Assembly (NCBI RefSeq): GCF_014649795.1
Contig: NZ_BMTS01000019.1
Coordinates: forward strand, 1-64,000
Length of the DNA: 64,000 bases
Direction of reading: 5' to 3'
Source of the DNA: Streptomyces melanogenes
GTDB lineage: Bacteria; Actinomycetota; Actinomycetes; Streptomycetales; Streptomycetaceae
Shown here: one piece after another, positions 1-64,000 of the stretch
How positions within the stretch are numbered: position 1 is the stretch's first letter
Layout: the number at the start of each line of letters is the position of its first letter
Program-made: the position numbers and the translations under genes
Notes under the pieces: model-generated
Told to the model about the DNA's origin: nothing
What the model saw: only the letters and a program-made list of their open reading frames with translations
Databases searched by the model: none

Positions 1-378
1 GAACTCCTCAGCCACTACGCCAGGTTCACGATGGTGATCAAGCGCGCGCACGCCGACCGTCGCGGCTGGGACTACGACTGGGCCGAGTGGAGCGCCGTTC
101 TGACACGGGTCAGCCTGATCGCTCCCGCGGAGGTCGCGGCAGAGGTCGACCGCTTTGGCCAGTCGGTCGACCGCTTCTTGGACCGCGTCGCGCGAGACGT
201 CGATCCAGTCCGTACGCCGCTCGGTGAAGAGGAGTTCCGGGAGGCCGGTGCGCAGGTGGCTCAGGCGCAGATATGCCTGGTCAACGCGATGCGGCGGTCG
301 CTGGGAGGGAGACAGAAGGCGCTGGCCTTCTGGATTGGAGGGTCACACGCCGGCCCAGAGATTCACGGATCGCTGTAG
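1..378 (+). CDS. Partial hypothetical protein (5' end off-window)
   Basis: The reading frame is open from the first base of the window to a TAG at 376-378, so the true start may lie upstream; the first in-window ATG is at 31 (115 residues). The product is helical and acidic, with a DRFGQSVDRFLDRVARDVD segment and no membrane span or known motif. I do not recognise the family. The C-terminus (GGSHAGPEIHGSL) meets an IS21 istB relic on the opposite strand, so the 3' end may have been changed by an insertion. Confidence 0.5.
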   Translation, partial: ELLSHYARFTMVIKRAHADRRGWDYDWAEWSAVLTRVSLIAPAEVAAEVDRFGQSVDRFLDRVARDVDPVRTPLGEEEFREAGAQVAQAQICLVNAMRRSLGGRQKALAFWIGGSHAGPEIHGSL

Positions 379-429
379 CGATCGCAACCATTCGTTGATG
401 ACGGCGATGGTGACCGTCGCCTCGTAGCG

Positions 430-695
430 GACCGCCAATGCAGAAGTTCTCCCGGCGGCCGATCCATTCGAGGGTTATGAGCGCGTCCTGCGTGGGGCGG
501 GGAATGGACGACCTTCATCTCGTCCCAGTCACCGAAGGTCTTTCCTGTGGGGAAGCCGGCCCGTTGGCGGCGGGTGTGGAGGTTGGCCCGGTCCCGTCCG
601 GCGGCTTCCTCGGCCAGCGGGACGCGGACGACCTCGGCGGGCTCCCTTCTCTGTGCCTTGGCCGTGGGAATGAGATCGGCCCAGGCTGTCCCGTG
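430..695 (-). pseudogene. istB relic (IS21-family helper ATPase), frameshifted
   Basis: Minus-strand translation gives AQRREPAEVVRVPLAEEAAG, then RAGFPTGKTFGDWDE, in one frame. It continues after a frameshift near 500 as SSIPRPTQDALITLEWIG and RRENFCIGGP in another. These segments match the N-terminal half of actinobacterial IS21 IstB up to the glycines just before the P-loop. The Walker motifs and everything beyond are missing, and no istA is nearby. It is therefore a truncated, frameshifted fragment with no expected function. Family assignment is from remembered IstB sequences. Confidence 0.75.
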
Positions 696-700
696 TGGAT

Positions 701-1008
701 CACCGGGTCGCTGGTCCGGTCGTGTCGTTGACTGTTGTGTGGTGGTCGCGGATCGAGCTGCTGTGTGCGGCCCGGACTGCGTGGTGTGGCGGGCGGTGGT
801 GTGATCGCCGGCAGATGGTCGGGGCGATTGCGGGGAAGTACCGCACGGGCTCGGTCTGGGGGGCTGTGCCTTGCGGGTTCGGTTCGTGGAAGGGCGTCTG
901 CACCCGCTTGCGGTCAGCCGGCGGAGTCCTGTCACCAGCTGTGTTGCCGCTGCCCCTGGAGAGCTGTTCCCGGGGCTGTGTCTGATTTCCCAGCTAACTG
1001 ACGGAGCA
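701..1008. other. Non-coding stretch, no gene seen
   Basis: About 300 bases of G/C-rich sequence. Six-frame reading gives only short Arg/Pro/Cys-rich frames without conserved motifs. It lies between the istB relic and the 3' end of the J-domain gene and is probably debris from insertion-sequence decay. Confidence 0.4.
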
Positions 1009-1485
1009 TCAGGATGGCTGCCGGGTGGGTGAAGCGGGGGACTGGACGGTCTGGTAGGCGTGCTCGAGGAGTTTGAAGACTTCCTCATCTCCGTGTGCAA
1101 GGTCGGGGTGCCAGCGTGTCGCCGCTTTGCGGTACAGGTGCTTGGCCCCTGCCGTGGAGTCTGGTGCGTGTCCGGCGAGTTCGACGAGGAGTGACTGGGC
1201 GGTGGCTCTGGGGAGCGGGTGGAGGGGGCTGATGCTGCGGAACACCGCCCGGTACCAGGTCAGCTTCAGCGCCTTCGCCCGCTCGGTCTCGGCTCGCCGG
1301 CGCCGGACCGAGAGTTCTTCGGGCCCGACCCGGGAGCGCCAGGCAGCCTGTTTGCAGGCGTCCGAGCACCATCTGGGTGCGGGGCCGCGGCGTCGGGGGC
1401 GGTTCCACTGCATCTCGCACCACCCGCACACCAGCCGCTGCACCCCGGGCTGCATCCCGGGCACCGAACGCTCCGCCCGCGCCAT
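1009..1485 (-). CDS. Zinc-ribbon plus DnaJ-like J-domain small protein
   Basis: 158 residues. The N-terminal third has a four-cysteine cluster, CGWCEMQW followed by RWCSDACKQAAWRSR, typical of small treble-clef/zinc-ribbon modules. The C-terminal half holds LYRKAATRWHPDLAHGDEE followed by VFKLLEHAYQTV, the signature of helices II-III of a J-domain with the diagnostic HPD tripeptide. J-domains stimulate Hsp70 (DnaK) ATPase, so this could be a substrate-specific co-chaperone; that role is inferred. The ATG at 1485 follows a purine-rich GGCAGGGAAGG. The first of four ACTCGTAACACG-like boxes lies about 30 bp upstream of the start, which suggests regulated expression. The ribbon resembles those in the proteins at 2347 and 17941. 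Confidence 0.75.
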   Translation of the reverse strand: MARAERSVPGMQPGVQRLVCGWCEMQWNRPRRRGPAPRWCSDACKQAAWRSRVGPEELSVRRRRAETERAKALKLTWYRAVFRSISPLHPLPRATAQSLLVELAGHAPDSTAGAKHLYRKAATRWHPDLAHGDEEVFKLLEHAYQTVQSPASPTRQPS

Positions 1486-1515
1486 ACGCCTTCCCTGCCT
1501 CTTGAGGACCCTTTA

Positions 1516-1732
1516 ACTCGTAACGTGGTCGCAAGGCTTCAGGGCACTGGAAGCCGAGGCAGGTCACCTTTTCGTGTTACGGGTTCGCCTCCGGTCTGCG
1601 TGCGCGAAATCCCGGTGATGCCGGGGATCGAGCAGGGGCAGGGGCGCGAGTGCACAAGAGCCGTGTTACGAGTAGGACGGGTGAGTGGCGGCCCCGCGAT
1701 ACACCTACGCTTCCCGCGAAACTCGTAACACG
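1516..1732. promoter_or_regulatory. Four copies of an ACTCGTAACACG-like operator box
   Basis: A 12-bp motif occurs at 1516-1527 (ACTCGTAACGTG, plus), 1573-1584 (minus, as CGTGTTACGGGT), 1662-1673 (minus, CGTGTTACGAGT) and 1721-1732 (ACTCGTAACACG, plus). The first and third occurrences are arranged as inverted partners of the second and fourth. The A/T core (GTTAC/GTAAC) stands out in this G/C-rich DNA. The cluster lies directly upstream of the zinc-ribbon/J-domain gene and looks like a paired operator or a remnant of a repeat-based control region. The protein that would bind it is unknown. Confidence 0.5.
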
Positions 1733-1932
1733 CCGTGCGCCTTGCCACGGCCCAGCCCATGACAGCCAGCCCAAGCCACCGGAGGACGACTCGCGCCCCC
1801 GCTCCACCACCTGACCTGGCTGCTTGCCGGGAAGCGTCAGGACACGACCACTCAGCCCGTCGGCTGGCTCTTGCGGACATGGGCGCTCGATGGCACCTGG
1901 GAGCGATGGCTTGCTGCGAGCGGTTGGGGGGC

Positions 1933-2030
1933 ACGGCTACGGCTAGCCGTGCTGGTCATGGGTTTCGTTATGGCTGGGCGTGAGGCTCCTCGGCGGCACA
2001 CGGTGTGCACGGTCGGCCTGTCTGCTGCAG
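1933..2030 (+). repeat. Decayed copy of the 5' end of the gene at 2347
   Basis: Bases from about 1933 (ACGGCTAGCCGTGCTGGTCA) align with those from about 2311 (ACGGCTGCCCGTGCTGGTCG). The match continues through GTTATGGCTG.GCGTGAGG and on to TCTGCTG near 2028 and 2404. In translation, MAGREAPRRHTVCTVGLSA parallels MAVREGLRLCRMCSADVSA. Similarity fades after about 100 bp and the first cysteine is lost. It looks like a duplicated gene start that has degraded. The rest of the 1486-2346 interval holds the operator boxes and no convincing gene. Confidence 0.5.
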
Positions 2031-2346
2031 GGGCTCGGCTCATCGCCGGCACGGCATGGCCGGGCGGCATACGGGTGTCCCGCGTGCGGCGGGCTGGCCC
2101 TGGGCCCCTGGTACGGGTCCCTCGGGTGCGGCGGCTACGGAGTGCATGTCACCTCGTGCAGGGTCGGATGTTCCGGCTCGGTATCAGTCTGTGGGTACGC
2201 CAAACCGAGGTTCAGCAATCAGGTCGGTTGCCTCCCTCCGCCCGCCCGCCGGTCGTCAGGCATGTGGGTCAGGTGGCCCTGGAGACATCGGCGGATAGTC
2301 ACTCTGGGGGCTGTTACGGCTGCCCGTGCTGGTCGTTGGTGTGGTT

Positions 2347-3081
2347 ATGGCTGTGCGTGAGGGTCTTCGTCTCTGCAGGATGTGTTCCGCCGATGTGTCT
2401 GCTGGTGTGGGGTATCTCGTGGTGGGTACGTCGCGGGAGGGTCGGCGGAGGGTGTTCGGCCGGTTTTTGATCTGTGAGGGCTGTTACGTCAGGGGTGCTC
2501 CTGATCCGGTCACGGGGCTGTCCCGCCCGGACGCCGCACGGCAGGCAGGCGGGGTGCGGTGGTTCGAACTGCTGGGCCGGGGACCGGCCCTTGCGCCTGA
2601 GCCGTGTGTGGGCTGCGGCCTGGTCGTGGTCCGGCGCGCGGAGGCCTTGCTGAAGGGGGTCACCTGCTCGCGGGCATGCCGCACGTCCCTCACGCGTAAG
2701 CGTCACGGTGGCCGGGGTTCGGGCCGGCCGTGCGGCAGTTGCGGGCAGCCCGTGACGGTTGGGCGTGCGGATTCTGTCTACTGTGACGCGCGCTGCCGGC
2801 AAAAGGCCTACCGGCGCCGCAAGGCCCGGCGGATCCCGGATGCGGGCGGGGGTGGGGAATTGCTGGCGGCGCTGGCCCCGTTCGTTGTCGCGCCGGGTCG
2901 GGGGATCTCGAAGGCGCTCTACAAGGCGTTGTACAGCCTGCATGTCGCGCACCAGGGTGGCCACGGTCAACAGGAGCCTCTCGCTCGGCTGACTGCTATG
3001 GATCCCGAGCGGGTCAGGCTCCCGGACACGCAGGAGGGCCGCCGGCTCCGGGCCGCCCTGCGTGGCATGCGTGGCGTCTGA
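2347..3081 (+). CDS. Multi-zinc-cluster protein of unknown function
   Basis: About 244 residues, taking the ATG at 2347 (MAVREGLRLCRMCSADVSAG); a GTG at 2326 is an alternative. Four Cys clusters are visible: LCRMC (partner FLICEGC), EPCVGCGLVVV (partner TCSRAC), PCGSCGQPV and YCDARCRQKAYRRRKARR. The last resembles the ribbon of the XRE protein at 17941. The basic tail (RQKAYRRRKARR) suggests nucleic-acid binding. The C-terminal region (ALAPFVVAPGRGISKALYKA) is a small helical domain. This is probably a DNA/RNA-binding or regulatory protein; the specific function is unknown. A degraded copy of its first codons lies upstream. Confidence 0.7.
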   Translation: MAVREGLRLCRMCSADVSAGVGYLVVGTSREGRRRVFGRFLICEGCYVRGAPDPVTGLSRPDAARQAGGVRWFELLGRGPALAPEPCVGCGLVVVRRAEALLKGVTCSRACRTSLTRKRHGGRGSGRPCGSCGQPVTVGRADSVYCDARCRQKAYRRRKARRIPDAGGGGELLAALAPFVVAPGRGISKALYKALYSLHVAHQGGHGQQEPLARLTAMDPERVRLPDTQEGRRLRAALRGMRGV

Positions 3082-3219
3082 TCCCCGCCAACCGGTTCGG
3101 CCACGGGGGAGGTTCCCTGCTTGCTGGCGTGGTGGTGAGCGGGGATTTCGCCGTACCGGGGCGTCAGGGTTGGTGCACGATGCTGGGGCGTGTGTCGGAA
3201 GTGCTCTAGGTTGGCTGGC

Positions 3220-3741
3220 GTGAGTGGGCGGGGGCGGAGTTATAGGTACGTCGGACCGGTCGAGCTGAAGACCGCGGTCCGGCCTGGTGACGGCGGGCGT
3301 CGGATCGGCTCGGCGGCTGACTTCGGCGGCTGGATCGTGGAGCAATCGGCGGCGGAGCTGGCTGAACCGTTCACCTTCGTGGTCCGTATGGATGGTGTGC
3401 TTCGGCTGGCGCCGCGACGAAGCGAGCACGTGGGCTGCGCCGGCGGAGGCCTGGTCCTGAGCGCCGGAGAGATCAGCTTCATATGCGAGGCAGACCGATG
3501 GACCGTGGGAGAGGTCAGCAACCAGTCCACCGGATACTGCCCGGACGTCACTTCCTGGTCGGCTGTCGCCCGTGCCCTGGACGACGTAGAACTTGGGCGG
3601 CCCTCCGGTTTCACCCACGAGGTGGTCTTCCGGCGGTGCCCCGACTGTCAGGAGCACAACATCGTGCGCGAGGACGACTTCGTCTGCGTCTTCTGCGACA
3701 GCGATCTGCCCGCGGCGTGGAACGTGGATCCCATCGCGTGA
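3220..3741 (+). CDS. Conserved hypothetical with C-terminal zinc ribbon
   Basis: About 173 residues from GTG 3220 (VSGRGRSYRYVGPVELK); an in-frame GTG at 3190 is an alternative. The body is beta-rich. The segment VGEVSNQSTGYCPDVTSWSA leads to a C-terminal ribbon, RRCPDCQEHNIVREDDFVC, followed by VFCDSDLP. I recall this GYCPD...CPxC...CxFC arrangement as a recurring uncharacterised family in streptomycetes. The zinc ligands are probably C-x2-C / C-x2-C. No enzymatic motif is seen. It stands alone between the Cys-cluster gene and the hemerythrin gene. The long antisense frame over it is a codon-bias shadow. Confidence 0.75.
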   Translation: MSGRGRSYRYVGPVELKTAVRPGDGGRRIGSAADFGGWIVEQSAAELAEPFTFVVRMDGVLRLAPRRSEHVGCAGGGLVLSAGEISFICEADRWTVGEVSNQSTGYCPDVTSWSAVARALDDVELGRPSGFTHEVVFRRCPDCQEHNIVREDDFVCVFCDSDLPAAWNVDPIA

Positions 3742-3944
3742 CCGCCGAGGGTCGGAACGGCCGATGACCCGCCTCTGGACACCGAACCCTCGGTCGTCGA
3801 GGACCCGTTCCCGGCATCGCGCCGCGTCTGGCACGCGAAGTCCGGGCGTTCCGGGCGGGGCCTGCCCGGGTGTGTCCGCCTGACGCCTTCATCAGGCAAG
3901 TCGGGTGCAAGTGGCCTGCAATCGGACTCCGAAGACTGGGAGGC

Positions 3945-4628
3945 ATGACCACGAACGACGTTGTAGATTCCGCTGCCCACGCTTACACCCGCGAAATGGC
4001 GATGATCCACCAGGTGTTCCGCCGCGAGTCGCGGCTGCTTGCCGAACTCGTGCAGGACGTCCAGCCCGCCGACACGGCACGCGCCCGGATCCTTGCTGAG
4101 CACTGGCGGCTCTACACCATCGGGCTGCACGCCCATCACACCGGTGAGGACGAGGTGCTCTGGCCCGTGCTGCTGCCCCATCTGGATCTCGATGCCGAGC
4201 ACGTGCTCGCGATGGAGGCGCAGCACCACGAGCTCAGCGAGGGCATCAGTGAGGTCCGGGTGCTGATGGACCGTTGGCAGGCGCGGGCTCTGGCGGAGGA
4301 CCGGGACGAGCTGGTCGAGGCCTTGCACCGGCACCACCGGCAGCTGTCTGCCCATCTCGACGCGGAAGAGCGGGAGGTCATGCCGCTGGTCGCGCTCCAC
4401 GTGACCGAGGAGCAGTGGCGTGCCGTCGGGGAGCGGGGCCTCGCCGAGACGCCCCGCAACCGGCTGATGATCGCCTTGGGCGCCATTCTGGAGGACAGCT
4501 CACCCGAGGAACGCCTGGAGTTCCTCACCCGTCTGCCGGTCCCGGCGCGGGTGCTCTGGAAACTGCTCGGGCAGCGCCAGTACCGCCGTGATACCAGGCG
4601 GATCCGCGGTCGGCGCGCCACCGCATGA
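3945..4628 (+). CDS. Hemerythrin-domain (HHE) protein
   Basis: 227 residues from ATG 3945, preceded by a GGGAGG-like site. It is a four-helix HHE cation-binding protein. Candidate iron ligands are the His in HQVFRRES, the HAHHTGEDEVLWP block, the MEAQHHEL block and the HRHHRQLSAHLDAEEREVMP block. Hemerythrin-like proteins bind O2, NO or iron and often act in redox sensing or iron handling. The C-terminal half (LMIALGAILEDSSPEERLEF, then VLWKLLGQRQY) is typical of the streptomycete variety. The gene for a flavin/F420-type oxidoreductase starts 80 bp downstream on the same strand, so they may be co-transcribed. Confidence 0.85.
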   Translation: MTTNDVVDSAAHAYTREMAMIHQVFRRESRLLAELVQDVQPADTARARILAEHWRLYTIGLHAHHTGEDEVLWPVLLPHLDLDAEHVLAMEAQHHELSEGISEVRVLMDRWQARALAEDRDELVEALHRHHRQLSAHLDAEEREVMPLVALHVTEEQWRAVGERGLAETPRNRLMIALGAILEDSSPEERLEFLTRLPVPARVLWKLLGQRQYRRDTRRIRGRRATA

Positions 4629-4708
4629 GCCCGTCCGCCCGGTCCCTTCAGGCGGGCGGACGCTCCCGGCCACCTCGCCCCTCCCGTACCGATCGAGGAG
4701 TTCCACCG

Positions 4709-5623
4709 ATGCGCATCGGATTCTCCGTCCCGCAGTTCGGCCCGTTCGCCGACCCCCATCGCTCGGCCGGCCTGTGTACGGCCCTGGAAGCACTCGGCTG
4801 CGACAGCCTCTGGGCGGCCGACCGGCTCCTGGCCCCGATCGTCCCGCCCGGCGGGTACCCGGGCGGGAAGCCGATGCCCGTGCGGTACGGCACCCATCTC
4901 GACCCGCTGCTCGCGCTGGGCGCGGCGGCCGCGGCGACCGGGCGGGTACGCCTGGGCAGCAGCACGCTCAACGCCCTGTGGCAGCCGCCCCTCGTGCTCG
5001 CCCGGGCCCTGACGACCCTCGATCTGATCAGCCGCGGCCGTCTGGAGGTAGGCCTCGGCCTGGGCTGGATGCAGGAGGAGTACGAGGCCGCCGGGGTGCC
5101 GTGGCGGGGGCGCGGCGCCCGGCTGGAGGAGACCCTCGACGTCCTGGAGGCCGTATGGGGGTCCGGGACCGTCGTGCACAGGGGCGCCCTGTGGAGGATC
5201 ACCGAATCGACCGTGCTGCCCAAACCGCGTCAGAGGCCGCGGCCACCCATCCTGCTGGGCGGCTTCACCGCGGCTGCTCTGGAGCGGGTCGGCCGGCGTG
5301 CGGATGGATGGCTAGGGGCGTCGATGCCGCTGCCCTTCTTCCACGGTCTGTGGGCGGTGGCCGTCGAGGCCGCCGAGCGGGCGGGACGCGACCCGGCGGT
5401 ACTGCGCCGGGTGTTCCGCGTGAACCCCGCCGTCACCGCGACGGAGGCCGCGGCCGGGGAGACCCATCAGCGCGGGACCGTGCGCCAAATCTGCGATCAC
5501 CTGCGGCTGATGTGCGCGGCGGACACCGATGAGGTGCTGGTGGACCTTCAGTTGACGACGGACTCCCCTGACGAGTTCCTCGATCTGGCAGCACGGTTCG
5601 CGGCCGAACTGAGCGGGAGCTGA
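4709..5623 (+). CDS. LLM-class flavin/F420-dependent oxidoreductase
   Basis: 304 residues from ATG 4709, with a GAGGAG site nine bases upstream; the longer frame upstream is not needed. Luciferase-like TIM-barrel features are MRIGFSVPQFGPFADP, SLWAADRLLAP, TGRVRLGSSTLN, RLEVGLGLGWMQEEYEAAG and PPILLGGFTAAALERVGRRA, which ends in the family-typical GRRADGW. Such enzymes use F420H2 or FMNH2 to reduce or oxygenate small molecules; the substrate is unknown. The length is normal for the TIGR03619-like group. The gene ends 12 bp from the convergent SARP-ATPase gene. Confidence 0.88.
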   Translation: MRIGFSVPQFGPFADPHRSAGLCTALEALGCDSLWAADRLLAPIVPPGGYPGGKPMPVRYGTHLDPLLALGAAAAATGRVRLGSSTLNALWQPPLVLARALTTLDLISRGRLEVGLGLGWMQEEYEAAGVPWRGRGARLEETLDVLEAVWGSGTVVHRGALWRITESTVLPKPRQRPRPPILLGGFTAAALERVGRRADGWLGASMPLPFFHGLWAVAVEAAERAGRDPAVLRRVFRVNPAVTATEAAAGETHQRGTVRQICDHLRLMCAADTDEVLVDLQLTTDSPDEFLDLAARFAAELSGS

Positions 5624-5635
5624 GCGCGGCGCCTG

Positions 5636-8600
5636 CTATGCGGACTCCGCAGGCAGTCCGGCCAAGGCTGCCTGGGCGGCTTGCGCCCAGTGGGGCGAGT
5701 CCCACGCCGCGGCCACCCGCGCGGCTTCCAAGTGGTGGCATCGGGCCTGGACCGGCCGGCCCAGGAAGGCGGCGAGTTCACCGAGGGTCTGCGCAATGGG
5801 CCGGAAGACGAGGCTGAGGCTGCTCGCTCCGCCCGCCAGCCCTTGGAGGGGCAGCAGATCCCGGTAGACCTCGTCGGCCGTTTCCCGGTCGCCGAAGGCG
5901 ACGGCCGCCGCGCCGCGCAGGCCGGCCAGGATGCCGTAGGCGAAGTCGGGCAGGAGCGGGACGCGCTGGTCGAAGACGTCACGGGCTTCCTCGGGACGGC
6001 CGGCGGCGAGCAGTGCGAGCGCGGTGAGGGATTCGTTGTGCGGCCGGTACTGCTCCCACACCGCGAGCAGTACTGGAAGGACCTCGCCGAGCCGGCCCTG
6101 CTGCAGTCGGATGCAGCCCACGGCCAGCCCGGCCAGCCCGCTGAGGTCCACGGCTCCGCGGGCCCGCAGTTCCGCCACCGCCGAACCCAGCTCCTCCTCA
6201 GCCTCGGTGAAGCGCCCCCGGGCCATCGCGAGCATGGGGCGGCGCAGCCTGGCCACCGCGAACATGCCCTGGAGTCCGTACGTACGGGCGATCTCGTCGG
6301 CCCGTACGAGGCACTGCTCCATCCCCGACGGGTCGTTGCGGGCGGCTGCGAGGCGGGCGGCGGTGTAAGCACTCATCCAGGAGTACTCGGGGCTGTCCTG
6401 GGAGGCCGCCACCTCGGCCAGTTCCTCGTGGAGCTCCAGGTAGGCGTCGGGCGCGAGTTCGCAGTCGATCCGGCGCAGCAGCGAGGTGAGGGTGAGGCCC
6501 CGCAGACGCGGCTCGCCCATCGCGCGGCCGAGTTCCACGGCCTGCCGTGCCACGGTTACGGCACGGGGGTCCGCGTCGTCGTGTGCGTCGGCGAACTGGT
6601 CGAGAAGGAGACACCTCTGGCGGTCGGTCAGGCCACCGGTCTCGAGCAGCCTTCCGAGCTCCTCGAGGGCCTCGGTGTCGGACGCCGCGTACGCGCGGAC
6701 GCGCCAGGGCGTCGGTTCGGTCCATGTCGTGTAGGCGGCAATCAGCAGATCGGCGCGGCCCGACGACCGGGCCACCCTGACGGCCTGCTGCTGGGCCTCA
6801 CGGGCCTGTACGACGGCGCCCATTCGGATCCGGCAGTCGACCAGCTGGCCCAGCAGCAACACCTGCAACAGGGCGGGGTCCTGCTCGGCGAAGGCCGCCG
6901 GATGGTCCGCCAGCAGGCCGAGGGCCGCGTGCAGGAGGTCTTCTGCGTTCTGCGGCGCGTAGCGGCGTACGGCCTGTTCGCAGGCGAGCCGGGCGTGATG
7001 GACGGCGAGCCGCGCGTCGGCGGTCACGACCGTGGCCGCCCGCAGCAGGTGGTGGGCGGTGGCGGCGACGTCGTCGGAGCCGAGAGCGATCAGGCTCCGG
7101 CCGAGCCGGGAATGCATCCGGGCCAGGCGCAGCCGGGTGAGGTCGGCTTCCAGGGCGTCGCGTACGAGGGCGTGGCTGAAGCGGACCGTGCCGGGACACG
7201 GCTCGGTGAGCAGTCCGGCGGTGACACCGGCCTCCAGGGCGTCGAGGAGCTGATCGGCATCACTGTCCGAGGCATGGACCAGGAGAGCGACCGGTGCCTC
7301 GCGTCCGGCCACGGCGGCCAGGCGCAATCCGGCCGTCACGGTCGGCGCGAGCAGGGCCAGCCGTCGCCGCAGCACGTCCTGGACCCCCTGCGGGATGCGC
7401 TCCAGCGCCTGCTGTTCGCCCTCACTGACCAGGAGCAGCGAACTCTCGTGCAGGTAGAAGGGGTTGCCCCCGGCCCGTTGCGCCAGAGTCGTCGCGGCCC
7501 GGTCGGTCATGCCGGTCGCGACGCGGCGCAGCAATGCCGTCGCCTGGGCGTCCGAGAGCCCGCCCAGGGCCAGGCGCACGGGAGAGCAGGGCGCCAGGCG
7601 TGCCATTGCCTCGGTCAGATCCCCCTCGCCGGTGCGGTACGAGCCGACCAGGAGCAGCGATGCGTCGCGCAGCTGTTCGGCGCAGAGCAGGAACAGCTCG
7701 ATGCTTTCCCGGTCGCCCCAGTGCAGGTCGTCCAGGACGATCGCCAGCGGCTGCCGCCGGGCGGTGTCCCGGAGCCAGCCGAGGAGAGCCCGGTGCAGGC
7801 GGAAGCGCCGTGCCGGGCTGCCGTCCGTCTGCGCCGTGGTGCCGGGGGCCAGGAGCGGGGCGAGCTCGTCGGCGTAGGCTCCCGGTGGGGCGGCGCGTGC
7901 GAGATCCGGCAGCATGTCGAACCAGGCCCGGCCGGGCGGGGCGCCCTCGGTCTCCGGGCACTGTCCTGAGCCGACCAGCCAGCCTTGTCCGGGCAGTTGG
8001 CGCAGGGCGGCCTCCAGGAGGCTGGACTTGCCGATACCGGCCTCACCGGAGACGAGGACCACCTGGGCCCGGCCGGTGCGTGCCCGGTCCGCCGCGGCGG
8101 CGAGCGAGGCCAGTTCTCCGTCGCGGCCCAGGAGCCGGTCGGCCGTCAGCACCGTGGGCGCGGCCGGCGTCCGGGGCCGGGCGGCCGTGGCCGGGTGCTC
8201 CACCGGCTTCAGGGCGGGGGCCGTGTCCGTGCGTACGGGGGACGCGGCGGGGGCTGTCGTCGACCGGTGGAGCAGGTCGAGGCGCTGGTGCAGGAGGGCC
8301 TGTTCGAGTTCCAGCAGGGAGGGCCCGGGCTCGACGCCGAGTTCCTCGCCGAGGACGTGCCGGGCCTGGCGCAGCGCGGCCAGGGCGTCGCCCTGGCGGT
8401 CACGGGCCCACAGCGCCAGGGCCAGCAGCCGCCAGCCCTCCTCGTGCAGGGGCTGCTCCGTGGTCAGGGCGCTGGCGTCGGCGACCGCTTGTGCGGCCTT
8501 TCCGCAGGCGAGGCGCGCGGCGGCCAGCCGTTCGCGGGCACTGCGGTGCAGCTCCTCCAAGCGGGTGCGTTCGCTCGCGGTCCACGGCTCGTCCGCGAAT

Positions 8601-9028
8601 TCCGCGTACGGCTGTCCGCGCCACAGGGTGAGCACCCGGGTCAGGTGCTCTTCGGCGAGGTGGGGCGGGTTCCCCGCCGTCGCGCAGGCCGACACCTGGT
8701 CCTCGAACACCCACGCGTCCACCGCTGCCGGGTTCAAGGCCAGGGCGTAGCCGTAGGGGGCGCTGACCAGGATCCGTGCGGGGGTCCGCGGTGCCCGTTC
8801 CGGTTCGAGAGAGCGCCGCAGTCGTGCGACGTACGCGTGGAGCGAGGCCTGTGCGCTCGGCGGGACGCTCGTCGGCCAGAGCCTCTCGATGATCCGTTCC
8901 GTGGGCACGACGGCGCCGCGGGCGAGCAGCAGTTGGACCAGAAGCATCCGTGCGAGCCGGCCACCCGCATCGGCCGGACGGCCGTCGACCTCGACCCGGA
9001 ACGAGCCGAGCACCTTCAATGTGATCAT
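5636..9028 (-). CDS. SARP/BTAD transcriptional regulator with AAA ATPase
   Basis: 1130 residues from ATG 9028 (MITLKVLGSFRVEVDGRPAD). The frame is open for 800 bp upstream, but the SARP fold begins exactly here. Order: winged-helix trans_reg_C domain (about 1-95); BTAD helical domain (about 96-250, AHVLG-type ARQARHVLGEELGVEPGPSL); Pro/Ala linker; AAA_16-type ATPase with Walker A VSGEAGIGKSSLLE near 326-340 and Walker B AIVLDDLHWGDRES; then a long helical TPR-like tail. No C-terminal LuxR HTH is visible. Large SARPs of this kind activate specialised-metabolite clusters, but no biosynthetic cluster is in the window. The neighbouring oxidoreductase and PNPOx-like gene could be targets (inference). 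Confidence 0.9.
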   Translation of the reverse strand: MITLKVLGSFRVEVDGRPADAGGRLARMLLVQLLLARGAVVPTERIIERLWPTSVPPSAQASLHAYVARLRRSLEPERAPRTPARILVSAPYGYALALNPAAVDAWVFEDQVSACATAGNPPHLAEEHLTRVLTLWRGQPYAEFADEPWTASERTRLEELHRSARERLAAARLACGKAAQAVADASALTTEQPLHEEGWRLLALALWARDRQGDALAALRQARHVLGEELGVEPGPSLLELEQALLHQRLDLLHRSTTAPAASPVRTDTAPALKPVEHPATAARPRTPAAPTVLTADRLLGRDGELASLAAAADRARTGRAQVVLVSGEAGIGKSSLLEAALRQLPGQGWLVGSGQCPETEGAPPGRAWFDMLPDLARAAPPGAYADELAPLLAPGTTAQTDGSPARRFRLHRALLGWLRDTARRQPLAIVLDDLHWGDRESIELFLLCAEQLRDASLLLVGSYRTGEGDLTEAMARLAPCSPVRLALGGLSDAQATALLRRVATGMTDRAATTLAQRAGGNPFYLHESSLLLVSEGEQQALERIPQGVQDVLRRRLALLAPTVTAGLRLAAVAGREAPVALLVHASDSDADQLLDALEAGVTAGLLTEPCPGTVRFSHALVRDALEADLTRLRLARMHSRLGRSLIALGSDDVAATAHHLLRAATVVTADARLAVHHARLACEQAVRRYAPQNAEDLLHAALGLLADHPAAFAEQDPALLQVLLLGQLVDCRIRMGAVVQAREAQQQAVRVARSSGRADLLIAAYTTWTEPTPWRVRAYAASDTEALEELGRLLETGGLTDRQRCLLLDQFADAHDDADPRAVTVARQAVELGRAMGEPRLRGLTLTSLLRRIDCELAPDAYLELHEELAEVAASQDSPEYSWMSAYTAARLAAARNDPSGMEQCLVRADEIARTYGLQGMFAVARLRRPMLAMARGRFTEAEEELGSAVAELRARGAVDLSGLAGLAVGCIRLQQGRLGEVLPVLLAVWEQYRPHNESLTALALLAAGRPEEARDVFDQRVPLLPDFAYGILAGLRGAAAVAFGDRETADEVYRDLLPLQGLAGGASSLSLVFRPIAQTLGELAAFLGRPVQARCHHLEAARVAAAWDSPHWAQAAQAALAGLPAESA

Positions 9029-9123
9029 GACAAGAACATCGTAGTCGGCGCGCAGCGGTCCCACCGATGCCGGACGGGCGGACACCCGCCACGTCCGTCC
9101 GGCCCGAATCGACGCCTCAGCGC

Positions 9124-10176
9124 TCAGTGATGCGGCGACCCCGTCACCGCCGGAAGGCAGGGAGGGCCGGCCGGTGCCGGCGACGGGTCCGCGAGAGCGC
9201 GGAACAGGTCCCATTGCACCTTCGGACGGCGCAGGCCGCGCCGTTCGAGATACCGGTCGGTGGACCGCTTCGTCCGGCGCAGGACGCGCAGGGCATCGCT
9301 GGCCCGTCCGGAGCCCATGGGCTCGGTGACGGTGGACGGCACCATCACCCAGCCGGCATCCGTGCGGCGCAGGTCGCCGCGTACGAGCGCGTTGTACATG
9401 TGGTTGAGCCGTTCGTCGTGCCGGTGCACCAGGAGGCTGGCCGGGCCCCGTTCGACAGGGCAGTCCTCGGGCACCTCGACCAAGTAGCCCGCCGGTGTCG
9501 GCCGCGGCCGGGTGCGGGCCAGTACCGGAGCGCCGGAGGCGTCGCGCGCGGCCACTACGGCAGTGGGCAGGCTCGCCAGCTGGGAGGCTCCGGGCAGGGT
9601 CACCGTTGCGGACGCGGGTGCCGACGCTCCCGGTGGCGGCAGTTCGGCGAGGGGCTGCCGCACGATCACCAGTTCGGGCTCGACGGTGATGAGCAGGCGC
9701 AGGTAGTACCAGGACATTACCGGCCTCATAGGACGCAGGAGGTACGAGCGGCTGTGCGGCTGCCGCTCGAAGAGCCTGCGCCAGTACTCCTCGGCCCCTC
9801 GCGGACCCGACATGACCGTTTCGGGGCACTGGGCACGGCCGGCGACGAAGATCTGCGGGGCGAAGTCGAGACCGCTTCCGGTCGGGTCCGAGAAGAGCAA
9901 CCCGACCCGTCCGTCACGACGGATGTTCAATGCCTTCTGCGCGAACGCGAGTGAGGTGGTCAGCAGGAGCGTCCCGTCGTCACGGCGTGCGACGGCCGTC
10001 GGCCAGACCAGCGGAGTCCCGTCCTTGCCCAGGGTGACGAACTCGCAGGTCCGGTAGGCGTCCAGAACCTCGTGCGGAGCGGAGTCGAGAACCGTCCTCG
10101 GGCTGCTCCGCACATCAGGGTGGACCACATCCGTCGCATGGGTGTGAAGGCTTTCGGAGGCACTGCTGGGGGACAT
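9124..10176 (-). CDS. Pyridoxamine 5'-phosphate oxidase-like (split-barrel flavin-binding) protein
   Basis: 350 residues from ATG 10176, which follows CAGGAGCGTCCGAGG. The N-terminal half has the split-barrel signature CEFVTLGKDGTPLVWPTAVA, followed by GTLLLTTSLAFAQKALNIRR, GRVGLLFSDPTGSGLDFAP and IFVAGRAQCPETVM. This fold binds FMN, F420 or haem. The C-terminal half is an unusual extension with no obvious domain. Together with the LLM oxidoreductase it may belong to a flavin/F420-dependent redox function. It lies 95 bp upstream of, and in the same direction as, the SARP-ATPase gene, so the two may share a transcript. Confidence 0.8.
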   Translation of the reverse strand: MSPSSASESLHTHATDVVHPDVRSSPRTVLDSAPHEVLDAYRTCEFVTLGKDGTPLVWPTAVARRDDGTLLLTTSLAFAQKALNIRRDGRVGLLFSDPTGSGLDFAPQIFVAGRAQCPETVMSGPRGAEEYWRRLFERQPHSRSYLLRPMRPVMSWYYLRLLITVEPELVIVRQPLAELPPPGASAPASATVTLPGASQLASLPTAVVAARDASGAPVLARTRPRPTPAGYLVEVPEDCPVERGPASLLVHRHDERLNHMYNALVRGDLRRTDAGWVMVPSTVTEPMGSGRASDALRVLRRTKRSTDRYLERRGLRRPKVQWDLFRALADPSPAPAGPPCLPAVTGSPHH

Positions 10177-10446
10177 CCTCGGACGCTCCTGGATCGCTTG
10201 CCGACAACGGATACAGAACGGTGCCCTCACCCCCTTGGCACCGACTTGCCGCCGACTTGCAACCGCACGCCGGCGCAGCAGGGTCACGACGAACCGGAGG
10301 GCGAGGTGTCGGGCCACTCGAGGTACGCGGCTTCGCTGCCGTATCCCCCCTCCTCGGCTGGCGCTGGCCGCGGGCGGAGGCATACGTCTTTACCCGCAGG
10401 TCGTCCCCCACCTCGACGCGCCCGGCCAACTCGGCCTGCTCGCCTT

Positions 10447-10610
10447 AGGCGAACTCGTCGACACCCAGCACCCGCGGCCAACGTTCGGGCACGGGCGGCG
10501 CTTCGAGGAGTTCAAACAGCTTCTGCGGCCTGCCGCCAGATGGAGCTGCCGACACAGACGCTCGCCGGCCCGGCCTCCCAGTTCGACGGCGACCGCTAGG
10601 CCCGGCCATC
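10447..10610 (-). pseudogene. ISL3-family transposase relic
   Basis: Minus-strand reading gives VAVELGGRAGERLCRQLHLA in one frame. After a shift it continues KLFELLEAPPVPERWPRVLG and VDEFA, and a stop follows. GGRAGxRL, then LL..L..PP, then RVLGVDEFA (the catalytic-Asp region), is the core order of ISL3-family transposases. The zinc-finger N-terminus and the remaining catalytic residues are missing. It is a frameshifted remnant with no expected activity; no terminal repeats were found. Confidence 0.65.
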
Positions 10611-10653
10611 GACGCCAGAGTGCCCGAGGCCACCACGAAACCCACGAGTCCGC

Positions 10654-11140
10654 CTACAAACGCAGCGCTTCGGCGCGATCCGGGAGGTACCGTGCCGGGG
10701 CGCAGAGGGAGGAGCTTGTCGTAGAGCCGCAGGGACTCCTCGATGGACCGTACGCTTCAGGCAGTTCCACCCGCGCCTCGTGCCGGACACATGCCCAGGT
10801 GCCCAGGCTGAGGGCGAGGTCGGGTTTGTGGGCGTCAGGGTTGCCCGCGGCCAGGTGAGGGTAGATCTGCAGCGCCTCCTGCTCGGCCGTCAGAGCCTCC
10901 TCGTGCCGCCCCATCTCGGAGAACCGGATCCCCAGGTTGGACGGCGAGGAGGCGAGATTGGGTGCGTGGGCGCTGGGGTTGGCAACCGACAAGCGGCGGC
11001 GGATACTGACGGCTTTCTCGACCGGCGTGAGGGCTTCCGCCGGTCGGCCCCGTTCGGACAATCGGGTGGCGTTGGCCAGAGCGATGGAGAGCCCGGGTTC
11101 GTGGGCATCGGGGTCGTCGGCGGCCAGGCGACAGTAGATC
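10654..11140 (-). pseudogene. TPR-repeat protein remnant
   Basis: The frame contains three to four degenerate tetratricopeptide units with the streptomycete consensus: RLAADDPDAHEPGLSIALAN, then SERGRPAEALTPVEKAVSIR, then LGIRFSEMGRHEEALTAEQE, then AAGNPDAHKPDLALSLG. Such repeats are normally the tail of a long NB-ARC/TPR protein. Here neither an N-terminal ATPase nor a plausible start is present, and the C-terminal part slides out of frame near 10790. I read it as a truncated remnant between insertion-sequence debris and a small intact gene. Confidence 0.6.
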
Positions 11141-11170
11141 TTCGTCGCCTCTCCCGGCCAACAACAGGCC

Positions 11171-11350
11171 CTATTCGCCTGCAGGTTGACGGCTGGGCAG
11201 GCGGCGGGCGAGGTTCTGGGCCAGGTTTTCCGCCTGCCAGGCCCACTCGTGGCTGTCGTCACAGCCTTCGGCGAAGTGCTGCAGCACGTCGATGATGTCC
11301 TGCGCTTCGTCGTGGGGGATGCGGATGTGGTCGTCGCGGCTCGTGTCCAT
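11171..11350 (-). CDS. Small acidic hypothetical protein
   Basis: About 59 residues from ATG 11350 (MDTSRDDHIRIPHDEAQDII), preceded by GAGGTGAG; an ATG at 11374 is an alternative start. It is helical and acidic, with DVLQHFAEGCDDSHEWAWQA and no membrane span. The family is not recognised. It sits immediately upstream of the TPR remnant and could be the surviving first gene of a lost pair. Confidence 0.5.
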   Translation of the reverse strand: MDTSRDDHIRIPHDEAQDIIDVLQHFAEGCDDSHEWAWQAENLAQNLARRLPSRQPAGE

Positions 11351-11515
11351 ACGGGGGCAACTCACCTCAGGCACAGGGGGTTACGTGGGTGTGTTGTGTG
11401 ATGGGCCGACTTACCGCTCGCCCGGGTGAACGGGCCGTCCACAGCATCGACGGGGGGTGTCGGGGACCGGTACGAAGATCACGACTGCTTTTGTGATCTC
11501 CGAAAGGCCACCGGT

Positions 11516-12199
11516 ATGCGTTTCACCAGGACCTGCCTCGCCCTCACCACCCTCACCGCACTCGCCGCTCTGCTCACCCCCGCCACCGCCGGCGCTGCTC
11601 CCGCCCGGGCTGCGGCGGCCGGTGACACGGTCACCCTCGCCGTACGGGACGCTCTCGCCTCGCTCCCGGTCCAGGACGAGGACCGGGCCGGGTACGTGCG
11701 CGCGAGGTTCCGGCACTGGGTGGACGCGGACAAGGACGGCTGCAACACCCGCCAGGAAGTCCTCAAAGCCGAAGCCCTCGAACCCCCCGTACAAGGCCCC
11801 CAGTGCGCCCTGAGCGGGGGATCCTGGTACTCGCCATACGACGACGCCTACTTCACCGATGCCCGTCAGCTCGACATCGACCACCTGGTCCCGCTCGCCG
11901 AGGCCTGGGACTCGGGCGCCTCCACGTGGAGCGCGAAGGAGCGCGAGGACTACGCCAACGACCTCGGTGACGACCGCGCGTTGATCGCGGTCTCGGCCAA
12001 GTCCAACCGCAGCAAGGCGGATCAGGATCCCTCCACGTGGTTGCCGCCGTTCGCGGGCTACCGCTGCCAGTACGTCACCGACTGGATCGCCGACAAGATC
12101 CGCTGGGGACTGACCATCGACGGGGCCGAACAAGCCGCTCTGAACGAGAGCCTGACGCGCTGCCCTGACGAGCAGATCAGCGTCACCCGGGCCCGCTGA
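11516..12199 (+). CDS. Secreted HNH-family (DUF1524/GmrSD_C-like) nuclease
   Basis: 227 residues from ATG 11516. An n-region MRFTRTCLALTT, a hydrophobic core and an AxA site near TPATAGAAPARA indicate Sec export. The mature part has RARFRHWVDADKDGCNTRQE, SGGSWYSPYDDAYFTDAR and the catalytic LDIDHLVPLAEAWDSGAS (DHxxP motif), then YANDLGDDRALIAVSAKSNR and SKADQDPSTWLPP. This matches secreted HNH DNases of actinobacteria, probably for extracellular DNA degradation or nutrient use. Two cysteine pairs (DGCNT/PQCAL and YRCQY/TRCPD) may form disulfides. The gene stands alone and converges on the DUF1877 gene, with a hairpin between them. Confidence 0.88.
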   Translation: MRFTRTCLALTTLTALAALLTPATAGAAPARAAAAGDTVTLAVRDALASLPVQDEDRAGYVRARFRHWVDADKDGCNTRQEVLKAEALEPPVQGPQCALSGGSWYSPYDDAYFTDARQLDIDHLVPLAEAWDSGASTWSAKEREDYANDLGDDRALIAVSAKSNRSKADQDPSTWLPPFAGYRCQYVTDWIADKIRWGLTIDGAEQAALNESLTRCPDEQISVTRAR

Positions 12200-12346
12200 A
12201 GCCCCCATCGTCGTCCCCTGCCTGGCCCGCCGCGTGCGTGGCTGCTCATCTGGTGTCGCCAACAGGGTCCATGGATACGCGGGCAGGCGCTGTCTCCTGG
12301 CCAACTCGTGCTGGCTCGGGTCTCGGTGAGCTCGATGCTGTCACAC

Positions 12347-12391
12347 TGAGGTACGCCTCGCCGATGCCCCCTCCCGGCGAGGCGTACCTCA
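12347..12391. terminator. Strong 17-bp perfect hairpin between convergent genes
   Basis: TGAGGTACGCCTCGCCG at 12347-12363 is the exact reverse complement of 12375-12391, with an 11-base loop (ATGCCCCCTCC). A flanking CACAC/GTGTG extends the stem with one bulge. It lies between the convergent HNH nuclease and DUF1877 genes, so a bidirectional terminator is the simplest role. No T-tract follows, as is common in streptomycetes. Confidence 0.65.
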
Positions 12392-12392
12392 G

Positions 12393-12419
12393 GTGTGGAC
12401 GATCACGTAACTCCCCAGG
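12393..12419 (+). repeat. 27-bp direct repeat, copy A
   Basis: The sequence starts GTGTGGACGATCACG and ends CTCCCCAGG. It recurs at 13136-13162 with three differences, all transitions. Both copies are preceded by a hairpin. The two copies flank the DUF1877 gene. Confidence 0.6.
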
Positions 12420-12451
12420 TGCTCGCAGTGGGGACGCCGAGATGGCCTGGT

Positions 12452-12976
12452 TCAGCCCCACCAGAGCACGACGAGCAGGTGGCGCCGTGCAGCGTCGGTG
12501 TAGAAGTCGCGCAGGGCGCTGAAGTGCGTCAGCAGGTACTCCCTGGGGCCACCCGTGAACTGATCGGCCCCATAGCCGATCACGGAGCCGGCTTCGAGGT
12601 CGTCGATCGGCAGGGCGGCGAGGAGGGCGGATATGTCGATCTGACCGAGCAGTTCGCAGACGCGCGCCACTTGAGAGACGGACAGGGCGGTGGGATCGGG
12701 CCCGAAGGGGGCGATCGCGTGTGGGCCCGTATTGAGGAAGCCCAGATCGAGAGTGGTGTCGCCGGCTGTGGCCCGGCGAAGAGCGCCGAGGTGGACCTCA
12801 TCGAGCCCGGCCGCCTCGCTGAGGCGTGCCAGCGGTACCGGCGCCCAGTCCAGGTCCAGCGCGTCGCACGCTGGCGGTTCCCAGTGGTGATCGCGGCTCG
12901 GTGACGTACTGGCGGTGTTGCGGCAGGCGGCGAGATACTCCGCCGGGATGCGGGCGAGCTGCAAGGTGACGGCCAT
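12452..12976 (-). CDS. DUF1877 family protein
   Basis: 174 residues from ATG 12976; an adjacent ATG at 12979 is equally possible. Features: MAVTLQLARIPAEYLAACRN, ALDLDWAPVPLARLSEAAGL, TTLDLGFLNTGPHAIAPFGP, ALLAALPIDDLEAGSVIG and LLTHFSALRDFYTDAARRHL ending in LLVVLWWG. These match the YfbM-like DUF1877 family, small cytosolic proteins of unknown function sometimes found in polymorphic-toxin immunity contexts. No toxin is adjacent here. The gene is bracketed by a 27-bp direct repeat and converges on the nuclease gene. Confidence 0.8.
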   Translation of the reverse strand: MAVTLQLARIPAEYLAACRNTASTSPSRDHHWEPPACDALDLDWAPVPLARLSEAAGLDEVHLGALRRATAGDTTLDLGFLNTGPHAIAPFGPDPTALSVSQVARVCELLGQIDISALLAALPIDDLEAGSVIGYGADQFTGGPREYLLTHFSALRDFYTDAARRHLLVVLWWG

Positions 12977-13135
12977 CATGCCAGTATCGCGGCCGCGTCC
13001 ACCGGATTTCGGCTGCCGGCTTGGGGCCGCCCACGGTCTCCGCCCTCATGGTCTTCGGCGTGCGCGCTGCGGTGTCGCCGTGACAGCGGCTTCGATCTGC
13101 TCGTCCCCGATTCGGCGGGGAGTGCTTGGGGCGGG

Positions 13136-13162
13136 GTGTGGACGGTCGCGTAATTCCCCAGG
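13136..13162 (+). repeat. 27-bp direct repeat, copy B
   Basis: Begins GTGTGGACGGTCGCG and ends TTCCCCAGG. It differs from copy A at 12393 by three transitions. It follows a small CCCCGATTCGGCGGGG hairpin, just as copy A follows a larger one. Confidence 0.6.
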
Positions 13163-13292
13163 CTGTCATCCCGTCGTTCCAAAGGGGCTGTCCGTGGGTC
13201 AGCGCGCCTGGAGGGGGCCCTTGCTACCGCCCTGAGCGGAGGCCGCGCGAATTCACATGACAACTGCGAACCGGCTTCGCGATCATTGGCCG

Positions 13293-14054
13293 ATGACCAT
13301 GGGACCGGATCTTCTCAGTCTGAGCATCGTCTGCCCACCGCCCGACAAGGGCGGCGTGGAGGTCCGCCCGATCGTCAATGGCCAGGATCTTCTGGCCGAG
13401 GTGATCCCCGGTGGCGTGGGAGGTTCCCGGTACCTGGGAGCAGGCCCCCGGTATCTGCTGGACCGGGCTGGGCCGCTGCATGCCACTGTGACACCCCACG
13501 AGGTTCGTCTCGCTTGGTCCGGGTGCGGCGTGGAGGAGTGCTGTGGCGCTCTGTACGTGACGGTCAGGCGCGACGGGGATCATGTTGTCTGGGCGGACTG
13601 GCGCGACCTGGCCAATCAGGACGTCGACCTGCCAGTGCTTCGGTTCACCGCAGGCCAGTACGAGGCCGAGGTCCTGCGAGCTGGAGAGGACCGCGGTTGG
13701 GAGTGGCCGGCAGGGCTGGTCGCGCGGCTGCTTGAGGCGGGGCTGAGGGGAAGCGGGGGCTGGCTCGCCCGGTGGGAGTGCGAGTTGGAAGGCGTCTGGG
13801 CCTCCCGCAAGGAACCCGATCGAATTCACGTCGTCCTGAGGCACCCCCCTGACCAGACCGAGACTGATCAGCCCTGGCTCCAGTTCGGGATAACTCTCCC
13901 GATCTCCGCGGACGCCCCATCGGACCAGGTCGAGCGCCTGCAATCGCAGCTGACCGCTGGCGATCCTCGTTCCACCGCTGAGGTCTGGGGAGGCTCGCAT
14001 GATGCCGAGCAATTGGGCTACCCATGGCCGCCGATCGACCCGCTGCTCACGTGA
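13293..14054 (+). CDS. Hypothetical protein
   Basis: About 253 residues from ATG 13293 (MTMGPDLLSLSIVCPPPDKG); an ATG at 13257 is possible. Mixed alpha/beta protein with DKGGVEVRPIVNGQDLLAEV, HEVRLAWSGCGVEECCGALY, VVWADWRDLANQDVDLPVLR and FTAGQYEAEVLRA. I do not assign a domain. No signal peptide or membrane segment is seen. Codon bias is strong and normal for the window, which supports a real gene. The long antisense frame is a shadow. Confidence 0.7.
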   Translation: MTMGPDLLSLSIVCPPPDKGGVEVRPIVNGQDLLAEVIPGGVGGSRYLGAGPRYLLDRAGPLHATVTPHEVRLAWSGCGVEECCGALYVTVRRDGDHVVWADWRDLANQDVDLPVLRFTAGQYEAEVLRAGEDRGWEWPAGLVARLLEAGLRGSGGWLARWECELEGVWASRKEPDRIHVVLRHPPDQTETDQPWLQFGITLPISADAPSDQVERLQSQLTAGDPRSTAEVWGGSHDAEQLGYPWPPIDPLLT

Positions 14055-14399
14055 ACGGCAGAGAGAGGAGGGGGGTGGGCCTCCCTGCCGCTGGGCATCC
14101 AGTCGCAACCGCCATCCCCATGGGGAAGCGTGACCGGGCGGGTGGGGAACTACATGAGGCGGGTGTGACTCGGGGCTACGGGGTCCCTGTCCGGGTACGC
14201 CTCCGGCGTCCTTGATCGGCAGCCCTGTGTTCTTCGGCCGAGGTGTGACGGCGGACGTGAAGTGCGGGTGTGCCGCGAGCGAGCCGACGGCTGTCACGAT
14301 CTGCCCCCGCGCGGCGGACCGGGGTGCCGCGCCGCCGTCCAACACCAGCCCCATGTTCACCCCCCCCCGCACCGGTGTGCGATAGGCGGTGTTGGCGGG
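14055..14399. other. Intergenic region, no gene seen
   Basis: About 345 bases between a plus-strand hypothetical and the end of the minus-strand HATPase gene. It contains a C-tract near 14363-14371 and no frame with recognisable content. It probably holds terminators for both convergent genes, but no strong hairpin was found. Confidence 0.4.
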
Positions 14400-14969
14400 T
14401 CACCCGGCGAGGGCGAGGCGGGCCCAGACGGTTTTTCCGGGGGGTGGGGTGGGGGTCCAGCCCCAGTTGGTGGCGAGGGCGGTGACGAGGTGGATTCCTC
14501 GTCCGGTCTCTGCCCATAGGTCGTGGGTGGGGGTGTGGGGTGGGGTGGGGCTGGGGTCGGTGATGGAGCAGATCAGTGCGGTGGGCTGCATGTGGAGTGC
14601 GAGCCAGATCTGTCGGTTGCCGCGGTGCTGGGGGGGTGGGGGGGCGTGGAGTACGGCGTTGGTGACGAGTTCGCTGACGATGAGGAGGGCGCTGTCGGTG
14701 AAGGCCTGGCTGGAGGTGGTGAGGCGCCAGCGGGTGAGGCAGCGCATGAGGAACGTGCGTGATTGAGCCACGCTGAGGGGGACGGCGTCGAATTGGTGTG
14801 CGGCGAACACGGCGGGGGCCAGGCCTAGTTCGAGGCCTCCGGGTCCGGTCTCACTCGTTCGACTGAGGCAAGGGGGTAGGTCCGAGCCAAAGTCTGCGGT
14901 GGTGTCCGGCTGGGGCGGCGAGGTGGGGTGGGCGGAGTTTTCTGGCGATGGCGCCATGGGTGAGGGCAC
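14400..14969 (-). CDS. ATP-binding protein, anti-sigma-like HATPase
   Basis: 189 residues from ATG 14969; an ATG at 14957 is possible. After a Pro/Ser-rich lead of about 50 residues comes a GHKL ATPase: FTDSALLIVSELVTNAVLHA (N-box, E and N ligands), LICSITDPSPTPP (G1-like) and LWAETGRGIHLVTALATNWG (G2), ending GKTVWARLALAG. This is the RsbW/SpoIIAB-like subfamily abundant in streptomycetes. It pairs divergently with a DUF397 gene and a DUF5753 XRE gene, the WhiJ/AbaA-like arrangement that influences differentiation and antibiotic production. Its sigma or DNA-binding partner is not proven. Confidence 0.87.
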   Translation of the reverse strand: MPSPMAPSPENSAHPTSPPQPDTTADFGSDLPPCLSRTSETGPGGLELGLAPAVFAAHQFDAVPLSVAQSRTFLMRCLTRWRLTTSSQAFTDSALLIVSELVTNAVLHAPPPPQHRGNRQIWLALHMQPTALICSITDPSPTPPHTPTHDLWAETGRGIHLVTALATNWGWTPTPPPGKTVWARLALAG

Positions 14970-15123
14970 TCCCGTTGAGGATTTCTCTTCGAACGCTGCC
15001 GGTGTGCTGCTGTGTTGAGACTACGGTCGCGCGTGCGGGACGGCATGAAATTTCAGACGGAATTTCCCGCGGGCTTCCCGTGAACGTGGACGCATGTGTG
15101 AAACGGATGAGGGAGTGTGACGG

Positions 15124-15360
15124 ATGCGGAACATCGAGAACGGGGTCAGCGCGAGCAGTATCGAGGGGGCGGCCTGGGTGAAGAGCCGCCACAGTAATGG
15201 TGACGGGTCCTGTGTGGAGGTGGCGGCACTGCGGGACGGCGGCATGGCCGTGCGGAATTCCCGCTTTCCGGAAGGTCCGGCTCTGGTGTTCACTGCGCGT
15301 GAGGCTCGGGCCTTTGTTGCGGGGGCGCGGGAAGGGGAGTTCGATTTCGTGGCTGGCTGA
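15124..15360 (+). CDS. DUF397 small protein
   Basis: 78 residues from ATG 15124, with GAGGGA upstream. Contains the DUF397 core AAWVKSRHSNGDGSCVEVAA, then LRDGGMAVRNSRFPEGPALV and FTAREARAFVAGAREGEFDF. DUF397 proteins are partners of XRE/DUF5753 regulators in WhiJ-like loci; the XRE gene follows 84 bp downstream. The divergent space with the HATPase (14970-15123) has palindromic GAAATTTC at 15047-15054 and GGAATTTCC at 15059-15067, which could be operator sites. Confidence 0.87.
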   Translation: MRNIENGVSASSIEGAAWVKSRHSNGDGSCVEVAALRDGGMAVRNSRFPEGPALVFTAREARAFVAGAREGEFDFVAG

Positions 15361-15444
15361 ATCTGCCTGAAGGTGTGAGGGTTTCGCTCCGGGGCCGCGG
15401 GGCGTGGGGATACTGGGGTTCCATTCATCCCGCAGGAGTTGTGC

Positions 15445-16401
15445 ATGTCCGCGCCCGGAGCGAATCCCCCCTCTCCCATACCCCGTCGTGCGCCCGTGGC
15501 GGGCAGGGGTGTCTTTCCGCTGGGGGCGCTGGGGCGGGCGCAGGGGCATCCGTCCGCGTTGAAGATCATCGCGGGTGGGAAGCTGCGCCAGCTGCGCGAG
15601 GCGTGCGGGCTCATGCCGAAGCAGGTGTGTGCGCGGCTGGACGTCTCTCTGTCGAAGATCAACAAGATTGAGCACGGGCACCTGGGCTGCAAGCCGCAGG
15701 ACGCCCGCGCCTTCCTCACGCTGTACGGGGTGCAGGAACCGCGCTATGTGCAGCAGTTCATGGAGCTGGTGGAGCTGTCGCTGCGGCCCGAGTACTGGAA
15801 GCCCTGGCGCACGACGGTGAAAGACTTCTTCGCACCCTTGCTGGCCCTGGAAGGCGCCGCCCAGCGGATCCGTATCTACGAGCCCTTCTACGTGCCCGGC
15901 CTGCTCCAGACCCCCGCATACGCCGCCGCCGTGATCCGCGCCGAATGGCCGAACCGGCTGGAGGCGGAGGTGAACCGGATCGTCGAGCTGCGCATGGCGC
16001 GCCAGGCCCAGTTCGCCCGCCAGCGCGAGCAGGGCGAGGCCCCCGATCTGTGGGTGGCGCTCCGCGAGGAGGTCTTTGAGTACTCGGTGGAGGACCGGGC
16101 CGTTCTGCGCACCCAGGTCCGTCAGGTGATCGAGCGCGTGGAGCGGGGGGAGGTGGCCCTCCAGGTGGCGGCGCCGCAGGTGATGAGCCAGGTGCCGCTC
16201 ACCAGCAATGTCACCTATCTGCGGTTCGGGCTCGCTGATCTGCCCGATGCCGTCTATGTCGAGCAAGTGGCCAGTGCGGACTTCCATCAGGATCCGGAAC
16301 AGGTCGAGCAGTATCTGGTGCGGCTGGACCGGCTGGCGACGCAGATCAGAACACCCGAGGAGTCCCTGCGCTGGCTCAAGCAGCGGCACAACCGCCTGTG
16401 A
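15445..16401 (+). CDS. XRE-family regulator with DUF5753 domain
   Basis: 318 residues from ATG 15445, with a CAGGAG site; the TTG at 15439 is not needed. The N-terminal HTH_31 reads LKIIAGGKLRQLREACGLMP, then QVCARLDVSLSKINKIEHGH. It is followed by the DUF5753 ligand-binding domain: IRIYEPFYVPGLLQTPAYAA, RMARQAQFARQREQGEAPDL, ALREEVFEYSVEDRAVLRTQ and YVEQVASADFHQDPEQVEQY. This is the WhiJ/BldB-associated regulator type. With the DUF397 and HATPase genes it forms a typical developmental regulator module. Confidence 0.9.
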   Translation: MSAPGANPPSPIPRRAPVAGRGVFPLGALGRAQGHPSALKIIAGGKLRQLREACGLMPKQVCARLDVSLSKINKIEHGHLGCKPQDARAFLTLYGVQEPRYVQQFMELVELSLRPEYWKPWRTTVKDFFAPLLALEGAAQRIRIYEPFYVPGLLQTPAYAAAVIRAEWPNRLEAEVNRIVELRMARQAQFARQREQGEAPDLWVALREEVFEYSVEDRAVLRTQVRQVIERVERGEVALQVAAPQVMSQVPLTSNVTYLRFGLADLPDAVYVEQVASADFHQDPEQVEQYLVRLDRLATQIRTPEESLRWLKQRHNRL

Positions 16402-16448
16402 GCCCTGCCCTTTCGGCAGATGGGCGTTCAGGGGGAGGGGCGGGGTGC

Positions 16449-17282
16449 TCAGCTGAGGTGGCCTCGCTGGGGCACACGGGCCAGGCCGCCCCATTCTTCC
16501 CATTCGAAGGTGCGCTGGCGCCGCAGAAGGTCGTTGTCCGGCATCCAGGTGGACACCTCGACGAGCCCGGGCGGGTCGATGATGTCCAGGCCGTCGAAGT
16601 AGGCCCTCACCTCGTGCTGTTCGCGTACCCGGCCCCACTGGTGCTGGGTTGCCTGGTCCATGAACTCGGTGACGAAATCGCGTACTTGGGGGTCGGGGCT
16701 GACGAGCTGGCAGATGACCAGGAAGCTGCCCGGGACGAGCCGGCGGGTGACCTCCCGGATGAGGGCGGCGGGGTCGTCGTGGTCGGGGATGCAGTGCAGG
16801 ACGGACACGAACAGGGCGGCCACCGGCTGGTCGAAGTCGATGAGCCGCTGGGTGTCGGTGTGCTCGAAGATTGCTTTGGTGTCCCGCATGTCGGCCTGGA
16901 GCACCGCGGTGTGCGGGTCGCCGCCGAGCAGGGCCCGGCCGTGCGCCAGCACGATCGGGTCGTTGTCGACATAGACCACCGCGGCCGACGGGTTGATGCG
17001 CTGGGCGACCTGGTGGACGTTGTCCCGGGTGGGCAGGCCTGATCCGTGGTCGATGAACTGGGTGATGCCCTGCTCGGCAGCGAGGTAGTGGACGACCCGC
17101 CGCAGGAACTGCCGGTTGTTGAGGGCGAGGTCCTTCATGCTGGGGACCACGTCAAGAAGGGCTGCGCACGCGTCCCGGTCGGCCTGGTAGTTGTCGCGGC
17201 CATCGAGCAGGAAGTCATACATGCGCGCCACACTGGCCACCTCGGGGTCGGTGCCGGCAGGCCACCGCTGTCCGCTGCCCAT
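16449..17282 (-). CDS. SAM-dependent methyltransferase (DUF574 type)
   Basis: 277 residues from ATG 17282, preceded by GAGGGGAAC. Features: MYDFLLDGRDNYQADRDACA, ITQFIDHGSGLPTRDNVHQV (SAM-binding Gly loop), AAVVYVDNDPIVLAHGRALL, VAALFVSVLHCIPDHDDPAA and LIREVTRRLVPGSFLVICQL. This is the streptomycete DUF574/S-adenosyl methyltransferase family, often next to XRE regulators; substrates are largely unknown. It is the last gene of a three-gene minus-strand run (19080 to 16449) with gaps of 21 and 49 bp. Confidence 0.88.
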   Translation of the reverse strand: MGSGQRWPAGTDPEVASVARMYDFLLDGRDNYQADRDACAALLDVVPSMKDLALNNRQFLRRVVHYLAAEQGITQFIDHGSGLPTRDNVHQVAQRINPSAAVVYVDNDPIVLAHGRALLGGDPHTAVLQADMRDTKAIFEHTDTQRLIDFDQPVAALFVSVLHCIPDHDDPAALIREVTRRLVPGSFLVICQLVSPDPQVRDFVTEFMDQATQHQWGRVREQHEVRAYFDGLDIIDPPGLVEVSTWMPDNDLLRRQRTFEWEEWGGLARVPQRGHLS

Positions 17283-17331
17283 GCACGTTCCCCTCGTCCC
17301 GGCCAGCCAGCTCGCATGGTGCTGAGAGAGG

Positions 17332-17919
17332 TCATCGTAAAGAGGGCGAAGACCCACGCGAAAGGCCCCGTGAGGGTGAGCCGGAGGCAGTCGGCGCGGT
17401 TTCGGCCACCGCAGCAGGCGCGGCACGCACCGCGATGCCGGCCCGGCAGCGAAGGCGCGCGGCGTACCGCAGATGACTGGTCACCGTGCCCTCGTCCAGC
17501 CCCATCACCGACGCGATGACAGCCTCCGACAGTCCCACGTCGTTCCGCAGGACGACCGCGTCCTGCTGGAGCGCCGACAACGAGGGCGGCTGCGCCGACA
17601 CCGCCTCGGCCTCATTCCGGGCGGCGGCCACCCACGTGCGCAGCACCTGCCAGGCCACGGCGGACGGCCGGGCGCTGCCCATGACCTTGGGCCACATCGT
17701 GACCAGTTCCCCCAAGGCGCCTTCCACACAGGAGCGGGCTGCCTGGCCCTCACCGAGACGGTGCACGGCATAGCGCAGGTAAGCGTGGTGGTGCTGGAGA
17801 CAGAACGCCGTGTACGTCACCGGCAGATGGATCACCACCGCAGGCTGTGCCGCCGCGCTGGCGTCGGCGCGGGCCTCGGGAGCCGTCCAGGTATCGGTCT
17901 GGCGGCGGTAGGTCGGCAT
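17332..17919 (-). CDS. Sigma-70 region-4-like HTH protein
   Basis: 195 residues from ATG 17919, preceded by GAGGAAG. The second half has SLSALQQDAVVLRNDVGLSE, then VIASVMGLDEGTVTSHLRYA and ARLRCRAG, a region-4 helix-turn-helix as in ECF sigma factors. The first half lacks a clear region 2 (no -10 recognition motif), so this may be a sigma-like or transcription-associated protein and not a complete sigma factor. It lies 21 bp from the XRE/zinc gene and is probably co-transcribed with the methyltransferase. Confidence 0.75.
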   Translation of the reverse strand: MPTYRRQTDTWTAPEARADASAAAQPAVVIHLPVTYTAFCLQHHHAYLRYAVHRLGEGQAARSCVEGALGELVTMWPKVMGSARPSAVAWQVLRTWVAAARNEAEAVSAQPPSLSALQQDAVVLRNDVGLSEAVIASVMGLDEGTVTSHLRYAARLRCRAGIAVRAAPAAVAETAPTASGSPSRGLSRGSSPSLR

Positions 17920-17940
17920 GGGACATCTTCCTCGCGAACG

Positions 17941-19080
17941 TCACGCACCTGACGGGCCCGGGCTGAAGGGAGGACGCGGCGGCGGCAGATCCACCAGGGG
18001 GGTCGGCCCGTCCTGCAACGGCGTTTGCAGGCACACCAGGAAGGCGTAGTTGGTGTCGTCCCACAGTCCCCTCACATCGCCCGGGCGTGCTTGCAACGCG
18101 GTCAGCAGCGCACTGGTGGTCTCCCAGCACGGCACCACGTGGCCCAGTAGCGCCCCCTCGACGATGCTCGCGTCCACCACGCCGTCGGTCAGCGCACTCA
18201 CCCGCTCGTAGGAGGGGCATCCCGCTGCCAGGTAGGCGCCGCGCAACGCCGCCCCCAGCCGTTCGACGGCCTCAGCCAGAGCGGGCCGGGGCGCCCGCGC
18301 CAGCCCCTGAGCCGCCTCCCACAGCGCATACAGGTCCAAGGGATCACCCCCCAGCACCCGCACCAGGACCTCGACCGACGACCAGGCCGGCACCCGCTCG
18401 CCCGCTACGATCCTTGAGACATACGACGGGGAGAGCCCGCTGCCCTCGGCCGCCTCTTTGATCGCCAGGCCCGAGTGCCGCAGCAGGAAAGACAGCGCAC
18501 CCGCCAGACTGCGCGTGCGCGCCTGGGCCAACGCCACCTCATGCACGCCCTGACGCATCGCCACCGCCACCGCCGGCGCCGACCCGCCGTCGGTGGCCGC
18601 CTGCTGTGCATGGCGCCGCTGGAACAGGCGTGCGACCTCGGACCTGCGCCACCGCGCCCGCGCCGTCACCGGGGCGACGAAGGCCGCCTGGCCCACCTCG
18701 TCCCACCCCACTTCGCGGGCCCGGGCATCGCTGACTGCCGCCGCCGTGTAGCACTCCACCTCCTCGGCGACACGTCGCACACGTGCCATGAGGTCGGCGA
18801 GCTCCACCTGGGCGTGCTCGCCCTCCAACAGCACCGTCACCGCCTCCTGCAGCCCCTGGGCCACGCTCAACCCGGTGGGGAACGCGTACGCCGTGGCCGG
18901 GTCGGCCTGTCTGCGCCGCTGTGCCTTGCGGCGGCAACTGCGGCTGCAGTACCGGCGCTTGCGCCCCGCCCGCGCCCGCTCAAACGGCTCCCCGCAGTTC
19001 TCGCAGGTCCCCCGGCCGGGCTCCTCGCCCCCGCGTGCTTCCCGCACCCTTTTCGACCACCCCTCCGCCCGAAACCCCAT
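17941..19080 (-). CDS. XRE-family regulator with N-terminal zinc ribbon
   Basis: 379 residues from ATG 19080. It begins with a ribbon, GTCENCGEPFERARAGRKRR then YCSRSCRRKAQRRRQ, closely resembling the fourth cluster of the protein at 2347. A coiled segment follows, then an HTH_XRE: LLRHSGLAIKEAAEGSGLSP, then SYVSRIVAGERVPAWSSVEV. The C-terminal domain contains GDPLDLYALWEAAQ and is otherwise unassigned. It is probably a DNA-binding regulator that heads the three-gene operon with the sigma-like protein and methyltransferase. Confidence 0.85.
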   Translation of the reverse strand: MGFRAEGWSKRVREARGGEEPGRGTCENCGEPFERARAGRKRRYCSRSCRRKAQRRRQADPATAYAFPTGLSVAQGLQEAVTVLLEGEHAQVELADLMARVRRVAEEVECYTAAAVSDARAREVGWDEVGQAAFVAPVTARARWRRSEVARLFQRRHAQQAATDGGSAPAVAVAMRQGVHEVALAQARTRSLAGALSFLLRHSGLAIKEAAEGSGLSPSYVSRIVAGERVPAWSSVEVLVRVLGGDPLDLYALWEAAQGLARAPRPALAEAVERLGAALRGAYLAAGCPSYERVSALTDGVVDASIVEGALLGHVVPCWETTSALLTALQARPGDVRGLWDDTNYAFLVCLQTPLQDGPTPLVDLPPPRPPFSPGPSGA

Positions 19081-19171
19081 CGCTCCCTGGCGCGAAACAC
19101 CAAGGGAAAGCAGCCCTTGCCCCGGTGGTGCGGCCGGACAGTACGCCCGGCCGCACCATCACGGACGCCTG

Positions 19172-19423
19172 TCAGCCTCGCCCGTGCCGCGCCAGGCACA
19201 CGGGAGCTGCCAGCAGCCCGCTCAGCGCCGCCACGGCGATCGACGCACCGGACGGGTTCTGCCAGGCGGGAGTGATCAACACGAGGGGCACCACCAGAAG
19301 CCCGACGAAGGCCGGGAGCAGCGACGTGCCAGGCCAGGCACGCCGTGCCCGCTCGGACCTGCGCACATTGCTACGGTGGGAACCCGTCGGCCTCTCCTGG
19401 CCGCCGGAAACGCTGCTGTTCAT
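19172..19423 (-). CDS. Small two-TM membrane protein
   Basis: 83 residues from ATG 19423, preceded by AAAGGA. A basic N-terminus (SHRSNVRRSERARRAW) leads to two hydrophobic spans, LLPAFVGLLVVPLVLITPAW and ASIAVAALSGLLAAPVCLA. Function unknown. It lies about 90 bp upstream of, and in the same direction as, the XRE/zinc gene. Confidence 0.6.
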   Translation of the reverse strand: MNSSVSGGQERPTGSHRSNVRRSERARRAWPGTSLLPAFVGLLVVPLVLITPAWQNPSGASIAVAALSGLLAAPVCLARHGRG

Positions 19424-19891
19424 AGAGAAGTCCTTTCTTGCTGAACTGAGCAGTGAGGCGGAAGGCCCCCGGCGAGTGGTTTGTCAGCCCGCGGAACCGG
19501 GGGTCTCCGTGTTGCGCGACGAACCTAGCGCCTGGCCCGGCGGTCACTCCACGGAAATGGCCCCAAAGATGAAAACCCCATCAGCAAGGGCCGAAACCCC
19601 GGGAGGAACTGGCGCACCAATCTAGGTGCGCAACTCTAAGAGTTGTGCCTGCAGTTGACCGAATATGAGCATCGTTGACCAGCTCCTATTACGTCACGCT
19701 GCATAATGGTGAACCATGATCGGCGCATCGAATGCCTGGCCGATAACCCCGTTCGTCGGCCTCCTGCTGCGGCGGCGCGCGCTGAAATTTCCTGCCAGCA
19801 CGCTGAAATTTCATTCCCCGGCGTTCACGGACGCCCGCGCGCGATGGCCCAAGGCGACGAGGCCGAGGGTGCCGTACGGGTCGCCCGAGCT
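19424..19891. other. Intergenic region with a 21-bp-spaced CGCTGAAATTTC repeat
   Basis: About 470 bases without a supportable gene. Two copies of CGCTGAAATTTC begin at 19780 and 19801, exactly 21 bp (two helical turns) apart; each carries the palindrome GAAATTTC. The spacing fits binding sites on one face of the DNA. Confidence 0.45.
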
Positions 19892-20137
19892 TTAGCGGAG
19901 GTTCGCCCAGAACGCCAGCGTGGCCGCGCCCGGGTTTACGTCGCCGCTGGTCGAGGGGGCGCGCAGCGAGGCGGCGAACAGCTTCTCGCCATCGGTCATC
20001 CGTCCGCTGTCGTACGCGAGTCGGCACGCTTCCCCCGCTGCCGCATGCAGGCGCCGCCCGGTGGTGTGGTGGTATGTGCTCTTCTTGATGTGACACACCC
20101 GGCATTGGGACACGTCCGACGCCGATGTCAGGCTCAC
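19892..20137 (-). CDS. Small protein with one CxxC, hypothetical
   Basis: 81 residues from GTG 20137. Sequence features are CRVCHIKKSTYHHTTGRRLH, then EACRLAYDSGRMTDGEKLFA, then AASLRAPSTSGDVNPGAATL and AFWANLR. I recall similar short streptomycete proteins in which a second CxxC follows GRRL; here it is replaced by LHAAAGEAC, so the putative zinc site may be degenerate. Function unknown. Confidence 0.45.
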   Translation of the reverse strand: MSLTSASDVSQCRVCHIKKSTYHHTTGRRLHAAAGEACRLAYDSGRMTDGEKLFAASLRAPSTSGDVNPGAATLAFWANLR

Positions 20138-20353
20138 GTTCCGTCAGTGTGACACCGGTGTGCTCGGCGACGGCTGGAGCATGACGCAGTCGTGCGGACG
20201 CGTGCCCTACGCCGAGGCGCTGCGTACGTCTGTGTGAAGGATTGATTCGCCTTTCCCTCGTTCGAGGCACGTGGCGAGGGGCGGGCGCACGCGTGCGGCG
20301 GCGGGCCGCACAGTGGCAGGAGGCACCGTCGTCCAGGCAACGGAGGACTTATC

Positions 20354-20809
20354 ATGCGCATCCCCCTGCCCCTGCCCCGCACGCTGCGAAGGGCCGGGTC
20401 GGTGGTGGGCACGTTCGCCCTCGTGACCACCGCTCTCCTTACCGGCCCGGCCGGCGCAACGGCGCCTTCGGCCGCCGCACCCGCCAAAGCCATGGACTCC
20501 ATCGTCATTGGTTGCGAAGGCACGGTCCCCGCCGTCGGCTGGCACCACTTCCGTTCGGCCCACAGCGTCGCGGGCTACCCCGGCTACCGCTTCGGCTACG
20601 ACGGAAACGTCAGCAGTGACACCTCGGGCGTCGTCATCCAGTTGAAGGGCTTCGAGAACGGCCAGGCGGTGTGGGTCGGCATCGGCGCGCGCAACGGCCC
20701 CTGGGGCGGCGAGGTGCCCTGGGGTAATTCTCTCGCGCACCCGGAGATCCGGGCGCAGGCCGTCGGTACGGGCGCCACCATCAGCTGGGGCCCCTGCCAG
20801 TGGCCGTGA
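20354..20809 (+). CDS. Secreted hypothetical protein
   Basis: 151 residues from ATG 20354, with GGAGGA eight bases upstream. The signal peptide is MRIPLPLPRTLRRAGSVVGT, then a hydrophobic core, then ATAPSAAAPAKA. The mature domain of about 105 residues is beta-rich and Gly/Trp-rich, with FGYDGNVSSDTSGVVIQLKG, VWVGIGARNGPWGGEVPWGN and SWGPCQWP. Two cysteines (IGCEG and GPCQW) could form a disulfide bridging both ends. No enzyme motif is seen; it is probably a small extracellular protein. Confidence 0.75.
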   Translation: MRIPLPLPRTLRRAGSVVGTFALVTTALLTGPAGATAPSAAAPAKAMDSIVIGCEGTVPAVGWHHFRSAHSVAGYPGYRFGYDGNVSSDTSGVVIQLKGFENGQAVWVGIGARNGPWGGEVPWGNSLAHPEIRAQAVGTGATISWGPCQWP

Positions 20810-20925
20810 CCGCCGCCCGCAGGGGCCCCGGGCGTCACCGCTTGAGAAACTCCAGCAGAACGGCGTTGAGTTACCGACAGCCAGGTCCTGCCGGGCCGCC
20901 TGGCTGAGCACCCAGGGGCCGCATC

Positions 20926-21139
20926 GTGGACGACGGCCAGTTCCCGGTGGCCACCATCGTGGACAGGATCCGCGAGTACCTCGGCCAGGCCGGGCTTCGA
21001 CATCGAGGAGTTCCCCGCCCTCAAGGACGACGTGACTGAGCTGACCCGCGAGGATCAGGTCGCGGCGGCGGTCGCCCCGGACTTCCTCAAACGGCCCGCG
21101 GTCGTCGCCTGCGTCGCCAAGGGGGCGAGTGTTCAATGA
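20926..21139 (+). pseudogene. Frameshifted coding remnant
   Basis: Reads VDDGQFPVATIVDRIREYLG, QAG in one frame. After an extra G in a GGG run near 20992 it reads FDIEEFPALKDDVTELTRED, QVAAAVAPDFLKRPAVVACV, AKGASVQ and then a stop. Codon bias is good on both sides of the shift, so this looks like the end of a real gene broken by a 1-base insertion. The family is not recognised and no intact start is nearby. Confidence 0.45.
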
Positions 21140-21565
21140 TCGGCCGATCCGATGATGGGCCTTGGCCCCGGATCTTGGGCACCGGAGACACTTGGATCTT
21201 GATGGTCCAGGAGAACGGAGTCCCTGTGGGGATCAGGGGCGTTGTAAAGTCCGCGTTGGCACATGAGTCCGCTGGTCACGACGGTGTGAGGGGCGGGTCC
21301 GGGGCAGCCCGTCACGTTGGGGCCGCCACATCGCCGTAGCGCAGCTCTGCTCCTCGTCCTGCGGCTTATCCGCGCCGTACGGGCCGAAAGGGCCCTCTTC
21401 CCCTGGGTGGCGTGTACCCAACTCGACGGTGCCCTTCGTACGGTAGGGCCGCGGGATCATGTCGCCTCCGTCTCCAGCGCATCGCCGCCGGGCCACGGCG
21501 GCTGCGAAGCGAGCGTTTCTAGGACCTCATCGCGAACCCGGACTGAAGCGCCTGCCCGCTGGCGA
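21140..21565. other. Intergenic region, no gene seen
   Basis: About 425 bases, less G/C-rich than its neighbours around 21150-21270, with no frame showing conserved content. Possibly a relic of a transferred element; nothing specific can be assigned. Confidence 0.35.
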
Positions 21566-22285
21566 TTACTGCGGCGGTGTGGTCGGACCTTGGACCGCGA
21601 GGGGTGCGATCCCGAGGAGGGACTCGAGATCATCGCGCCAGGCCCCGGCTGCCCTCATGGGGTCGATGGCGTCCGGGCTGTCGCTGTTAGCCCTGTTCGT
21701 GTAGAGGGGGAAGGTGAGAATGCTCTGATGCGCCTTCACAGCGCTCGCAACGATCTTGTCGACGTCGGCCAGCGGCCAATCTGTGGTCAGGCTCATCCCG
21801 TTGTCCCTCAGGCGCGGGTACACCGTCTTGTACAGAAAGCGCCAGTTGTCCTGGAGCCGCTGCATCTCGCCGCGCTGCTGGTTGGCGATGGCCTGGAGCC
21901 CCTGTGCAGCCGAGAGCGGGTCCGGCTGAAAGCTGGCGGAGGCATGCGCGGACAACGAGTCTGCCACGTGCCGAAGGCCCCCAAGAGAGCTGTTGAAGAC
22001 GGCCAGTTCCTTCTCGGCGCTCTTCTTCGCCGCACGCTGCTCTGCTCGTTCTGTGTGCGCCTCGCCGAGGCGACTCAGCACAACCAGCGCGAACGGGACG
22101 GCGAACATCAGGCACGTGGCACTGGACAGCACGTTGGTGGCGAACCCGTGCTCCCCGGGCCATCGTTCGTGGTCGAGGTAGAGCCCGAGTGCCAAGAGCG
22201 CGAGACCGGAGGGGAGGCCGATCTTGCTGACTGCCTTGGAGGTGGGCGGAAGGTCTCGCCAGAGTGCACGCAGGTCGTGAGCCAA
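21566..22285 (-). CDS. Membrane-anchored hypothetical protein
   Basis: 239 residues from ATG 22285. Two hydrophobic segments near the N-terminus (IGLPSGLALLALGLYLD and LMFAVPFALVVLSRLG) are followed by a charged helical region, AHTERAEQRAAKKSAEKELA, and a soluble C-terminal domain with GEMQRLQDNWRFLYKTVYPR and LADVDKIVASAVKAHQSILT. A two-TM anchor plus a cytosolic domain is reminiscent of membrane effectors, but I cannot name a family. It stands alone. Confidence 0.7.
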   Translation of the reverse strand: MAHDLRALWRDLPPTSKAVSKIGLPSGLALLALGLYLDHERWPGEHGFATNVLSSATCLMFAVPFALVVLSRLGEAHTERAEQRAAKKSAEKELAVFNSSLGGLRHVADSLSAHASASFQPDPLSAAQGLQAIANQQRGEMQRLQDNWRFLYKTVYPRLRDNGMSLTTDWPLADVDKIVASAVKAHQSILTFPLYTNRANSDSPDAIDPMRAAGAWRDDLESLLGIAPLAVQGPTTPPQ

Positions 22286-22830
22286 TTCTTCTCCTTCAGC
22301 GGCAGTACCGGGCGTTGATCCTATGTCCGTCGGGGTGCAACGCGTCCACGTTCTTCAGGCTCCCCGGCGTGTGACGACGCCTTGACTTGTGCGGTTGGAG
22401 CAGTCTCTGTCCAGGTGCAGACGCTCCCACCTTCGCGGGGTTCGGGCTAGGCAGGCGGTGTGGCGACCGACGTGGATGCCGCGGCAGCCGACCGGGTCGG
22501 TCGGGGGATTAGCATCGTGTCCATAGTGCGGCCAGTCAGGGCGGCTGCGAGGCCTGGGCACAAGGTGTACTCATTGCCTGGGGACTGTCGGGTGCGTCAT
22601 GGCTTGCATTGTCGTCTGCTCAGACGAGGGCGGCGTCCAGCGGCGACCTGGATGCTTGGCTGCACCCGGTCGACTGAGGTGTATCTGCTCCTGTGTATGA
22701 GTCGGTGTGAGGTACGCCTGGCTCGCAGAAAGCGTTCTCCGCATGACACGCCGCGTGCCGAGCGGCGCCGGAGCGGCTCGTGGCGTAGGAGGATCTTGCC
22801 GGTCACCCAGAGATCCGCGAGGGGCATGCC
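22286..22830. other. Intergenic region, no gene seen
   Basis: About 545 bases between divergent genes. Short frames exist on both strands but lack conserved content or ribosome sites. It must hold the promoters for the genes at 22285 (minus) and 22831 (plus). Confidence 0.4.
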
Positions 22831-23307
22831 ATGGCAGTGAAAGCACGGAAGCGCCTGATCGCGTGGCTCGCGGTCCTCGCCAGCCTCTGCCTGGTCACCA
22901 GCCTCGTGCTGGTCCTTTTCCTCTGGGGCCGACCGGAACATTCCGCTTTCCCCGAGCCGATCGACTCCACCGAGGCCACACTCACGGCCGGTCCAACTGA
23001 GACCAGCGCTGATAGCGGATCGCCCACGTCCACGGCCGTTCCGACCGAGAGCAGCGCTGATAGCGGAGGGTTCGCAGCCTTGCCGCGTCCGTTCGACTCC
23101 GCCACGCCCCCTTCCGAGACGAGCGGCGGGGAGACGGACGGCGGGCAGACCTCCCCGCCTGCGAAGGCCAGCGGGGAGACGATCAGCGCCACGGACATCG
23201 CGCTTGCCGGAGCGGCGATCGCATCTGCTTTCGGTGGACTGTGCACCGGTATCGCGGCGGTCATGGTCGCCAGGCGGACTCCACGGCAGGGACCCCCTGG
23301 CCCCTGA
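22831..23307 (+). CDS. Two-TM protein with Ser/Thr/Pro-rich linker
   Basis: 158 residues from ATG 22831, with GAGGGGC upstream. A first span (LIAWLAVLASLCLVTSLVLV) is followed by about 100 residues of low-complexity Ser/Thr/Glu/Pro containing a near-repeat (TETSADSGSPTSTAVPTESS, then ADSGG). A second span, ATDIALAGAAIASAFGGLCT, ends near the C-terminus. The linker is probably extracytoplasmic. Function unknown. Confidence 0.65.
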   Translation: MAVKARKRLIAWLAVLASLCLVTSLVLVLFLWGRPEHSAFPEPIDSTEATLTAGPTETSADSGSPTSTAVPTESSADSGGFAALPRPFDSATPPSETSGGETDGGQTSPPAKASGETISATDIALAGAAIASAFGGLCTGIAAVMVARRTPRQGPPGP

Positions 23308-23472
23308 CATCGGCCTGGCGTCGGCGCTTGATCGTTGCGTGGCCCCGCGCCGCCGTCTCTTATGCGAACTGTGTCGCGGGTGGCCTGGGAAACTACCCGC
23401 TCCACTGACGCTCAGGGATCGCCCTGTGTCCTGTGCCCGGCGGGTAAGACCGCCTTCACCGCCGCCACTGGC

Positions 23473-24807
23473 TCATGGCGTCCACAGTGGGGAAGGCTGG
23501 TGCGGCGTTGATAAACCAGCCAGCAGCGACGGCACACCCCCGGGGATACCGAGCCTCCCCAGGACCCAGTCGAGCGCAGCGGCTTCGGTATCGCACATCC
23601 GGGTAATCAGGTTCGTCTGCTCCGGCAGGAGAATCCTCCGCGGGATCACGATCGTCTCGCGGACTCGGTCGAGCGGCAGCCCCCGCTGGAAGCCCTGCGC
23701 GGCGGGGCGGAGCGCATCCTCGTCCGGCGGGAGCGGCAGGCGTCGGCGGGCCCCGTTCGAGACGATGATCCCGGCGACGTGGACGTACTCCCCCAGGAGT
23801 GGCCCGAACAGGTCTGCGAGCGCGTCGGTCTTGGCGGCGAGTGACATCCCAGCGAAGGGCATCGGGAAGTGGAAGAGGCCGCTGTGGTCCTCCACCCAGA
23901 TCCACGCGGTGCCCGCTCCTTCCGTCTTGGCGCACTTGCCCCGTACCTTGCCCAGGAGCCGCCTGCCCTGGTCGCTCTCCACGGCCTCCCCTACCAGGGC
24001 GGTACCCTGGGGAGCCGTTCCGGGGTGGATGGTCAGTCGCCTGCCGGCGCTGCTGAAGACGTCGACTGTGGCCCCCGAAGCCGCGCACTGGCGAGCGGCT
24101 TCCTCGGTCCGCTTCTTCCACGTCGCGAAGTCGTAGCCGTTGAGGAGTTCGGGGATGTTGCCTTCCCAGTAGATGTCCCGGTTCCCCTCCAGGGCGCGGA
24201 GGTGGCCGCAGCAGTTCTGACGAAACTTCTCGTAGTCCTGGAGCTTTTGGTCCTCGGCAAAGGTCACGACCTCGATGAAGACGGGACCGATACGGACGTC
24301 GCCGGGGCCGCCCCCGGCTTTCGTCGGCTCCAGCTCAACTGGGAGTCCGTGAGCCACTCCCATGAGCGCGAGCCGGGCCTGCGCCTGGGTGTGCAGGAAT
24401 CGGGAGAGGGTCACGTCGCGGCGGGCATCTCGCCTCACCGAGTCAAGGCCGGGGACCCCAGCTTCCTCCAGATAGGCGTACGTGGCCCACCACCGCACCG
24501 CCTCCACCCACGCTCCCATCCCGGCCCCGTTCATGATCTGCAGCACGGGGGCGGCCCGCCCCAGACCGACGAAGGTGTCGCTGGCTCGGCCCGAGGGGAG
24601 CGAGGGAAGCACGGCCTTGGCCAGCCAGCCGCTGCCGAAGAACGCAGTAAGGTCGGCCACCGCGCGCGCGGTCACCCCGTGACCAGTGGGGGAGAGATAG
24701 CCAGCGCCTTCTGGGCAACCGAACCACGCCTCCCAGTCGATCGGCCGGAGGCCCTGATCGATCGCCCGCCATATCTCTTGGTCACGAGGGTGCATGCCTG
24801 TCAGCAT
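23473..24807 (-). CDS. Uncharacterised 444-residue protein
   Basis: Taken from ATG 24807 (MLTGMHPRDQEIWRAIDQGL); ATG 24795 and an upstream TTG at 24843 are alternatives. It is soluble, with an N-terminal helical region (AAPVLQIMNGAGMGAWVEAV) and a central GPGDVRIGPVFIEVVTFAED that resembles the D-x(n)-ExV core of PD-(D/E)xK nucleases, although the usual Lys is not seen. A C-terminal half has IWVEDHSGLFHFPMPFAGMS and VHVAGIIVSNGARRRLPLPP. No family is assigned; the nuclease idea is weak. It is divergently arranged with the DUF4231 gene across about 300 bp. Confidence 0.7.
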   Translation of the reverse strand: MLTGMHPRDQEIWRAIDQGLRPIDWEAWFGCPEGAGYLSPTGHGVTARAVADLTAFFGSGWLAKAVLPSLPSGRASDTFVGLGRAAPVLQIMNGAGMGAWVEAVRWWATYAYLEEAGVPGLDSVRRDARRDVTLSRFLHTQAQARLALMGVAHGLPVELEPTKAGGGPGDVRIGPVFIEVVTFAEDQKLQDYEKFRQNCCGHLRALEGNRDIYWEGNIPELLNGYDFATWKKRTEEAARQCAASGATVDVFSSAGRRLTIHPGTAPQGTALVGEAVESDQGRRLLGKVRGKCAKTEGAGTAWIWVEDHSGLFHFPMPFAGMSLAAKTDALADLFGPLLGEYVHVAGIIVSNGARRRLPLPPDEDALRPAAQGFQRGLPLDRVRETIVIPRRILLPEQTNLITRMCDTEAAALDWVLGRLGIPGGVPSLLAGLSTPHQPSPLWTP

Positions 24808-25114
24808 GAAGGACCCGCCGACGGGAACGGGAGGATTTTCCAAAGCGCGGCACCTATGGGAAGAGAGCGGCGGCCGGGTCCAAGGCGCTGTGTAGCGGTG
24901 AGCAAGTCGGTGTCGACGCTCTCGTCAGGGAACGTTGGCGAAGCCTCCGACCTGGTACCCGATCACCGACATGGGTCGACCTGAACGGAAACCGTCTTCG
25001 CTCGACGCTTGAACTTCCCTTGGTTTGGCTGAGCGGCCAGCTGCCTACGGATAGCTTCGGGTCACCGGCTTTATATGGATGCGGAGTTGACTATGGGGCG
25101 GGTGAGCAGCATTG

Positions 25115-25978
25115 GTGCCTGAGATCGACGGGTTACGAGCGACGGTTGAGGAACTGGAGCGGCAGGTTGCCTGGAAGCGAAGGCGTGCGCGTCTACTGAG
25201 AGTTTCTCTGCTCGTAGCGCTGGCCAGCATCCCGGCGCTCGTCGCGTGTAACGCCGTGTTCGCCGATACTCATGCTGTGCTCATCGCCAGCAGGGGATTC
25301 CTTGTGACTCCGCTAGTCGTCGCCAGTGCCATAATCGCGGCGGTTTGTATCGATCATGCCGCCAAGATCAACCTGATGGGCAGCCGTCCCCCGACGTACA
25401 CCCCGCCGGACCGCTACAAGTACAGCCTGGCGGAGCTACACGACAGACTGGCCGCCAGGCGCGAGGAGCTTCGCAGGTCGAACCTGGGGACGCAGCCGAC
25501 GCTCAGGGAGCGGCGCAGCATATACCGCGAGGAAACATCTGAGGTTATTGCCCAGTACGGACGGGAGAGCCGCCACTACCGTCGCGTTCACAACAGCCTG
25601 CAGTCCCTGATCATGGTCGGCTCAACTGCGGTGACGACGATCGCCGCCCTGAGCCAGCAGGACTGGAACTGGCAGAGCGTGTCCGTCGTGGTCCTGGGCT
25701 TCAGCGTCACCCTGGCGTCGGCGTTCACGGGCTACTACAAGTACCGCGAGCGCAGCTACTTCCTGCGGCAGACATCTGACGCCATCGAGGAAGAGCTGAA
25801 TGCCGTGATGCTCGGGATCGGTGACTACAGCCAGTTCACCGAGGAACAAGAGGGCGCGGCCCTCGCCAGGTTCACCCAGCGGGTCGAGGCCCTGCGCAAT
25901 GAGCAGCGGCGGCGTGAGCAGCAGCTTGACCAGCCCGCAGATCAGACGGCGGCCCCTCCGAATCCTCCCTCGGGCTGA
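25115..25978 (+). CDS. DUF4231 (SLATT-superfamily-like) two-TM-pair membrane protein
   Basis: 287 residues from GTG 25115; the preceding TTG at 25112 is possible. Two hydrophobic stretches at the N-terminus (SLLVALASIPALVACNAVF and GFLVTPLVVASAIIAAVCID), then a coiled region. Then comes the DUF4231 core: YGRESRHYRRVHNSLQSLIM, VGSTAVTTIAALSQQ, VSVVVLGFSVTLASAFTGYY, RSYFLRQTSDAIEEELNAVM and ARFTQRVEALRNEQRRREQQ. DUF4231 belongs to the SLATT-like membrane proteins, some of which are proposed effectors in nucleotide-signalled immunity. No cyclase or SLOG gene is next to it here. Confidence 0.8.
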   Translation: MPEIDGLRATVEELERQVAWKRRRARLLRVSLLVALASIPALVACNAVFADTHAVLIASRGFLVTPLVVASAIIAAVCIDHAAKINLMGSRPPTYTPPDRYKYSLAELHDRLAARREELRRSNLGTQPTLRERRSIYREETSEVIAQYGRESRHYRRVHNSLQSLIMVGSTAVTTIAALSQQDWNWQSVSVVVLGFSVTLASAFTGYYKYRERSYFLRQTSDAIEEELNAVMLGIGDYSQFTEEQEGAALARFTQRVEALRNEQRRREQQLDQPADQTAAPPNPPSG

Positions 25979-26129
25979 GCTGGTCGGACCACACCCACGG
26001 CCTTCCGGCACGGGGCACCCCTAGTGATTCGGATTCCTCTGCGTTGCCGTTCAACCTTTGCGCCGCCGTGACCCTGTAGTGGACATCGTCGTGGCACAGG
26101 GCTGCGGCAGAGGCAGGCGGAGTCGACCG

Positions 26130-26405
26130 GTGAGTTTTGGGCATCTGGTGGCGTTGGGGGTACCGGTTCTGCTGACGGTGGCAGGGTTGATCCTGCGTTC
26201 CCGGGCGGGGAGCTCGAACCTGTGGGACGTCCTGCATGAACTGGCCCGGGGACGGGTCAACGCCAGCATGGAACGAGAGCGCCGAGCCACTCTGGTGGTG
26301 ATGTTGGAACGCCTGCCGGACAGCGGTTTGCGGGTGGAGGATACGGAGCAGGGACGCCGTACCGTCGTTCCCGGGGAGAGGGTGGGCCGTCGGCCTCTCT
26401 CCTGA
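26130..26405 (+). CDS. Small single-TM protein upstream of sigma factor
   Basis: 91 residues from GTG 26130, with GGCGGA upstream. One span (HLVALGVPVLLTVAGLILR) is followed by a soluble helical part, ARGRVNASMERERRATLVVM. The sigma-factor gene begins 30 bp downstream on the same strand, so this could be an anti-sigma or signalling partner; that is inference only, since no anti-sigma motif is seen. Confidence 0.55.
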   Translation: MSFGHLVALGVPVLLTVAGLILRSRAGSSNLWDVLHELARGRVNASMERERRATLVVMLERLPDSGLRVEDTEQGRRTVVPGERVGRRPLS

Positions 26406-26435
26406 ACGGGGCGGCACTGTGGGGGAGGGGAGTGT

Positions 26436-26948
26436 GTGCGGCCAGAGCCCGAGGTGTTCGCTCGGTTTTTCACCCACTGGGAACCCCAAGTCCGTCGCTA
26501 TCTGATCTGGTTGGAGGGTGATCTCGCGGTGATCGACGACGCGGCGCAGGAAACCATGATCAGTGCGCATCGGTACTGGGGACGGGTGTCACAGGTGGAG
26601 AACACCCGTGCCTGGCTGTTCAAGATTGCCCGGCAGCGATTAGGAGACGCTCAGGAAGCGCGCCGCCGTCACGGCGTGAGCACCGACCCGTGTGCGCTCC
26701 CCGACCGGTCGGCTCCTGGCCAGGACCCTCTGTCTCGCCTCGAGGATCAGATGGCGGTCCTGGAAGCGGTGCGGAAACTGCCCCAGCAGCAGGCGACAGC
26801 CATCGCCCTCCAACTGCAGTTCGATCCGCCCCTGGATGAGATCGCGGACATCATGAGGATCTCGGTGGGTTCGGTCAAGAGCCACCTGCATCACGCCCGG
26901 CGGACTCTTCAGCAGATGCTCGGTGAAGGCATCGGGGGTGAGCGGTGA
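26436..26948 (+). CDS. ECF-type RNA polymerase sigma factor
   Basis: 170 residues from GTG 26436, preceded by GGGGGAGGGG. Region 2: FTHWEPQVRRYLIWLEGDLA, then VIDDAAQETMISAHRYWGRV, then ENTRAWLFKIARQRLGDAQE. Region 4: EAVRKLPQQQATAIALQLQF, then LDEIADIMRISVGSVKSHLH, HARRTLQQML. This is a complete, compact sigma-70 of the ECF group. The next gene overlaps its stop by 4 bp, indicating translational coupling to the tandem-HTH protein. Confidence 0.88.
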   Translation: MRPEPEVFARFFTHWEPQVRRYLIWLEGDLAVIDDAAQETMISAHRYWGRVSQVENTRAWLFKIARQRLGDAQEARRRHGVSTDPCALPDRSAPGQDPLSRLEDQMAVLEAVRKLPQQQATAIALQLQFDPPLDEIADIMRISVGSVKSHLHHARRTLQQMLGEGIGGER

Positions 26949-27532
26949 GTATCGAGCGGCGACTGCGCACCGCAGCTCAGGCCGTCGGACAGCTGTGGGC
27001 CGATCCGGAAGAGACTCAGGAGCGGCTTGCCCATCTTCAGCAGCGGCTTACCCACACACCGGCTGAGCCTGAGCAAGAGGGGACGTCTCCGAGTCGGCCG
27101 TTGAGCGAGGTCGCTTTCCTCACGGTCGCGGAAGCCGCAGAGATCATGGACGTGTCGAAGATGACCGTCTACCGTGCCGTCCACGACGGGCAACTGCCCG
27201 CCATCCGCGTCGGGCGCTCGTTCCGGATTCCTCGGGATGCCGTCACCGCGCACATGGCCGGACTCGAGATCGCCGCCGAGGACATGGCGACGACGCCACC
27301 GCAGCCGAGGGACCAGGCCGACCAAGCCGAACAGCCCCTCAACGAGGTCAAGTTCCTCACCCTTGCTGAGGCGGCCGCGGTGATGCGGGTTTCGGAGCGC
27401 ACCGTCCGGCGGTTGATCCAGAGCGGACACCTGCCGGCCATCGCAGTCGGGCAGTCGTTCCGGATCCCAGAGAGGGCCGTCCACGACTTCCTCCACCCGG
27501 TTGGGCGCAGAACACCCGTCAACAGGATCTGA
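26945..27532 (+). CDS. Tandem excisionase-type HTH (HTH_17) protein
   Basis: 195 residues from GTG 26945, overlapping the sigma gene as GTGA. Two copies of a MerR/excisionase-like domain are joined by a linker: LTVAEAAEIMDVSKMTVYRA, VHDGQLPAIRVGRSFRIPRD and LTLAEAAAVMRVSERTVRRL, IQSGHLPAIAVGQSFRIPER. Each copy is preceded by a related PLSEVAF/PLNEVKF lead. The duplication suggests recognition of two half-sites. It is probably a partner or regulator of the overlapping sigma factor. Confidence 0.85.
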   Translation: MSIERRLRTAAQAVGQLWADPEETQERLAHLQQRLTHTPAEPEQEGTSPSRPLSEVAFLTVAEAAEIMDVSKMTVYRAVHDGQLPAIRVGRSFRIPRDAVTAHMAGLEIAAEDMATTPPQPRDQADQAEQPLNEVKFLTLAEAAAVMRVSERTVRRLIQSGHLPAIAVGQSFRIPERAVHDFLHPVGRRTPVNRI

Positions 27533-27546
27533 GACACGGGGCGGGG

Positions 27547-27723
27547 ATGCCACTACCGGGCCCCCGCTCCCAGGGCTACGCCCAGTCGCGGTTGAGTGAG
27601 ATCGCTGAAGAAGAGTTGGGCATCCTCGTCGCCGTACGGCTGGGCGTATCGGGGGTGTCCAGCATGCGGGCGGCGTTGGACCTGTCTATGTCGACCGAAT
27701 CGCTGGTGAGTTGGGGGCGGTGA
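27547..27723 (+). CDS. 58-residue protein in the sigma/HTH operon
   Basis: ATG 27547 begins 14 bp after the tandem-HTH stop, with GGGGCGGGG upstream. It encodes MPLPGPRSQGYAQSRLSEIA, then EEELGILVAVRLGVSGVSSM, then RAALDLSMSTESLVSWGR and a TGA. About 80% of its third positions are G or C, and the amino-acid pattern is that of a soluble helical protein. I do not recognise the family. Its size and position suggest a small regulatory partner. Confidence 0.45.
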   Translation: MPLPGPRSQGYAQSRLSEIAEEELGILVAVRLGVSGVSSMRAALDLSMSTESLVSWGR

Positions 27724-27809
27724 GGGTGACGGGCATGAGGGGGCCTCCCGGTGGTGGGGGGGGCGACGTTTCCGGTCCCCAGGGGCAACCATCGCCCTAC
27801 GCTGTCCCC

Positions 27810-28034
27810 ATGGCCCTTTCTGCCGCTTCCCGCTACGACCGCTGTCCCTGTGCCGGTCACTACGAGCGCCGGACCGTCGAGGTGCAGATGACCGTCGAAG
27901 GCAAGCCTGTGGTGGTGGAGGGGGTGGAACAGGGCCGATGCCCGATGTGCCGCTCCCGGGTCTACCGAGCCGTGGTGTTGGAGGCGCTCGAAGGAGTGAT
28001 GCGCGCCCGGCGGTTACCGGAGGCACACGCATGA
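27810..28034 (+). CDS. YgiT-type zinc-finger protein
   Basis: 74 residues from ATG 27810. A CPCAGHYERRTVEVQMTVEG module, then KPVVVEGVEQGRCPMCRSRV, YRAVVLEALEGVMRARR, closely fits the YgiT/MqsA N-terminal zinc domain (CPxC ... VVVEGVxxxxCxxC). In MqsRA modules this is the antitoxin's zinc domain, but the C-terminal HTH is absent and no MqsR-like toxin is obvious; the 58-residue protein upstream is the only small neighbour. It is convergent with, and 20 bp from, the FlhA_C-like operon. Confidence 0.7.
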   Translation: MALSAASRYDRCPCAGHYERRTVEVQMTVEGKPVVVEGVEQGRCPMCRSRVYRAVVLEALEGVMRARRLPEAHA

Positions 28035-28054
28035 CCTCCGGCTCCCAGCCTGCG

Positions 28055-29479
28055 TCAGGAGACGCGGGCGATCGGCTGGATGTTGTAGTAGGGGGGAATG
28101 TCGCTGTAGCTCAGGACAGTGAGCCGCGGCAGCCGGTGGCGCAGCACGGTACGCACCGGAACCCGCCGGTCGTCCTGCGTCAGGACGACCGGTAGCGGGG
28201 CAGCAGGTGAGCGGTAGGCCAGCTGCGCCTCCAGGGCCGCACTCAGGCGATCCGCCACCTCCTCGGAGCGGTCGCTCGCTGGCGCGCGAAGTTCTTTGGC
28301 GACGGCATCCTCCAGCTCTTGAGAGAGCAGAAACGCGATGATGGTCCCGGAGCCACAGGCAGCCTTCGACGCGATGTGGTCCGCGAGTCCAGCCCGAACG
28401 AACGCGACGCAGTCGTCGGGATCAGGCGAGGGCTCCCGCTCCATCACGTGACGCAGCATCAGTTCTACAATTCGCCGGAGGTCGCGGATCGACACCCCGT
28501 CTTGGAGCAGGCCCCGTAAGACGGCCATCAGTAAACTGGGCGGGAGGTGGCTGCGGGCAGCGTCCGCGACCAGGGGAAACACGCTGCCGAGGTCGTCGAG
28601 CATACGAGCCGCGACATTGGGGGTGAGCAGGGCGTGCGCCTGGGACCGCAGTGTGCCGGTGAGGCTGAGAACGAGATACTTGAGCGGATCCCAGGTGGTG
28701 AGCCCGGCCGCCTCGAGGATCTCGCCGTGTTCCGCGGTCACGACTGCTGCGGGCAGTCCGGTCTCGGGAAGAGTCGTCGCCTGAGCGGTCACATTCATCA
28801 GGGCGAGCCGCTCCACGGTGCCGTCGACCAGGACGGTCCCCTTGGTGAGGCCGATCCGAGGCGGCGTACGCATCCCCTGGACGCGGAAGGCGAAGCCGCC
28901 CTCGCGCAGCGACGGATCGAGGTGGGCGTGGAACGGCGGAAGGACGAGACCCAACTCGGTGAACAGGCCCTCCCGCAGGAGGGAGAAGAGATCGGTGGCT
29001 GTGGGCTCCGCCGTCAGGTCCCGCAGGTAGACAGGATCGATCAGGATATCGATTGTCTGTTCGGATTCCGTCGCCTCGTCGTAGCTGGCCGGGCGGGCCA
29101 GCAGCGCACCGCGGCAGACGAGCGCGAGCAGCTCCCCAAGCCGGCTGGCGTCCGCGCCCGCCCCCGAACCGAGCAGAGCCGCGGAGTCCGTCCGGGTGCC
29201 GACCAGGGGGCTGCCATCGACGTAGGAGAGCGCTTGGCCGATGGCCGTGTCCGGGACATGGCAGCGTCGCCCGTCAGCCGACACGCGGACCGGCGGAACC
29301 GCCGACCCGTCCGCATCTCCTCTCACGAAGTGCACAAAAGGCGCCCCGGGGATCCCGAGTTCCGCGGCCGGCCCGCTCAGCTCGGCCCCGACCCGTCGGC
29401 GGACCGCAGCATCGGCGGCATCGAACACAGGCGGAGCCAGCGTCACGGTGACTGTGAGTGCTGGACCATCAGGTCCCAT
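28055..29479 (-). CDS. Soluble FlhA_C-like protein 2 (FHIPEP cytoplasmic-domain homologue)
   Basis: 474 residues from ATG 29479, which overlaps the preceding gene by 11 bp. After about 130 residues that I cannot assign, the rest follows the order of the FlhA/SctV cytoplasmic domain: DLFSLLREGLFTELGLVLPP, then KYLVLSLTGTLRSQAHALLT, then SLLMAVLRGLLQDGVSIRDL, RRIVELML, then GTIIAFLLSQELEDAVAKEL, then LPVVLTQDDRRVPVRTVLRH, RLPRLTVLSYSDIPPYYN. VSIRDLxxIxExL and LPxLxVLSYxEIP are hallmark FlhA_C motifs. No transmembrane export-gate domain is present. FlhA_C normally forms a nonameric ring that docks chaperone-substrate complexes; here it must act in another setting. Last gene of the five-gene operon. 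Confidence 0.82.
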   Translation of the reverse strand: MGPDGPALTVTVTLAPPVFDAADAAVRRRVGAELSGPAAELGIPGAPFVHFVRGDADGSAVPPVRVSADGRRCHVPDTAIGQALSYVDGSPLVGTRTDSAALLGSGAGADASRLGELLALVCRGALLARPASYDEATESEQTIDILIDPVYLRDLTAEPTATDLFSLLREGLFTELGLVLPPFHAHLDPSLREGGFAFRVQGMRTPPRIGLTKGTVLVDGTVERLALMNVTAQATTLPETGLPAAVVTAEHGEILEAAGLTTWDPLKYLVLSLTGTLRSQAHALLTPNVAARMLDDLGSVFPLVADAARSHLPPSLLMAVLRGLLQDGVSIRDLRRIVELMLRHVMEREPSPDPDDCVAFVRAGLADHIASKAACGSGTIIAFLLSQELEDAVAKELRAPASDRSEEVADRLSAALEAQLAYRSPAAPLPVVLTQDDRRVPVRTVLRHRLPRLTVLSYSDIPPYYNIQPIARVS

Positions 29480-31661
29480 CCGGGGTCAACTCCTCTTCCG
29501 AGCAGGTCATGACGAACGGGTACTCGGCGTGCACAAGCGGAGCTATCAGTTCTCGGGCGTCCTGTGAACCGGTGACCAGCGACAGCGTTGGGCCGTCTAG
29601 CTCGACCGCCTGCCGTAGCCAGTGCAGGAACCGGATTCGCGCCGCCCCGCGTTCCACGGCGGCGTGCGGGGTCGGTCGGCCCAGCAGGACCGCCTCGTGC
29701 CTGGCGGGGACACGGACGCTCCGGCGGCCGGCTCGCGCTGCCACGAGTCGGTGCCGCAGCCCCTTCCGCGCGGCCCGGCACAAGGTGCGTGTCGGAGCCG
29801 TCATCCCTCCCGCGTCCCGCAGCGCGCGCAGGACCGACTGCCAGTCGGTGATCGGTACACCGTCCGCCACGAGCGCCTGCAGAACCCAAGTGAGCTTCAG
29901 CACGGCGGCCTTGTCCGTCAGCACCGAGCCGACGAGCCCGTCGTCGTCCTCCTTAGTCCAGCCCTCGACGAGACCGTCCACCGCCTGGGCGCCGAGATAG
30001 TGCACTAGGTGGGTTCTGAGGACCATGTCCAGCCGGTGGATGAGATACTCGGCGGCCGTGACGTGCTCGCCTTCCGTGCCGTCGTCATGGCCGGCCGGGT
30101 ACAGAAGCCATGATCCGCGCGCTCCGGTCAGCGGGTGCACGCTCGTTGGTTCCGCGTACCGATCCGGCGCCTCGCGCCCGACCCGCTCGACGACGTACCG
30201 TGCATCTGGGGTGACGAAGCCGCTGAGCACGGGCACCTCGTCGACCTGGATCTCGTACTCGTGGGCTGAGAGGGAGACGGTGCCACGTGCCCGGACCCCC
30301 GGGACCCGCACCCCCGTGTCCGCGAAGATGCGGTGCTTCATGGCGGGGATGAGCTCGTACAGGAACCGACCCCCATCCTGCCTGGAGTCAGCGAGGGGCA
30401 CCAGGGCATCACCGAGCTCGTAGATGATCGGCGTGACCATGGGAAGGAACTGCTCCGGAGTCTGTGCTGACGCCTGTGGCAGCAGGCCCAGCAGATGGTC
30501 CAGGCGTGCGCCGAGGCGGTCGCGCAACTGCCAGGACGTGGCGGTCTCGGGCAGTGCATCCCCGGCGTTCGCCTGCCCGGCACCTCCCAGCACGTCGTCC
30601 ACCAGCCAGTATTCGTGCAGACTCGTGATCCGGCTCGTCAGGCTGTCGATGAGCGGGCCGTCGGCTCCGGGCTGAGCCAGGGCGGCCCGGTACTCGGTAC
30701 GGGCGGCCGCCGCCTCGCCCGCCACCGCTAGCTTGACGATGCGGCCGGCTCGCGACGTTTGCCGGACCCGGGCGGCACGAACGCTCGAGCTCTCCTCGTC
30801 GTAGACGACTTCCGCGCCCGGCCTGACCACCGTCAAGCTATGGTCCCGGCTGCGCTGTTGCAGGGTGCGCACGTCGGCGCGCGGCGCGGAGATGGGCAGG
30901 CCGGCACGCAGGAGCATGAAGTCCGTACCCCGCCAGCCAGCCTCGCTCGCGGCGGGTCCCGCCTGTATCACAGTTCCCTCCCGTACCTCGAGGCCGGGCC
31001 CAGACGACCACGTGGATCCATGCGACCTGAACGAGCCGATCAGCAACTGGTATGTTTCCTGGCCGTCGTGGCCCGCCTGGAAGCGTGCGGTGCCCGTGAC
31101 GGGTACGGTCACCCCCAGTGCTGCCGACAGTGCCTCGAGTCGGCGCACGAGGTTCCACGCCACGGCCGTGGAACCGGTGACGTCACCGTGATAGTCGAGT
31201 AGTCGGCCCAGATCCTCGATGGAATCGACGATGTCGCGCAGGCGTGACCGACGTTCCATACGGAAGAGAGCCAGCGACACGGTGAGGGAGCCAGCACCCA
31301 TAGCACCCAGGGGGATGACGGCGTCTGGGTCGGCCGAGATGGTGGGCGAACTCTGTGCTCGCAGCGTTTCGGTTCCGATGACGACCAGCTCCGGAACGCC
31401 CCTCGGTCCGGTCTGCGCCTGTCGTTCGAGCAGCGCGACACAGAGGAGATCGAGCCGGGACCGATGTGCGCTCCCTGCGTCTACGACGATCTCGCGGATG
31501 CCGAGGTGACGCTCTTGCTCCGGACCGGAGCCCAGGCTTCGGACACTCCGTCGGGTGCTCTCTACCGGACGGCCCTCACAGACAGGCCCCATCCTGGTGA
31601 GCAGATTGTGCCACCGCCCGGTCAGGGGATCGTGGGTCGGCCCCGGTGGGCCCTCCATCAT
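29469..31661 (-). CDS. Soluble FlhA_C-like protein 1 with unassigned N-terminal region
   Basis: 730 residues from ATG 31661, overlapping the preceding gene as ATGA. The first 400 residues are mixed alpha/beta and unassigned (SLTVSLALFRMERRSRLRDI and VRRLEALSAALGVTVPVTG). From about residue 400: IIYELGDALVPLADSRQDGG, ELIPAMKHRIFADTGVRVPG, VRARGTVSLSAHEYEIQVDE, VPVLSGFVTPDARYVV, then HRLDMVLRTHLVHYLGAQAV, then KLTWVLQALVADGVPITDWQ, SVLRALRDAG. This mirrors FlhA_C: ExGxxLVPLVD, IRxxFAxxxGxxxPPxxIRD, NxYxIxIxG, VIATHLxExLxxHAxELLG and VLxxLLxExVxIRD. The C-terminal end is less conserved. No membrane spans. Probably interacts with the second FlhA_C-like protein. Confidence 0.8.
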   Translation of the reverse strand: MMEGPPGPTHDPLTGRWHNLLTRMGPVCEGRPVESTRRSVRSLGSGPEQERHLGIREIVVDAGSAHRSRLDLLCVALLERQAQTGPRGVPELVVIGTETLRAQSSPTISADPDAVIPLGAMGAGSLTVSLALFRMERRSRLRDIVDSIEDLGRLLDYHGDVTGSTAVAWNLVRRLEALSAALGVTVPVTGTARFQAGHDGQETYQLLIGSFRSHGSTWSSGPGLEVREGTVIQAGPAASEAGWRGTDFMLLRAGLPISAPRADVRTLQQRSRDHSLTVVRPGAEVVYDEESSSVRAARVRQTSRAGRIVKLAVAGEAAAARTEYRAALAQPGADGPLIDSLTSRITSLHEYWLVDDVLGGAGQANAGDALPETATSWQLRDRLGARLDHLLGLLPQASAQTPEQFLPMVTPIIYELGDALVPLADSRQDGGRFLYELIPAMKHRIFADTGVRVPGVRARGTVSLSAHEYEIQVDEVPVLSGFVTPDARYVVERVGREAPDRYAEPTSVHPLTGARGSWLLYPAGHDDGTEGEHVTAAEYLIHRLDMVLRTHLVHYLGAQAVDGLVEGWTKEDDDGLVGSVLTDKAAVLKLTWVLQALVADGVPITDWQSVLRALRDAGGMTAPTRTLCRAARKGLRHRLVAARAGRRSVRVPARHEAVLLGRPTPHAAVERGAARIRFLHWLRQAVELDGPTLSLVTGSQDARELIAPLVHAEYPFVMTCSEEELTPDGT

Positions 31662-34339
31662 GTGTTCCCCCCGGATTCCGTGGCGGGCACGTCCGCCAGA
31701 TCGCCGCGAAGTTCCTCGATGCGCTCCGTGACCTCAGTTGAGAATCCGGCAACGTCTCGGTCGATGTGCCGGAAGAGGGACCGCAGTACCGGGTGGGCGT
31801 GCTCGCGCTCGGGCGAGCCGAGCAATTTATCCAAGGAATCCCGCAACGCCTCGGCCACGCGCAGCGTGCGCCGCAGCTTCGGCGCGCTTGTCTGCCGCCG
31901 ATGGCTTTCCCACTGCCTTAGCAGAGCCTGCTCCGTGTCGAAGAACTCCTGAAGCGCGGAGACGGCCCGCTCCTCGTCGTTGCCCGGTGCCGCGGTGAGG
32001 CGCGCACGCCATAGGTCGCACAACTGGATCGTCCGGGAATTGACTCCGGGATCGCGCTTGGAAACCGGAGTCTCCTCGGCTGGCAGCACGGGAGCGTCCC
32101 GTCGAAGCTCGGCGAGGAGCGCATGCATGCGCTCTCGCAGGTGGCCGCAGACCGCGAAGCGCAGGCCGAACGACTGCGCCAAGTCGGCGGATCCAAGGCA
32201 TGCGGTGACGTCCAGGGCCTGGTTGTCGTGCTCGAAGTCCACCGCCCTGTCGATGCGCTTTCGGATCGTCTCCCAGTCGTCGTTCGACTGGCCAAGCCAC
32301 GCGGTCCCGGGCAGGGGAGCGACCAACGCGCTGTCGAGAACCCGGCTGATGCGTTCGCTCAGTGGGGCGGAGTCTTCGAACACGTTGAGGAGCCGTTCTC
32401 CGTACAGTCGGCCGAACTCTCCTAGCTCTCCAGACCGGTGGTCGAGGTTGAGCCGGCGCACCGCTCTGTGGACGAGATCATCGACTTCCCGGTCCGTTAA
32501 CCACTGACGGCATTGCAGTACGACGATCATCTCGACGTGGGTGAGTGACTGATCGCCCGCGAACACTCCTTCGCCCACGAGGAGGCTGCGGGCATCCCGG
32601 ATCTGTCCGTAGCAGAACAACTCGTACGCGACCTGCAGCCGTTCGAGGCGTTGGCGAGCCTCACGCCGGGCACGGGTGAGGCACCGCAGGCCCTCCTGGC
32701 GGGTCGGGGCAGCCCTGACCCGTCGACGGAGTGCGGCGACCGCTAGGAGCTCGGAAACGCTCTCCGCCTGCTTCGCGGCCCGCAGGAGTAGGTCCTCGGC
32801 CTGGCCGTGGTGGCCGACCCGCGCTACCAGTTCGTAGGCTCGTATAGCGTTCTTGAACTCGAACTGGCTAAGCTCCACAATCCGTTGGTGAAAGCGCTTC
32901 TTCACTTCCAGAAGTTCGCGCGTATCCGTCTCCGGCCGGTCGCCGGGACCCAGGCCCGCGATTGACTCAGCGGTTTCCCAGAGACTGAAGAAATCGTCTG
33001 CGGACTCGCTCAGGACGAGCCCGGCGAGATGAAGAGCCGACCGGTTGAAGCCCGCCTTGCCCAGAGTCTTCAGCACACTTGACGCACAGCGGTGCGAGTA
33101 GCCGATGGCCAAGCTGTCCAGCCATGCGTCCAGGGCACGGCCGATGTCGAGGACCGCTTCGTACGCTTCACCCCGCTCCTGCGCAGACAAGCCACTCAAC
33201 GACGCCGGGATCAGTCCCAGCTCCCCGGACTCGCACGCCATCCAGATGCGGATGTACGCTGTTTCCACAAGGTCGGAGTTGAGCGCCAGGGCTTCCCATC
33301 CCGCCGTACAGGTCTCGGGGAGCATCCGCAGCGGAGAGTAGGACCGCTCGTCACTCACCCAGGTCAGGTTGCTGAAGCGGAGTTGGGCAATAGCGTAGCG
33401 CGCGTCTTGGGGAGCGTTCCTCAGGGCCTGGTGGAAGTGCAGGTCCGCTTCGGCGTAACGGCGTCGGCCAGAGCTCAGCTTGCCGAGTTCCAGCTCGACC
33501 AGCCAGTTAGTGCCCGACTGTTGGAGGCACGCGTGCAGAAAGGCAGTTCGCCGGATGATCTCACTCTGATCGAGCTCACTATCGCTGCCCTCGATCACCT
33601 GCCGTACGGGCTCGTCCAGCACCAGATCCTCCGTCGGCTTCCCTGACATTCCCGCGATGGTGCCCACCATCGCGGCGCGGACGCGATGGACCGGCCAGGG
33701 CGACCGGGAATACGCCGTGTGCGCGTCGTCCCATCGCCCCAGCCGCTCACCGGCCGACCCGCGCACGTCCAGTAGAAGGGGTTCCGCCCCGCCCGGGTCC
33801 TGGCTGTTGACGAGGCTCAGTGCCTCATGAACGGCTCCCACGGCCACCAGTTTCTCCCCGTACATGTACAGGACGGGGAGAAAACCGCACCGCTCGGGGC
33901 CATGGAACAGGGGACGCAATTGCGAGAGGGAGCCGATGTCGGTGTTGGCGAGGACGATCGGCACATGTTCGGGAGCGATCCGGCCGTCCTGCTTGAGGAG
34001 CTGTGCCGCCCGGCCCCGGTAACCGTCCCATCCCAGCACCAGACCCCAGCAGATGTTCCATGCGGGGCCCGAGTGGCTCACGGAACGGGCGTAGAGCTCC
34101 GCTCGAAGACTGTCGTGGCACTGCCGCGCCTCGCGCTCAGCGCGCAGATCGCCGCTGAACCTGCTGAGCCACTGCAGATACATCGTCATACACAGCGCTT
34201 GTGCGAGCAGGGCGGGACGCTGGCTATCGTCCAGGTACTCCGCCATGCGGAGCACTGCGCGGTCGAGGCAGCCACGCCACGTCGCCACGTCAGCGCTGGC
34301 CAAGAACTGCGCGTATGGGTCTGTGGACGGCGGGCTCAC
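31658..34339 (-). CDS. TPR/alpha-solenoid protein of the FlhA_C-like operon
   Basis: 893 residues from GTG 34339, overlapping the ATPase stop as GTGA. It is almost entirely alpha-helical, with degenerate helix-turn-helix repeats resembling TPRs: YGEKLVAVGAVHEALSLVNS, LGRWDDAHTAYSRSPWPVHR, SGRRRYAEADLHFHQALRNA, VGHHGQAEDLLLRAAKQAES and LERLQVAYELFCYGQIRDAR. The C-terminal 150 residues include HLRERMHALLAELRRDAPVL and LRRTLRVAEALRDSLDKLLG. No catalytic motif is seen. Its role is probably as an adaptor or sensor that binds partners or targets; in flagellar systems, helical chaperones dock on FlhA_C, a suggestive parallel but only an analogy. Confidence 0.75.
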   Translation of the reverse strand: MSPPSTDPYAQFLASADVATWRGCLDRAVLRMAEYLDDSQRPALLAQALCMTMYLQWLSRFSGDLRAEREARQCHDSLRAELYARSVSHSGPAWNICWGLVLGWDGYRGRAAQLLKQDGRIAPEHVPIVLANTDIGSLSQLRPLFHGPERCGFLPVLYMYGEKLVAVGAVHEALSLVNSQDPGGAEPLLLDVRGSAGERLGRWDDAHTAYSRSPWPVHRVRAAMVGTIAGMSGKPTEDLVLDEPVRQVIEGSDSELDQSEIIRRTAFLHACLQQSGTNWLVELELGKLSSGRRRYAEADLHFHQALRNAPQDARYAIAQLRFSNLTWVSDERSYSPLRMLPETCTAGWEALALNSDLVETAYIRIWMACESGELGLIPASLSGLSAQERGEAYEAVLDIGRALDAWLDSLAIGYSHRCASSVLKTLGKAGFNRSALHLAGLVLSESADDFFSLWETAESIAGLGPGDRPETDTRELLEVKKRFHQRIVELSQFEFKNAIRAYELVARVGHHGQAEDLLLRAAKQAESVSELLAVAALRRRVRAAPTRQEGLRCLTRARREARQRLERLQVAYELFCYGQIRDARSLLVGEGVFAGDQSLTHVEMIVVLQCRQWLTDREVDDLVHRAVRRLNLDHRSGELGEFGRLYGERLLNVFEDSAPLSERISRVLDSALVAPLPGTAWLGQSNDDWETIRKRIDRAVDFEHDNQALDVTACLGSADLAQSFGLRFAVCGHLRERMHALLAELRRDAPVLPAEETPVSKRDPGVNSRTIQLCDLWRARLTAAPGNDEERAVSALQEFFDTEQALLRQWESHRRQTSAPKLRRTLRVAEALRDSLDKLLGSPEREHAHPVLRSLFRHIDRDVAGFSTEVTERIEELRGDLADVPATESGGNT

Positions 34340-37300
34340 GCTGGAGCCTCCAGCGCCCTCGGCACGCTGACCGGGTAATCGGCCGGTACCAGAATGAGCG
34401 CGGGATGATCCAGCTCGGTGAAGCTGAGCACGCGAATGCGCGGGTCGAAGCAGTGCAGAAGCTTGGCCAGGGCATGCCGGAGATCGGGCATGGTGGCGAG
34501 GATCGGTGGTGGTCGCCTGGCGTCGTTCAGTACGGCGAGGAACTGACGCAGGACCGCCGTGGACACCATCTCCGCGTCGGCCGGGCTCAGGACCAGAATT
34601 CTACGTCCGTCCGCGGACGCCCTCCGGTCGGCAAGTGCCTGCTCCAGAGTGTCGGCCAGATAGAGCGCTGTGACCTGCATGGAGGCGTCGGCGACCGAAC
34701 GGCAGATGTCGGCGCGCATATGTTCCCTGAGCTTCTGGCCCAGCAACTCGGGCAACGCGTTGTCCGCGGGGTCGAGCCGGGCGAGTTCCTCGAGCATCGC
34801 GCGACGCCGAGAGGGGAACAGCGCGCCTTCCTCCACGAGATCCGCGATCACGGCACGGAAGGGCTCTACCGCCACCAGGGGGCGGCCCGCCGACAGCGCT
34901 TCCAGCTCCCGGTAAAGCGTCGCCAACAGCCCGCTGTCGAAGATCCGGTGGAAGGAGCGCCGACAGTGTGCTTCGAGCCAGTCGAGGACGGCAGCGTCGA
35001 ATTCCCGTGCGGGGAAGGGTAGATGGTCAGGGAGCGCGGCGGCCGGCAGCCAGAGGACATCCTCCCCCACGGAATCGTCGTACCCATCGAGCGCGTCCGA
35101 GGGGCCGCTACCGCCGGATGCTTCCCACTGACGCTTCAGCACACAGAGCCGGTCCGGATGAAAAGTGTTGCTGGCGATGCGGTCTCGGAGCGAACTGAAC
35201 TCGATCTCGTCGGCTTCGCAGTCGCCCGTGACCACCTGGAAATCGGGGAGCCTCACGCCGATCCGGCCGCGCAGTGCCTCCGACCAGTTCGCCACTCGCG
35301 CCTCGTCGACCACGGCCCGGAGGCTGCTGCCCACAGCGATGTCGAGCAGGGACCGGGGGGTGCTGGCTGGCCTGTCACCGATGCGGTTACTACTGTAGTC
35401 GCTGGCCACCGCCGCCTCCGCCAGCCATTGCTCGATCACGGATGCCGAGGTCAGCAGCGGCACCATGTGCCGCATCCGTGCGTCGTCCACATCGCCTAGC
35501 CGCTCTGCGCAGTATGCCAGCGCCCGCCGAAGGGTGACTCCGTCGCCTTCGCACGCTGCCACGGCGAAGGACCGCACTCTAGGGGGCAGCCGTTCGGGGT
35601 CGCCGTCCACCGCGGTCAGTGCCGTCCGGAGCAGTGAGGCCATGACCTCGTTCCGGTACGTGCCCGCGTACAACGGTTCCCGCAGTACGTCGGCCAGCGT
35701 CTGTACCACGTCGTGGCGGATCTCAGTCACCTCGTCGAGGACCCACGAGACCACGGCGCTACGGGCCTCGTCGCTCGGCACCTCGACGAGGTAGCGCAGG
35801 ACGGCGGTCCGCTGCCCAGGCGAACAGTCGCGCAGCCAGGCCGTGCAGGTTGCCACGCGCAGGGCGATGTCAGGGAACAGTTCCTCGAACGCCCAGCGTC
35901 CGGCGTCCTCGTGTACGAGAGCCGAGAGCACGAAGCATTCTTTGGCCGCTTCGATCAGTTTCTCGCGTTCCCTGCCGTGACTGCGTCTGAACAGCAGTTG
36001 GAACGGCAGGCGCCCGCCCCCGTCGGGAGCGGGGTAGGGCTCGACCACCGCTGCCCGGTGGGCCATGAGGGCGTGGATGTCCTCGGGCTGGAGTAACTGC
36101 TGGATCTGGTCCCAGTCGTGCGCGTGGTCGGCCAGCCGGTCCAGAGCTCGCCAGGCGGGCGGCGTGCCGGTGCCGGGATCTTCTCTGCCCGGCCGTTCGG
36201 TGGCGAAGCCGGGTCGGCCGCGAGCCATGACGTCCCGGAGCAGATAGTCACGAAGATTCGCGTGGAAGAACTCCACGAAACGCGCCGGTTCGCCGTCGTC
36301 GGAGCGGGCGTGGATGGTCCGGCCCAGGTGGCCGATCAACCAGAGACGTTCGAGAATGCCGCGCTTGAGGAGACTGTCGACACGCTGGGTCAGCTGAGGC
36401 TTGACCATGCGCAGTCGCCACCACACGTCCTCGAACGGCACGATCTCGGTGCGCGCGTGCGCCATCGCCAGAAGGAAGTACCAGTCCAGGTCATCCCGGG
36501 CTGCGGACTGGAGGTCGAGGGCGAACAGCTGCTCCCACGGCCGCCGACTGGTTATGTTCTTTTCTGTGATCTTTCCTTTGGGGTTGGCCGAAAGGAGCTG
36601 GATGAGTGCCAGGGTGATGTTGAGAGGATTTCCCTTGGCGCCCTCCACCAGGCTCCTCGCTGCCTCGGGCTGGATTGCTAGATTCTCATCGACGAGTTTT
36701 TTCTCACAGCACCAGTCGATGAGGCTTCTTACAAATTCGACGCACTCGGTGCTGTCGGTGAGTGACTGTAGGATGTTGAACTCGAGTCCGCACTCCTCAG
36801 CCATCTTCGATGAACCGAGAAAGTCGGGAAGATACTGCTTCCGGGAGGCGATGAAGACTCGAACTCCCTGCCCTGTTCCGACGGTTCTGAGTAGCTGCAT
36901 CAAATCCCGGGAAATGGTGTCTAGCCGATCGTAGTCCGGCTCGTCGCCCGACTCGAACGTACGCTCCAGCTGATCGATGAAGATCACGATCTCGTCGAAA
37001 GTCGGGTCCTTGGTGCGCAGACGCTGCGCCGTCTCGCGCAGGAACGCAGCAAGGGAGGCGCCCTCGGGTGCCATGACTTCGTCTGCGGCCCCAGCGAACC
37101 TGCTCGCACGGACGGCCCGGATGGTCTCCTCGCGTATGCGTCGTTCCACCTCCCTCCACTGCGAACTGGGTGCGTCCACCCGGTACCACACGGGGATCGC
37201 GTTCGAGCGAGTCTTGATCTCGTCGTGCACGAATCGTAGGAGACAGCTCTTCCCACTGCCACCTGCCCCCGACAGGTAGAAGTGGAACTTCTTCCTTTTC

Positions 37301-38721
37301 TCGTTCGGTAGATCGGCTCGTGCCAGTTCGCCGGGTTTGTAGATGTCTGGAATGCCTTTCTCTCGCTTGAAGTACCTGCCGTCGGCGGTGAGAGACCGAA
37401 GAGCCGTCACATGCGGGAACTCGGTCGGTACGACCGTGTCGTACTGCTGAGTGAATAGCGGCAGGCCGATCCATGCCCATGAGCTCCAGGTGAGTCCGTT
37501 CCGTAAGCCGGCCACGTCGTCGCAGGCCAGCGAACGCCGTACCCACGCGGCACGCACAGCGGCCACGACGCAGGCTGCCGCGCGCGTCCCGGCGTACTCG
37601 TGTAGCGCGTCCTCCAGCACGTCGAGCAGATCGGTCCGGGCTAACGCGCCGTCGGCGACACTGACGAACGGAAGTGTGTTAAGTAGCTCGTCGATCCCGC
37701 CGACGGCTGGCGGCGTGGGGCCGAAGGCGACCACCGCGCGCGTCGGGCTGACGCGATCGCCCTGCATGAGGGTGACCAGAGACGAGACGATGGCTTCCGG
37801 CGCGTCGAACGACAATACGAGGGCGGCCTCCGCCGATGCCGCACCGCGCAGCAGCCTGGCGTGGCTGTCCGGCTCGGCGTTGCGGAGATCGACGCAGCGC
37901 ACCTCTGGCTGTGCGGAGTCGGAGCGCCTCCTCATGGTCCGGCTCTCCCGAGGACCGTCGAGCGGCATGAAGTAATGCCCCCCGCTGCCGACTGAGAGAA
38001 AGCCGTCCGCGCCCTTGGTGCCGGTGTGAGCGATGAGGATTGCCTGCAGCAGCCGGGCCAGCAGGTCGCTGCGGCCGCACCAGGCCACGGGCTGTGTGAG
38101 GCCTGCCTCGGCCCCACGACGGCGCAGTTCGTTCAAACGTGGCTGAGCGGTGGTGAAGAGTTTCCAGATCAGGGAGCCGGCGGCGATGATCTCGCTGACC
38201 GATGCCCCCGTGCGCAGAGCCTTTCCTGCGGTGTGCTCCATGCGCTCGACCTGCCGCGGGCCCAGCGTCACGACGAGATGATGTTCCACCGTCAGGTACT
38301 CCAGCCCCGAAAGGGGCTCCGTCTCGGTGACGAGTGCGATGAGGACCGGTGACCGGGCTGGCGTCGGGTGCGCCAGGGCGCAGGCCACTGTGTGGTGCCA
38401 GTCGTGCTGAGCCGGGCTGTCATCGGCGAACTCCGCCAGGAGCTCGTTGAACCTGTCGCGGTACCCCGGTTGCGTCGGGTCGGCCGATGCCTTCTCTACG
38501 AGCAGCCGCAGGCTGCCGGCCGCAGCTGCGCACCGCAGGGCCCTCGGCCAGATCTGGTCGACGGGACCACTGAAGTCAATGCGTGTTTTCGGGATTCCGA
38601 CCCGCTCGGCGAGCGCCTTGATGGCTTCCGGTTCGGGGTACGCGCTCGCTAGCAGTTCGACCAGTCGGAGGGCTCCTGGGTCGCGCAGGGAGAATTCGGG
38701 AGATTCAAACAGGAACCCCAC
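34336..38721 (-). CDS. EAD1 - STAND-type P-loop NTPase - FlhA_C-like fusion
   Basis: 1461 residues from GTG 38721, immediately after the protease stop (TGA then GTG). Order: EAD1 effector-associated domain (about 11-85: LVELLASAYPEPEAIKALAE, RVGIPKTRIDFSGPVDQIWP, AAAAGSLRLLVEKAS); an unassigned alpha/beta region (about 100-440); P-loop ATPase with Walker A LSGAGGSGKSCLLRFVHDEI near 484 and Walker B FDEIVIFIDQLERTFESGDE near 578; a winged-helix/HEAT-like region (about 720-1130); and a FlhA_C-like tail (EALRGRIGVRLPDFQVVTGD, EDVLWLPAAALPDHLPFPAR, ILVLSPADAEMVSTAVLRQF, DPRIRVLSFTELDHPALILV). The matching EAD1 on the protease predicts homotypic recruitment. Probably a regulated oligomeric switch (inference). 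Confidence 0.85.
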   Translation of the reverse strand: MGFLFESPEFSLRDPGALRLVELLASAYPEPEAIKALAERVGIPKTRIDFSGPVDQIWPRALRCAAAAGSLRLLVEKASADPTQPGYRDRFNELLAEFADDSPAQHDWHHTVACALAHPTPARSPVLIALVTETEPLSGLEYLTVEHHLVVTLGPRQVERMEHTAGKALRTGASVSEIIAAGSLIWKLFTTAQPRLNELRRRGAEAGLTQPVAWCGRSDLLARLLQAILIAHTGTKGADGFLSVGSGGHYFMPLDGPRESRTMRRRSDSAQPEVRCVDLRNAEPDSHARLLRGAASAEAALVLSFDAPEAIVSSLVTLMQGDRVSPTRAVVAFGPTPPAVGGIDELLNTLPFVSVADGALARTDLLDVLEDALHEYAGTRAAACVVAAVRAAWVRRSLACDDVAGLRNGLTWSSWAWIGLPLFTQQYDTVVPTEFPHVTALRSLTADGRYFKREKGIPDIYKPGELARADLPNEKRKKFHFYLSGAGGSGKSCLLRFVHDEIKTRSNAIPVWYRVDAPSSQWREVERRIREETIRAVRASRFAGAADEVMAPEGASLAAFLRETAQRLRTKDPTFDEIVIFIDQLERTFESGDEPDYDRLDTISRDLMQLLRTVGTGQGVRVFIASRKQYLPDFLGSSKMAEECGLEFNILQSLTDSTECVEFVRSLIDWCCEKKLVDENLAIQPEAARSLVEGAKGNPLNITLALIQLLSANPKGKITEKNITSRRPWEQLFALDLQSAARDDLDWYFLLAMAHARTEIVPFEDVWWRLRMVKPQLTQRVDSLLKRGILERLWLIGHLGRTIHARSDDGEPARFVEFFHANLRDYLLRDVMARGRPGFATERPGREDPGTGTPPAWRALDRLADHAHDWDQIQQLLQPEDIHALMAHRAAVVEPYPAPDGGGRLPFQLLFRRSHGREREKLIEAAKECFVLSALVHEDAGRWAFEELFPDIALRVATCTAWLRDCSPGQRTAVLRYLVEVPSDEARSAVVSWVLDEVTEIRHDVVQTLADVLREPLYAGTYRNEVMASLLRTALTAVDGDPERLPPRVRSFAVAACEGDGVTLRRALAYCAERLGDVDDARMRHMVPLLTSASVIEQWLAEAAVASDYSSNRIGDRPASTPRSLLDIAVGSSLRAVVDEARVANWSEALRGRIGVRLPDFQVVTGDCEADEIEFSSLRDRIASNTFHPDRLCVLKRQWEASGGSGPSDALDGYDDSVGEDVLWLPAAALPDHLPFPAREFDAAVLDWLEAHCRRSFHRIFDSGLLATLYRELEALSAGRPLVAVEPFRAVIADLVEEGALFPSRRRAMLEELARLDPADNALPELLGQKLREHMRADICRSVADASMQVTALYLADTLEQALADRRASADGRRILVLSPADAEMVSTAVLRQFLAVLNDARRPPPILATMPDLRHALAKLLHCFDPRIRVLSFTELDHPALILVPADYPVSVPRALEAPA

Positions 38722-39735
38722 TCACATCATCCCCAGCCTAGACAGCGCCTCCGCAACGCGTTCGATACGCCGCCCCTGATTGCGGTACTCCACCGCTCCG
38801 CGCACTTGCTGGGCCACGGAACACTGATGAAGGGCCACCAAGCGCCATCGTTCGTCGAACACCGGGGAACCCGAAGAGCCGCCCTCCGTGTCGGTCCAGT
38901 ACTGGACGACGTCGTCATCGACGTGACGCACCATGTTGTGGATCATCCCGATCTTTTTCGGCGTGCCATTGGGGTGCTGGATGATGTACACCCGGTGGTT
39001 CGGGGCGACTGGCGGTGCCCCTGCGAGCGGGACGACCGGAGTCCCGGAGGGCATGCCGTCGAGTTCGACCACCGCCCAGTCGTGATCGGCAGAGCCCCGG
39101 ATCGACAGGGGGCGGCCCCACACGACCTTATGGGCGACCTGCGCTCCGTCGAAAGTACGTTCGTACCCGAACCAAGCCTCGACCGCTGTCGCCTTCGTGG
39201 TTCGGTCGAACAGGACGTGATGGTTGGTTAAAACTAGGTTTTCGCTGATGCGGAACGCGGTGCCGAGATAGTCGCGCCGTCCCACCGTGGCCCGCAAGCG
39301 GCATACGCTAGCGGCCAGTTCGGTGCCGCGCCGCAGAAAGGCGACGTCCAGGAGGGTCGGCTCGGGGAAGATCTGGCGTTCAAAACTGCCACCGAATCCC
39401 TTCCATTGGGGGGCATCGGCAGGCTGTGGGGCGATCACCGGTGGTTCCGGGTCAAGCCACTCGTCGATCTTCGCTGCCACCGCAGCGTCCTCGCTGTCCC
39501 TGATGACCTGGAGCAGTGCGCGTAACCTATTCTGACTTCGACTCTTCTGAATAATGTCGGCCCATACCAGATTCATTGACTGGCCGAAATTGATCGTGCT
39601 CATTTTCACACCGGCCGCCTGGGTCATTGAACGTACGGGCGGCTCGAGGTAGTACGTCTCGCACAGGAAATCCAGCATTTCCTGTGCGGACTGCTGCGAG
39701 AAATCGAACGGCAGAGTGTCGAGAAAGTGTGTCAT
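38722..39735 (-). CDS. EAD1 - V8/trypsin-like serine protease
   Basis: 337 residues from ATG 39735, after GGGGGGCAAT. Residues 15-82 form an EAD1 domain: SAQEMLDFLCETYYLEPPVR, SMTQAAGVKMSTINFGQSMN, RLRALLQVIRDSEDAA. A linker follows, then a chymotrypsin-fold protease of the glutamyl-endopeptidase/V8 type (about 128-337). The triad is visible: His173 (LVLTNHHVLF), Asp219 (ADHDWAVVELD) and Ser288 (TEGGSSGSPVF). No signal peptide is present, so it is cytosolic. EAD-linked trypsin-like proteases are known effectors paired with NTPases bearing the same EAD. First gene of the five-gene operon; the longer upstream frame is not supported. Confidence 0.88.
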   Translation of the reverse strand: MTHFLDTLPFDFSQQSAQEMLDFLCETYYLEPPVRSMTQAAGVKMSTINFGQSMNLVWADIIQKSRSQNRLRALLQVIRDSEDAAVAAKIDEWLDPEPPVIAPQPADAPQWKGFGGSFERQIFPEPTLLDVAFLRRGTELAASVCRLRATVGRRDYLGTAFRISENLVLTNHHVLFDRTTKATAVEAWFGYERTFDGAQVAHKVVWGRPLSIRGSADHDWAVVELDGMPSGTPVVPLAGAPPVAPNHRVYIIQHPNGTPKKIGMIHNMVRHVDDDVVQYWTDTEGGSSGSPVFDERWRLVALHQCSVAQQVRGAVEYRNQGRRIERVAEALSRLGMM

Positions 39736-40686
39736 ATTGCCCCCCGGCGTAGCGGCTCTTCCTCGAACGGGCACGTGCCCAGTCCCGACTGCAACAGCGT
39801 GGCTGGCTGCTGCGGGGCAGTCCATAGTCCAAAAGGCATCGAACACGGCCCGAACGGTCCCGCCATGACAGGCCATCGGCTCCCACCCGATGATCAGCCC
39901 CTCACCGCTCCCACGTTCGGCCTCTGAGACGGAACGGAACCTCGCATCATGTCTTCTCGGTGAGAACGAGAACCATTGGAATCCCGCTCAGGGCGGGGAC
40001 GGCCGGAGGGACAGCATCTTGGCGGGGGTGACGGAGGTGAGCAGTGGTTCTGCCACCCTGTCCGGCTGACGAGAACGGGCGCTGGTCCGCTTGTATCGAC
40101 CGCCGCTGAGGCGGCGATCGTTGCGACAGGACCGGCGGATCTTGCCGTCCTGTGTTCTACGGGAGGGCAAGCAGCCCTCCCGGCCGTGCTGTTGTCGGTC
40201 CTCATGGTGGCTGGCACGTGGAGTGTCCTGGCGACCGTGGCAGTGCCGTGGCGCAAAGTCGGCTTTCTGATCGACCGTAAAAGCGAGCTGCGTAGACCTA
40301 GGCGGGATGGTTCGACCGGTTCCGGCGGCGATGACGAGACCCACGGCCACGTCAGGTGGTGGTGTCAGTCGACGCCAACGAGGCAAATTCACATAGGCCA
40401 TTCCGGAAGGCACCTCTTGCCCTTCACTCCTGCCTACGCCGCGAACCCGTGGACTGTTGACTGCTCAGGGCACATGAGCACGGTATGGACCCCCGCGAGT
40501 ACGACGTGAGTGCTTGCTCTTGCCCGCTCCGGTGCGCGCGGGGGCACGTGCTCGCGCGATCTCGGCCACGGTTGCACCCGAGTCGGTAGACGGGGGTAAG
40601 CAGGTGGGCTTGGCAGTCGCACAGAATCCGCCCGGGAAAACAGGTCTGATTGTGGCAGGCTGTGAACTCTATGGCGCTGGTGGCCT
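39736..40686. other. Long intergenic region upstream of the protease operon
   Basis: About 950 bases between divergent transcription units. Competing frames of up to 177 codons exist on both strands (for example 39976-40509 plus and 39988-40413 minus), but neither has conserved motifs and they overlap each other. It must hold the promoter of the five-gene operon. Local G+C falls around 40260-40300. No operator could be defined. Confidence 0.4.
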
Positions 40687-42597
40687 GTGCGGCTGGTTGG
40701 CGGTCTGGTGCCGGGGGAGGAGCGGCTGCTGGTGTCAGCGCGGGGCGATCAGGTGGTGGTGTTTGGCCGTGCGCACCGGGTTGTGACCGGGGTGGTGGTT
40801 GCGGGTGGGGTGGTCATTGCCGGGATCGGGTTCGCGGGTTCTTACGCGGCGGTGCGCGCGCTCGCGGAGAGAGAAGGTTTCGGGAACTTCTCCCTCGTCT
40901 TCCCGATCGGCATCGACGCGGGCATCTGTGTGCTCCTCGCGCTCGACCTGCTGCTGACCTGGATCCGCATCCCCTTCCCGCTGCTGCGCCAGACCGCCTG
41001 GCTGCTGACGGCCGCGACGATCGCCTTCAACGGTGCGGCCGCCTGGCCCGACCCGCTCGGCGTCGGCATGCACGCCGTCATCCCGGTCCTGTTCGTCGTC
41101 GCCGTCGAAGCCGCCCGCCACGCGGTCGGCCGCATCGCGGACATCACCGCCCACAAGCACATGGAAGGCGTCCGTTACGCTCGCTGGCTGCTGGCCCCGG
41201 TCGCCACCTTTCGCCTGTGGCGGCGGATGAGAATCTGGGAACTGCGCTCCTACGAGCAGGTCATCAAGCTCGAACAGGACCGCCTCGTCTACCAAGCGCG
41301 CCTCCAGGCCCGCTACGGCCGCGCCTGGCGCCGCAAGGCGCCCGTCGAATCCCTGATGCCGCTGCGGCTCGCGAAGTTCGGCGTCCCGCTCGCCGACACC
41401 GGCCCTGCGGGCCTCGCCGCCGCGGGCATCGAGGAACCACTCCTCCTCCCTATCGCGCAGGCCCGCGCCCTTGCCCGGCCGGCGTTTTCACCGGGCGAGC
41501 GTGTTGCCGATACTGAGACGGAGATCGTCAGTCGGGAAAGGGCAGCATCGTCGTCGAGGCAAGCCGCGGCGGCGACATCTGCGCCTTCGGGTGATACGCG
41601 GCAATCGGCAGGAGACGCTGGTGGGCGGTTGGCCGATGCCTACGAGGCGTTCCTTGCCGAGTTCCGGGTCGAGCCGTCCGCCACGCAGTGGGCCCTGTGG
41701 CTGCGCGATGTCCTCGGGATCGCCACGGGTTCCGGCGAGCCGCTCTCCGAGCAGCAGGTGCAGCCCCTGCTCCACGCCCTTCACCAACGCTACACACCAC
41801 ACACCCACCGGCCGGCAGCCTCGGGGCCACCACTATCGAGCGAGCACTCCGGGGACGGCGACCTTGCCAGCGCTTGGCGTCGCAACGAGCAGGAACATGC
41901 CTCCAGCCCGGATGCGGTCGGCCTCGCGGCGGATGTGGACGAGCGGGACCGCCTCACCGGTGAGGGGAGCCAGCCCATCATGGAGGAAGACACACCAGAC
42001 GTCGTCGGGCGCTTCCCGGAGCGTGAAGGGGAAGGCAGACAGCCGCCCTCCGGGGCCGTGGCCGATACCGGCGAGGAGGAAGGCGACGAGCCGCTGCCGC
42101 AGATGGAGTGCGCGCGGTCGGTGTCCGTCGGTGCTGCCGCCCAGAGTGCGAGGCAGCAGCGTGGCCTACGGGTGGACGCTCCCCTCGACGCACCGACGTC
42201 TTCGCCACGCGAGAGCCGGGGCGGCGCTCTGAGCGCCTCCGACCGGTACTACCTCGCGTGGAGGCAGTACCAGGAGGAACACGGAGTTGAGCCCACTGAT
42301 GAGGAGTTGTCTGCCTACCTCGCCGGGAAAGGGCTGTTGGGCCGCGGGGGCAAGCGGATCAGCGCGGCTAACCTGCGCCGCCACTTCGTACGCTGGCGCA
42401 TATACCGCGTGTGGGCTGAACACCGGGTACGTACCGACGATCCCGTGCTGGTGGAGGTGGCGCGGGTGTGTGGGGAGCGGGGGATCACCGCCCAGTACAA
42501 CAAGCCCGTCACCCCCACCCTGGTTGCCGGGGAACGCGCAGACTTCGAGCGCCGCTGGCAGACACTCACCCACCACCCCACCCCAGACACGCCATAA
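40687..42597 (+). CDS. DUF2637 (SpdB-like) membrane protein
   Basis: 636 residues from GTG 40687. The N-terminal 160 residues hold four hydrophobic spans: VVTGVVVAGGVVIAGIGFAG, FPIGIDAGICVLLALDLLLT, LLRQTAWLLTAATIAFNGAA and VGMHAVIPVLFVVAVEAARH. A typical DUF2637 tail follows (YARWLLAPVATFRLWRRMRI, WELRSYEQVIKLEQDRLVYQ). Then come a variable acidic linker and a C-terminal HTH-like part (YYLAWRQYQEEHGVEPTDEE, LSAYLAGKGLLG). DUF2637 proteins are common on conjugative Streptomyces plasmids and integrative elements, where SpdB-like proteins assist mycelial spread. This suggests a plasmid-derived segment. Confidence 0.85.
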   Translation: MRLVGGLVPGEERLLVSARGDQVVVFGRAHRVVTGVVVAGGVVIAGIGFAGSYAAVRALAEREGFGNFSLVFPIGIDAGICVLLALDLLLTWIRIPFPLLRQTAWLLTAATIAFNGAAAWPDPLGVGMHAVIPVLFVVAVEAARHAVGRIADITAHKHMEGVRYARWLLAPVATFRLWRRMRIWELRSYEQVIKLEQDRLVYQARLQARYGRAWRRKAPVESLMPLRLAKFGVPLADTGPAGLAAAGIEEPLLLPIAQARALARPAFSPGERVADTETEIVSRERAASSSRQAAAATSAPSGDTRQSAGDAGGRLADAYEAFLAEFRVEPSATQWALWLRDVLGIATGSGEPLSEQQVQPLLHALHQRYTPHTHRPAASGPPLSSEHSGDGDLASAWRRNEQEHASSPDAVGLAADVDERDRLTGEGSQPIMEEDTPDVVGRFPEREGEGRQPPSGAVADTGEEEGDEPLPQMECARSVSVGAAAQSARQQRGLRVDAPLDAPTSSPRESRGGALSASDRYYLAWRQYQEEHGVEPTDEELSAYLAGKGLLGRGGKRISAANLRRHFVRWRIYRVWAEHRVRTDDPVLVEVARVCGERGITAQYNKPVTPTLVAGERADFERRWQTLTHHPTPDTP

Positions 42598-42623
42598 ACC
42601 GCACCCCTGACGGAGGAGGAACC

Positions 42624-43064
42624 ATGCGCGCCCTGCGCATTGACCCCGACACCACGGTCACCGTGCTCACCCTGCCGCAGACGGACGCCCTCTGCTTGAT
42701 CCGCGTGCACGTGGGATCCCCCGATGCCGTAGACCAGGGTGTCTACCACCATCGGGCGGTGCTGCACCTCCATGGCAGCGGCCGCACGCTGGGTCTGCCG
42801 CAGAATCTGGTCGGCTGGGCATTGGCGAGTGCTTGGCGGGGTGTGGCCCTGTACCCGCTGGCCGGGACCATCGTGGTTACGGGCCGCACAGCGGATGGGG
42901 AGGTGACCTCACTCGACGACGACTTGGCGGAGCATGTTCAGGCTGTGGCGGTCACCGTGCGGGAGACGCTGGCGCAGTGGCGTCGACGGCCTCCACCCTC
43001 CGACGAGGCAGCCATCGCTGAACTGCTCGCCTACGCAGCCCGCGACGTGGCCTCCAGCCGGTAG
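42624..43064 (+). CDS. Hypothetical protein of plasmid-type module
   Basis: 146 residues from ATG 42624, with a strong CGGAGGAGGA site. It follows the DUF2637 gene by 26 bp and is probably co-transcribed. Features: MRALRIDPDTTVTVLTLPQT, GVYHHRAVLHLHGSGRTLGL, LASAWRGVALYPLAGTIVVT and HVQAVAVTVRETLAQWRRRP. No membrane span; family not named. Found next to DUF2637 it is probably an element-associated accessory protein. Confidence 0.75.
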   Translation: MRALRIDPDTTVTVLTLPQTDALCLIRVHVGSPDAVDQGVYHHRAVLHLHGSGRTLGLPQNLVGWALASAWRGVALYPLAGTIVVTGRTADGEVTSLDDDLAEHVQAVAVTVRETLAQWRRRPPPSDEAAIAELLAYAARDVASSR

Positions 43065-43157
43065 CGATGACTTGCGCGGCGAGTTCGCTGGGAGGTCCGT
43101 GGCGACATGGCCTTCCCGCACCACAACTGCACGCTGGCCCAGCCCCGTTGAGATCTC

Positions 43158-43680
43158 TCAGGCCCCGGGTGGCCGGTATGCTCCTGGCCGTTCTGAGGGC
43201 GCGGGGACGCCGGATCCGACCCCCAGGTCTTTGCGCATCACCGCCTGCATCTGCGTGATCTCGTCCCACATGTGCAGCAGGAACGCACGCAGTTCCTCAC
43301 CCGTGCGATCGTCGGTAGCCGACGTGTCGCCGAGTTGCCTGAACCGCTTGTAGGCATCGGTCAGAGCGACCCGTACGCGGTTGGCGGCGTCCAGCACACC
43401 GTCGGGGACCAGCATCTGCGCCTGCGCGAAGTCGTTCTGGAACGCAAGCCGCGCCTCCTCCGTCTCCCTGGACGGCCCCTGCTTGGTCGGGGATGCGGTT
43501 CAGGTCCTCCATCAGCCGTATCCGCCACAAGCGGGCGCTGGTGTTGAGAGTGATGTAGGTCGCCCGCCGACGCTCCAGGTCGGCTGCCGTCGCCTCGTGG
43601 CGCCGTATGTCTTGGTCGGCCAGCCGTCGCAACTCGGACTCCTGCGACCGCGATCGCGCACCCACCCACGCCGTGGCCAC
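43158..43680 (-). pseudogene. Frameshifted hypothetical (membrane-anchored helical protein)
   Basis: Two overlapping minus-strand frames each give half a protein. N-terminal: MATAWVGARSRSQESELRRL, ADQDIRRHEATAADLERRRA, TYITLNTSARLWRIRLMEDL. C-terminal: EEARLAFQNDFAQAQMLVPD, VLDAANRVRVALTDAYKRFR, LRAFLLHMWDEITQMQAVMR, KDLGV. Together they match a common streptomycete hypothetical (charged coiled coil, then a four-helix domain). The frame changes around 43470-43500, so the gene is broken or there is a sequencing error. Confidence 0.65.
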
Positions 43681-43951
43681 GGGCGCGAGTCCCGGCTGCT
43701 GCCTGAATCTAAACGGTGACAGTACGCCTTCATTGCCAAACGCTCCGCTTCGCGCCTGGGTCGCAGGCGCATGACGCGGGAGGTCCGTATGCCCGCGCTG
43801 CGCGACTCCACGGAGGTCGGCGCGCGCCGCCCCGCACCACAGCTGACCTGAGCACTCATTCTCCAGTGAGAACCGCGCAGACTGCGATGCGACGCGACAC
43901 AGGGGCGCTGGGCGCGGGCGGGTCGTCTCGGAGAGACCTATCCTCGAACGT

Positions 43952-44296
43952 ATGTCCGACAGTGTGTCTCCGAGGCTCGCTGCGCTGCTCTTCCTGGAGC
44001 GCGTGCAGGTGGACGATTTGGCCCGGACGCGGCGCTGGATTGCGCGTGAGGGGCGGCGGGCCGCCGAGGAAGCGGCTCGCCGCCCCCTCCCGCCTCCGCC
44101 GGACTGGGTGATCGCCTACGTACGGCAAGGAGTCGGCAAGGCCCGGCTGCCTGAAGCTGTGCATGTCGGCGGATGCTCGATGGCGCCCGGCCAGCCCACG
44201 GCCGTCAGCCGCGAGCAGGCTGTCGCCGCCCTCGCCGAAGGCGTTGCGGCCTGCGACTTCTGCCGGCCCGACACCGCGCTTGGCGTGCTGGAGTGA
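43952..44296 (+). CDS. DUF6233 family protein
   Basis: 114 residues from ATG 43952. A helical first half (RTRRWIAREGRRAAEEAARR) is followed by PPPPDWVIAYVRQGVGKARL, PEAVHVGGCSMAPGQPTAVS and EGVAACDFCRPDTALGVLE, the DUF6233 signature with its VHxGxC and CxxCRPDTAL cysteines. Function unknown; these short proteins cluster in variable streptomycete regions, often with a small downstream partner, as here. Confidence 0.8.
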   Translation: MSDSVSPRLAALLFLERVQVDDLARTRRWIAREGRRAAEEAARRPLPPPPDWVIAYVRQGVGKARLPEAVHVGGCSMAPGQPTAVSREQAVAALAEGVAACDFCRPDTALGVLE

Positions 44297-44319
44297 GCGG
44301 CCCGGAGCATCCTGGAGGG

Positions 44320-44541
44320 ATGGACGGAGCGCTGATAGTTGTCCACCGGCCGCGTGGTAGCGGCGGTCGGCGCGTCACCGTGCGCGGGCAGATCATCGGC
44401 CTCGCCCACTGCGACCGGGATCTTGTCGAGTTCCTGCGGCGGTCGGGCCTCGATGAGACGAGTGCCGAGGACATGGTCGCCGGGAACTCGGCGCTGATCG
44501 AATGGCGGGGCGGCCGGGCGCATCACTATGAGGCGGCATGA
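44320..44541 (+). CDS. Small partner of DUF6233 protein
   Basis: 73 residues from ATG 44320, 24 bp after the DUF6233 stop, with CTGGAGGG just upstream. Sequence: MDGALIVVHRPRGSGGRRVT, VRGQIIGLAHCDRDLVEFLR, RSGLDETSAEDMVAGNSALI, then EWRGGRAHHYEAA. It is compact and alpha/beta; function unknown. Position and codon use support co-transcription with DUF6233. Confidence 0.65.
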   Translation: MDGALIVVHRPRGSGGRRVTVRGQIIGLAHCDRDLVEFLRRSGLDETSAEDMVAGNSALIEWRGGRAHHYEAA

Positions 44542-44699
44542 CGAGAGTTCTCCTCCCGCGTTCAGACGACTCGGCGTGTGCTGCGAACGTCGCTCCGGCG
44601 TCCGTCAGGGCCTGTTGGAGCTGACCTGCGGCGTTACGAGCCTCGGGCGACTATGCACCTCATGGCGAGACGGTCAGTAAAATGCTGGAGTCTCGGTGC

Positions 44700-44788
44700 G
44701 GTCGGCAGTGAGCGGGGAGGCCATGATGACGCCTTGTGGGAAGTGTCAAGAACTTGCAAAGCCGCTTTAGCGTCGCAGCTCAGGAAGC
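44700..44788 (+). promoter_or_regulatory. Candidate CRISPR leader
   Basis: The DNA just before the first intact repeat, including AAGTGTCAAGAACTTGCAAA and GCCGCTTTAG, is A/T-richer than its surroundings. The degenerate repeats sit at the opposite end of the array, so by the usual rule (leader-proximal repeats identical, distal repeat degenerate) the leader should be here. Confidence 0.4.
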
Positions 44789-44999
44789 CTGATCCCCGCG
44801 CAGGCGGGGGTGAACCGTTCGGCGACGGCCAGTCGGTGACCTGCAACGGCTGATCCCCGCGCAGGCGGGGGTGAACCGCCGTTCGCCAGGGCTCCTGCGG
44901 CGGCACGGAGCTGATCCCCGCGCAGGCGGGGGTGAACCCGGACGATGGGGAACCCCACCCCCTGAGTGGCAGGGGTCCCCGCGCGGGCTGGGGTGAACC
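44789..44999 (+). CRISPR. Short orphan type I-E-style CRISPR array (4 repeats, 3 spacers)
   Basis: 28-bp repeats, starting CTGATCCCCGCGCAG and ending GGGGGTGAACC, lie at 44789-44816, 44850-44877 and 44911-44938 and are identical. A fourth at 44972-44999 has five mismatches. All three spacers are 33 bp. The palindromic repeat resembles actinobacterial type I-E repeats. A further partial copy (GCGGGGGTGACTC, ending near 45028) follows directly without a spacer and looks decayed. No cas gene is in the window, so any activity would depend on Cas proteins elsewhere. Confidence 0.92.
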
Positions 45000-45047
45000 G
45001 AGTCCCGGTGAGCAAGCGGGGGTGACTCAGTTCTGCTCCAGCCCTCT

Positions 45048-46397
45048 CTACCCGGGCGTTCGGTGGAGGAAGGTCTCGTAGGTGCCTTGGCGGTGGGGCT
45101 GGATGGCTTCGCTCGGTGGGGTACGCGATGGTACTGGCGGTGTCCGTCTGGGCCGGTCTGTGAGTCGGGCTTGTTGGCTGTGCCATCGGGCGCGTTCAGC
45201 ATGGTGGTGTCGCCGTCGGCGGTGGGCGGTGCCGTGTACGCCCAGCCGCTTCGCGACGTCGGTCCAGCCTGCGGCGGGCTGTTCGCAGGAGGGGCCGCGC
45301 TGGCCGGTGCCGTCCAGGGCTGCGGGAGCCAGGTGCAGGAGTTCGCCTTCGCGTTGGATGAGGCCGAGGTGGGTGAGTGCGGTGAGTTGGCGGTAGGTGG
45401 TGGCGCGGGAGATGGAGGCGCTGGCTTGGAGGTCGGTCAGGGTCTGGCCGTCGTGTTCGGCGAGTGCTGCGAGGATGGCGAGTCCGCTGGAGCTGAGTCC
45501 GCGGTGGGCGAAGGCGTCCAGGCTCATTAATCGTGTGGCAGCGCGTGAGTCGAGGTCGGCGTCATGGTCGCTGTGGTGGTGTCTGTGGTGGTGGGTGTGT
45601 CTCATGGTGGGTCCACTCATGGCCCCCCCAGCCTGCGGCCGTTGGGGGGTGGATGCGTGGTGCGACAGGTTGAGGGGGCCGGTGCCGGTGGGGGCGAGGA
45701 GCATCCAGCGGGCGCCTTGGGTGGGGGTGCCGTGGTCGAGCTGGCGCAGCAGCCGTGCATGGAGGAGGCGTTGGTTGGAGCGGTGGGTGGTGGTGCGGGC
45801 GCATCCCATGCGTTCGGCGAGGTCGCGTTCGGAGACGGTGTGGTCCCAGCCGCCTGTACGGGTGCAGATGTCGAGGCGGGCGATCAGGTTGCGCAGGTCG
45901 GTTTTGGCGGCGGTGCCCGGCCAGGGTGTGCGTTCGATGCGGGTGCGGTAGGCGGCGAGGGCGGCGTGGAAGTCCTGCCGGCCGCACAACGGGTCACGGG
46001 TCTGGAGGTGCTGTTGGGCGCCGTCGAAGGCCCGGTGCAGCCAGGCGACAGCATGGTCGTAACCACGCCGGTGCTGGAGGGCGCGGGCGGGGCGTCCGGC
46101 CGGGTAGGGGCCGTCCAGGAGGACTTGGACGAACGCGGCGCGGCTCCAGCCCGCCTGCACCGCACCCGCGGCCACGGCACGGGTGACCGCCCAGGCGTGG
46201 TCGGAGGCCGCGCTGTTGTGGCCGCCGCGTTGCAGGGAAGCGTGGGTGTAGGCGCCGTGCCGGTCACCGTCGGTCAGGAGCTGGTGTATGCGCGGGGACA
46301 ATGCGCCCAGGCCGTCGAGCAGGCTCGCCGGCCTGGTGCGTGCATGTTGGCCGGCAGCGGTGCGCGAAGCCGACGGTAACCGGACGTCTGTTGTCAT
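45048..46397 (-). CDS. HTH protein of the plasmid replication/transfer-associated type
   Basis: 449 residues from ATG 46397, with GAGAG upstream. The N-terminal half includes THASLQRGGHNSAASDHAWA, VQAGWSRAAFVQVLLDGPYP and AAKTDLRNLIARLDICTRTG. A first HTH follows: TVSERDLAERMGCARTTTHR. A His-rich linker (RHTHHHRHHHSDHDADLDSR) leads to a MarR/IclR-like winged helix: SGLAILAALAEHDGQTLTDL, QASASISRATTYRQLTALTH, LGLIQREGELLHL. Such two-HTH proteins accompany streptomycete plasmids and integrative elements. It ends about 50 bp from the CRISPR array. Function unproven. Confidence 0.75.
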   Translation of the reverse strand: MTTDVRLPSASRTAAGQHARTRPASLLDGLGALSPRIHQLLTDGDRHGAYTHASLQRGGHNSAASDHAWAVTRAVAAGAVQAGWSRAAFVQVLLDGPYPAGRPARALQHRRGYDHAVAWLHRAFDGAQQHLQTRDPLCGRQDFHAALAAYRTRIERTPWPGTAAKTDLRNLIARLDICTRTGGWDHTVSERDLAERMGCARTTTHRSNQRLLHARLLRQLDHGTPTQGARWMLLAPTGTGPLNLSHHASTPQRPQAGGAMSGPTMRHTHHHRHHHSDHDADLDSRAATRLMSLDAFAHRGLSSSGLAILAALAEHDGQTLTDLQASASISRATTYRQLTALTHLGLIQREGELLHLAPAALDGTGQRGPSCEQPAAGWTDVAKRLGVHGTAHRRRRHHHAERARWHSQQARLTDRPRRTPPVPSRTPPSEAIQPHRQGTYETFLHRTPG

Positions 46398-47164
46398 CTC
46401 TCGCCCCCGCATCTGGGGGTTGCAGCCTCGCGCGCCGAAACTGCCAAACCAGACGGTCCGGCAGGGCTTGGGCTGTGGGCCGAAGGGAGGCTGGTGACCC
46501 CGTTGAACTGTCCTTTGCTGGCGTCGGGAGCTCACGCCTGCGGCCGGGATCGGGCCGTCAGCCCCGGGCGGGCGCCACCGATGCGACTGCGCACCCCCTC
46601 CATGCAGGGCGGCGGCCTGTCGTGCACAGCAAACCTAAGCACCCGGACCGTCCTCGGGATATTGCACCTGTGCACCTTCGGAGAGGGTCGATGTGCGGGT
46701 GTGCACAAGAGAGCGCGTTCCGTCGTTGCTCAGTGCCCTGCGCCGTACCATCCGGTGTGCGTCCTGCACCACAGCTCCTGCTCCGGTGCCCTGCGATGCT
46801 TGGCCCATGTGTCGCACGCCACCTGCTGCGCCGTCGCGTCCATCGGGGGCGGGCGCCAGATGGGCCCTTGCGGATCAGTCCCGCTCGGCCGTTCTGCCTT
46901 GAGCAGCGCTTCTGCTCCTTGAGTGCACGGCTGTGCGACATCCCTCGAGACGCTGCTCGTCAAACCATTCGTCCCGATAACCGGGCTCGCCAGTGCAGCG
47001 ATTCAAGAGCCGCAACCAGCGCCCATGGACCTCGTCACCGCCCCACCATCGCCGTTCGCCTGCGGCCTGCCCAACGCCATCCGCTCCCCGCTCTCTTCGC
47101 TGAATCCGGCGGCCCGCTACGCGCTGGAAGACCTCAATCTGGGCCTCGGCCCGCTCGGCACCCT
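46398..47164. other. Interval between HTH gene and transposon, no gene supported
   Basis: About 770 bases. Overlapping frames on both strands are Arg/Ala/Pro-rich without motifs. Towards the right end a plus frame (SSLNPAARYALEDLNLGLGP, LGTLIR) runs into the transposon's target duplication at 47165. Without the transposon it would continue into the DNA at 56321, so the element may have interrupted a small gene, but this is uncertain. Confidence 0.35.
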
Positions 47165-47169
47165 GATCC

Positions 47170-47224
47170 GGCCCTGGAGTCCTAGCCCGGACACCAGGGA
47201 ACAAGTAACCCGCCAGTAGGTTCC
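47170..47224 (+). repeat. Left terminal inverted repeat (IRL)
   Basis: It matches the reverse complement of 56261-56315 over 55 bp with three mismatches (T/C at 47175, A/G near the middle, C/T near the inner end). The inner half reads CAAGTAACCCGCCAGTAGG. The GATCC target duplication lies immediately outside. Confidence 0.92.
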
Positions 47225-47314
47225 GGGGTTCGCTTCTGTGCCGTTTCCCGGTGCCGGGGCGCCTCGTTGGGCTGTCCGGGTGAATGCCCGGAGGGTCGAC
47301 GACAAGGGGCGGGT

Positions 47315-50263
47315 GTGCGACAGGAGTGGTCGCCGGAAGAGCTGTTGGCGAGCTGGACGCTGGTGGAAGGCGACTGGAAGCTCGTGGCCAACAAGACTGG
47401 GGTGACGCGGCTCGGCTTCTGCCTGATGCTGAAGTTCTTCGAGATCGAGGCCCGGTTCCCGGAGTTCATCGAGGAGTTCCCGCAGCCCGCCGTGGAGTAC
47501 GTCGCCGGTCTGATGAAGGTGCCGGCGGCGGAGCTCGCGAAGTACGACCTGGCGGGCGCGAAGCGTCACCGGAAGCAGATCCGCGAGGCCCTGGGGTTTA
47601 GGCCGTCGACGTTGGAGGACGAGGAACAGCTCACCACGTGGCTGGCCGCGGAGGTGTGCCCGGTCGAGCTGGTGGAGGACCGGCAGCGCGAGGCCCTGCT
47701 GGTCGAGTGCCGGGCGCGCAGTATCGAGCCACCGGGCCGGACCCGGATTGAGAAGGTGCTGGTCGCGGCCCGCAACCGGTGGGAGCGGGTGTTCTGTGCG
47801 CGGGCCATCGAGCGCCTGGGTGAGGTCGGGGTGGCCCGGCTGCTGGCGCTGGTCGCGGAGGGCAACGAGGACGGTGCCGCGCTGCTGGCGCTGCTCAAGC
47901 GGGACCCGGGCGCGGTCGGCCTGGACTCCCTGCTGACCGAGGTCACCAAGCTGAACGACGTGCGCCGACTCGGGCTGCCCGAGGGGCTGTTCGCGGACTG
48001 CTCGGAGAAACTGCTGGCCGCGTGGCGGGCACGGGCGATCAAGATGTACCCCTCGGACTTCCGCGACACCGCCGAGGACGTACGGATCACGCTGCTCGCG
48101 GCGCTGTGTTCCTCCCGGCAGGCGGAGATCACTGACGCCCTGGGGGACCTGCTGATCGCCCTGGTGCAGAAGATCAACGCCCGTGCCGAGCGGCGGGTCG
48201 AGAGGCAGCTGACGGCCGAGCTGAAGAAGGTCCGCGGCAAGGAGGGCATCCTTTTCAAGCTCGCCGACGCGGCGATCGGCCAGCCCGACAAGACCGTACG
48301 TACAGCCCTGTACCCGGTGGTCGGGGAGAAGACGCTGCGCGACCTGCTGGCCGAGGCGGAGGCGAACGAGAAGGTCTTCAAGGCCAAGGTCCGCACCACG
48401 CTGCGCTCGTCGTACAGCTCGTACTACCGGCAGATGCTGCCTCCCCTGCTGCGGACGCTGGGCTTCAAGTGCAACAACACCGCCTACCGGCCGGTAATGG
48501 ACGCGCTCGCGCTGCTGGAGAAGTACGCCGACGTCGACGGCAAGACCCGCTTCTACGACGCCGGCGACGCGGTCCCGATGGACGGCGTCGTCCGCAAGGA
48601 CTGGCGCGAGGCCGTCGTCGACGACAAGGGCACGGTCGAACGCATCCCGTACGAGCTGTGCGTCCTGGTCGCTCTGCGCGATGCGATCCGGCGGCGAGAG
48701 ATCTACGTCGAAGGCGGGAGGCGGTGGTGCAACCTGGAGGACGACCTGCTCGGCGACTTCGAGGCCACCCGCACCGTGCACTACGCGGCGATCCGTCAGC
48801 CGCTGGACGCGCGGGAGTTCATCACGGACCTCAAGCAGCGGATGACCAACGGCCTGGACCGGCTCACGGCCTCCCTCGCGGACGGCTCGTCGGGCGGGGT
48901 CAAGGTGACCACCCGGCACGGCGAGCCGTGGATCAGCGTGCCGAAGCTGGAGAAGCTGGACGAGCCCACCGGCCTCCAGGCCCTCAAGGACGAGGTAGTA
49001 CGGCGCTGGGGCGTGCTCGACCTCCTGGACGTGCTGAAGAACGCCGACTTCGACACCGGCTTCACCGACGAGTTCGCCTCCATCGCCGCGTACGAGCGCA
49101 TCGACCGCGCCGTCCTCCAACGACGCCTCCTCTTGGCCCTGTTCGCCCTCGGAACGAACATGGGCATCCGGGCCATCGTGGCGACCGGCGAGCACGGCGA
49201 GAGTGAGGCAGCACTGCGGCACGTGCGCCGGCACTTCATCACCGTCGACAACCTGCGGGCCGCCGTGCGGCAGCTGGTGAACGCCACCTTCACGGCCCGG
49301 GACACCGCATGGTGGGGCACCGGCACCGCGTGCGCGTCGGACTCGAAGAAGTTCGGGTCCTGGTCCTCGAACTTCATGACCGAGTACCACGCCCGCTACG
49401 GCGGCAACGGCGTGATGATCTACTGGCATGTGGAGCGGAAGAACGTCTGTATCTACTCCCAGCTCAAGAGCTGTTCGTCGTCCGAGGTCGCGGCGATGAT
49501 CGAGGGCCTTTTGCGGCACTGCACGGACACCGAGATCGAGTCGAACTACGTCGACACACACGGCGCGTCGGTCGTCGGGTTCGCCTTCACCGAGCTGCTC
49601 AACTTCCGTCTGCTGCCGAGGCTGAAGAACATTGGCAGCATCCGCCTGTACCGCCCGGACGACAGCCCGCCCGGCTGGCTGGCGCTCGGCGCCTCCCTGA
49701 CCCGGGCCATCAAGTGGGACCTGATCGCCCAGCAGTACGACCAGATGGTCAAGTACGCCACGGCCCTGCGCCTGGGCACCACGGAGGCGGAACAGGTCCT
49801 GCGCCGTTTCACCCGCGGCGGCCCCAAACACCCCACCTACGCCGCGCTCGAAGAACTCGGCCGCGCCGTGCGCACCATCTTCGCCTGCGACTACCTCGCC
49901 AACCCTGCCCTGCGCCGCGAGATCCACGGCGGCCTCCTGGTCGTGGAGAACTGGAACTCGGCGAATACCGTGCTGCACTACGGCAAGGACGGCGCGCTGA
50001 CCGGCCCGGACAAGGAGCACGCCGAGACCTCGATGCTCGCGCTCCACCTGCTCCAGTCCAGCCTGGTCCACATCAACACCCTGCTGCTTCAGCAGGTTCT
50101 TGCCGAACCGGCCTGGGCCAAGAGGCTCTCGGACGAGGACCGGCGCGGGCTGACCGCGCTCTTCTGGTCGAACGTCAACCCGTACGGCACCTTCCGTCTC
50201 GACATGGACAAGCGGCTTGACCTGGGGAGCCTTCCTCCCCGTCAGTTCATCGCTCGCAGCTGA
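47315..50263 (+). CDS. tnpA: Tn3-family transposase TnpA
   Basis: 982 residues from GTG 47315, preceded by AAGGGGCGG; a TTG-type start at 47267 would also keep frame. N-terminal DNA-binding region: [20 protein letters not shown], then [21 protein letters not shown]-terminal DDE catalytic domain: [20 protein letters not shown] (first Asp), [20 protein letters not shown] (second Asp), IGSIRLYRP, and the distal helical block [20 protein letters not shown] containing the likely Glu region. The length is normal for the family. The protein appears intact, consistent with the element's intact ends. The gene lies about 90 bp inside the left inverted repeat. Confidence 0.93.
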
Positions 50264-50276
50264 GAAGAGTGCCCTC

Positions 50277-52376
50277 ATGGAAGCGGGAGGCCGCCGTCAC
50301 CGGTGCACATGGCGAGCAGTGCTGATCGCGGCAGGGCTAACGGTGACGCTATGTGCGGCATGGGTAGGGCGATCACTGGTACGTGGCGGCTTGGCACCCC
50401 AGGACACCGCCAGTGTGATCGGACTGCTGGTCGGAGCCATGAGCCTGATGCCAGCGCTGATCGCACTGCGCCGTCGGCCCGAGACGGATCTGACGACCGC
50501 AGCCGATCGCCTGGCTGGCTGGGTCAAGAACGCCGAAGGGGCGCACTGGCGTCAACTGCTCGGTGGAGACCGGGTGCCCATCGACGTCAGATTCGACTTC
50601 TGTCCAACTCCGGGCCGTTCGGCAGTCGTGCCGCACGCACCTGCCGGATCCTTGCAGCGCGTGATCGATGACTTTCGGGCCACCCGCCCGCGCAGACTCG
50701 TCATCACCGGAGGCCCTGGGGCTGGCAAGACCGTACTGGCGACCAAACTGATGCTGGCGATCGTCGAGGAACGAACCGCCGACGAACCGGTGCCGGTGCG
50801 CATGGGCCTGGCCAGCTGGGATCCCGCCGTGCCCCTGAAGACGTGGCTCGTCAGCCGACTGGTCCAGGACTTCGACCGCGCTCCTCAAGTGGCCAAGGAT
50901 CTCGTGGAGCGGGGTCGTATCTTGCCTGTCCTGGACGGACTGGACGAGATGGACGCACCTGCCACCGCCGTACGTGACTCAAGAGCCAAGGCCGCGCTCA
51001 AAGCTCTGGACGCCTACCAGAACGGCGTTGATGGCGCTCCCTTCGTGCTCACGTGCCGCACGGCCCAGTACGACGCCCTGGCCGCAGCCGGACACCACGT
51101 GCCGGATACGGCCTACATCGAACTCTTTCCCGTGACCGCACCACAGGCACACACATACCTGACTGCGCGTCGGGTCTATCGCCCAGAGCGCTGGGACCCA
51201 GTGCTGGAGACCTTGCGAAGTCAACCGGCCGGGATCCTCGCACGCGTTCTGTCGACGCCGTGGCGGCTGACGCTCGCCGCCACCGTCTACGCAGAATCCG
51301 GAGATCCTTCCGAGCTGCTGGCACACACCTCCCCAGCCGAACTGGAGGAATACCTGCTCGCTCGCTACATTCCCGCCGTCACCGGCGTTCACTCCGGCAC
51401 CGGTGTGCCTTACACCTCGGCCCAGGTTCACGACTGGCTCGCCTGCATGGCGACCTACCTGGAAGCCGGCGCAGACTCCGCTCCCGAGACGCGTGGTGCT
51501 GTCGGCCCGGCCAGTGAACTCGTTCTTCACCGGCTGTGGAGGCTGGCTGGCCAAAGGCGTGTGCGAGCAGTCGATGTGCTCTTGTCTCTTCTGATCTTCT
51601 TGCCGGGTGCAGCCCTCTTCTACGCGCAGGTACCGCAGGTCACCACCGCTACCGGAAAGAACGTCACAGCTGTCGGAATCTGCGGTGTCATGCTGGCCCT
51701 CGCATACAGAGCCGGAACCCGCCACACACCGCCGCCCTCCAGCGCGCGCTGGCCGCGGCGGGGGACGTCAGCCAGGCGTCGCCTGGTTCGTCGTCGATGG
51801 AGAGTCGGCGCGGCAGCCGGGCTCACGGTGTGGGCTCTATGCGCCTGCACCCTCTGGCTTGTGCCGGTAATCGACCCCGACCTTTCGTTCTATGGGCCCT
51901 TTGGTCTCTCCCTCATCGGAGACGGTCTCGTGCTTGGGGCGTTCTGCGGTCTCCCATTCGGTGTTGTGGCAGGTATCTCGGCCTCCCCGAGAGGCGGCAC
52001 GACACAAGATGCCGCAGACCCATGGGGCCCGTTGCGCGGTGACACACTGGCCGGAACAGCTTCCGCTTTCGCCTACGGGGCGACGCTCAGCCTCTTGCTC
52101 GGACTCCCGGAGGGCCTTGCAGGGCCGGAAGGGCTCTGGTCTAGTCTTGAGACGGGAGTGACGTACGGACTGGTACTAGCGTTGTTGATTGGCGCGATGC
52201 GAATCCGCGCAGGTCGCCGCTATCTGGCCCTTCTGCTGTGTGCACGGGCACGGCTGCCCTGGCGGCTGGGAGCCTTTCTCGCCTGGTCCTGCGACGCTGG
52301 ACTATTGCGTACATCCGGGAGCACATATCAGTTCCGTCACCGCGAGTTGCAGGAATGGCTCGCCCGACACCCATGA
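50277..52376 (+). CDS. Membrane NACHT-type NTPase (transposon cargo)
   Basis: 699 residues from ATG 50277, 13 bp after the tnpA stop. One or two N-terminal spans (RAVLIAAGLTVTLCAAWVGR) lead to a P-loop NTPase: Walker A LVITGGPGAGKTVLATKLML at about 142-160, the NACHT Walker B RILPVLDGLDEMDAP at about 212-226, and a sensor-like FVLTCRTAQYDAL. The C-terminal third has at least six hydrophobic spans and ends in YQFRHRELQEWLARHP, a motif frequent at the end of streptomycete NACHT proteins. Bacterial NACHT ATPases include anti-phage defence proteins; that role for this one is inferred. Confidence 0.85.
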   Translation: MEAGGRRHRCTWRAVLIAAGLTVTLCAAWVGRSLVRGGLAPQDTASVIGLLVGAMSLMPALIALRRRPETDLTTAADRLAGWVKNAEGAHWRQLLGGDRVPIDVRFDFCPTPGRSAVVPHAPAGSLQRVIDDFRATRPRRLVITGGPGAGKTVLATKLMLAIVEERTADEPVPVRMGLASWDPAVPLKTWLVSRLVQDFDRAPQVAKDLVERGRILPVLDGLDEMDAPATAVRDSRAKAALKALDAYQNGVDGAPFVLTCRTAQYDALAAAGHHVPDTAYIELFPVTAPQAHTYLTARRVYRPERWDPVLETLRSQPAGILARVLSTPWRLTLAATVYAESGDPSELLAHTSPAELEEYLLARYIPAVTGVHSGTGVPYTSAQVHDWLACMATYLEAGADSAPETRGAVGPASELVLHRLWRLAGQRRVRAVDVLLSLLIFLPGAALFYAQVPQVTTATGKNVTAVGICGVMLALAYRAGTRHTPPPSSARWPRRGTSARRRLVRRRWRVGAAAGLTVWALCACTLWLVPVIDPDLSFYGPFGLSLIGDGLVLGAFCGLPFGVVAGISASPRGGTTQDAADPWGPLRGDTLAGTASAFAYGATLSLLLGLPEGLAGPEGLWSSLETGVTYGLVLALLIGAMRIRAGRRYLALLLCARARLPWRLGAFLAWSCDAGLLRTSGSTYQFRHRELQEWLARHP

Positions 52377-52608
52377 ACCTCATGGGATTGAGCAGCTCGA
52401 ACTCTCAAGCGCCAACCATTCGCTTCACTTGCTCCAGCCGCCCGCCTGTCGTCATTCGATGGTTTACCGACAGGCAAGGCAGACAGGGGTGCCGATGTCC
52501 GGGCCGTGGGTGGTCTGGACCTGGGCAAGGGGGACCGGTTATCCCGGGTCCAGTGAAGCCCGTAGTAATCGCCAGATGTGGGGTCGGGCTGGCCTCTACC
52601 CTGATGCG
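52377..52608. other. Gap between NACHT gene and nucleotidyltransferase
   Basis: About 230 bases with no supportable gene. It probably contains a promoter for the nucleotidyltransferase gene. Confidence 0.3.
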
Positions 52609-53163
52609 GTGAGCAACTATTCGATGTCAGCCAAGGATGTAGTCGCGCTTGTGGAGCGGCTCGACGCTCACGGCGTACATGCGTGTATTGGGGGCGGGTG
52701 GGGCGTGGATGCGCTGCTTGGGGAGCAGACGCGAGAACATTCCGACCTTGATGTATGGGCGCCGGCCGCACATCTTGAGCAGTTGTTCGTCGCGTTTGCT
52801 GAGGCTGGTGTCGACCGGATCTTCCCGTGGCCTGGTGACAGGCCGTGGAACTTCGTCTTGCACGACGGCGTTCGGTTGCGGGTCGACTTGCACCTCTACG
52901 AGCCGCTCGCGGACGGATCACTGCACTACGGATCCGTGGTGGAGGGCGGTCCTTTTCCGGCTGAAGCACTCGCCGGACGTGGTTCGATTGCCGGGACTGC
53001 GGTTCGGTGCGAGTCGGCCGAGTGGGCGGTGCGCTGGCATACCGGCTATCCGGCTCGTGATGTCGATCGCCACGACGTGCCCTTGCTGTGCCAGCGGTTC
53101 GGGATCACTGTGCCTGAGGGCTTCGGGCCGCTTGAGGAGCATTCCCCAAGCGGCCCGGCGTAG
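52609..53163 (+). CDS. Nucleotidyltransferase resembling lincosamide/ANT(2'')-type enzymes
   Basis: 184 residues from GTG 52609 (VSNYSMSAKDVVALVERL); an ATG at 52624 is possible. The key motif, CIGGGWGVDALLGEQTREHS followed by DLDVWAP, matches the G-G-W-x-(I/V)-D-x-x-x-G ... H-x-D-(I/L)-D metal/nucleotide site of Lnu(A)- and ANT(2'')-like enzymes, which adenylylate lincosamides or aminoglycosides. The conserved DRPWNFVLHDGVRLRVDLHL supplies a third Asp. Either an antibiotic-modifying enzyme or a relative with another substrate; resistance is inferred, not shown. Transposon cargo. Confidence 0.8.
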   Translation: MSNYSMSAKDVVALVERLDAHGVHACIGGGWGVDALLGEQTREHSDLDVWAPAAHLEQLFVAFAEAGVDRIFPWPGDRPWNFVLHDGVRLRVDLHLYEPLADGSLHYGSVVEGGPFPAEALAGRGSIAGTAVRCESAEWAVRWHTGYPARDVDRHDVPLLCQRFGITVPEGFGPLEEHSPSGPA

Positions 53164-53354
53164 ACGCAAGGGGCCCTTCTCGATCGGGGTCTGCTCGTGC
53201 CCGACGCAGGAGGCTCAGTCTCAATCTGGGGACTCCGCCAGCCTACGGCACGTTTCCGGCGTATTTCTTCCCTCCTGAAGACGACCAGCGGGCTCAACGG
53301 CGCCTCGTGTCGGCGTGCTTGCCGTCGTGCGGTGGGGCAGGCCAGCATGCTCGG

Positions 53355-54938
53355 ATGGCAGCCGATTGGTTGGAGCAGAGCCTGCTCGACGCGGTCCGCG
53401 ACGGCGAGATGCTGGACCTGGCCGGTGACGGGCCGGTCGACGAGGCCGCGATGCGGTCCTGGGACAGCACTCACACCGTCCCGGCGGCGCTGATCCGTGA
53501 CCTGGTCCGCCGCCGCCGGGACATCGAGGCGGACCCGCACGGGCTGCGGCTGCGCGGGGCGCGCATCACCGGCCGCGTCGACCTGGCGAACATCACCAGC
53601 GATCTGCGGGTCGAGCTGGTCGACTGCTTCGTCCCCGACGGTCTGAACCTGTGCGACAGCCAGCTGACCGGCCTCGTGCTGGACGGTTCCTGTTTCGGGC
53701 ACCCCGCGGATTCGCACGACCCACCGGTTGACGCCGCACGCTTCACCGCGCCGGCGATGACGATGCGCGGAGCGGTTGCCAACGCCGACACACCTTCCGG
53801 CGCGGTCCGGTTCCTCGGCGCCCACCTCGGTCTGCTGGATTGCGACGGTGCGCGGCTGGCGAACACGTCCGGTCCTGCCCTGCACGCCGAGTTTCTGCGG
53901 GTCGATCACAGCGTGTTCCTCCGCGACGGGTTCCAGGCCACCGGCGTCGGCGAACAAGGCACGGTCCGGTTCGCCTACGCCCATCTCGGTCGGCTGGCAT
54001 GCGACGGTGCGCGGTTGGCGAACACCTCCGGTCCCGCCCTGCACGCCGACGGTCTGCGGGTCGACCGAGCCGTGTTCCTCCGGGCCGGGTTCCGGGCAAC
54101 CGGCTCGGTCCAGCTGGTCGATGCCCACCTCGGTCTGCTGGATTGCGACGAGGCGCGGTTAGAGAACATGTCCGGACCGGCCCTGCACGCCGACGGTCTG
54201 CGGGTCGACCGAGCCGTGTTCCTCCGTGCCGGGTTCCGGGCAACCGGCGCCGGACACTCCGTGCTCGCCTTGAACGGCGTGTCGGTCGGTTCGCTGTGGT
54301 TGGACACCAGCGGGGTGACTCGGTCGGGTCAGGCCACGGGGGCCCTGGTCGGCATCGACGGGCTGACCTACGGGGACCTGCCGGCGCCGGTCGGGTTGTC
54401 CAGGTGGCTGGAGCTGTTGCGTGACCACACGCCCGGCTACTCCGCTCAGCCGTACCAGCAGTTGGCCGCCGTCCACCGGGCGGCCGGTCACGACAGCGAG
54501 GTGCGGGACATTCTCATGGCGCAGCGGCGGGACCAGATCGACCGCGGCGGGCTTCGCTGGCGTGACCGGGCCTGGGCCCGATTCACCGGGCTGGCCCTCG
54601 GCTTCGGTTATCAACCCTGGCGAGCGCTGCTGCTGCTGTTCGCCGTCGTCGCCAGCTCGGTCGCGCTGGCGGTCGTCCTCGGCGGGCCGGGCGGCGGCCT
54701 GGAGCACACCGCCCGCGCGAGCACACCCACGACGCCCTGCAGCGTCGTGGAGCGGGTCGGCGTGGGTATGGATCTGGGTCTGCCAGCGGTCAAGACGGGG
54801 GCGGCTGACCTGTGTGCCCCCACCGGCACCCATGCAGGGCAGACCCTCACCGTCGCGGGCTGGCTGCTGCAGCTGGCCGCGTGGGCGTCGGCCACCCTGT
54901 TCATCGCCGGCTTCACCGGCGCCGTGCGCAAGACCTGA
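53355..54938 (+). CDS. Beta-helix-repeat membrane protein ("membrane-associated oxidoreductase" type)
   Basis: 527 residues from ATG 53355 (MAADWLEQSLLDAVRDGEML). The central region is pentapeptide/right-handed-beta-helix-like: LRLRGARITGRVDLANITSD, then three 48-residue tandem units containing CDGARLANTSGPALHADGLR, VDRAVFLRAGFRATG. The C-terminal part has DHTPGYSAQPYQQLAAVHRA, a span ALLLLFAVVASSVALAVVLG and a last span LLQLAAWASATLFIAGFTGA. The family is usually annotated as a membrane-associated oxidoreductase, but I see no cofactor motif; a scaffold or DNA-mimic role is as likely. The near-identical second and third repeats indicate recent internal duplication. Confidence 0.82.
   Translation: MAADWLEQSLLDAVRDGEMLDLAGDGPVDEAAMRSWDSTHTVPAALIRDLVRRRRDIEADPHGLRLRGARITGRVDLANITSDLRVELVDCFVPDGLNLCDSQLTGLVLDGSCFGHPADSHDPPVDAARFTAPAMTMRGAVANADTPSGAVRFLGAHLGLLDCDGARLANTSGPALHAEFLRVDHSVFLRDGFQATGVGEQGTVRFAYAHLGRLACDGARLANTSGPALHADGLRVDRAVFLRAGFRATGSVQLVDAHLGLLDCDEARLENMSGPALHADGLRVDRAVFLRAGFRATGAGHSVLALNGVSVGSLWLDTSGVTRSGQATGALVGIDGLTYGDLPAPVGLSRWLELLRDHTPGYSAQPYQQLAAVHRAAGHDSEVRDILMAQRRDQIDRGGLRWRDRAWARFTGLALGFGYQPWRALLLLFAVVASSVALAVVLGGPGGGLEHTARASTPTTPCSVVERVGVGMDLGLPAVKTGAADLCAPTGTHAGQTLTVAGWLLQLAAWASATLFIAGFTGAVRKT
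53805..54251 (+). repeat. Three tandem coding repeats (144-159 bp)
   Basis: Units begin at about 53805, 53964 and 54108. Each encodes an AHLGxLxCDxARLxNxSGPALHA, xxLRVDxxVFLRxGFxATG block. Units two and three are almost identical at the DNA level over long stretches and are exactly 144 bp apart, while unit one is longer and more divergent. Confidence 0.75.
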
Positions 54939-54986
54939 CGATTCGCCGAAATGAAGATATGCCCGAAATCAAGATCGGTCCGGCGA

Positions 54987-55059
54987 TCGTGAGGCGGGAT
55001 TCGAACCCGCGACCTCCGCCACGCAGGTAGCGGCGCTCAACCCGCTGAGCTACTCGGCC
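54987..55059 (-). tRNA. tRNA-like sequence with disrupted acceptor stem and 8-nt anticodon loop
   Basis: On the minus strand the sequence has a canonical D arm (TAGCTCAGCGGGTTGAGC), a T arm (GCGGGTTCGAATCCCGC) and a five-base variable loop. The anticodon stem CCGCT/GGCGG encloses eight bases (ACCTGCGT) instead of seven. Only the three inner pairs of the seven-pair acceptor stem form; the outer four (GGCC against ACGA) do not. It is therefore a tRNA-derived pseudogene or a specialised tRNA-like RNA. It sits inside the transposon between the beta-helix gene and the resolvase. The anticodon cannot be assigned safely. Confidence 0.7.
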
Positions 55060-55072
55060 CGGGCGGCGTTCC

Positions 55073-55203
55073 GTAGGCGTCGGCAAACGTTCGAATGACG
55101 ACAGGCTGCGTGCGCGTCCAATGAACCCGTGCAATCCAAGGGCTCGCGGCGGCCCGAATCCAATCAGATCCGATGGTGATTGCTGACAGGGTTTGACGAC
55201 AGA
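55073..55203. promoter_or_regulatory. Candidate resolution (res) site upstream of resolvase
   Basis: Two dyad-like elements, GTCGGCAAACGTTCGAATGA near 55079 and TTGCTGACAGGGTTTGACGA near 55180, lie between the tRNA-like sequence and the resolvase start, the usual place for res subsites in Tn3-family elements. The G+C content is lower here. The subsite boundaries are inferred only. Confidence 0.4.
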
Positions 55204-55237
55204 TAGGGTCCATTCCTCCGCAAGGAAGGGGCACTCG

Positions 55238-55735
55238 GTGGCGAACCTGGTCTACAAGCGGGTCTCGACCGACCAGCAGTCGACCGACCGTCAGAACCTC
55301 GTCCTGGACGAGGCCGGGATCGAGGACCCGGTCGTCTTCGAGGAGGAGCCGGGCACCTCCAGCCGCCTCCACCCGCTTGAGCGGCCGAAGTTCAGCGAGC
55401 TGCTGATGTACGCGCGGCCGGGCGACACCGTGCACATCTCCGAGATGTTCCGCCTGGTGCGCGGCACCGGGCACATTCTCGACCTCCTCGACGTCCTCCA
55501 CCGCGACCGCCTCGCCCTGCGCATCCACGACGGCGCGTTCTCCGCCATGGACCTCACCGCCCGCCACCCGCGCACCGGCGAGCTGCTGTCCACCGTGAAG
55601 TTCATGGTGCAGACCCTCGCCGCCGCCGGCGAACTCCAGCGCGACCTCCAGCGTGAACTGACCTACGACGGACTGCGCGCCGCCGAGGCCAAGGGTAACA
55701 AGGGCGGACGCCGCCCGGCCGTCACGGCCGCGTAG
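55238..55735 (+). CDS. Serine resolvase catalytic domain (TnpR), ends at in-frame TAG
   Basis: 165 residues from GTG 55238, with CAAGGAAGG upstream. Catalytic N-terminal domain: LVYKRVSTDQQSTDRQNLVL (nucleophile Ser of the YxRVST motif), RPKFSELLMYARPGDTVHIS, EMFRLVRGTGHILDLLDVLH and LLSTVKFMVQTLAAAGELQR, DLQRELTYDGLRAAEAKGNK. It ends GGRRPAVTAA then TAG at 55733-55735, precisely where the DNA-binding HTH normally begins. That HTH continues in the same frame after the stop. It is probably the resolvase of the surrounding transposon. Confidence 0.88.
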   Translation: MANLVYKRVSTDQQSTDRQNLVLDEAGIEDPVVFEEEPGTSSRLHPLERPKFSELLMYARPGDTVHISEMFRLVRGTGHILDLLDVLHRDRLALRIHDGAFSAMDLTARHPRTGELLSTVKFMVQTLAAAGELQRDLQRELTYDGLRAAEAKGNKGGRRPAVTAA

Positions 55736-55744
55736 GCCGCCGCC

Positions 55745-56155
55745 GTGCGCGCCGGGTACCTGGGCGGCCGGTCCATCGCCGGTCTGGCCCGCGACCACCA
55801 CGTCAGCCGGGGTGCCATCCGCACGGCCGTCGCCGACCTCATGCCCGAGCACACCACCGACCACCAGGACGCCCCGGCCCCGGAGTTGCCGGTCACCCTC
55901 GACATGCCGGGCAAGGTCGCCGACTTCCTCCGCGCGGCCGACCTGGAGCCCGCCGAGCAGGCCGCGCTCGACCAGGGCGTGACCGTACGGCGCGGCCAGG
56001 GCTACACCCTCCGCGTCCCCGCGGTGCCCTCGGTCCACCGTCAACTCCTCGGCCGCTGCCAGCCGCTCGACGCCCCCGCAGCGATCCCCGCCCAGCGCAA
56101 GGCCCGCCGCGAGTACGCGAACCGCGTCAGCACCCTCGGGACCGAGACCCCGTAG
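55745..56155 (+). pseudogene. Separated C-terminal HTH part of resolvase
   Basis: In frame with the resolvase but downstream of its TAG; a GTG at 55745 could start it. It begins VRAGYLGGRSIAGLARDHHV, then SRGAIRTAVADLMPEHTTDH, the resolvase-type HTH, and extends about 90 residues further (LDMPGKVADFLRAADLEPAE) than classical resolvases. Either the amber codon broke a longer resolvase, the stop is read through, or the two halves are made separately. Confidence 0.7.
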
Positions 56156-56260
56156 CAAGCCATCCGGGCTTCAAAATCAAGGGGCTTCCGACCTGCGACA
56201 TGTCGAAGGCCTTCGCCGTTCCGCCGGTCACCAGCGCCTTCGGATCGAAGGGCCAGGGTC

Positions 56261-56315
56261 GAAACCTACTGGCGGGTTACTTGCTCCCTGGTGTCCGGGC
56301 TAGGACTCCGGGGCC
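56261..56315 (-). repeat. Right terminal inverted repeat (IRR)
   Basis: Inverse of the left end, with GGCCCCGGAGTCCTAG read outward-in on the minus strand. It is followed by the GATCC target duplication at 56316-56320. Confidence 0.92.
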
Positions 56316-56325
56316 GATCCGTGAG

Positions 56326-56362
56326 GAGGGAGGCGCCCCCGTACTCGCGGGGCGCCTCCCTC
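56326..56362. terminator. Strong 14-bp hairpin terminator
   Basis: GAGGGAGGCGCCCC (56326-56339) pairs perfectly with GGGGCGCCTCCCTC (56349-56362) around a nine-base loop. It lies about 75 bp beyond the stop of the minus-strand lectin gene and only 6 bp outside the transposon's target duplication. It would end lectin transcription before it enters the element. Confidence 0.75.
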
Positions 56363-56438
56363 GGGCCGTACGGCCGTGCTCGTACGGGGTCCGCGTCCGC
56401 GCCGGTACATCGCGGAACGGGAGCCGCACGGGGTGGGG

Positions 56439-58157
56439 CTAGAAGCCCTTGATCACCCAGTCCTGGACGTCGGGCGTGGGGCTGCCCTGGGTCCACAGGG
56501 TCAGCCAGACGCCGTTGCCTAGGGAGTTGCCCTTGGGCGTGATGGCCTTGCCGTAGGCGTTGACGGCGACGCCGTCCGCGGCCGGGGAGAACCTCTGGAC
56601 GTCGCTGGCGGGGTTGCAGGTCCACAGGGTCAGCAGCGCGCCGTTGGTGTTGGCGCCGTTGGCCTCGGGCGTGATGCACTTGCCGCTCGCCTTGTGGACG
56701 ATCAGACCGTTCTCATACTTCCATCGCTGGCTGTCCGAGCCCGTGCAGGTCCACACGGTGATGGGGGTGCCGTTGGCGGTGGCGTTGCCCTGGGGGGTCG
56801 CGCAGACGGAACCCGCCTGGTGGAAGTTGGTGAGCCAGCTCCAGCCGTCGACGGGCTTACCGGCTTCGGGGTCGACGTTGAAGACGACCCGGCGCGGTCC
56901 GCTGGAGTCCACCAGTGCCTCGTTGGCGCCCCAGAGCCGCTTGGCATGGGGGTCCCACGACAGTCCCTGGGTCAGCTGGGGCGCCTGGGTGAGGACGTGC
57001 GGCGCTTCACCGGGCTTGGCCACGTGGATGCAGGAGTAGAGCTCGGTGCCGCCCGGCCAGTACGTCGGGCAGGTGCCGCTCATGTAGTAGGTGGTGCCGT
57101 CGGTGGCCGTGCCCTGGATTCCCCACACGGGAGAGGTGTAGCCCGTGGTCTCCGAGGCCACCTTGGTGGGCAGGCCGGTCCCGAGGGCCGACAGGGGCCA
57201 GCGGACGATGCGCGCACCCGCGCCGTTCCGGTTCTCCGCCGAGACCAGGACCGGCGTCGTACCGGAACTGTCGATGCTCAGGCTGCTCAGGCACAGCTCG
57301 CTTCCGACGACGGACGGGCCGCAGGCGCGGGGGCTGTTGTTGACGTACGCCGTGGAGAGCTTGTCGACCTGGGCGCTGCTGACGGTGCTGTAACGCGCGA
57401 CGAGCGGCATCGCCCAGAGGTGGTAGCGGGCGGAGGTCTTGCCCGCGGCCAGACCGGTGGAGGCGCTCGTGGTGTCGGTCATGCGCCACATGCGCGTCAG
57501 GTCGAAGACCTGCAGTTCCGCGCCGTTGGCGACGAACAGCCGGTTGCCGTACCAGGCGACGCCGTCCGAGTGCGAGGGGTACTGGAGCGACTTGAAGTTG
57601 CCGCTGATCGGTTCCACGAGTGCGATGTGGCCGTACTTGACCTGGCCGCCGGCCGACTCCGCGATCGAGACCCTCGCATAGTCCTCGATGGTCGGCGGAG
57701 TGCGGCCGCTGACATACGTGCCGTGGTACCAGGAGGTGGCGGTCAGGGAACGCCCCTGGTAGAGCCCGTCAGGGGTGGCGGCATGCGAGCCGGCGAAGCC
57801 CTGTGGCATCCAACCGCCCGCACCATCGGCGTAGTTGGACCTGTCGTCCTCGTCATCCCAGCAGTAGCCGTCGGGTTTGAGGGCGGCGTTGAGGCCGGTG
57901 GCGTGGCAGAGGCCCGGGCGTCCCGTGCGGGTGCCCAGGACGTCGGTGACGGACGCCTTGGTGACACCGGAGGTCTCGGCCGAGTCGATGAGGGTGGTCT
58001 TGTCCCCGTCTACGCGCGTGAGGGTGAAGTTCGCGGCGAACGGGTCCAGGCCGGAGGCGGCCTGGGCGGGCTGGACGGGGAGCAGGAAGGAGGCGGCTAC
58101 GGTCGCCCCGAGTGTCAGCTGGGCGAGGCGGCTTCTTCGTCCGAACAAAAGTTTCAT
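56439..58157 (-). CDS. Secreted protein with C-terminal ricin-type (RICIN/CBM13) lectin domain
   Basis: 572 residues from ATG 58157. Sec signal: MKLLFGRRSRLAQLTLGATV, then AASFLLPVQPAQA. A 400-residue N-terminal domain of beta-propeller character follows, with Trp/Gly motifs (VAWYGNRLFVANGAELQVFD, TQGLSWDPHAKRLWGANEAL). The C-terminal 130 residues form a RICIN trefoil: GSVCATPQGNATANGTPITV, WTCTGSDSQRWKY, then GKCITPEANGANTNGALLTL, WTCNPASDVQRFSP. QxW motifs are present in the first two subdomains. Probably an extracellular polysaccharide-binding protein or enzyme; no catalytic motif is assigned. Confidence 0.87.
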   Translation of the reverse strand: MKLLFGRRSRLAQLTLGATVAASFLLPVQPAQAASGLDPFAANFTLTRVDGDKTTLIDSAETSGVTKASVTDVLGTRTGRPGLCHATGLNAALKPDGYCWDDEDDRSNYADGAGGWMPQGFAGSHAATPDGLYQGRSLTATSWYHGTYVSGRTPPTIEDYARVSIAESAGGQVKYGHIALVEPISGNFKSLQYPSHSDGVAWYGNRLFVANGAELQVFDLTRMWRMTDTTSASTGLAAGKTSARYHLWAMPLVARYSTVSSAQVDKLSTAYVNNSPRACGPSVVGSELCLSSLSIDSSGTTPVLVSAENRNGAGARIVRWPLSALGTGLPTKVASETTGYTSPVWGIQGTATDGTTYYMSGTCPTYWPGGTELYSCIHVAKPGEAPHVLTQAPQLTQGLSWDPHAKRLWGANEALVDSSGPRRVVFNVDPEAGKPVDGWSWLTNFHQAGSVCATPQGNATANGTPITVWTCTGSDSQRWKYENGLIVHKASGKCITPEANGANTNGALLTLWTCNPASDVQRFSPAADGVAVNAYGKAITPKGNSLGNGVWLTLWTQGSPTPDVQDWVIKGF

Positions 58158-58329
58158 TTGGCGAGGTTAAGCGCTGGCTGCCCGTCATGATCATTTTCTT
58201 CACACGGTCTCCACGCGGGATGTGAGCCGGCGCGGCCCAGGGCGCGGCGAGTACGTGGTTCGCTGCACGGTGGTGGCGGGGCTGCCGGCGCGACCGTGGG
58301 GTCGGGGGTTTACCTCGGTCACCTTGGGG

Positions 58330-58565
58330 AGCGCCTTGCCCAGATGGGCCTCTATGAGTCCCGGCGAGTCGGAGACGAGCACCAGAACGTTGCCGGTGCG
58401 AAACGCTGTCTGCTGGACGACTTGATGCGGTCGGCCGCGGACTTGGACAGGATGAGCTCGCGCAGCGTCACGTTGGTGCGCCAGTACACCGCAGACCAGC
58501 AGCGCCCGGTCCTCCAGCCCCCTGCTTCCACGGCTGGCCTCGGCGGACCGCGTCTGCCCCTTCAC
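58330..58565 (-). pseudogene. IS5-family transposase relic
   Basis: Minus-strand pieces AEASRGSRGLEDRALLV, then (other frame) VYWRTNVTLRELILSKSAAD, RIKSS, then RQRF followed by a shifted TGNVLVLVSDSP match the segment of IS5/DDE_Tnp_4 transposases that normally reads YWRTNxTxRQLAxxFGVSKS, AADRII...LxxRKRF..DTV. The piece has at least two frameshifts and an internal deletion. It is a dead fragment. Confidence 0.7.
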
Positions 58566-58705
58566 GTGGCAGCATCGTGATCAGCTTGCCGCACTGGCGC
58601 GGGCTCGGGGCCTGGTGAACGGGACAGTCCAGGACGGTGCCAACGCCGTGATCACACCAGACACGGCGATACCTCACACGGTTCCCGCCGGTACCGGCGT
58701 GCTGA

Positions 58706-59095
58706 TCACTCGCTGGACAGGCGCAGATCCCCGGACCAGGTGTCGCACCGGACACGGCCGGAGCCGAAAGTGATCTCCAGTGCGATCCGTCCGAGATCCG
58801 GGTCCGTTTCTTCGCGTACCGCCAGGACCGTTGCGCCGAGGTGGTCCGCGAAAGGGGTCTCGCCGTCAGCTGGCGCCACCTGGATGCGGCCCGGCTCCGC
58901 CATCGCGTATCCCTCGAAAGGGAGCCATGTCTGTACGATCAGGCACCATTCCGACCCGGTCGTGACGTGGGTGGCGGTCTCCTCGCCGTCGATCAGCCAC
59001 ACATCCAGCGGTCCGGACCGCGGCTCCGTGCCGTACAGGTGCCACGATGCCAGCACTCGTTTAAGGCGTCGCCCGACCAGGTAATCAGGAAGCAT
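58706..59095 (-). CDS. Hypothetical protein
   Basis: 129 residues from ATG 59095 (MLPDYLVGRRLKRVLASWHL); an ATG at 59140 would add 15 residues. Alpha/beta protein with GPLDVWLIDGEETATHVTTG, SEWCLIVQTWLPFEGYAMAE, TVLAVREETDPDLGRIALEI and TFGSGRVRCDTWSGDLRLS. No known motif, no membrane segment. Conserved-looking codon use and composition support a real gene. Confidence 0.65.
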   Translation of the reverse strand: MLPDYLVGRRLKRVLASWHLYGTEPRSGPLDVWLIDGEETATHVTTGSEWCLIVQTWLPFEGYAMAEPGRIQVAPADGETPFADHLGATVLAVREETDPDLGRIALEITFGSGRVRCDTWSGDLRLSSE

Positions 59096-59207
59096 GCCGG
59101 CCCCGTGCAACGGGCACTCGTTCCACCGCTTCGACTCCACCCAGCGACCGTACCGTCAGACAAAGCCCCAGCTCACGCGCTTATACAGGACAGTCTTCAG
59201 ACGGCAC

Positions 59208-62200
59208 TTAGGCCTTGCGGGCGTTGAGGAGTTCGTCGATGAGTTGTTCCGTCTCGGTCTCCAGGGAGCAGCCGAGTGTCTGGTTGACGTGTTGGACGCG
59301 GGTGATGGCGGTATGCAGTCCCGAGCGGTTCCCACACGCTGCTTCCAGCCGGATCCAGGCCCGGTACAGAACCTCGGCCGATTCATCGACGCCGAGGCCG
59401 GTCACGATGGCGTGGCGTGCGGCGGTCAGGTCGTGGTGTGGGCCTTGGGGGGTGCGGTGGGTGGTCACGGTGTGGGCGACGTCGATGATCCGGGTAAGCA
59501 TCTCCTGCTGCAAGGGCTCGGCCCACGGCGGCGGCTGGCCGCCGAACGGCGTGCCTCGTACCAGTGCCAGTGCCGCTTCCAGGTCGGCGAGGCCTGCCGG
59601 TCCCATCGGCAGTGCGCGTTCGGAGAGGCGCAGGAAGTGGCTCCAGTCGCAGCGCACGCTTGGGGCGAGTTGGTAGGGGTCTTCGCGGGTCTTGCGTCGG
59701 GGGACGTAGAGGGTGCCGGAGGGGTCGCTGCCCAGGCAGCTGCGCAGGCCCTGGATCCGTGTGTTGAGGGTGCGCGTCGTCCACGGATGGCTGGGGTCCA
59801 TGTCGGCACACAGGACTTCGGCGCTGCGCCCGGGCCGGAAGTAGAGAAGTGCGGCGAGTTGCTGCAACTTCGGGCCGTGGCCGGTGTTGTCCACGCCCGT
59901 CACGTCCACCGGGCCGAGGACGCGGATCTCGGGGGCGTGCAGGTCGGGTGCGGTGCGGTCAGCCACCGTGGGAGGTCCCCCTTGCACGCCGGAGGCTGCG
60001 GGAGTGTCGCCTCGTGCCGCCCGCGGGTTGGTGAGGGCGGAAATGGGCGTCGGGGAGACGGGGGTCCGGGGAGCTGCTGCTTGGGCGCTCGGTTCGGCTT
60101 CGGCTTCGCGTGGCTGCGATGCCCTGGGGACGGTCTGGAGGCGGATCCCGGAGGGATTGGTGGTGGCGGCGAGCAGGGCCGGGAACACCTCGTCTGTGGC
60201 CTCTGTGGTCACTGTCGGCTTCGGACCTGGGGAAGTGGTGGCTTCGGGCACAGGGAGTTCCTGGGTTGGTGTCGGGTTGGTCTGCTGGATGGCGCCGGGC
60301 TCGTCCGGGACGTCCTTCCAGGCTCCTGCGGCCGGTTGAGGTGGCTGTCCGGAGGCTTTGAGGGCGTTGGCGATCTGCTGGTAGGCGGCGTGTTCCAGGC
60401 GCTGCACGGTGATCGTCGTGCCGGTGCAGTCCAGGGTCTGGGGGGCGTTGAGGGAAGCGTTGAGGGTTTCCGCCTGGGGGAAGTGGCCGCACGCCGTGTT
60501 CGCCGGGGCGATCAGTGTGACGGGGAGGGATCTGGCTGTGTCGAGGAGGTCAGCGAACTGCCAGGAGATGTCCGGGCCCAGCGCGGATGCGCACAGAAGC
60601 ACATAGGGATGATGCGCTGTGTCCGGTATCTGGTGTGTCTCCAGCAGTCGTTCGCTCAGGTCGCGCAGTGCATGGGTGGCTTGGCGCAGGTGGGTGATCC
60701 GCGCGGTGGGCAGCAGCTGTGGCAATTCCTCACCGAATCCGACGGTGACAATCTCGGCGCCTGCGGCCCACGGGCTCATGGCGAGTTCGAGGGCGAGGGA
60801 GGTACAGACCTCGGTGATGTGGAGTGGGGTGCCGTCCAGCAGGAGGGCGGGCAGCTGTGCGAGGTTGAGGAGCAGCAGGTCGCCCGCTGTGGTGCTGCCG
60901 ATGGTGACCAGTGTGGGATAGGGCGGCGGTATGTCCTGGGCGGCCTCTTCGTCCAGGAGGGTGGCGTCAGCGGGCAGGACCCACCAGCCGCCCTGTCCGG
61001 CGGTGAAGGGTGCTACTGGTTCCTGGGCCTGGTCCTCGGGCAGTACCTCGATGGTCCGGGTTCCGATCCGGGCGGCCCGCAGCGGTGGCAGCAGCGTGGT
61101 GTCGTCGTCCCGCTGGGCTAGGTGGTGGGCGAGGGTGCGCAGTGCCGCGTCCAGGCGGGGTGCGTCGTCTTTGTCGGCGGCTGCCGCCAACTGGGCCTCG
61201 GCAGTGGATGTCTGTGGCGCGATGGCGATTGTCTCGCCGGGTTTGCGGCGGCGGCGCTGCAGGGTGCGGCGCAGGGCGAGCGCGCTGGTGACAGCAGCCG
61301 CGAGCAGTGCGCCGGCGCCGAGCACGGTGCGTTGGTTCAGCGGGCTGCTGGCGGGAGCCGTCGCCGGGGTGGCCTGGCCCTGCGCGGTGGGCGGGGAGGT
61401 AGGGGTGCTGGACGATTGAGCTGGCGGCAGCGGCGCAGTGGTCGGGGACGTTGTACGGGCCCGGGGTGCGGTGGGGGTGCTGGTGGACGGCGATGCCTGC
61501 TCCCGCCCGGGCTGTGCCGGGCGCTGGGACGGCGGGCTGGCGGACGACGCGTGGGGAGCAGGCGCGTCGGTCTGGCTCGGCGCACGGCCGGCCCCGTCGC
61601 CTGGGCTCTGGGCCGGCTTCTGCGCAGCCTCGGGATTCTGGGTGGCTGGGGGAGCGGTCTGCCGATGACCGGTGTCGTCACCTCGGGTGTGGCCCTGAGA
61701 ATGTCGGGGCTGCTGGGTGCCGGGCACGGTCACCTGCTGACCCGGGTAGATGACGTCCGGGTTGGTAATCGCGGGCAGGCCATGCGGCTGGGGTGTACCC
61801 CGGCTGACTTCGAACAGGCGGGACCACTGGTTCCCGTCGCCGAGTTCCTCTGCCGCGATCCTCGACAGGGAGTCGCCCGGGTGGACCGTGACCGCGCGCT
61901 CGCCCCGCACCTGAGCAGGGGTGCTGTCCCCCCGCTGCGTACGGGCGCCCTCCGCCGCTTTGCCGGTCCCGGGCATCCGTAGCTGCCAGCCGGGCTGGAG
62001 GAAGCGGTTCGCCCGGAATGGTGTGCCGTCGGCCATGGTGCGCCCCTCGTTGAGCTCGGCGATCTCCCGCCACCGCTCGCCGTCGCCCAACTGCTGCTCG
62101 GCGATGCCCCACAGGCTCTGCGCGGGCCGCGTCTGTCGCACGGTGTACGTCGTGCTGGCTGCCGCCGTGGCCGCTTCGGGCGTCGTGCCGTCTTCGGTCT

Positions 62201-62666
62201 GAGTGGCCTGCGGTGCCGGGGTCTGCCCGGGCAGGCGGGCCGCCGTGGCGGTCTGCCCGGTGGGTGGGGTGGAGGCGAGGGCCGCGCTGGTGGGCAGGAG
62301 CGCCACGATGCTGCCGATCAGCAGGGCTGCGGCGCGCTGCGAGGCACCCATTCCGCGCGGGACATGCCAGGCACGGCCCCGCACCTGGGCGATGAGTTCG
62401 CGTACGGCGCAGAACGTGAACTGCCCCCACCCGGCCCAGCCGGCCGTGACGAGCAGCAGCAGGAACACCGCGCCGGTGTCCTGTCGGTCCAGCAGGTGTA
62501 CGACGTCGTCGTGGGTGGCAGCCCAGATGGCCGGGGTGGCCCACGCCAGCAACAGCGGCAGCCCGATGACCGTGGTCACTAGGGCCAGCAGACCCAGCAC
62601 GGCCGTGAGGACCCGCACCAGCGTGCGGCCCGGGGATGCGGCGTGCAGGGAGCTGGTGGTGCGCAT
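59208..62666 (-). CDS. Membrane LysM protein fused to SARP/BTAD-like domain
   Basis: 1152 residues from ATG 62666, overlapping the previous gene as TGATG. N-terminal spans (RVLTAVLGLLALVTTVIGLP, AVFLLLLVTAGWAGWGQFTF and AAALLIGSIVALLPTSAALA) precede two LysM modules (about 172-231: AQSLWGIAEQQLGDGERWRE; about 258-315: GDSLSRIAAEELGDGNQWSR). A 130-residue Pro/Thr-rich linker and another span (TVLGAGALLAAAVTSALALR) follow. The C-terminal 170 residues resemble a SARP winged helix and BTAD (IRVLGPVDVTGVDNTGHGPK, AWIRLEAACGNRSGLHTAIT). LysM binds peptidoglycan. Linked to TadE-type genes, it probably assists assembly or control of a Tad-like system. Confidence 0.85.
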   Translation of the reverse strand: MRTTSSLHAASPGRTLVRVLTAVLGLLALVTTVIGLPLLLAWATPAIWAATHDDVVHLLDRQDTGAVFLLLLVTAGWAGWGQFTFCAVRELIAQVRGRAWHVPRGMGASQRAAALLIGSIVALLPTSAALASTPPTGQTATAARLPGQTPAPQATQTEDGTTPEAATAAASTTYTVRQTRPAQSLWGIAEQQLGDGERWREIAELNEGRTMADGTPFRANRFLQPGWQLRMPGTGKAAEGARTQRGDSTPAQVRGERAVTVHPGDSLSRIAAEELGDGNQWSRLFEVSRGTPQPHGLPAITNPDVIYPGQQVTVPGTQQPRHSQGHTRGDDTGHRQTAPPATQNPEAAQKPAQSPGDGAGRAPSQTDAPAPHASSASPPSQRPAQPGREQASPSTSTPTAPRARTTSPTTAPLPPAQSSSTPTSPPTAQGQATPATAPASSPLNQRTVLGAGALLAAAVTSALALRRTLQRRRRKPGETIAIAPQTSTAEAQLAAAADKDDAPRLDAALRTLAHHLAQRDDDTTLLPPLRAARIGTRTIEVLPEDQAQEPVAPFTAGQGGWWVLPADATLLDEEAAQDIPPPYPTLVTIGSTTAGDLLLLNLAQLPALLLDGTPLHITEVCTSLALELAMSPWAAGAEIVTVGFGEELPQLLPTARITHLRQATHALRDLSERLLETHQIPDTAHHPYVLLCASALGPDISWQFADLLDTARSLPVTLIAPANTACGHFPQAETLNASLNAPQTLDCTGTTITVQRLEHAAYQQIANALKASGQPPQPAAGAWKDVPDEPGAIQQTNPTPTQELPVPEATTSPGPKPTVTTEATDEVFPALLAATTNPSGIRLQTVPRASQPREAEAEPSAQAAAPRTPVSPTPISALTNPRAARGDTPAASGVQGGPPTVADRTAPDLHAPEIRVLGPVDVTGVDNTGHGPKLQQLAALLYFRPGRSAEVLCADMDPSHPWTTRTLNTRIQGLRSCLGSDPSGTLYVPRRKTREDPYQLAPSVRCDWSHFLRLSERALPMGPAGLADLEAALALVRGTPFGGQPPPWAEPLQQEMLTRIIDVAHTVTTHRTPQGPHHDLTAARHAIVTGLGVDESAEVLYRAWIRLEAACGNRSGLHTAITRVQHVNQTLGCSLETETEQLIDELLNARKA

Positions 62667-63124
62667 CAGTGCCCTGGCCCTTCTGGGGCGGTGACGCCCT
62701 GCAGGAGGGTGGCCGTGGCGTGGCCGGTCACCGGCAGAGAGCCGATGCCCACCGCGGCGAGGAATTTCGTGGGGCAGGAGGCGGTGATCGTGACGGTGAG
62801 CGTCTTGCCGTCGCCGGACACGGTGGCCGTTCCGTTGGCACCGGCGGAGCGCAGGTACGCCTGGGCTGCCGCCTGTGCAGCCTGCGGTTCCACGACGGTC
62901 GCTGTCCCGCTGATCGCGGCGGCGGGGCTCAGGGCTTGCCCGCCCGCCCGGGCGGCTTCGCCGGCGAGGTAGTCGGCGCGTTCGGTTGCCCGCATCGTGC
63001 TGCCGCCGTCAACGGCGACGCCGATGATGCCGATCAGCGCGGTGACGCACACGGCGACGAATACGCTGACGCCACCCCGGTCGTCCCGTCGTGCGCGGCG
63101 CAGGCACCTGTGAGGGAAGTGCAT
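62666..63124 (-). CDS. Tad-type pilus assembly-like protein (TadG/Flp-N family)
   Basis: 152 residues from ATG 63124, overlapping the previous stop (TGATG). An N-terminal basic stretch and span (RDDRGGVSVFVAVCVTALIG, IIGVAVDGGSTMRATERADY) then AGEAARAGGQALSPAAAISG and a beta-rich tail ending LPVTGHATATLLQGVTAPEG. This is the short TadE/G-like protein (RGxxSVxxxx, GGxxxxAxxxAxxxAxEAARAG) found in streptomycete Tad loci. Membrane-anchored with an extracellular tail. Confidence 0.8.
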   Translation of the reverse strand: MHFPHRCLRRARRDDRGGVSVFVAVCVTALIGIIGVAVDGGSTMRATERADYLAGEAARAGGQALSPAAAISGTATVVEPQAAQAAAQAYLRSAGANGTATVSGDGKTLTVTITASCPTKFLAAVGIGSLPVTGHATATLLQGVTAPEGPGH

Positions 63125-63648
63125 CAGGCACCCCGTGTCGAAACAGCCGTGGGTTCGGCGGCAGCCGTGACTTGGGGATGGGGGAGGCCCAGGGCTCTTT
63201 GCCGGTACTGGTCCACTACCGAGGTCGCCGTCGCGGTGAGTGTTTTGGCTCCTGGCAGGCCCGGCAGCAGGAGGTCGGCCAGGGGGACCGTGCAGGTCAC
63301 GGTGACCGTGACGGTGCCGACCTGCCCGACGGGCACGCGCAGACCGCCGGTGTCGATGCTGACGCTGGTCGATGCGCACGCGATGCCCTGGTCCTGCAAG
63401 GACTCATCAGCCGCCGACCGTGCGGCACTTAGGGCCGCTGCGGCGGTGCGGTGGATCGAGGCTTCGCGCGCCGCATCCTGGGCCGCCGCGTCGATCTTCG
63501 CGCCGGAGGTGACGATCCGGCCGCCGGCGAGCGCCAGACACACGAACATGATCAATGCGGGGAGGATGATGGTCGCCTCGATCGCGGCGCTGCCCTCGTC
63601 ACCATGTCGTGTGCGGGCCCATTGGGCTGCGCATCGCGCCTGTTTCAC
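63124..63648 (-). CDS. TadE-family protein
   Basis: 174 residues from GTG 63648, overlapping the upstream gene as GTGA. The TadE signature GDEGSAAIEATIILPALIMF is followed by VCLALAGGRIVTSGAKIDAA, AQDAAREASIHRTAAAALSA, a single membrane span and an extracytoplasmic beta-rich domain (VPVGQVGTVTVTVTCTVPLA). TadE proteins are pseudopilin-like minor components of tight-adherence systems. Middle gene of the overlapping TadE series. Confidence 0.85.
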   Translation of the reverse strand: MKQARCAAQWARTRHGDEGSAAIEATIILPALIMFVCLALAGGRIVTSGAKIDAAAQDAAREASIHRTAAAALSAARSAADESLQDQGIACASTSVSIDTGGLRVPVGQVGTVTVTVTCTVPLADLLLPGLPGAKTLTATATSVVDQYRQRALGLPHPQVTAAAEPTAVSTRGA

Positions 63649-64000
63649 GGCCTTGCCACCCAGCGTTCCAGGGGCCCGGACGCTGACTGGGTCACCCGCA
63701 GACCCGGCACACCCGGCAGGATCGACGGGGCTGTGCCCGAAACCCGCACCCGCACACGCTGCCCGTCGGTGCTGGCTGCGACGCTGTAGCGGTGCAGGCT
63801 GTCCCCGGCGGTACGCGCCAGCACGTTGCGTGCCTGGGCCGCACCCTCGGCGGGGGTGGAGTGGTAGGCGCGGGCGGTGGTGAGGCCTTCACGGGCCGCG
63901 GTCAGGGCGATCTGGCGGGCGTAGTACCACAGGGAGGCCTGGATGACGGTGACCGTGGCGAGCAGCACGAACGGGAAGATGATCGCCATCTGAATGGCGG
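63645..64000 (-). CDS. TadE-family protein (N-terminus off-window)
   Basis: The frame is open to the right edge (read leftward: ...AIQMAIIFPFVLLATVTVIQ). The span continues and is followed by WYYARQIALTAAREGLTTAR, AYHSTPAEGAAQARNVLART and a beta-rich C-terminal domain ending in LERWVARP. It is a TadE-like pseudopilin, probably starting a little beyond 64000 and preceded by other tad genes not visible here. Confidence 0.8.
   Translation of the reverse strand, partial: AIQMAIIFPFVLLATVTVIQASLWYYARQIALTAAREGLTTARAYHSTPAEGAAQARNVLARTAGDSLHRYSVAASTDGQRVRVRVSGTAPSILPGVPGLRVTQSASGPLERWVARP

What the first reader, a model, noticed from the sequence alone, without database searches (positions are those of the whole stretch)
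54987..55059. tRNA-like element with 8-nt anticodon loop inside the transposon
The D arm, T arm and variable loop are canonical, but the anticodon loop has eight bases and the outer four acceptor pairs are lost. It may be a pseudo-tRNA captured with cargo, a frameshift-type tRNA, or a tRNA-mimicking regulatory RNA. Its position beside the resolvase and candidate res site is odd.
Basis: seen in the sequence. Interest (0 to 1): 0.6.

Follow-up and report, generated by a model that had tools for sequence, protein, structure and literature searches.

The report
Decaying tRNA relic in transposon cargo
A worn-out transfer-RNA gene, carried along with a passenger gene that ended up next to a transposon's recombination site in a Streptomyces, is almost certainly a dead leftover and not a working decoder or regulator.

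Summary
The tRNA-like element is real: minus strand 55059-54987, Rfam tRNA 37.6 bits against a cut-off of 29. D, T and variable regions are canonical; only three inner acceptor pairs remain. The "8-nt anticodon loop" depends on register: a 7-nt register is predicted to be more stable, and a 7-bp stem with a 4-nt loop more stable still. Neither open-loop register has U33.

The element belongs to a passenger module: a convergent, membrane-protein-like gene (53307-54938) plus the tRNA relic. Two other Streptomyces chromosomal loci, outside any such transposon, carry the full element; no normal tRNA was found at that place. Among relatives it degenerates in different ways: pairs broken without compensation, 3' part only, 3' half inverted, or absent while the protein stays 94% identical. 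It changes as fast as the gene or faster. Its cloverleaf lies 9.4 kcal/mol above the MFE, more than for any of 44 tRNAs compared from the same genome.

Its place beside the resolvase is explained: cargo ends at res site I, a known module-exchange point of Tn3-family transposons.

Verdict: a pseudo-tRNA hitch-hiking in Tn3-family cargo. Frameshift-tRNA and regulatory-mimic readings find little support. Low interest.

The parts
54987..55059 (-). tRNA-like relic (pseudo-tRNA); inner 3 acceptor pairs, D arm, T arm intact; outer 4 acceptor pairs lost; anticodon arm predicted to fold as a 7-bp stem with a 4-nt loop
   Evidence: Rfam RF00005 37.6 bits at 55055-54991; not called by ARAGORN; energies
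54939..54986 (.). spacer between relic and cargo gene, present in all six close copies of the module; holds most of a terminator-like hairpin on the minus strand (54988-54973)
   Evidence: alignment of six copies
53307..54938 (+). cargo gene convergent with the relic; 543-aa protein, no Pfam, NCBIfam or PADLOC match at E <= 0.001, internal ~150-bp repeats, hydrophobic stretches near the C-terminus (read from the sequence)
   Evidence: repeats; relatives
55056..55078 (.).
   Evidence: module homology starts at 55055; res homology mostly ends at 55079
55079..55190 (.). res region; site I lies at its cargo end (about 55079-55106)
   Evidence: conserved in many Streptomyces loci; site I palindrome
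52444..52471 (.). second, inverted copy of the site-I sequence on the far side of the cargo
   Evidence: inverted repeat I5, 28 nt, 89%; 5 mismatches to the site I consensus
55193..55735 (+). serine resolvase, catalytic domain only; the frame stops at 55735 although the same frame continues to 56155
   Evidence: PF00239; read-through and comparison with relatives
52636..53163 (+). nucleotidyltransferase-like cargo gene (Pfam Aminoglyc_resit over its cut-off; NCBIfam lincosamide Lnu models match below their cut-offs)
50217..52376 (+). NACHT-domain protein gene
   Evidence: PF05729
47267..50263 (+). Tn3-family transposase
   Evidence: PF01526, NF033527
47169..47225 (.). left terminal inverted repeat
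   Evidence: I1, 57 nt, 95%
56260..56316 (.). right terminal inverted repeat
   Evidence: I1

Best explanation
The element is a decaying pseudo-tRNA. A tRNA-like gene lay beside, and convergent with, a membrane-protein-like gene in a Streptomyces chromosome (that arrangement is seen in two relatives; the original working tRNA is inferred). The pair became cargo of a Tn3-family transposon at the site-I edge of its res region (the sharp edge is shown; resolvase-mediated exchange is inferred from the published mechanism). The relic makes no working tRNA and has no selected role; it persists because it is hitched to the cargo and is being lost independently in different lineages.
For: Homology to tRNA: Rfam 37.6 bits. 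Module membership: homology to G228 and G243 runs from 55055 through the relic into the cargo gene at 93-95%; the 13-14 kb around those two copies hold no match to the window's transposase, resolvase, res, TIRs or site I. Decay: on three full copies and 21 pairs, 0 pairs have a change on both sides; pairs depart only by becoming unpaired, 2 in the D stem, 1 in the T stem, the rest in the acceptor. Rfam falls from 37.6 (window) to 34.8 (L052) to no tRNA match at E<=10 (L053). S. violascens keeps the 3' part only, S. rishiriensis has a 40-nt 3' half inverted beside res, S. filipinensis lacks it while its protein is 94% identical. Rate (one-sided Fisher): L052-L053 8/69 in the relic against 10/436 in the gene, p = 0.001; window-L053 7/69 against 16/439, p = 0.026; window-L052 4/69 against 17/436, p = 0.32. 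Fold: cloverleaf 9.4 kcal/mol above the MFE; 0 of 44 own-genome tRNAs compared have a gap that large, maximum 7.7. No sigma-70-type promoter in 54850-55300.
Against: No intact ancestor tRNA was found at this place. A terminator-like hairpin (5 pairs, then a T-rich tail) lies on the minus strand at 54988-54973, right at the relic's 3' end, where a transcribed tRNA gene might have one (1 found, 0.2 expected from shuffles). The anticodon stem does not vary and the arm has only one change in the three full copies, which keeps the extra closing pair; similar letters recur in the inverted 3' half of L083. Three close sequences give little power, and the shuffle control does not speak for pairing (78.3% against 77.8% observed). 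One of three rate comparisons is not significant; against the 48-nt spacer (1/48, 4/48, 3/48 for the same pairs) the relic (4/69, 7/69, 8/69) is higher each time, but the counts are small. Streptomyces promoters are often missed by a sigma-70 consensus, so the absence says little.
Confidence: 0.88

Rival explanations
1. It is a functional tRNA with an enlarged anticodon loop that reads four bases (frameshift-suppressor type).
For: One register gives an 8-nt loop, kept in all three full copies; D and T arms are canonical; a terminator-like hairpin follows it.
Against: Only 3 acceptor pairs; no U33 in either open-loop register; the loop is predicted to pair shut to a CUGC tetraloop, -10.1 against -6.2 kcal/mol; the MFE fold is not a cloverleaf; one of three full copies has D- and T-stem breaks.
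Confidence: 0.02
2. It is a tRNA-mimicking regulatory or decoy RNA that serves the cargo gene or the transposon (for example a 3'-end structure of the convergent cargo gene's mRNA or a decoy for a tRNA-acting enzyme).
For: It stays beside the same gene in three loci; the 7-bp hairpin in place of an anticodon loop can be drawn in all three full copies, in one with A-U changed to G-U.
Against: S. filipinensis keeps the protein at 94% identity without the element; no compensatory change; faster change than the gene in two of three pairs.
Confidence: 0.04
3. It is an attachment-site remnant: the tRNA end left by an integrative element that once used this tRNA gene, later carried with the cargo.
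For: 3' halves without the 5' half in L082 and L083; in the distant homologue L085 a real tRNA-Met also lies convergent, about 250 bp after the gene end.
Against: Both halves are present in three copies; no integrase among 19 predicted proteins around G228 and G243 scanned against Pfam (ORFs picked by a codon-bias rule, 9 of 10 for G228 and 10 of 11 for G243 scanned); the L085 tRNA is a normal tRNA-Met and not a close sequence relative.
Confidence: 0.06

Closest known systems
tRNA genes of Rfam RF00005; among the sequences fetched the nearest are tRNA-Asp(GTC) of actinobacterial plasmids and genomes and tRNA-His(GTG)
   Same: D arm, T arm, variable loop; local alignment over about 60-70 nt
   Different: acceptor reduced to 3 pairs, no U33, no open 7-nt loop favoured, no close match among 46 distinct own-genome tRNAs compared
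pseudo-tRNAs / tRNA remnants in genomes and mobile elements (general kind, recalled)
   Same: detectable homology, lost pairs, patchy loss among relatives
   Different: lies in Tn3-family cargo right next to res; my paper searches (listings only) listed no report of that place
res-site module exchange in Tn3-family transposons (mBio 2020, PMC7157771; passages seen)
   Same: passenger DNA abuts res site I, and homology breaks at the crossover site
   Different: passenger here is a nucleotidyltransferase-like gene, a membrane-like gene and a tRNA relic, not a toxin-antitoxin pair; the term tRNA does not occur in that paper's main text
YrlA (Y RNA-like, RF02553)
   Same: tRNA-like arms; weak, below-cut-off scores at two loci that share 25 letters of the T arm and at the rearranged L083 junction (20.5 bits)
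   Different: in the YrlA alignments the T-arm-like hairpin comes before the D-arm-like one; the window element has tRNA order and is not listed under YrlA up to E = 10

Membership tests
functional bacterial tRNA | tRNA covariance model score over the gathering cut-off | tested here: met
   37.6 against 29 bits
functional bacterial tRNA | 7-bp acceptor stem | tested here: not met
   three inner pairs only in the window (sequence); 47.6% of acceptor cells paired over three copies
functional bacterial tRNA | 7-nt anticodon loop with U33 and purine 37 | tested here: not met
   8-nt register ACCUGCGU or 7-nt register UACCUGC, neither with U33; optimum has a 4-nt loop
functional bacterial tRNA | called by a tRNA gene finder | tested here: not met
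   ARAGORN none in the window; one of two full relatives called, as tRNA-Arg(cct)
functional bacterial tRNA | cloverleaf at or near the minimum free energy | tested here: not met
   gap 9.4 kcal/mol; 0 of 44 own-genome tRNAs as large
functional bacterial tRNA | processing, CCA addition, aminoacylation | not testable with these tools
   needs RNA work
pseudo-tRNA | tRNA homology with disrupted pairing | tested here: met
pseudo-tRNA | independent decay or loss in relatives without compensation | tested here: met
   0 of 21 pairs with a change on both sides, three copies only; truncation, inversion, absence in three named loci
pseudo-tRNA | intact parental tRNA identified | tested here: inconclusive
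   no close parent among 46 own tRNAs nor at the related loci examined; not every tRNA of the genus was compared
frameshift-suppressor tRNA | open 8-nt anticodon loop on an otherwise normal tRNA body (definition recalled) | tested here: not met
   loop predicted to pair shut, acceptor lost
YrlA RNA | match to RF02553 | tested here: not met
   no YrlA match in 54900-55200 up to E = 10
Tn3-family transposon (the carrier) | TIRs, Tn3 transposase, resolvase and res | tested here: met
   the resolvase is cut short

The most novel reading that the evidence does not exclude
The relic has been re-purposed as a small tRNA-shaped RNA whose anticodon loop is replaced by a closed 7-bp hairpin with a CUGC (in L083 CUGU) tetraloop, followed by a terminator-like hairpin, and kept beside the membrane-protein gene as a decoy or 3'-end element; the absence in S. 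filipinensis would then be a secondary loss.
Probability: 0.04. Interest if true: 0.5.

Novelty: new member of a known kind. Interest (0 to 1): 0.12.

Why it matters
Mostly as a caution: a canonical-looking D/T-arm pair with a strange anticodon loop is what a decaying tRNA looks like. The surroundings add an actinobacterial example of cargo joining a recombinase unit at res site I. If the small-RNA reading were true, it would be a tRNA mimic carried as transposon cargo, which would be worth study, but the evidence points the other way.

Tried and rejected
Exact-pattern scan of genome contigs for the anticodon-arm core: 0 stretches. Pattern scan of viral contigs: 0. Module against plasmids: no match at E <= 1e-10. 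A 3-mismatch pattern over 392 Streptomyces genomes matched in 54, but only three places have 0 mismatches (own, G228, G243). I looked at the 30 match places returned as loci (one is the window itself, one G243); ARAGORN calls no tRNA in any of the 30 and the other 28 read as chance matches; matches without a locus were not inspected. Idea that the element is a YrlA RNA: rejected. Idea that it is a copy of one of the genome's own tRNAs: no close one among 46 compared. Idea that res-bearing relatives carry a tRNA at this place: ARAGORN on 27 res loci (L054-L080) found one tRNA, a tRNA-Leu about 430 bp from the res match (L065); Rfam on 20 of these 27 found only the same one. Five distant homologues (L084-L088) show no copy of the relic just beyond the gene end by eye, blastn to the window or Rfam. 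Relic comparisons with L082 (11/57, 14/57, 12/57 differences) were dropped from the rate test, since L082 is homologous only up to window 55026 and the rest of that alignment is forced. Structure prediction of the cargo protein was not run.

Full report
What is there. The window lies in a 9.6-Mb genome (G000, contig 19). Its genus is Streptomyces: genomes listed as same genus coincide with named records, for example G259 contig 2 with NZ_CP108570.1, Streptomyces sp. NBC_01197 (same length and match place). A Tn3-family transposon spans 47169-56316: 57-nt terminal inverted repeats, 95% complementary, Tn3 transposase 47267-50263, a NACHT protein gene, a nucleotidyltransferase-like gene, an unassigned gene 53307-54938, and a serine resolvase from 55193. 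The tRNA-like element is on the minus strand, 55059-54987, convergent with the unassigned gene. It is the only Rfam match over cut-off in the window (37.6 bits, gathering 29) and the second lowest of 71 tRNA matches in the genome. ARAGORN does not call it.

Anatomy. The 8-nt anticodon loop is not the only register. For the isolated arm, the 8-nt register scores -6.2, a 7-nt register -7.7 and a 7-bp stem closed by CUGC -10.1 kcal/mol. Neither open-loop register puts U at position 33. The whole element does not prefer a cloverleaf: cloverleaf with three acceptor pairs -23.0, MFE -32.4. For 44 of the 46 distinct tRNAs recovered from 50 fetched own-genome loci (two dropped for length over 80 or unbalanced brackets), the same gap has median 1.8 and maximum 7.7, so none reaches 9.4. 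The MFE of the element with short flanks is no better than shuffled sequence (z = -0.11; no real tRNA was put through that particular test).

Relatives. Searching 392 Streptomyces genomes with the stretch 54940-55190 gave matches in 181, of three kinds: the res part, the tRNA-plus-downstream part, and ordinary tRNA genes that share arms. Only two other genomes, G228 and G243, hold the full element; the mismatch-tolerant pattern search agrees (0-mismatch matches in own, G228 and G243 only). A search of 395 relatives with the whole module found G228 and otherwise short matches, among them tRNA-His and tRNA-Asp genes. In both, the pair lies on contigs of 9-11 Mb, beside a phosphotransferase-family (APH) gene in G243; G228 and G243 share the DNA on that side too, for about 430 bases. 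The 13-14 kb fetched hold no match to the window's transposase, resolvase, res, TIRs or site I, and 19 predicted proteins there include no integrase or transposase by Pfam. A protein search of genome contigs gave eight loci. Three are close: S. filipinensis (94%) lacks the relic; S. violascens (94%) keeps only the 3' part; S. rishiriensis (82% in the best segment) has a 40-nt 3' half in inverted orientation beside an inverted piece of res, with pieces of the same transposase and resolvase around it. The first two show no such transposon parts. Five loci are distant (31-50%) and show no copy of the relic; in one of them, Pseudonocardia L085, a normal tRNA-Met lies convergent about 250 bp after the gene, which may be coincidence.

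Test of decay. On the three full copies, 21 named pairs: 0 with a change on both sides, 0 further pair types. Three acceptor pairs are unpaired in all three copies and two more in one copy each; in the D stem two of four pairs and in the T stem one of five are broken in one copy; the anticodon stem does not vary. Sliding the partners drops paired cells from 77.8% to 40-52%, which shows tRNA ancestry; the shuffle control (78.3%) adds nothing for the structure. L053 is the most broken, and no tRNA match appears for it even at E<=10. Differences in the relic (69 sites) against the last 439 bases of the gene: window-L052 4/69 and 17/436 (p 0.32), window-L053 7/69 and 16/439 (p 0.026), L052-L053 8/69 and 10/436 (p 0.001); the 48-nt spacer gives 1, 4 and 3. 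These comparisons share sequences and are not independent. The single anticodon-arm change (A to G in L053) keeps the extra closing pair as G-U, so the long hairpin can be drawn in all three copies. With 9 variable columns among 69, one in the 18-nt arm is not remarkable.

Against this reading stands a terminator-like hairpin on the minus strand at 54988-54973, directly at the relic's 3' end (one found, 0.2 expected). It could be a leftover of the once transcribed tRNA gene. No sigma-70-type promoter is seen in 54850-55300, a weak negative in Streptomyces.

Why beside res. In 27 fetched res loci (L054-L080), 24 have, at the end of the homology, a palindrome TGTCGTCAAACG-AT-CGTTTGACGACA with at most 4 mismatches. 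The other three have 10-11: L070 has a palindrome that lacks the middle four bases, and L078 and L079 keep one half. What follows on the cargo side is mostly unrelated (mean pairwise ungapped identity 0.31 over 351 pairs; the maximum of 0.98 shows that some pairs are true relatives). A shuffled-site control gave 0.05 matches per 16 loci, against a site in 15 of the 16 19-kb loci. The window's own site I has 5 mismatches, and an inverted partner with 5 mismatches lies at 52444-52471, so the nucleotidyltransferase-like gene, the cargo gene and the relic are bracketed by inverted site I copies. Passages of PMC7157771 (mBio 2020) describe recombination of Tn3-family left ends at res site I and passengers that abut it. 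The place is thus a known kind of module junction; that resolvase made this junction is inferred.

Closest kin. Among the sequences fetched, the relic aligns best with tRNA-Asp(GTC) of plasmid arrays of Mycolicibacterium and Tsukamurella and tRNA-His(GTG) of other genomes of the class. It matches none of 46 own tRNAs closely. No parent can be named.

Judgement. A pseudo-tRNA hitch-hiking with a cargo gene explains the observations. Frameshift-tRNA and mimic readings need an open loop, an acceptor stem or conservation by compensation, none of which is seen. Absence of an intact ancestor and the small number of full copies (three) are the main limits.

Noticed in passing
window 55193-56155: The resolvase frame has an in-frame stop ending at 55735 while the same frame continues to 56155 with an HTH-like stretch; of 12 relatives tried, 9 gave an alignment at that place and all 9 have a sense codon there, so intact copies exist and the window copy lacks its C-terminal part.
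   Followed up: partly
window 55079-56137; loci L167-L182: A unit of about 1.06 kb (site I, res, serine recombinase) recurs at 84-89% in Streptomyces genomes: 10 of 16 fetched 19-kb loci hold it over the full length, six only in part. Only 1 of 16 has a transposase stretch close to this one (70%), four have distant ones (22-28%), 11 none; TIR-like letters in 1 of 16. It may be a free-standing recombinase unit.
   Followed up: partly
L170 (G351:C2:559000-578000): Two res-recombinase units lie in inverted orientation about 5 kb apart, their sites I facing a segment that encodes a distant Tn3-like transposase.
   Followed up: no
window 52444-52471 and 55079-55106: Inverted copies of site I bracket the cargo 52472-55078, a possible invertible segment if the recombinase were intact.
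   Followed up: partly
L083 7488-7590: In S. rishiriensis a 40-nt tRNA 3' half and a 62-nt piece of res are each inverted relative to the window, side by side.
   Followed up: partly
window 54973-54988, minus strand: A terminator-like hairpin directly at the 3' end of the relic, mostly in the spacer shared by the six close copies.
   Followed up: no
G000:C1:748319-748388 and G000:C31:48569-48638 (L033, L034): Two copies of an odd tRNA-Gly(TCC)-like gene with a non-canonical T arm (GGUGCAAGGCC) at 39.7 and 38.6 Rfam bits in the same genome.
   Followed up: no
L103, L104: Plasmids of Tsukamurella tyrosinosolvens and Mycolicibacterium sp. carry 18 and 20 tRNA genes within about 6 kb, with no RNA genes in the collection's table.
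   Followed up: no
L092, L093: Two Streptomyces loci that share 25 letters of the T arm score as YrlA (Y RNA-like) at 33-38 bits, well below the family cut-off of 69.
   Followed up: no
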